From: an uncultured Planctomycetota bacterium
GTDB taxonomy: Bacteria; Planctomycetota; Phycisphaerae; Sedimentisphaerales; Anaerobacaceae
Assembly: GCA_903927855.1 (NCBI GenBank)
Contig: CAIYOL010000311.1
Span: 1 to 17,705 of the forward strand
Reading direction: 5' to 3'
Length of the DNA: 17,705 nucleotides
A program made the position numbers and the translations under genes. The notes beneath the pieces are model-generated. The model saw only the letters and a program-made list of their open reading frames with translations, ran no database searches and was not told the origin of the DNA. Each line of letters starts with the position of its first letter. Position 1 is the first letter of the stretch. Shown here in pieces: positions 1 to 17,705 of the stretch.

Positions 1-656
1 ACCGACCCGCCGTAGAGAATGCGAATCCCGGTAGCCAGTTTGGTATCGTACATTTGTCCAAGCAGCTTCCTTATCATGGAATGCACTTCTTGTGCCTGCT
101 GCGGCGTTGCGGTCAAGCCTGTTCCAATGGCCCAGACCGGCTCATAAGCTAAGGTTATCGCGGAAACCTTCTCGGCACTTAAGCCGGCCAGTCCCTTCTT
201 TATCTGTCGCGTTACAACTTCTTCAGTTTTGGATGCTTTGCGTTCTTCAATCAGCTCGCCCACACAGAATATCGGCAAAAGCCCGCCAATTATGGCAGCG
301 GCGACTTTTTTATTTATTAACTCATCGGTTTCGCCAATCACGTGCCTGCGTTCCGAATGGCCGCACAAAACATAAGTGCAGCCGATATCTTTAAGCATAG
401 CCGTGCTTATCTCGCCGGTAAATGCCCCGTCTTTTTCGTAATAAACGTCCTGAGCGCCGACGGCAACGCCCGATTGGCGAAGGGCGCCGATTACGTTCTG
501 CATATAAACGAAAGGCGGACATACTGCCACGTGAACGCCTTTTTTTGCCGCAGATGAAGTCTTGGAAACAATCGCCTCGACCAGCTCCACGCTGCTGCGG
601 CTGTTTGTGTTCATTTTCCAGTTGCCGGCCACAAATGGCTTTCTCATAAAACTCAC
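1..656 (-). CDS. tpiA: Triosephosphate isomerase (partial, C-terminus beyond left edge)
   Basis: Interconverts dihydroxyacetone phosphate and glyceraldehyde 3-phosphate in cytoplasmic glycolysis and gluconeogenesis. Reading the minus strand gives the family landmarks in order: the N-terminal substrate loop AGNWKMN with the catalytic Asn and Lys, CGHSERR with the catalytic His, AYEPVWAIGTG with the catalytic Glu and the start of flexible loop 6, and finally ILYGGS at the window edge. About 215 residues are present; roughly 35-40 residues of the usual 250 lie outside. The obvious ATG is at 647, but an in-frame GTG at 656 sits six bases after AGGAG, while the ATG is 15 bases away, so I chose the GTG (protein begins MSFMRKPF). 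The gene follows pheA by 43 bases on the same strand and may be co-transcribed. Identity is certain; only the start is open. Confidence 0.95.
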   Translation of the reverse strand, partial: MSFMRKPFVAGNWKMNTNSRSSVELVEAIVSKTSSAAKKGVHVAVCPPFVYMQNVIGALRQSGVAVGAQDVYYEKDGAFTGEISTAMLKDIGCTYVLCGHSERRHVIGETDELINKKVAAAIIGGLLPIFCVGELIEERKASKTEEVVTRQIKKGLAGLSAEKVSAITLAYEPVWAIGTGLTATPQQAQEVHSMIRKLLGQMYDTKLATGIRILYGGS

Positions 657-662
657 AAAATT

Positions 663-667
663 CTCCT
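663..667 (-). promoter_or_regulatory. Shine-Dalgarno AGGAG deciding the tpiA start
   Basis: AGGAG on the minus strand lies 6 bases before the GTG at 656 and 15 bases before the ATG at 647. The spacing favours the GTG, giving a protein three residues longer. Confidence 0.5.
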
Positions 668-699
668 AAATAAGCCAGTAAACTAAACTATAAATTCAA

Positions 700-1770
700 C
701 TAAAGCAATTCTATTGCCCTTGGAAAACTGCCTAATACCGAAAGCTGCAGGCAATGCTTACGCGATTCTTCCAGTCCCTTTTGGACGTGTTCATTCGTTC
801 TGTGCCCGAGGAAATCCATAAAGAAGTAGTATTCCCACTGCCTTTTTTTGCTTGGCCTGGATTCTATATTTGTAAGGTTGATATCGTATTTCTTGAAGAC
901 ATCGAGCACATCGGCTAAGGCGCCGGCTTTATGTGCGGTGCTGAACAGGATGGCCGTTTTGTCTTCGCCGGTCGGTTTCGCGTCTTCTTTCCCTATTACC
1001 AGAAACCGCGTTATGTTGTTGGCGTTATCCTCGATATTTTCACAAATAACCTTTAGCCCGTATAACTCCGCGGCTATTGCTGAGCCAATCGCGGAGGCCT
1101 TCGGCTCGTCTGCCGCCATCTGTGCGGCCTTGGCGCTGGAGGCAACCGCAATAGTCTTGGCCTCCTTGAAAGTAGCGCTCAGCCAGTTTCGGCACTGTGC
1201 GAAAACTTCCGGCTTCGAGTAAATCTTCTCTACCTGGTTCAGCGGGCAATTGGCCAGTAGACTGTGGTGAATTGCCATCAAAACCTCGGCGCAGATTTTC
1301 ACGTCTGAGTCTATCAGCGCGTCGAGCGTTTCTATTACGCCGCCGCCGGTGGTATTCTCTATCGGGGCAAGGCCCAAATCACAATGTCCCTTGCTAACCT
1401 CGTCAAAGATGCTTGTGATATCGGCCAGTGATTCGTACTCGACACTCTGGCCGAACTTCAGCATCGCCGCGGTATGGCTGAAGCTGCCGCCGGGACCGAG
1501 ATAGCCGATGCGCAATTGCCTTTCCAGAGCAAAAGAGCCGCTCATCAGCTCACGCCAAATTGCTGTCAGGCACCTGTCCGGCAGCGGACCGTTGTTGGCC
1601 TTGGTAACCGTGGCTAAAACCTCTTTTTCCCTGTCCGGCGAGTAAACGGGTTTGCCGGTCTTGTTCTTCAGCTTGCCTATCTCCACGACAATGCGCGCAC
1701 GCTCATTAAGTAGCTCTACAAGCTGGAGGTCAAGTTTATTGATTTGGTTTCTCAGTTCTTCAATAGACAT
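700..1770 (-). CDS. pheA: Bifunctional chorismate mutase / prephenate dehydratase (P-protein)
   Basis: Converts chorismate to prephenate and then to phenylpyruvate, the committed branch to phenylalanine, in the cytoplasm. The 356 residues show three domains. An AroQ-type chorismate mutase covers about 1-85, with R7, R24, K35 and D46/R47 at the positions of the known active-site residues. The prephenate dehydratase domain covers about 86-265, beginning RIGYLGPGGSFSH and containing PIENTTGGGV and the catalytic NITRF motif. An ACT domain follows (about 270-350), with GAL and ESRP motifs that bind phenylalanine, so feedback inhibition is expected. Length is normal for the family. The ATG at 1770 has no Shine-Dalgarno sequence; a short overlapping upstream reading frame is described in the findings. 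tpiA follows 43 bases downstream. Confidence 0.97.
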   Translation of the reverse strand: MSIEELRNQINKLDLQLVELLNERARIVVEIGKLKNKTGKPVYSPDREKEVLATVTKANNGPLPDRCLTAIWRELMSGSFALERQLRIGYLGPGGSFSHTAAMLKFGQSVEYESLADITSIFDEVSKGHCDLGLAPIENTTGGGVIETLDALIDSDVKICAEVLMAIHHSLLANCPLNQVEKIYSKPEVFAQCRNWLSATFKEAKTIAVASSAKAAQMAADEPKASAIGSAIAAELYGLKVICENIEDNANNITRFLVIGKEDAKPTGEDKTAILFSTAHKAGALADVLDVFKKYDINLTNIESRPSKKRQWEYYFFMDFLGHRTNEHVQKGLEESRKHCLQLSVLGSFPRAIELL

Positions 1771-1833
1771 AAGTTGGCGTCAAAAAATACAAACAAACCG
1801 TTGGAGACTCAGCCATTTTTTTCAAAACTACTA

Positions 1834-1862
1834 CTTTTAACAAAAATTTGCCCTTGCGTCAA
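1834..1862 (-). promoter_or_regulatory. Predicted sigma70-type promoter of pheA
   Basis: On the minus strand TTGACG (1862-1857) is followed after 17 bases by TAAAAG (1839-1834). The -35 matches the consensus in five of six bases and the -10 in four of six. The predicted start of transcription is near 1827, giving a leader of about 57 bases before the pheA ATG. The block lies in the divergent gap shared with the methyltransferase gene. Confidence 0.45.
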
Positions 1863-1908
1863 TGAATTTGCGTATATTAGATATGATTTGAGTGCTTAAA
1901 GGCTAAAA

Positions 1909-2421
1909 ATGCAAAAAACAATAAAATATACGATTTTCAAAACAAAATGGGGTTATTTCGGCCTTGCCGCTACTGATAATGGCCTTTTGCGCACTTGTTT
2001 GCCATTAGCTAATCGCAAAAAGGTCGAATCGCAGCTTTTGCAGAATTTTCCGGGTTCCCAATATGAAAGTGGCCTTTTCAAAAACGCCCAGCGACTGATA
2101 ACCGCTTATTTTGAGGGGGTTCGCGTAGATTTCGGAGATATTCCCGTTGTGCTGGATGGATTGGGCTTATTTGCCAAGCGAGCTTTAACCATCTGCAGGG
2201 GCGTAAAATTTGGCCAAACGGTAAGTTATGGCCAACTGGCTAAAATAACCGGCAAACCCGGCGCCGCAAGAGCGGTTGGCGGTGTGATGGCTGAAAATCC
2301 GTTGCCATTGATAATTCCCTGCCACCGTGTAATCCGCGCCGATGGTCGCCTCGGCGGCTTTTCCGCTTCGGGTGGGGTTAATTTGAAAAAAAGATTGCTG
2401 AAATTAGAAGGGCAATTGTAA
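1909..2421 (+). CDS. ogt: Methylated-DNA--protein-cysteine S-methyltransferase (Ogt/MGMT)
   Basis: A suicide repair protein that moves methyl or alkyl groups from O6-alkylguanine (and O4-alkylthymine) in DNA to its own cysteine. The 170 residues have the usual two-part build: a variable N-terminal domain to about residue 85 and a C-terminal helix-turn-helix catalytic domain. The active site PCHRV is at 137-141 with acceptor Cys138. The RAVGG motif at 121-125 carries the arginine finger, and the NP and GGFSA elements are in place. There is no AraC-like Ada extension, so this is the stand-alone Ogt form. The ATG at 1909 has a weak AAAGG six bases upstream. It is divergent from pheA, with a 138-base shared regulatory gap, and convergent with the zinc-ribbon gene that ends at 2462. 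Confidence 0.95.
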   Translation: MQKTIKYTIFKTKWGYFGLAATDNGLLRTCLPLANRKKVESQLLQNFPGSQYESGLFKNAQRLITAYFEGVRVDFGDIPVVLDGLGLFAKRALTICRGVKFGQTVSYGQLAKITGKPGAARAVGGVMAENPLPLIIPCHRVIRADGRLGGFSASGGVNLKKRLLKLEGQL

Positions 2422-2461
2422 ATCGCGAGTCTCAGCACTGCCGCTGCCTGCTTCCTCCAAT

Positions 2462-3148
2462 TTACTCATACACCTTCCATTTTATTTCTTCAAACCAGGG
2501 CTTATTTGAGTACTTAAATAACGATTCATACTTTGAGGCGCTGTCGTAAGTAGGTAATTGGTTGTTATATTGCTGGGCCTTCTTCAGCCATTCTTTGCAC
2601 TTTTCCTCCTCGTCAAAGTAAGCGTATATATTGGCGACTTCTACTGCCGAACGTGACGAGTTATTTAATTCGCTGGATTTTATAAAAGCTTCCCGTGCCT
2701 TGGTCAGATATTCTCTCTTTTTGTCTTCGTTTCTATATTTGTTCGCTAAACTTTTATAGGCGCTGCCCTGTATATCGTATGCCAGCCAGCTTTCCTCCTT
2801 CTCTAATATCTTTTTTGTGTATTTAATCCCCTGTTCCGGGTCTTTTATGTTTACGCTGTCTAAGGTGCTGGCCCAGAGTTTAATAAGCTCTTTTTGCTGA
2901 AGTGCCTGTTCTTTGGCAGTATTTGCTTCCCTTAAGGCGTCGCTTGCGTCTATTTTATAGGTGTAAGCTAATTTCGCGCTGTATATAGATACGACCATCG
3001 ACACGAATGTTACAAAGAAGGTGGGATGCCTAAAATGTTTTGTAACACTTTGATATTCTCCGCAATGAGGACACTTTGAAGCCCTCCTTGGAATCGGTTG
3101 TCTGCAGAACTTGCAGGGCTTTTCAGGTGTGCTCGATCTCGAAAACAA
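2462..3148 (-). CDS. Zinc-ribbon membrane protein with TPR-like helical tail, function unknown
   Basis: Not a recognised family. The N-terminus is a zinc ribbon, C12-x2-C15 and C26-x2-C29, on a short arm. One predicted membrane helix follows at about residues 43-63 (TFFVTFVSMVVSIYSAKLA). The rest (about 165 residues) is charged and helical, with paired helices resembling tetratricopeptide repeats (around KREYLTKAREAFIKSSEL), which suggests a protein-binding tail. The longest frame opens with a TTG at 3163, but AGGAGA occurs inside that extension and is correctly spaced before a second TTG at 3148, so I start there (228 residues). It lies about 47 bases downstream of another zinc-ribbon membrane gene on the same strand with identical cysteine spacing; the two probably form an operon and may act together. 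Confidence 0.8.
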   Translation of the reverse strand: MFSRSSTPEKPCKFCRQPIPRRASKCPHCGEYQSVTKHFRHPTFFVTFVSMVVSIYSAKLAYTYKIDASDALREANTAKEQALQQKELIKLWASTLDSVNIKDPEQGIKYTKKILEKEESWLAYDIQGSAYKSLANKYRNEDKKREYLTKAREAFIKSSELNNSSRSAVEVANIYAYFDEEEKCKEWLKKAQQYNNQLPTYDSASKYESLFKYSNKPWFEEIKWKVYE

Positions 3149-3154
3149 TGTTGT

Positions 3155-3160
3155 TCTCCT
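3155..3160 (-). promoter_or_regulatory. Shine-Dalgarno AGGAGA deciding the TTG start at 3148
   Basis: AGGAGA on the minus strand is followed after six bases (ACAACA) by TTG at 3148. It lies inside the coding extension that would begin at the TTG at 3163, which argues that the extension is untranslated. Confidence 0.55.
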
Positions 3161-3195
3161 CAACTTTCAAACCTAATTTCAAAAGGCAGGCGTTC

Positions 3196-4008
3196 TCATT
3201 CGAGGTGTACGGCGTTGCTGCGACGGTCGGCTTCGAGGCTGGCTTTCTTGATGACATCGTAGAGCTTGCGAGGGTTTCGTATCTTTTCAAAAGTAAATTC
3301 GGGGTCTGTCTTGTCGGTCGTTATTATCGTTACCGTGCCTATGCCGACGATGCAGTCGAGCAGGCTTCTGCGCATTTTCAGGTCGATAACTCGAAACATA
3401 TCCAAATTGTCCACTTTTCGGTCGAGAAGCCCCCTGCTCCATTCGATTCGGTCGGCGGAGACCTCGTAACAGGTCGTTTTGAGCCTGGTCATTTTTGTCA
3501 AGAGCATAAGAATAACGAGTGCCGCAAGGCCAAGGCCGGCAATAATCCGATACCTGCGGAACAGTACAAGCTGATGTTCGTTAAGTGCAAGTTTGGAAGA
3601 TGCTTTGGTGGTGGTTTCGGCGATTACGGAGTCCGTGGCCGGGGCTGCTGCGTCAGTTTCAGGTGACGTAACTGTCGGCGGGGCAAGGGGTTCGGACTGT
3701 TGAAAGATCGAGAGTTCTTCGATGGGGTAGCGTATCAGAAAGGCCGCGAGGGCGAGGAATAAAAGACCTCGTATTACCGAGCCGGTCATTGCCAAGAAGG
3801 AAGGTCTGGCTACAAAGAGGATGCCGTCGGCTGTTTTTTGAGCGTTGTCGGGCTGGGAATCGTATGCGGGGTTGGCTTGTAAGGCCTTGGCTCTATTAGA
3901 GTTAAGGAATTCATTGCAGAACCGGCATTTGACAGCGGCTGCCTGGATAGTCTCGGCGCAAAAGGGGCATTGCTTGGTTTGAGGCGGGTTGTATGTAGTA
4001 ATTTCCAT
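3196..4008 (-). CDS. Zinc-ribbon / two-helix membrane protein with bacterial PH-like domain
   Basis: A 270-residue protein of unknown role. Visible in order: a zinc ribbon with C14, C17, C28 and C31; a linker; a first membrane helix at about 71-92; a Ser/Thr/Ala/Pro-rich loop at about 93-140 rich in acidic residues; a second membrane helix at about 153-171; and a C-terminal domain from about 177 to 260. The last resembles the bacterial PH (bPH2, YdbS-like) fold: TTCYEVSADRIEWSRGLL, then a VDNLDMFRVIDLKM strand pair, VGIGTVTIIT and EKIRNPRKLYDVI. PH-like domains of this kind usually sit at membranes and mediate contacts. The ATG at 4008 has no clear Shine-Dalgarno sequence. A second zinc-ribbon protein follows on the same strand. 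Domain calls are by eye; the PH call is moderately sure, the zinc ribbon very sure. Confidence 0.85.
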   Translation of the reverse strand: MEITTYNPPQTKQCPFCAETIQAAAVKCRFCNEFLNSNRAKALQANPAYDSQPDNAQKTADGILFVARPSFLAMTGSVIRGLLFLALAAFLIRYPIEELSIFQQSEPLAPPTVTSPETDAAAPATDSVIAETTTKASSKLALNEHQLVLFRRYRIIAGLGLAALVILMLLTKMTRLKTTCYEVSADRIEWSRGLLDRKVDNLDMFRVIDLKMRRSLLDCIVGIGTVTIITTDKTDPEFTFEKIRNPRKLYDVIKKASLEADRRSNAVHLE

Positions 4009-4490
4009 GTTGTATATATCGGAAATTTGTCGAAATTTGTGGAATTTTATAGGGGATAATTTGATTCATAAAATGCGTTGAAAGCGGCCAACGGTGCTTG
4101 TTTATGGGCAAAGGCGGCAAAATTTGGAAATGTGTTAAAACCATGCCCAAACTTGTGAAAAACATATCGAAACGTATCTAAACCATCTCTTTTTTTGCGA
4201 AGAAAGTGTCGAAAAGTCTGGAAATTTTAGAAAAATTTTATTTTTGCATCTCATTACGCAAAAGTTCGAACGCCATCTTATTAATAATGGATTTTGCGAA
4301 CCGCACCAGACTGGCGCGGAGCCGGTCTTGCTATCGGCAGTACAGGTCGACGAAGGGACGAAGACAGAAGCGATATGTTTTTCTTAAAAACTCGGCAGCC
4401 CGGAAGCGGTTCTTGATATAGATGGGGACATAATGGTATTGGCAGAACAACAAAATACATCATTAGCCAGGAGATAAGGAGAAAGTAAAG
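4009..4490. other. 480-base non-coding region between divergent genes
   Basis: No convincing gene. The left part is AT-rich and holds two similar blocks, TGTCGAAATTTGTGGAATTT (from 4028) and TGTCGAAAAGTCTGGAAATT (from 4207), about 180 bases apart. At 4308-4328 there is an 8-bp inverted repeat (AGACTGGC, loop GCGGA, GCCGGTCT; one G-T wobble), not followed by a T run. A small plus-strand frame across 4206-4421 is Arg/Lys-rich and lacks a ribosome site, so I do not call it. The last bases carry a good AAGGAG (4476-4481) for the next gene. I see no promoter I would trust. Confidence 0.5.
4308..4328. repeat. Inverted repeat (8-bp stem, 5-base loop)
   Basis: AGACTGGC at 4308-4315 and GCCGGTCT at 4321-4328 can pair along all eight positions, with one G-T wobble, around GCGGA. 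It is not followed by T residues, so a terminator is unlikely; it may be a structured 5' leader or an operator for the gene starting at 4491. Confidence 0.4.
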
Positions 4491-5501
4491 ATGAAGTTTA
4501 CAAAGTCAGTAGTTGTGGTGAGTATTTTGAGCAAAATCCAGATGTCGATGCTTTTGCTTCTTATTGTGTTTCTGAGTTTTTCCTGTTCTCCAGTTAACAT
4601 TGAGGCCGCGAAGTCTCTTAGTGCAACCGGCCGAGACACCGCTTCCCAGACACAACAAAACGTTCTCGTTTCTTATAAGGAGTACCTTCGCGCTCGAGAC
4701 TGCGAAGCTTTGCAGAATGGATTTATGGGCACGACAGATTCAAACGAATACCAAGAAATATTGAAAAACTATGAAGAAATTCAGGAGGAGCTTACAAAAC
4801 GGTCACTGGTTTTTGAAAGGCTTGCCGACCTCTACGATGCGTTTGGGGAATTGGCGGGTTTGGATGCAGGGGGGCAAACTGAAAAGGCCTTGGGAGATTT
4901 AAGCGGTGCTATCAACGAGTATGCAAAACAGATCAAACAGAAGCCACCTATATCGAGCGATGCTACAGCGGTCATATCAAAGATTGGCGGGCTTGTAGCG
5001 AGAGAGATTCAAAAGGCTAAAATCAAGGAAGCAAGCATTCAGACTCGAACCAGAGTTGATGCCCTTGTACAGCTTCTTGAAAACCCATCGGTTCGCAAGC
5101 AGTTAGTGAGATACCGGAGGTTTTTGTTCTCGAATAGAAAAACGGCGTTTGAAATACTGTGGGATGAAGGAGTTTATGACCCCAAGCCCATTTTTGATGA
5201 TTTTGGCGAAGATGCGGGATTGGCTGTGCGGAAGGATGTAGCTGAGCGGATAAAGCCCGACTCGAAATTAGGGAAAGCCCTTACAGAGGTGATCGATAAA
5301 CGACTCGAGATGAAATCAGAGCTTATTCAAAGAGGCTACGATGATAGTATCGAAGCTCTCAAACAGCTTGTAAAGGAGCATGAAAAGCTTGAGCAAGGTG
5401 CACCGCTCGATTTGGCTCGCTTGCGCACGATTGCTGCTGAACTCCGGAGCATTGCGGTTCTGCTCTCCAAGGCAAAGACAAGTGTACCTATAAGCCAGTA
5501 A
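4491..5501 (+). CDS. Predicted lipoprotein, helical, function unknown
   Basis: A 336-residue protein I do not recognise. The N-terminus has a Lys-containing start, a hydrophobic core at about 19-30 and Cys32 in the sequence LSFSC, so a lipoprotein signal is likely, although Ser at -3 is less usual than Leu. The mature part is almost entirely polar and alpha-helical, rich in Glu, Lys, Leu and Ala with heptad-like stretches (about 70-130, 165-200 and 270-330), and is probably an extended coiled-coil or bundle. No catalytic motif is visible. AAGGAG lies nine bases before the ATG. The stop is followed after 13 bases by the next ATG with its own AAGGAG, so the two genes are clearly co-transcribed. 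With no recognised family and an attC-like element downstream, this may be acquired accessory DNA. Confidence 0.8.
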   Translation: MKFTKSVVVVSILSKIQMSMLLLLIVFLSFSCSPVNIEAAKSLSATGRDTASQTQQNVLVSYKEYLRARDCEALQNGFMGTTDSNEYQEILKNYEEIQEELTKRSLVFERLADLYDAFGELAGLDAGGQTEKALGDLSGAINEYAKQIKQKPPISSDATAVISKIGGLVAREIQKAKIKEASIQTRTRVDALVQLLENPSVRKQLVRYRRFLFSNRKTAFEILWDEGVYDPKPIFDDFGEDAGLAVRKDVAERIKPDSKLGKALTEVIDKRLEMKSELIQRGYDDSIEALKQLVKEHEKLEQGAPLDLARLRTIAAELRSIAVLLSKAKTSVPISQ

Positions 5502-5514
5502 TAAGGAGAAAATT

Positions 5515-5904
5515 ATGAAAAAGAAAGTAAACATGTCGACTATGATAATTGATGATATTGTGCGCGACGGGGAATTAACACAGGATGATGCCCTCGATGC
5601 TCTGGAAAATGCTGCTGAATCTGCGAACGAGGCGTTGCCTAAAGCACGTGCTAAATGTAATACAGATGCCGAACGCGAAAAAGTACAGACTGACCGCAAC
5701 ATAGTGGTGCTATCATACGTCAAGTCCGAAAAAAAGGCACTCCAATGCACCGGTCCGCTATTTGAAAAAATAGCTGAGGACCTTAGGGCAGAGGCTGGAA
5801 GCGTGAAACAGAAAGCCAATAAGCTCACGGACGCCGTTGAAGCGATCAATTTGTTATCTGACTTAGTGCGACTTGCGGCGTCGCTGGCACTTGCTTTCGG
5901 ATAA
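5515..5904 (+). CDS. Small helical protein, function unknown
   Basis: 129 residues, no family recognised. It is acidic and helical with a hydrophobic C-terminal segment (about 108-128, INLLSDLVRLAASLALA) that could be an amphipathic or membrane-touching helix. There is no signal peptide. Two cysteines (in KCNT and QCTG) are far apart and form no metal motif. The AAGGAG just before the ATG and the 13-base gap after the lipoprotein gene mark it as the second gene of an operon. An attC-like element begins 55 bases after its stop. The function might relate to the lipoprotein, but nothing in the sequence states it. Confidence 0.75.
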   Translation: MKKKVNMSTMIIDDIVRDGELTQDDALDALENAAESANEALPKARAKCNTDAEREKVQTDRNIVVLSYVKSEKKALQCTGPLFEKIAEDLRAEAGSVKQKANKLTDAVEAINLLSDLVRLAASLALAFG

Positions 5905-5958
5905 AGTCGGTCTGTCGGAGCGATTGCATTTAGGTGATTAACGGAATGAAACCCGCGT

Positions 5959-6014
5959 GTCTAACAAACTGCTCCAAGCGACGCGATGCCTCGCGGCTGA
6001 CCAAGTCATTAGGT
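5959..6014 (+). other. Degenerate integron attC-like recombination site
   Basis: The 56-base block has the layout of a short attC (59-base element). It begins with GTCTAAC, matching the RYYYAAC box exactly, and ends with ATTAGGT, matching GTTRRRY except that the first G is A. GTCTAA and TTAGGT pair with two wobbles. Between them lie AAACTGCTCCAAGCGACGCG and a central hairpin CGCGA-TGCC-TCGCG flanked by AGC and GCT, as in folded attC sites. It lies just after one small gene and before the next, where an attC is expected. The inner L boxes pair poorly and no integrase is seen, so this is a candidate only. Confidence 0.45.
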
Positions 6015-6079
6015 GCGAAGGGTCAGCAGGATAGTTGAACTCAAATTACTCTCACAAAAAAGTAGAAAGGAGAAATGCG

Positions 6080-6517
6080 ATGATTAAAACACTCCGCTCG
6101 CGCGTAACGACGGCAGCTGATGCAGCAACAGACCCAAGTATAAAAGAGGACTCGTACTTGGCAAAGGTGGTTCGATATATTCCCGGTGAGATTGTTGCGG
6201 CGTACATAGCTGCCTACAACGCCCTGAAGGCAGCGTCCGGCATCCCCTTCGCCAAAATGCTTTGGGGTTTGGTGGTGGTGCTGGGTGTACTGACGCCGTT
6301 CTGGATTCTCTACGCTACAAACGACCCAATGAAACCACGACCTACCTTTCAAGCGGTCGCAGCAACAATTGCCTTTACCGTATGGGTGTTCGCTATCCCG
6401 GAAGGCCCCTTCAGCAACCTGAGGTGGTACAACCCGGTCTACGGGTTCCTAGCGCTTATTTTCGGTACATTTATCATTCCGGTGGTCGAGAGGATTGTGG
6501 TCAAGCCGAAGACATAA
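6080..6517 (+). CDS. Small polytopic membrane protein, function unknown
   Basis: 145 residues from the ATG at 6080, which has AAAGGAG seven bases upstream; an upstream TTG extension to 6035 lacks this. After a short polar N-terminus (MIKTLRSRVTTAADAA) comes VVRYIPGEIVAAYIAAYNAL, probably a re-entrant or first membrane helix. Clear membrane helices follow at about 55-78 (LWGLVVVLGVLTPFWILYA), 89-108 (AVAATIAFTVWVFAIPEG) and 117-138 (VYGFLALIFGTFIIPVVERIV). There is no signal peptide and no transport motif. I believe the RYIPGEIVAAY type of start recurs in small bacterial membrane proteins of unknown role, but I cannot name the family. It follows the attC-like site and would be the first gene of the next cassette if that site is real. 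Confidence 0.8.
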   Translation: MIKTLRSRVTTAADAATDPSIKEDSYLAKVVRYIPGEIVAAYIAAYNALKAASGIPFAKMLWGLVVVLGVLTPFWILYATNDPMKPRPTFQAVAATIAFTVWVFAIPEGPFSNLRWYNPVYGFLALIFGTFIIPVVERIVVKPKT

Positions 6518-6642
6518 CGTGGATGATTAGTGATTGCGCTCTGTTAACGCGTTTTTGCCGCGGGTGTTGCCGAAGGGTTAAAGATTCAGCGGCGGCACAT
6601 CAGGGGTTTTGGTGGGGCGGGAGGTGGGGCAATAAATGTCAC

Positions 6643-6671
6643 TTGCAGGGGACAGACGAATCGGGTATAAT
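6643..6671 (+). promoter_or_regulatory. Predicted promoter of the dockerin-tailed protein gene
   Basis: A perfect TATAAT at 6666-6671 is preceded after exactly 17 bases by TTGCAG (6643-6648), a weak -35. Transcription would start near 6678, leaving a leader of about 62 bases that contains one copy of the GGTTCGACAGGCTCACC repeat directly before the ribosome site. Confidence 0.45.
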
Positions 6672-6702
6672 ACTTCGTCGGGTTTCCAAAGATATAAAAA
6701 GA

Positions 6703-6725
6703 ATGGTTCGACAGGCTCACCATAA
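6703..6725. repeat. Dispersed short repeat, copy 1 (GGTTCGACAGGCTCACCA)
   Basis: GGTTCGACAGGCTCACCA, bounded by the inverted ends ATGGT and ACCAT, sits between the promoter and the ribosome site of the next gene. A second copy differing by one inserted A occurs at 10248-10268. Short repeats of this kind recur in many environmental bacterial genomes (from memory, unchecked). Confidence 0.6.
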
Positions 6726-6740
6726 TTAGGGAGTTTCGAG

Positions 6741-7808
6741 GTGTTTAAATTACAGAAAACAATTTTGTTGTACACGGCGGTAATTACAATCGCGGCGGTT
6801 TGTCAAGGGCGGCCGATAATAGTGGACCATAATTCGGCGAGCGCGTTTTTCAGCATACCTCGGGCCGCAATCGAGCAGGCAAAAGCGACGCTGCATATCG
6901 CATACGGCCATACGTCGCACGGCAGTCAATTGATAACCGGTATGGACGGGCTTGTAGGTTTTATGAACGGCAAGGGCTATCCGACTAATCTATACGCTTG
7001 GGCGTATGGCGGCTCTCCTTCTGCTCTCGATATTCACGATTACGCAATGGGCGGCGACTGCGGTTATTATCCTGACTGGGTAAATAATACGCTAAGTTAT
7101 CTTGGTACTCCTAACCCCAGCACGGGAAGGGGCACAACACATCCGCAAACGAATGTGATTATATGGTCATGGTGCGGACAGATATCTAGTAAATACGCAA
7201 ACGGTACTCTTAATAGTGAGTATCTGACCCCGATGAGCCAGTTGGAAGTTAATTATCCGGGTATCGTTTTTGTTTATATGACCGGCCATCTCGACCATTG
7301 GGCTGATGCCGACAATAAAGCGGCGAATCAGATGGTAAGAAATTATTGTCGGAATAATAATAAAGTGCTTTACGATTTTGCGGATATCGAGAGCTGGAAT
7401 CCCGACGGCACTTATTTTCAATATGCAAATGACGACTGTTCTTACTACGCATCAGCTTCTTCGGGAACCCTGCTGGGCAACTGGGCGACCGAATGGCAGG
7501 GGTCTCATACTGTAAACGTGGATTGGTATGACTGCTCGCCGGCCCACACTCAGGCCTTGAACGGCAATCGCAAGGCATACGCCGCGTGGTGGCTATGGGC
7601 GCGACTGGCGGGCTGGGAAGGCGTAATCGACGCAAACTGCCCGAATCTTGACAATTACAGCACAGTTAATTTTGACGATTATGCGATACTCGCCGGCAAC
7701 TGGAAAGTGAGCGGAGTCAATATCCCCGGCGACATCGATAAAAGCGGCAAGGTCGACGCGAACGATTTGAAAATTATCTCGGACTACTGGCTGCAGGAGT
7801 GTTATTGA
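6741..7808 (+). CDS. Secreted protein of unknown catalytic class with C-terminal dockerin-like repeat pair
   Basis: 355 residues. The GTG start has AGGGAG seven bases upstream. A signal peptide covers about 1-23 (hydrophobic core ILLYTAVITIAAV, cleavage near CQG/RP), so the protein is exported. The body (about 25-290) begins with VDHNSASAF and contains AYGHTSHGSQLITGMDGL, IIWSWCGQ, YMTGHLDHW and DFADIESWNPDG. Its conserved-looking His, Ser and Asp residues suggest a hydrolase, perhaps distantly SGNH-like, but I cannot assign a reaction. The C-terminus has two dockerin-like units: one around NFDDYAILAGNW and a clear Ca-binding loop in GDIDKSGKVDANDLKIISDYW. In planctomycetes such units are common on secreted proteins and do not imply a cellulosome. 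It likely acts in the periplasm or on the cell surface. Confidence 0.85.
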   Translation: MFKLQKTILLYTAVITIAAVCQGRPIIVDHNSASAFFSIPRAAIEQAKATLHIAYGHTSHGSQLITGMDGLVGFMNGKGYPTNLYAWAYGGSPSALDIHDYAMGGDCGYYPDWVNNTLSYLGTPNPSTGRGTTHPQTNVIIWSWCGQISSKYANGTLNSEYLTPMSQLEVNYPGIVFVYMTGHLDHWADADNKAANQMVRNYCRNNNKVLYDFADIESWNPDGTYFQYANDDCSYYASASSGTLLGNWATEWQGSHTVNVDWYDCSPAHTQALNGNRKAYAAWWLWARLAGWEGVIDANCPNLDNYSTVNFDDYAILAGNWKVSGVNIPGDIDKSGKVDANDLKIISDYWLQECY

Positions 7809-7840
7809 CGGGTCTGCCGCTGCACGGAGTATTTAATAGC

Positions 7841-7869
7841 TTCAAAATGGGGGGCGGTTCTGATAGAAT
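7841..7869 (+). promoter_or_regulatory. Predicted promoter of the MgtE-like gene
   Basis: TTCAAA (7841-7846), 17 bases, then TAGAAT (7864-7869): four and five of six consensus matches. Predicted transcription start near 7876, giving a leader of about 30 bases that includes the AAGGA ribosome site at 7895. Confidence 0.4.
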
Positions 7870-7906
7870 CGGGAGCAGTAATTGGTAATTTAGCAAGGAA
7901 GCAGAT

Positions 7907-8890
7907 GTGGCTATAGCGAAACATAATCTGGATGAGCCAATTACCCGTCATATGCGGACAGACTTTGCCGCGATAAAGGACACATACACGGTGGGGGAGA
8001 CGCTGAGTTTCATCAGAGTGCAGGGGCTGGGCGAACAGATTGTATATTTTTACGCCATAGACAAGGAAGACAAGCTGGTAGGCGTAGTTCCGACAAGGCG
8101 ATTACTTATGTCGCCGCTTGAGCGGAAGATATCCGAGATTATGGAGCGCCGAGTCGTATCGGTACCCGATACGTTCACAGTCTTTGACGCGTGCGAGTTC
8201 TTCGTGCTGTACAGGTTTATGGCGCTGCCTGTCGTCGCAGCCGGCGGTCGTATGCTCGGGGTGGTCGATGTGAAACTGTACGCGGAAGAGATGTTCGACA
8301 TATCCGAGAGGGAGCACGTTGACAGACTTTTCGAATCGTTAGGCATCAGGCTGTCACAAATCAAAAACGCGCCGCTTTCCAAAAGATTTCAGGCGAGGTT
8401 TTCGTGGCTGCTGGCAACAGTTGTGAGCGGCATTACCTGCGCGCTGCTGGCGGGGGTGTTTCAGAAGACGCTGGTCGAGAGCGTAGTGCTGTCATTTTTT
8501 CTGGCGATGGTGCTGGGGCTCGGGGAGAGTGTTTGCGTGCAGGCGCTGAGTTTGTCGATAGAGGGTCTTCATCAGAGCAAGCCCCGGCTGAAGTGGTTTT
8601 TAGTCAACCTGTGGCGTGAGGTTGCGGTGTCGTTTTGTATGGGGGTTTGTGCGGCATTACTGGCAGGCGGCTTTTCCTATGTTTGGAACAGGCACATAGG
8701 AACCACAATAGCGCTTGTGCTCGGCATAATCTGCGCGGTATCTGCGGCGGCAATAATAGGATTTTCGATACCTGTTCTGCTTCATCGGCTGCGATTAGAC
8801 CTGAAAATCGCATCAGGGCCAGTTGCGCTGGCGCTGGCGGACGTGGTCACGATAATATTCTATTTGTCCGCAGCGGCAACAATTATGTGA
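7907..8890 (+). CDS. MgtE-like magnesium transporter lacking the N domain
   Basis: Inner-membrane divalent cation channel/transporter of the MgtE (SLC41-like) type. The 327 residues hold a CBS pair at about 13-130 (ITRHMRTDF..., then ISEIMERRVVSVPDTFTVFDA and LPVVAAGGRMLGVVD), a connecting helix, and five membrane helices at about 166-184, 191-217, 231-252, 255-285 and 300-325. RFSWLL before the first helix matches the family's R-x-P-W-L entry, and IASGP with Asp312 in the last helix matches the ion-binding A-S-G-P...D motif. It is about 120 residues shorter than usual because the superhelical N domain that senses Mg is missing. The usual GGNxGxQ loop is altered to GESVCVQ. The GTG start has AAGGA seven bases upstream. 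der starts 37 bases downstream. Confidence 0.85.
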   Translation: MAIAKHNLDEPITRHMRTDFAAIKDTYTVGETLSFIRVQGLGEQIVYFYAIDKEDKLVGVVPTRRLLMSPLERKISEIMERRVVSVPDTFTVFDACEFFVLYRFMALPVVAAGGRMLGVVDVKLYAEEMFDISEREHVDRLFESLGIRLSQIKNAPLSKRFQARFSWLLATVVSGITCALLAGVFQKTLVESVVLSFFLAMVLGLGESVCVQALSLSIEGLHQSKPRLKWFLVNLWREVAVSFCMGVCAALLAGGFSYVWNRHIGTTIALVLGIICAVSAAAIIGFSIPVLLHRLRLDLKIASGPVALALADVVTIIFYLSAAATIM

Positions 8891-8896
8891 TATAAT
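8891..8896 (+). promoter_or_regulatory. Isolated perfect -10 box before der
   Basis: TATAAT lies directly after the MgtE-like stop and 31 bases before the der ATG. No -35 fits: TTGTCC is 21 bases upstream, too far. It may be a weak internal promoter or chance. Confidence 0.25.
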
Positions 8897-8926
8897 CCTA
8901 ATTTTTAATTGGGAAATGGTGTGGTT

Positions 8927-10279
8927 ATGGCGTTGCCGGTGGTGGCGATAATAGGTCGGCCGAATGTTGGCAAGAGCAGTCTGTTCAATGCGCTTGCGGG
9001 CGAGATGATAAGTATTGTCGAGCCGACAGCAGGTGTAACGAGAGACCGCGTGAGCACCATCATCGGGAGGGACGAGAAATACTTCGAGCTGATTGATACC
9101 GGCGGGTACGGAATAGTCGATGCACAGCAGTTAAGCGAGCATATCGAGCAGCAAATCCTTACGGCGATTGAATCGGCCAACATTGTGCTGTTTATGGTCG
9201 ATATTCGCGAAGGGATTGTGCCGTTAGATGAGAAAATAGCGCAGCTTCTGCGCAAAGGCAAACTGGAGGTTATAGGTGTTGCCAACAAGGCGGACGACGC
9301 CAAGATGTTTCCGTCGGCTGGGGAGTTTTCCAAATTAGGTTTCGGCGAATTTATCTGCGTTTCGGTGACGAACAATCTTAATAAGCGGATGTTGTTAGAG
9401 AGGATTTTTAAGAAACTTTCTGGCGTAGAATCGGACAAGCCTGCGAAGCCGGTGATGAAGATAGCGATAGTGGGCAAGCAGAACGTCGGCAAAAGCGCTA
9501 TGGTGAACGCTATGGTTGGCTCTGAGCGGGTGATAGTCAGCGAGACGCCTGGGACGACGAGGGACGCGATTGACGTGCGGTTCGAAAAGGACGGCAAGAC
9601 CATCGTTGTTATCGACACGGCGGGGATAAGAAAAAAGAGCAAGATGGCGGACATTGAGTTTTACAGCTTTGTTCGCGCGACCAAGTCGATTCATCGGGCG
9701 GACGTAGTGCTGTTTCTGATTGATGCGACGGCGGAGATTTCAGATGTCGATAAAAAAATCGCCAGATTTATTTCTGATGAAAGCAAAAGCTGTATTATAG
9801 TTATGAATAAATGGGACCTTGCGAAAGAGACGACGGTTACCAGCAGCTATGAGGATTACCTGACGAAGCTGCTGCCGGGTTTGAAGTATGCACCGATAGC
9901 TTTTACGACGGCGACGGAGACAAAGAACGTTCAGAGCGTCCTGGATTTGGCGGTAGAGGTTTTTAAGCAGACGACGACGTGGATAACTACAGGCAGACTG
10001 AACAAGGCGTTCGAGGCGATAAAGGCGGAAAGTATGAGCGCAGGCAAACGTGGCGGAAGCGGGCGTCCGAATATTTACTATGCCACGCAGGTAGCGGTCA
10101 ATCCTGTTACATTACTGATGTTCGTGAATAAGCCGGGACTTTTCGATGAGAATCATCGCAGGTTTATTATCGGCAGATTAAGGGAGCTGCTGCCGATAAG
10201 TGAGGTGCCGATAAAGCTGCTGGCGCGTGCACACAGGACAGACAAACGGTTCGACAAGGCTCACCACCAGAAGGACTAA
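8927..10279 (+). CDS. der: Ribosome-assembly GTPase Der (EngA)
   Basis: A double-G-domain GTPase needed for maturation of the 50S ribosomal subunit. From the ATG at 8927 it has 450 residues. G domain 1: GRPNVGKSS at 10-18, DTGG at 58-61 and NKAD near 120. G domain 2: GKQNVGKSA with DTAG and NKWD, the usual order. A KH-like C-terminal domain runs from about 355, containing RPNIYYATQVAVNPVTLL and NKPGLFDENHRRFI. In the second P-loop the residue after GKS is Ala, where Ser or Thr is common. The frame extends upstream to a TTG at 8909, but MALPVVAIIGRPN is the standard Der start. The last codons (RFDKAHHQKD) are encoded by a copy of a dispersed repeat, and the stop overlaps that of cstA by four bases, tail to tail. 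Confidence 0.96.
   Translation: MALPVVAIIGRPNVGKSSLFNALAGEMISIVEPTAGVTRDRVSTIIGRDEKYFELIDTGGYGIVDAQQLSEHIEQQILTAIESANIVLFMVDIREGIVPLDEKIAQLLRKGKLEVIGVANKADDAKMFPSAGEFSKLGFGEFICVSVTNNLNKRMLLERIFKKLSGVESDKPAKPVMKIAIVGKQNVGKSAMVNAMVGSERVIVSETPGTTRDAIDVRFEKDGKTIVVIDTAGIRKKSKMADIEFYSFVRATKSIHRADVVLFLIDATAEISDVDKKIARFISDESKSCIIVMNKWDLAKETTVTSSYEDYLTKLLPGLKYAPIAFTTATETKNVQSVLDLAVEVFKQTTTWITTGRLNKAFEAIKAESMSAGKRGGSGRPNIYYATQVAVNPVTLLMFVNKPGLFDENHRRFIIGRLRELLPISEVPIKLLARAHRTDKRFDKAHHQKD
10248..10268. repeat. Dispersed short repeat, copy 2, inside the 3' end of der
   Basis: GGTTCGACAAGGCTCACCACC matches copy 1 at 6705-6722 except for one inserted A. It supplies the codons for the final RFDKAHH of Der, just before the stop. 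Confidence 0.55.
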
Positions 10280-12117
10280 TCCTGAATTGTGATGTCGATA
10301 CCGGGGTCAGGTTTGCCCGGGGGCGGCTGGTCCTCAGGGATATTTTGCAGGCCCTTCGACCAAAATCCTGCCATTTTTCTCAGCGATTCGAAGAAGATTA
10401 TCACTACCAGCACCAGCATAATAGCCGAAAGAGCGGCGTTCATATTTCCCTGGAAGGTGTGTTTTGGAAGGTAGTTATTTATTATATTGTCGATGTCGGC
10501 GACAAAAGTTGTTGCTGCCATGAACAGTGCGGGGACAAAGGTTATAAGGCCATAAGCCCATCTGCGGGAATGATTAAGTATAAAGACTGTCCCCACGCAC
10601 AGGGCGAGTGTTGCGAGAAGCTGGTTTGCGACGCCGAACATAGGCCAAATGGTGGCTATGTCACCGTTGTAAACGAGGTATCCCCACAGGAAGCTGATGG
10701 TCCCGCCGCTCAAGATGACGCCGGGTAGCCATGTGCTGCTGCCTAATTTGGGGTGGAACACCTTGAGCATCTCCTGAAGGATATATCGCGCAACGCGTGT
10801 GCCGGTATCGACGGTGGTCAAAATGAAAAGCGCCTCAAACATAATGGCGAAGTGGTACCAGTATCCCATCAGATGCTTCATCCCTGGTATCGCCGATAGA
10901 ATCAGCGACATACCTGCGGCCAGAGACACGGCCCCGCCGCTCCTGCCGGTGAGGGCTTCTCCGGTCATTCTTTCGATGTCGGCGAGCTTGTCAGTAGCCA
11001 AGCCCAGCTTGGCAAAAATTTCAGGCGAGACATTTATCGCAAAGTAATCGCCGGGCATCATAACTGCCGCCGCAATCAGCGCCATCATAGACACAACCCC
11101 CTCGGTCAGCATCGCACCATACCCGATAAAACGGATATCATTTTCGCTGCTTATCATTTTGGGCGTTGTGCCGGAGCTAACCAAACTGTGAAATCCACTG
11201 ATTGCCCCGCAGGCAATGGTTATGCAGACGAAAGGCCAGACCTTACCCGGAATGATTGGCCCGCCGCCGTGTATGTATGCCGTCACGGCCGGCATATGTA
11301 TAACGGGGTTAACCACGAATATGCCGAGTATGAGAAGACCGATTGTGCCGAGTTTCATATAAGAGCTGAGATAATCGCGCGGGCACAAGAGCACCCACAC
11401 GGGCAGCACAGAGGCGATGAAGCCGTAAAGCGGCAGGATTATCGACAACGAGGATTTGGAGAGCAGGAAAAAAGAGCCGAAACTTGTCCTCGACAACGGC
11501 TCTCCGAAAACCACGCCAAGAACCACAATTACCACACCGACCAGAGACGCCTCTACTATTCTGCCGGGACGAATCTTATACATATAAAGGCCTACTAAAA
11601 GCGCCGCGGGCAGCGTGACCGCTATAGTAAATGTCGCCCAGGCGCTTTCATTCAGCGCATTAACCACCACAAGGGCAAGGCCGGCAAGGGCGGTTATTAT
11701 AATGAACAGTATCGCAAACGCCGTGGCGACGCCCGCGGGGGTGCTTATATGCTCCTTGGCTAACTGGGTCAGCGACAATCCCTTCATTCGAACGGAGGCA
11801 AACAGGATGACCATATCGTGCACCGCACCGCCGAGAACGGTGCCGATGAGTATCCACAGAACGCCCGGCAGATAGCCGAACTGTGCCGCCAGGACGGGGC
11901 CGACCAGAGGGCCGGCACCAGCTATGGCCGCGAAGTGGTGCCCGAAGAGGACGTAACGATTTGTTGGGTGGTAATCTTTCCCGTCGCGCAGCGTATGAGC
12001 AGGGGTAGGCCGATTGCGGTCAAATACAAGCACCTTGGTTATGATAAACTTTGAATAAAACCTGTACGCTATTGCGAACAGAAGCAAAGTTACAATTATC
12101 AGTGTCAGTGCATGCAT
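10276..12117 (-). CDS. cstA: CstA-family pyruvate/peptide transporter
   Basis: Carbon starvation protein A family, an inner-membrane carrier; the E. coli members CstA and BtsT import pyruvate by proton symport, and peptide uptake has also been proposed. The 613 residues form about 16 membrane helices. Family signatures are GHHFAAIAGAGPLVGPVLAAQFGY near 60-83, GGAVHDMVILFASVR, GFHSLVSSGTTPKM and VDTGTRVARY, followed by LGSSTWLPGVILSGGTISFLWGY and MFGVANQLLA. It is about 90 residues shorter than E. coli CstA, mostly at the C-terminus, as in many shorter relatives. It has its own strong promoter and a very short 5' leader with no Shine-Dalgarno sequence. The gene ends inside the der stop region, leaving no room for a dedicated terminator. 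The substrate cannot be read from the sequence. Confidence 0.95.
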   Translation of the reverse strand: MHALTLIIVTLLLFAIAYRFYSKFIITKVLVFDRNRPTPAHTLRDGKDYHPTNRYVLFGHHFAAIAGAGPLVGPVLAAQFGYLPGVLWILIGTVLGGAVHDMVILFASVRMKGLSLTQLAKEHISTPAGVATAFAILFIIITALAGLALVVVNALNESAWATFTIAVTLPAALLVGLYMYKIRPGRIVEASLVGVVIVVLGVVFGEPLSRTSFGSFFLLSKSSLSIILPLYGFIASVLPVWVLLCPRDYLSSYMKLGTIGLLILGIFVVNPVIHMPAVTAYIHGGGPIIPGKVWPFVCITIACGAISGFHSLVSSGTTPKMISSENDIRFIGYGAMLTEGVVSMMALIAAAVMMPGDYFAINVSPEIFAKLGLATDKLADIERMTGEALTGRSGGAVSLAAGMSLILSAIPGMKHLMGYWYHFAIMFEALFILTTVDTGTRVARYILQEMLKVFHPKLGSSTWLPGVILSGGTISFLWGYLVYNGDIATIWPMFGVANQLLATLALCVGTVFILNHSRRWAYGLITFVPALFMAATTFVADIDNIINNYLPKHTFQGNMNAALSAIMLVLVVIIFFESLRKMAGFWSKGLQNIPEDQPPPGKPDPGIDITIQD

Positions 12118-12135
12118 AACATTTTATACGAAATA

Positions 12136-12164
12136 ATTATACAACGGGGGCGCAAAAAGGTCAA
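12136..12164 (-). promoter_or_regulatory. Strong predicted promoter of cstA
   Basis: On the minus strand TTGACC (12164-12159), 17 bases, TATAAT (12141-12136): five and six of six consensus matches at ideal spacing. The transcription start is expected near 12129, only about 12 bases before the ATG at 12117. No ribosome-binding site is present in that short leader. Confidence 0.65.
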
Positions 12165-12219
12165 AATATTTGTTCACTAATCTTACTATCGACGGCGAAT
12201 AACGAAACGGTGCCGCGGT

Positions 12220-13257
12220 TTATTTTTCCACACCCGGCGGAGTTTCGGCGGCAGGCAGAGGTATCAGCTTGAATCGGGCGGTAGCGGGCTGCTGATTGAG
12301 GCGAATATCGTCTTTGCGGAGGTATTCATCGGGGAAGTTGTAAATGAGATTTCTTCTCAGCGGCTCAGCGGCTCCAGCGTCCTCATCGTCGATTTCCAAG
12401 GTGACCTGATAAGGCATTTTTTCGTAGGCCCGTTTTGCATCTGCGGTGGCCCTGATGGTGATAGTGCGTATAACCTCGTCGAGATTGTCCACGACGACTT
12501 TGTATTTTCCCTGGATGTTCGGACTTATGGAAAATCTCAGTCTTGCGGTTGTTATGGTATAGTCGGCGAGGAGGTCTTCTTCCGGCGGCATTGTGATTTT
12601 CACGGGTTTTTGCAGTTCTCTGATTTGTCCCGGGGCCAGCTCGATGAAAGGAGTTTTTTCGACAGCCGACAATTTGGCCTGGTCGATTTCCCTGCGAGTC
12701 AGCTGAACGTTTGCAATGAGCTTTTCGCCGCTCCAATCTTTTGGCACAAACGCATCGAGCTGTTTTGGCTCAATGACCGCGGCCTTTATAGCGTTTTGCG
12801 TTTCGTCGATACACTTTATGGTCAGCGGCTTTTTTTCAAGCTCAATAACCTTTACCGACAGGGACTGCGGCTCGCAGGATTCGACTGTGAGGCCGAGCTG
12901 TTTTATCTGGTCGCTTTGTCGCAGGAAAGTCAGCAGGGGCAGGGTGTATTCGCCGGGGCTTGCGATTGTTTCGGTCTGCCCGGGGTCTAAAAAGAATTCA
13001 AAAACAAGCGAGCCATCTTTTAGTTTTCGCTTTACATCGGCAATTTTTGACGCTGGCCCTTTAAGAGCCATTTTGTCGATAAAGGCAGATGATTTGTCGC
13101 CGAAACTTACCCGGAGGCCGGGATTGGTGGATTTGGCAGTTATATTAACGCTGGAGACAGAGAATACTTCGTCCAGGGCCAAGTCTGCCCAGACCCATAT
13201 CAAGACTGTTATAAAAACAACAGCCAGTATTTTGCCGTAGTTGACTTTTTTTGCCAT
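12220..13257 (-). CDS. cdaR: YbbR-domain protein, CdaA regulator type
   Basis: A membrane-anchored protein with extracytoplasmic YbbR repeats; in Firmicutes the homologue CdaR binds and modulates the diadenylate cyclase CdaA. The 345 residues begin with one membrane helix at about 9-26 (KILAVVFITVLIWVWADLAL) and continue as beta-rich repeats with the YbbR pattern. These are seen at about 34-135 (ending ESCEPQSLSVKVIELEKK), 138-230 and 232-335, the last ending in TARFKLIPLP. A Pro-rich tail closes the protein. It lies directly downstream of cdaA (54 bases) on the same strand, which is the classic cdaA-cdaR order and the main support for the gene symbol. The ATG at 13257 lacks a clear Shine-Dalgarno sequence. 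Confidence 0.85.
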   Translation of the reverse strand: MAKKVNYGKILAVVFITVLIWVWADLALDEVFSVSSVNITAKSTNPGLRVSFGDKSSAFIDKMALKGPASKIADVKRKLKDGSLVFEFFLDPGQTETIASPGEYTLPLLTFLRQSDQIKQLGLTVESCEPQSLSVKVIELEKKPLTIKCIDETQNAIKAAVIEPKQLDAFVPKDWSGEKLIANVQLTRREIDQAKLSAVEKTPFIELAPGQIRELQKPVKITMPPEEDLLADYTITTARLRFSISPNIQGKYKVVVDNLDEVIRTITIRATADAKRAYEKMPYQVTLEIDDEDAGAAEPLRRNLIYNFPDEYLRKDDIRLNQQPATARFKLIPLPAAETPPGVEK

Positions 13258-13311
13258 TTTGGCGAGCTACCAGAGGCAGTAAAAGGCGCCTGGTGTCCTT
13301 AAGAACAGGTA

Positions 13312-14175
13312 CTATACAATATCTTCCTGTTTTTTTCGGTTATTGTTTCTCCTGGGCAATCTCCAGAACCTCTCGGCAACCGGGGCCATCTCGTCCATAG
13401 CGCTGATTAAAAGCTTTCTTAGCTCGGATTCGCCGATTTTTCTGGTCAGCAATCCGTTCTGTGCAAGTGAGATGATTCCGGTTTCCTCGCTTACTACTAA
13501 GCAGATGGCGTCCGAGCCTGTGGTTATACCGATGGCAGCTCGATGCCGGGAGCCGAGTTCAACGCCATCTACGCTGCCTGCTTCAGCCAACGGCAGCTGC
13601 ACGCCGGCAGCAAGAGCTCTGTCGCCACGGATTATAACGGCCATATCGTGAAGCGGGGTGCCGGAGTAAAAAATAGTCTTGAGCAATTCAGCTGTAACCC
13701 TTGCGTCGATTTCGATGCCGGTTTCTATAAATTCTCCCAGCGCCACTTTCTTCTCGATAACAATAATAGCGCCGGTTTTGGTGGCGGCGAGCTCAGTTAC
13801 GGCGGTAATTATTTCTTCTGCGGTTCTTGAGAGCAGGTGCGATGGGTGCGTCAAAAAGCTGGTGCGTCCTATTCGTATAAGAGCACCTCTGATTTCCGGC
13901 TGAAAGGCGGCAACGGCAATAATCAAGACGGCCACTAAAAAGCCGTTGTAGAGATATTGCAGGCGTTCGAAAGCAAACCGTCCGACGACCAACTTTAAGA
14001 TGAGAAAGCCTGCGATGAGGATGAGTATAACGCCGTGGAACAACTTTTCTCCACGAGTTCCTTCGAGAAAATCGACGGCCCAATAAACTACCAGGCCGAT
14101 AAGAAACAGTTCAATAGCGACGACCCACCAATCATATCCTCCGACTCGTCTGAAATAATCGATGAGCGTTTCCAC
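13312..14175 (-). CDS. cdaA: Membrane-bound diadenylate cyclase CdaA (c-di-AMP synthase)
   Basis: Joins two ATP into cyclic di-AMP, a second messenger that controls potassium and osmolyte transport and cell-wall balance. The 287 residues show three membrane helices (about 14-35, 45-64 and 74-91), the linker AFQPEIRGALIRIGR, and a DAC (DisA_N) domain at about 115-265. Motifs: GTPLHDMAV with Asp177, GSRHRAAIG with RHR at 210-212, and LVVSEETGIIS. The normally invariant DGA motif reads D-M-A here. The start is GTG at 14175, with AAAGGGA upstream. It sits 65 bases after a small lipoprotein gene and 54 before cdaR, apparently all driven by the promoter at 14645-14673. Confidence 0.93.
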   Translation of the reverse strand: METLIDYFRRVGGYDWWVVAIELFLIGLVVYWAVDFLEGTRGEKLFHGVILILIAGFLILKLVVGRFAFERLQYLYNGFLVAVLIIAVAAFQPEIRGALIRIGRTSFLTHPSHLLSRTAEEIITAVTELAATKTGAIIVIEKKVALGEFIETGIEIDARVTAELLKTIFYSGTPLHDMAVIIRGDRALAAGVQLPLAEAGSVDGVELGSRHRAAIGITTGSDAICLVVSEETGIISLAQNGLLTRKIGESELRKLLISAMDEMAPVAERFWRLPRRNNNRKKQEDIV

Positions 14176-14240
14176 AACTCAAGTCCCTTTGAATGTTTCC
14201 GAACGCAGTAAAAAGCGTTTGGGCTTCCTTGTCCATCCAA

Positions 14241-14513
14241 CTAATCGCCGATGGGCGGGGGTATCTTTTTGTCGGAGAGCGTGCTTGGTTTATCGAAGAG
14301 CAGAGCACGGTCTATATCGGCGTTCAAGTTCTGCTGGTTGATAGAAAGGTTTCGCAGATGCCTTCGATTCCCCTCGGCAGTAGTTTCACCCGGCTGCTCA
14401 CAGCTACAGAGCCAGAAAACCGCAGTACACAAAAGAACCGCCAACAGCAAAGAAGATGTGCGTTTGGCGCCCTCGACGATACCCACAATCGTCCGAACGA
14501 AAGCGTTTTTCAT
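14241..14513 (-). CDS. Small predicted lipoprotein upstream of cdaA
   Basis: 90 residues, no family recognised. The N-terminus is MKNAFVRTIVGIVEGAKR, followed by a hydrophobic core (SLLLAVLLCTAVFWL, 21-35) and a lipobox L-C-S-C with Cys38, so a lipid-anchored product of about 52 residues is expected. The mature part is polar and ends in KKIPPPIGD. AAAAGGA lies 7 bases before the ATG at 14513; the longer frame to 14561 would place this site inside the coding sequence and is rejected. It is the first gene after a strong promoter and a structured leader and is followed by cdaA and cdaR, so a role linked to cyclic di-AMP signalling or the envelope is possible but unproven. Confidence 0.75.
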   Translation of the reverse strand: MKNAFVRTIVGIVEGAKRTSSLLLAVLLCTAVFWLCSCEQPGETTAEGNRRHLRNLSINQQNLNADIDRALLFDKPSTLSDKKIPPPIGD

Positions 14514-14638
14514 TGTTATTTCCTTTTGAAAATAAATAACCCGAGCGTGTTTTCCAGCCAAGGTTATTCCTCAGGCCCCCGCAAAGCAGGAACCACTTAA
14601 CATCACCCAAACGGCAAATGCCGTTACCTCCAAAGCCA
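14514..14638 (-). promoter_or_regulatory. Structured 5' leader RNA of the cda operon, riboswitch-like
   Basis: Between the predicted transcription start (about 14638) and the lipoprotein ATG lie about 125 bases with several helices. Hairpin A (14625-14610): AACGGC, loop AUUU, GCCGUU, six perfect pairs. Hairpin B (14594-14574): GGUUCCUGC, loop UUU, GCGGGGGCC, nine pairs including three G-U wobbles that exist only in the minus-strand RNA. Then AAUAACC (14568-14562) can pair with GGUUAUU (14541-14535), while overlapping GUUAUUU (14540-14534) can instead pair with AAAUAAC (14521-14515), which covers the end of the ribosome site just before the ATG. I do not recognise a known riboswitch class; a stable small RNA is the alternative. 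Confidence 0.45.
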
Positions 14639-14644
14639 AAGACC

Positions 14645-14673
14645 ATTATATCAGTCTGCGGAACGGTTGTCAA
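14645..14673 (-). promoter_or_regulatory. Consensus sigma70-type promoter of the lipoprotein-cdaA-cdaR operon
   Basis: On the minus strand TTGACA (14673-14668), 17 bases, TATAAT (14650-14645): all twelve consensus bases at ideal spacing. It is the best promoter in the window. Transcription should start near 14638. Such strength is usual for abundant or stable RNAs or for genes held down by downstream control. Confidence 0.8.
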
Positions 14674-14706
14674 CGCAAAAGCCAGCCGGTTGCGGCGGTT
14701 TTTAAA

Positions 14707-14737
14707 ACGGGCACAAAAAGGCTATTTTTGTGCCCGT
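14707..14737. terminator. Terminator-like perfect 13-bp hairpin between divergent promoters
   Basis: ACGGGCACAAAAA (14707-14719), loop GGCTA, TTTTTGTGCCCGT (14725-14737): a perfect 13-bp stem. On the minus strand the stem runs straight into TTTTAAAAA; on the plus strand TTTTTT follows nine bases later. No annotated gene ends here, because the flanking genes diverge, so it may insulate the two promoters or end an unseen transcript. Confidence 0.4.
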
Positions 14738-14864
14738 AAAGCAGGTTTTTTCGGACGATGCTATGGTAATGCCGAGCTTGCGAGGTGAAATTAATCATAG
14801 CACCGGCAGAAAAAAGTCAGCCGCCCGCTGCAAAATTATCGCTTTGATTTTATCGCTGCCGGGA

Positions 14865-14870
14865 TATAAT
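14865..14870 (+). promoter_or_regulatory. -10 box of polX implying a leaderless mRNA
   Basis: A perfect TATAAT ends seven bases before the polX ATG, so transcription would start at or next to the start codon. The best -35 is TTGATT at 14844-14849 with a short 15-base spacer. Two direct copies of TTATCGCT (14836 and 14850) overlap this region and could be an operator. Confidence 0.5.
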
Positions 14871-14877
14871 CGGCCTT

Positions 14878-16605
14878 ATGAAAAATGCCGTTCTTAGCGA
14901 ACTTTTCGACCAGATGGCTGATATTATGGAAATCCTCGGCGAGGACCGTTTCCGCATCAACACCTACCGCAGAGTAGGCCGAATTATTGCTGATGTACCC
15001 ACCGATATAGAGACACTTTTGGCCAGCGGTGACTTGGCAAAAACACCCGGCATCGGCAAATCAAGTCTCGCCAAGATTGAAGAGTTCGTAAAGACCGGCA
15101 CAATAACCGCCCACAAACAACTGCTCACTAAAATCCCGCCGACATTGCTGGAGCTGCTCACTATACCCGGTGTAGGTCCCAAAGGCGTAAAAACAATCTA
15201 CGAAAAGCTGGATGTTAAAACAATCGCCGAACTGAAGAAAGCGATTAAGTCCGGTTCTTTGGCACAACTACCCGGCTTCGGCGATAAAAAAGCTGCCGGC
15301 ATAGCTAAGGGCATTGAATTTCTTGAAAAGTCCACAGGCCGAATTCGTCTCGACCAGGCTGTTGAAGCCGCGGATATCGTCACCGGTTTTCTTAAGAAGC
15401 TTCCCGGCATCGGCAAAATCCAAACCGCCGGCTCGCTGCGCCGCCGGGCGGAAACTATCGGCGATGTTGACATCCTCGTCGCCGCAAAAAATGGGAAAAA
15501 GATAATAGACGCATTTACCAAAGCGGCATTTATCCAGGAGGTCCTCGCGGCCGGGGCGACTAAGGGTTCTGCAATTATCCGGACAGAAAGCGCTCCCGTC
15601 CACGTTGATGTCCGCGTCGTGCCGAAAAAGAGCTTCGGCGCCGCGGCACAATATTTCACCGGCTCGAAACAGCATAATGTGCGATTAAGGGAAATCGCCG
15701 TAAAAGCGAAGTTGAAATTAAACGAATACGGATTATTCAAGGCGGATAAAAGAATTGCCGGGGCGACCGAGGAAGAAATCTATAAAAAGCTCGGCATGGA
15801 TTTCATCGACCCGTTATTACGCGAAGACCGCGGCGAAATTGAGGCGGCAAAGATACACACCTTACCAAAACTGATTGATTTCAAAGATATTAAAGGCGAC
15901 CTCCACGTCCATACAAATGCTTCCGACGGCAACACCGATATTTCGGAAATGGCACGGGCCGCAAGAGATATGGGCTATAAGTATATCTGCATCACGGACC
16001 ATTCAAAGTCCTCCGCAATCGCAAACGGTTTATCAACTAAACAGTTGGCCAATCAAATCAAACAAATCCGTAAACTAAATGAAAAAATAAAAGGCATAAC
16101 CATCTTCGCCGGAACTGAAATGGATATCCTCGCCGACGGCTCCGTTGATTTCGACAACAAATTACTTGCCGACCTCGATTTTGTAATTGCCTCGATACAT
16201 TCGGGCCTGGCCAGCTCCCGCGAAAAGGTAACCACCCGCACATTAAAGGCGATGGATAACCCCTATGTAAACTGCATCGCTCATCCCACAGGCCGCCTTC
16301 TCGGCCAGCGCGAACCGATGGATATCGATATGGCTGCTGTAATCGAACACGCCGCCCAGACGCACACCGCTTTAGAGGTGAACGCAAATCCGTGGCGTTT
16401 GGACATTAAAGATGTCCACTGCAAAATGGCAATCGAGGCAAAGGTTGCACTGGTCATCGGAACCGATTCTCACAGCACTGCCGGTTTCAGCCTGATGGGC
16501 TTCGGCGTGGCAACCGCCGCCCGCGGCTGGGCAACGAAAGCCGATGTCTTAAATACCTCACCTCTGGCTAAAATCAAAAGCTGGGTAAAAGCTAAAAGGC
16601 CGTAG
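14878..16605 (+). CDS. polX: DNA polymerase/3'-5' exonuclease PolX (family X with PHP domain)
   Basis: Gap-filling DNA repair polymerase with a metal-dependent PHP nuclease domain, the bacterial PolX architecture. The 575 residues are in the normal range. The N-terminal part has helix-hairpin-helix elements (TPGIGKSS about 56, IPGVGPKG about 96, LPGFGDKK about 131). The nucleotidyltransferase palm has AGSLRRR at 184-190 and catalytic Asp196, Asp198 and Asp244 (GDVDIL, HVDVRV). The PHP domain from about 340 carries metal ligands in DLHVHTNASD (His343, His345, Asp350), ITDH (Asp374, His375), Glu404, ASIHSG (His431), AHP (His459) and GTDSHS (Asp490, His492). All key residues are present, so both activities are plausible. 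There is no ribosome-binding site; a -10 box directly precedes the ATG. The gene converges on the tRNA. Confidence 0.97.
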   Translation: MKNAVLSELFDQMADIMEILGEDRFRINTYRRVGRIIADVPTDIETLLASGDLAKTPGIGKSSLAKIEEFVKTGTITAHKQLLTKIPPTLLELLTIPGVGPKGVKTIYEKLDVKTIAELKKAIKSGSLAQLPGFGDKKAAGIAKGIEFLEKSTGRIRLDQAVEAADIVTGFLKKLPGIGKIQTAGSLRRRAETIGDVDILVAAKNGKKIIDAFTKAAFIQEVLAAGATKGSAIIRTESAPVHVDVRVVPKKSFGAAAQYFTGSKQHNVRLREIAVKAKLKLNEYGLFKADKRIAGATEEEIYKKLGMDFIDPLLREDRGEIEAAKIHTLPKLIDFKDIKGDLHVHTNASDGNTDISEMARAARDMGYKYICITDHSKSSAIANGLSTKQLANQIKQIRKLNEKIKGITIFAGTEMDILADGSVDFDNKLLADLDFVIASIHSGLASSREKVTTRTLKAMDNPYVNCIAHPTGRLLGQREPMDIDMAAVIEHAAQTHTALEVNANPWRLDIKDVHCKMAIEAKVALVIGTDSHSTAGFSLMGFGVATAARGWATKADVLNTSPLAKIKSWVKAKRP

Positions 16606-16636
16606 ATTTTTCAGCGAAAACCGATGTGCTCAATAA

Positions 16637-16710
16637 TGGGCGATACAGGATTCGAACCTGTGACCTCACGGGTGTGATCCGTGCGTTCTAACCAGCTGAA
16701 CTAATCGCCC
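16637..16710 (-). tRNA. tRNA-Val, anticodon CAC
   Basis: Minus-strand cloverleaf of 74 bases: acceptor GGGCGAT/ATCGCCC, D stem GTTC/GAAC, anticodon stem CACGG/CCGTG around loop ATCACAC (anticodon CAC, reading GUG), five-base variable loop, T arm ACAGG-TTCGAAT-CCTGT, discriminator A. CCA is not encoded (TTA follows), so it must be added enzymatically. Confidence 0.95.
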
Positions 16711-16723
16711 CAGGTATGGACAT

Positions 16724-16753
16724 ATTAAAGCAGGTTTAGGCGTTGTTTGTCAA
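16724..16753 (-). promoter_or_regulatory. Promoter of tRNA-Val
   Basis: On the minus strand TTGACA (16753-16748), 18 bases, TTTAAT (16729-16724): six and five of six consensus matches. The transcription start would fall a few bases before the mature 5' end at 16710. It lies just past the stop of the metal-exporter gene. Confidence 0.7.
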
Positions 16754-16768
16754 GCTTTAATCGCCGTC

Positions 16769-17479
16769 TCACAGCCCTAAGAATTGAATGGCCAGTCCGC
16801 AAATACATATCGTCGCCCCTGCTATCGCGTGAGAAAACCTCTGCAACCGGTTTAATGGGACGAAGTTCACTCCCGCCGCCGAAAGCATAACCACGCTCAG
16901 CATCGTGCCAATCGTAACCGCCCCGAATACGACTGTCACCACTACCAGGCCAAGTAAATTGTGCTTCGCCGCCGGATACATTAAAATCGGAATCAACGGC
17001 TCACAAGGCCCAAAAATAAAAATCGTAAATAGCACCCAGGGCGTGATGCTTAAATTGCTTTTTTCATCGTGAACGTGGGCGTGCTCAAGCTGATGACTGT
17101 GCGGATGCTCATGTTCGGCGCCGACGTGGATATGACTGTGTGAGTGAGACTTTTTCTGGTATGCTCGGCGCAGTCCCCACACAAAATACACCAGCCCGAA
17201 TGCGATAAGCAGCCAAGCCGCTATGTTGCCGCGCACCGACTCCACTATCTCTAATTTCTTGACGGCAAGGCCCAGAGCGACACCGATTAGCCCCAGCACC
17301 ACCGAGCTGCCTATATGCCCAATGCCGCATAGGAAGGTTATCAGGGCGGTTTTAAAACCCGACCATTTTCGCGCCCACGACATCATAATAAAGGGCACAT
17401 AATGGTCCGGCCCCAATAGAGTGTGAAAGAAACCTATCGAAGCGGCTGTGATAATTAGAACTTTTAGCTCCGTTGTCAT
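16769..17479 (-). CDS. NicO/TauE-like metal or anion exporter with His-rich loop
   Basis: A 236-residue inner-membrane protein with about six helices, of the broad NicO (RcnA/HupE/UreH) and sulfite exporter TauE/SafE group. Near the start GFFHTLLGPDHYVPF holds His19, Asp25 and His26, resembling the nickel/cobalt HxxxxDH signature; CGIGHIGSS adds His55. After three helices comes a loop at about 111-137 with more than ten His residues (SHSHSHIHVGAEHEHPHSH), a typical metal-binding insert. The second half opens with FGPCEPLIPILMYPA, characteristic of this group. A Ni, Co or similar cation is likely; the direction and metal cannot be read from the sequence. The ATG at 17479 has GGAG nine bases upstream; a longer TTG-start frame to 17494 would swallow that site and is rejected. 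Confidence 0.85.
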   Translation of the reverse strand: MTTELKVLIITAASIGFFHTLLGPDHYVPFIMMSWARKWSGFKTALITFLCGIGHIGSSVVLGLIGVALGLAVKKLEIVESVRGNIAAWLLIAFGLVYFVWGLRRAYQKKSHSHSHIHVGAEHEHPHSHQLEHAHVHDEKSNLSITPWVLFTIFIFGPCEPLIPILMYPAAKHNLLGLVVVTVVFGAVTIGTMLSVVMLSAAGVNFVPLNRLQRFSHAIAGATICICGLAIQFLGL

Positions 17480-17512
17480 AATCAACTTCTCCAAAAAACG
17501 CTATTGCACATA

Positions 17513-17541
17513 AAAATAGTACATTGGTGCTACCGGGTCAA
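17513..17541 (-). promoter_or_regulatory. Predicted promoter of the NicO/TauE-like gene
   Basis: On the minus strand TTGACC (17541-17536), 17 bases, TATTTT (17518-17513): five and four of six consensus matches. Transcription would start near 17506, leaving about 27 bases that contain the GGAG ribosome site. Confidence 0.5.
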
Positions 17542-17580
17542 ACGGAAAATCAGCAAATCTGAAAGCCCGCCTGCCTTTTA

Positions 17581-17697
17581 AAATTGGGTTCGTTTGGGTT
17601 CGTTTTGACCAAGTGTCCAATTTCATTTTTTCGTTATAATCCATTGTTAATACTACCGTTAAGAACAATTTGACTTTGTCTTAAATTGGGTTCGTTT
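17581..17697. repeat. Direct repeats AAATTGGGTTCGTTT at the right edge
   Basis: AAATTGGGTTCGTTT occurs at 17581-17595 and 17683-17697. The first copy is extended by a tandem GGGTTCGTTTT, so GGGTTCGTTT appears three times in 117 bases. No convincing gene lies between 17542 and 17705. This looks like the start of a non-coding repeat-bearing spacer continuing beyond the window. Confidence 0.65.
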
Positions 17698-17705
17698 CGC
17701 ATAAT

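What the first reader, a model, noticed from the sequence alone, without database searches (positions are those of the whole stretch)
14511..14673. Riboswitch-like leader in front of a cyclic di-AMP operon
A perfect TTGACA-N17-TATAAT promoter drives a leader of about 125 nt before lipoprotein-cdaA-cdaR. Two strong hairpins (14610-14625 and 14574-14594) stand first; the second folds well only in the minus-strand RNA because of three G-U pairs. Then three short segments compete: 14562-14568 pairs with 14535-14541, or 14534-14540 pairs with 14515-14521, which would mask the ribosome site and the bases before the ATG. This is the logic of a translational switch. I recognise no known riboswitch class; the ligand, if any, might relate to c-di-AMP, potassium or envelope state.
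Basis: partly seen in the sequence, partly recalled or inferred. Interest (0 to 1): 0.7.

Follow-up and report, generated by a model that had tools for sequence, protein, structure and literature searches.

The report
Structured leader of a lipoprotein mRNA
In a little-known group of planctomycete bacteria, the gene of a small lipoprotein, usually encoded next to the enzyme that makes the signal molecule cyclic di-AMP, is preceded by a conserved folded RNA leader; it matched no known RNA family, but nothing found here shows that it is a cyclic di-AMP switch.

Summary
The described elements are there: a perfect promoter (one of 6 in 2.05 Mb), a ~125-nt leader (the 136-nt stretch tested folds better than 198 of 200 shuffles), both hairpins and the complementary segments. 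Relatives change the reading. (1) The leader goes with the small lipoprotein gene: in five other genomes (three strong, two weak matches) such a leader plus lipoprotein stands without cdaA. (2) Hairpin P3 (14569-14534) is kept in the six near leaders (three genera), with two compensatory pairs, both in one genome; far genera share a P1 hairpin and a long-range P3. Covariation is moderate; an all-pairs phylogeny-aware test gave no significant pair. (3) The switch looks unbalanced: P3 -13 to -18 kcal/mol, ribosome-site fold about -4 in four of six; no excess folding at the ribosome site over 33 genera, although the Shine-Dalgarno is partly paired in the models. (4) No Rfam match; the near-group motif occurs once per genome. 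Best reading: a lineage-specific structured 5' leader that passively sets stability or translation of a lipoprotein mRNA, cdaA being downstream. A ligand is neither shown nor excluded. A far-genus model without the ribosome site misses the near leaders, so homology of the two sets rests on position, promoter and 3' end.

The parts
14645..14673 (-). sigma-70-type promoter TTGACA-N17-TATAAT, extended TG
   Evidence: 12/12; 6 such sites in the genome; a 12/12 site in the upstream-oriented stretch of 56 of 73 same-family cdaA loci (a few of these stretches include coding sequence)
14514..14638 (-). mRNA leader of about 125 nt (start inferred 7 nt after the -10)
   Evidence: fold z -2.75; identity to the two same-genus leaders 0.76 and 0.68, against 0.62 and 0.64 upstream of the promoter and 0.77 and 0.75 in the lipoprotein gene; to G013 0.47, no better than shuffled 0.46
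14610..14625 (-). hairpin 1 (P1 position), AACGGC-ATTT-GCCGTT
   Evidence: the position is structured across genera, but sequence and strength differ within the near group
14597..14607 (-). GGTGATGTTAA, block identical in the six near leaders
   Evidence: invariant in 6 of 6 leaders of three genera
14574..14594 (-). hairpin 2, 9 bp with three G-U pairs, an insertion seen only in the window's genus
   Evidence: predicted in G001 and G002 with other letters; the stretch is absent in G003, G047, G013
14534..14569 (-). P3 hairpin (AAUAACC...GGUUAUU plus upper stem)
   Evidence: -13.4 kcal/mol here, -15.1 to -17.5 in the five relatives; two pairs changed on both sides in G013
14516..14535 (-). weak 8-bp fold UUAUUUUC-AAAA-GGAAAUAA that would hold the Shine-Dalgarno GGA
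   Evidence: -4.0 kcal/mol, 6% of shuffles as good; modelled P(unpaired) of the Shine-Dalgarno GG 0.47; no excess folding there over 33 genera
14520..14525 (-). Shine-Dalgarno AAGGAA
   Evidence: read; 7 nt between GGA and the ATG
14241..14513 (-). small lipoprotein, 90 aa, family motif PGETxAEGxRRHxRxxxIN..DxDxxLLxDxPSxLxdkRiP
   Evidence: no significant Pfam or NCBIfam match
13312..14175 (-). diadenylate cyclase CdaA
   Evidence: Pfam DAC, TIGR00159 above cut-off
12220..13257 (-). conserved 345-aa protein in the position of cdaR
   Evidence: aligned with 22 homologues; no significant family match

Best explanation
This is the structured 5' leader of a small lipoprotein gene in one family of Phycisphaerae (records named Sedimentisphaerales are among the relatives). 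A strong promoter makes an mRNA whose first ~100 nt form local hairpins, above all P3, followed by an A/U-rich ribosome site. Shown: promoter, fold, conservation of the unit promoter-leader-lipoprotein, P3 with compensatory changes in one relative, and leader-like units beside the lipoprotein without cdaA. Inferred: the hairpins act in cis and passively, protecting the 5' part of the transcript and setting a steady yield of an envelope lipoprotein; cdaA and the next gene are read from the same mRNA. A two-state switch is not needed.
For: Rare perfect promoter, present in 56 of 73 family stretches. 45-nt folds, 57 leaders of 33 genera: mean z -0.91 (s.e. 0.20) starting 10 nt after the -10 and -0.69 (0.23) starting 60 nt before the ATG (-0.40 without the near genera); upstream flanks -0.06 and -0.01, ribosome site +0.08 and +0.11. 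P3 paired in 6 of 6 near leaders, -13.4 to -17.5 kcal/mol. Far genera: P1 and long-range P3. Leader-like element plus lipoprotein without cdaA in the 1.8-2.3 kb downstream: G119, G117, G058 (E 7e-9 to 2e-7) and, weaker, G041 (0.024) and G036 (0.27). Near-group model R3: one strong hit in each of its six genomes, each this leader.
Against: No expression or decay data. All-pairs phylogeny-aware test: best pair E about 0.23, none in P1 or P3. Tree-based helix test: far P3 covariation reached by 41 of 300 nulls, and the number of pairs with changes on both sides is not above the null for P1 (71 of 300) or P3 (284 of 300). The ribosome site is not clearly free: modelled P(unpaired) of the Shine-Dalgarno GG is 0.12-0.51 in the six near leaders; over 62 leaders the last 20 nt plus ATG average 0.48 against 0.40 for the rest, more open in 43 of 62; an earlier wording of mine that the site is kept free was dropped for this and the confidence lowered from 0.45 to 0.40. 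R2 (far leaders without the ribosome site) does not find the near leaders in the five of their six genomes searched, E up to 10. Hairpin 1 lies about 13 nt from the inferred start. Leader lengths vary: 36 of 58 parsed family leaders are 100-135 nt.
Confidence: 0.4

Rival explanations
1. Binding site for a protein or small RNA (for example autoregulation by an envelope-stress regulator): the conserved block GGUGAUGUUAA and P3 are recognised and the mRNA is silenced or stabilised.
For: An 11-nt block identical in six leaders of three genera inside an otherwise diverged leader; single-gene association in the near group fits a dedicated regulator.
Against: No candidate regulator was sought; the block is not seen as such in the far leaders aligned.
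Confidence: 0.2
2. Ligand-responsive translational switch: a metabolite shifts P3 against a helix that masks the ribosome site.
For: A ribosome-site fold of -4.0 to -4.4 kcal/mol in four of six near leaders, better than 87-99% of shuffles; the far genera have two mutually exclusive helices, local P2 and long-range P3.
Against: The imbalance against P3 is about 9-13 kcal/mol; the 3' strand of P3 pairs with the pre-ATG region with modelled probability at most 0.043; the fold is absent in G003 and G013. No excess folding at the ribosome site in 33 genera. No second strong copy in the near genomes. No Rfam match.
Confidence: 0.12
3. No function: a diverging leader behind a conserved promoter, with hairpins of moderate strength that are not selected.
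For: No significant pair in the all-pairs test; hairpin 2 is confined to one genus and hairpin 1 differs between near relatives; whole-leader identity to G013 is at the shuffled level (0.47 against 0.46); many family leaders are shorter.
Against: Structure signal over 33 genera with flat upstream controls; compensatory changes in P3; P1 pairing and covariation reached by 1 and 3 of 300 tree-based nulls.
Confidence: 0.15
4. Constant damping of translation by the small hairpin UUAUUUUC-AAAA-GGAAAUAA and its like, which pairs the Shine-Dalgarno without competing with P3. Added on rechecking.
For: Shine-Dalgarno GG modelled unpaired only 0.12-0.51 of the time in the six near leaders; fold better than most shuffles in four of six.
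Against: 54% and 84% of shuffles fold as well in G003 and G013; mean z near 0 over 33 genera.
Confidence: 0.08
5. Upstream reading frame: the conserved GTGATGTTAAG is the start of a short ORF that couples or attenuates translation of the lipoprotein.
For: ATG-TTA-A is conserved in the six near leaders; in G003, G047 and G013 the frame runs open into the lipoprotein.
Against: No Shine-Dalgarno at the usual distance; in the window the frame stops after 10 codons (read); frames and ends differ within the genus (read).
Confidence: 0.05

Closest known systems
[quoted passage not shown]
   Same: An RNA leader; the operon here makes c-di-AMP; ydaO-type elements sit before transporter or cell-wall genes, and one seems to act on translation (PMC9960051, abstract and passages seen).
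   Different: No match in Rfam scans, which cover every family of release 15; smaller and simpler fold (recalled for ydaO); the leader goes with a lipoprotein gene, also without cdaA.
Orphan structured 5' leaders found by comparative genomics (e.g. the 104 candidates of PMC2864571; listing and start of abstract seen)
   Same: Conserved hairpins in front of one gene family in one lineage, function unknown.
   Different: Weaker sequence conservation and covariation than published motifs usually show (recalled); no Rfam match.
5' stem-loops that stabilise mRNAs (recA of Acinetobacter and vacA of Helicobacter in PMC7509114, passages seen; the ompA 5' hairpin partly recalled)
   Same: Hairpins in the 5' leader of a well-expressed gene; ompA also encodes an envelope protein.
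   Different: No stability data here; hairpin 1 starts about 13 nt from the inferred transcript start.

Membership tests
c-di-AMP riboswitch (ydaO/kimA type) | match to the family's covariance model | tested here: not met
   window at gathering score: only a tRNA; 14230-14760 at E up to 10: four weak matches, none a riboswitch; 13 relative loci: none
c-di-AMP riboswitch (ydaO/kimA type) | binds c-di-AMP | not testable with these tools
   needs binding or probing experiments
translational riboswitch in general | two competing folds of comparable energy, one masking the ribosome site | tested here: not met
   P3 -13.4 to -17.5 against -4.4 or weaker; pairing of the P3 3' strand with the pre-ATG region at most 0.043
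translational riboswitch in general | conserved core found before several genes | tested here: not met
   R3 has strong hits only on its six leaders among 89 genomes; 4 of its 17 weak extra hits were read, in or beside unrelated genes
transcription attenuator | intrinsic terminator in the leader | tested here: not met
   the pattern scan lists no terminator-like site between 14673 and 14511
conserved structured mRNA leader | fold better than shuffles, at one position, across relatives | tested here: met
   57 leaders of 33 genera
conserved structured mRNA leader | covariation beyond phylogeny | tested here: inconclusive
   P1 reached by 3 and far P3 by 41 of 300 nulls; no single pair significant; two compensatory pairs in near P3, in one genome
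5' stabilising stem-loop | longer mRNA half-life that depends on the hairpin | not testable with these tools
   no RNA data

The most novel reading that the evidence does not exclude
An unknown class of cis-regulatory RNA, restricted to this family of Phycisphaerae, senses an envelope- or c-di-AMP-related signal and sets the amount of a lipoprotein and, through the shared mRNA, of the c-di-AMP synthase. In the far genera the two exclusive helices (local P2 against long-range P3) would be its two states.
Probability: 0.12. Interest if true: 0.65.

Novelty: new member of a known kind. Interest (0 to 1): 0.3.

Why it matters
It points to a pairing of an undescribed small lipoprotein with CdaA in planctomycetes: 90 of 98 cdaA stretches examined, from five of the seven families of the order seen, hold a match to it (the place upstream of cdaA was checked for the 67 parsed loci). 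If the leader is regulatory, c-di-AMP supply there would be tied to lipoprotein expression. If it is only a passive leader, it is ordinary biology in an uncharted lineage and the c-di-AMP switch idea should not be carried on.

Tried and rejected
Known riboswitch or RNA family: Rfam on window, leader and 13 relative loci, nothing. Intrinsic attenuator: none in a pattern scan. Wider distribution: R1 in 161 genomes of the order gave 31 genomes at E up to 0.1, only 3 outside the family and at E 0.058-0.083, which chance explains. Other genes with the near-group motif: R3 gave 17 weak extra hits at E up to 0.3 in 89 genomes, which is what chance gives; I read the loci of four (E 0.0014-0.029): one lies inside a 1018-codon frame that I recognise as rpoC (recalled), the others in or beside unrelated frames. 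DNA operator instead of RNA hairpin: not favoured, because the arms change in sequence and many pairs are G-U. Upstream ORF: frames not conserved. Stable-RNA context of the other five perfect promoters: no Rfam family. CdaR identity: Pfam on 23 sequences and a profile against PDB sequences gave nothing that fits; a structure job was still unfinished at the last poll, so no fold is claimed. Papers: the listings (the last five and capped or short) show no title or abstract on this leader; passages of PMC7509114 and PMC9960051 were read, nothing else.

Own corrections: I first took the R1 hit as proof of family-wide homology; R2, without the ribosome-site end, did not find the near leaders, so that claim was cut back. 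I also first wrote that the ribosome site is kept free; one search does not bear this out, so the clause went, the best explanation fell from 0.45 to 0.40 and a damping rival (0.08) was added.

Rows dropped: 31 of 98 loci had no parsable promoter plus lipoprotein; one search used 46 and one search used 57 of the 67 parsed leaders; one search used 21 of 23 rows of A7; of 20 R1 hits away from cdaA I read 13, the other seven have E 0.11-0.84; the lipoprotein profile was built from 67 of the same 98 loci.

Full report
What is there. On the minus strand a perfect TTGACA-17-TATAAT promoter (14673-14645, extended TG) is followed after 131 nt by the ATG of a 90-aa lipoprotein (14513-14241), then cdaA (14175-13312) and a conserved 345-aa protein of unknown family (13257-12220). 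Such a perfect promoter occurs 6 times in the 2.05-Mb genome, against 0 for the pattern read backwards. The 136-nt stretch 14640-14505 folds at -41.3 kcal/mol, z -2.75, 2 of 200 shuffles as good.

Where it comes from. The genome is a fragmented assembly (417 contigs). Near relatives by CdaA are records named Phycisphaerae, Planctomycetota or Sedimentisphaerales bacterium, or uncultured bacterium; the order Sedimentisphaerales belongs to Phycisphaerae, Planctomycetota. DNA similarity over the whole leader reaches only the two other genomes of the genus (71% and 74%), plus an 85-base piece of the query in one genome of the next genus; the other matches are pieces of 19-35 bases.

Comparison. CdaA was found in 85 of 99 relatives and in 77 of 89 family genomes at a stricter cut. 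I examined 98 cdaA stretches; promoter, leader and lipoprotein could be parsed in 67, and a lipoprotein profile hits 90 of 98 (built from 67 of the same loci, position not checked for the rest). A 12/12 promoter lies in the upstream-oriented stretch of 56 of 73 family loci with at least 400 nt. Among 58 parsed family leaders the median distance from -10 to the first ATGA(A/G)(A/G) is 115 nt, and 36 lie between 100 and 135.

Structure across genera. For 57 leaders of 33 genera, a 45-nt piece starting 10 nt after the -10 has mean fold z -0.91 (s.e. 0.20), and one starting 60 nt before the ATG -0.69 (0.23), or -0.40 without the near genera. Upstream DNA gives -0.06 and -0.01; the ribosome site +0.08 and +0.11; coding sequence -0.24 (0.22), -0.02 and -0.09. 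So there is structure in the leader, but no excess over the ribosome site.

Near group (window, G001, G002, G003, G047, G013; three genera). The block GGTGATGTTAA is identical in the six while the parts around it diverge. Whole-leader identity of the window to G002 and G001 is 0.76 and 0.68 (upstream DNA 0.62 and 0.64, lipoprotein gene 0.77 and 0.75), to G047 and G003 0.56, and to G013 0.47, which is no better than shuffled (0.46). Hairpin 2 exists only in the window's genus. Hairpin 1 differs from leader to leader. A covariance model of this group (R3, ribosome site left out) has one strong hit in each of its six genomes, each this leader; the 17 further hits at E up to 0.3 in 89 genomes are at the level of chance, and the four read lie in or beside unrelated frames.

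Far group. Twelve leaders of other genera share a P1 hairpin at the 5' end and a long-range helix GCCGGCU/AGCCGGC with C-G to U-A and G-C to A-U changes, though several rows break some pairs; a local hairpin (P2) uses the same bases as the long-range helix. On an alignment fitted to the model (33 rows) 77.9% of cells pair against 68.0% in shuffles, covariation 0.329 against 0.210; on an unfitted MAFFT alignment (17 rows) 81.2% against 75.6%, covariation 0.297 against 0.249, 4 of 500 shuffles as high. With a null that keeps the tree, P1 is reached by 3 of 300 nulls for covariation and 1 of 300 for pairing; long-range P3 by 41 and 2 of 300; local P2 by 29 and 41. The number of pairs with changes on both sides is not above the null (71, 284 and 258 of 300). 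Among 5460 seven-pair geometries P1 ranks 8th and P3, in a register shifted by one, 7th; some unrelated A/U-rich geometries rank higher. An all-pairs test in the style of R-scape found no significant pair; best E about 0.23, not in these helices. The covariation case is therefore moderate.

Are the two groups one element? Model R1 (12 far leaders, whole length) has the window's leader as its only hit at E up to 1 in the whole genome, E 0.057, and hits G001, G013, G047 and G003, but not G002, at the same place. R2, made from 17 far leaders without the ribosome-site end, finds none of the near leaders at E up to 10 in the five of their six genomes that were searched (G000, G001, G002, G003, G013). 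The link rests on the same gene, the same promoter, a similar length and a similar 3' end, not on a shared core.

Whose leader is it? Of 20 R1 hits away from the cdaA loci I read 13: 10 are followed by the lipoprotein, one ends at a contig edge and two look like chance. Five of the 10 lie near contig ends and may be split cdaA loci. In the other five (G119, G117, G058 with E 7e-9 to 2e-7; G041 with 0.024; G036 with 0.27) there are 1.8-2.3 kb downstream without cdaA (tblastn), while cdaA sits elsewhere in the same genome. So the element goes with the lipoprotein gene; cdaA follows in most genomes. One lipoprotein copy was found in the window's genome (about 90% complete).

The switch. The fold over the ribosome site is worth -4.0, -4.2, -4.4 and -4.4 kcal/mol in four near leaders (6%, 13%, 4% and 1% of shuffles as good) and -0.8 and -0.2 in the other two (54% and 84%). 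P3 is about 9-13 kcal/mol stronger where both exist and its lower helix has modelled probability 0.92-0.99; pairing of its 3' strand with the pre-ATG region has at most 0.043. In the window the best ribosome-site fold is UUAUUUUC/GGAAAUAA, which overlaps P3 by one base, so it could coexist with it rather than compete. The Shine-Dalgarno GG is modelled unpaired only 0.12-0.51 of the time in the six; over 62 leaders the last 20 nt plus ATG average 0.48 unpaired against 0.40 for the rest (all). A mild dampening of translation is possible; a balanced two-state switch is not indicated.

Known or new. No Rfam family matches. Paper searches listed nothing on this leader (listings, two papers read in passages). 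It is best filed as a new, lineage-specific member of a known kind, structured mRNA leaders, of modest interest. The lipoprotein-CdaA pairing is perhaps the more useful lead.

Noticed in passing
window 14241-14513(-): A small lipoprotein family (PGETxAEGxRRH...DIDxxLLxDxPSxLtdkRiP) without significant Pfam or NCBIfam match goes with cdaA: 90 of 98 cdaA stretches from five families of the order hold a match.
   Followed up: partly
window 14707-14737(-): A 13-bp inverted repeat ACGGGCACAAAAA-TAGCC-TTTTTGTGCCCGT followed by TTTAAAA just upstream of the promoter; terminator-like on the minus strand but not flagged; a sub-threshold Rfam match to RNAI overlaps it (20.1 bits against 47).
   Followed up: no
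window 12220-13257(-): The protein in cdaR position is conserved (window plus 22 homologues, LIWVWADLALDE near the N-terminus) but matches no YbbR/CdaR model by sequence.
   Followed up: partly
L021, L022, L025 leaders: In G013, G047 and G003 an ORF starting in the conserved GTGATGTTAAG block runs in frame through the leader into the lipoprotein; in the window the same ATG gives a 10-codon frame.
   Followed up: partly
L204, L205, L206: In one genus the leader plus a lipoprotein copy stand alone beside a convergent 656-666-codon ORF; in one of these genomes (G117, L185) the cdaA locus has its own lipoprotein with a much shorter leader.
   Followed up: partly
window 12136-12164(-): The cstA-like gene (12117-10276) has its own 11/12 promoter, so it may not depend on the cdaA transcript.
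   Followed up: no
window 16637-16710(-): A tRNA gene, the only Rfam match of the window at gathering score (68.5 bits).
   Followed up: no
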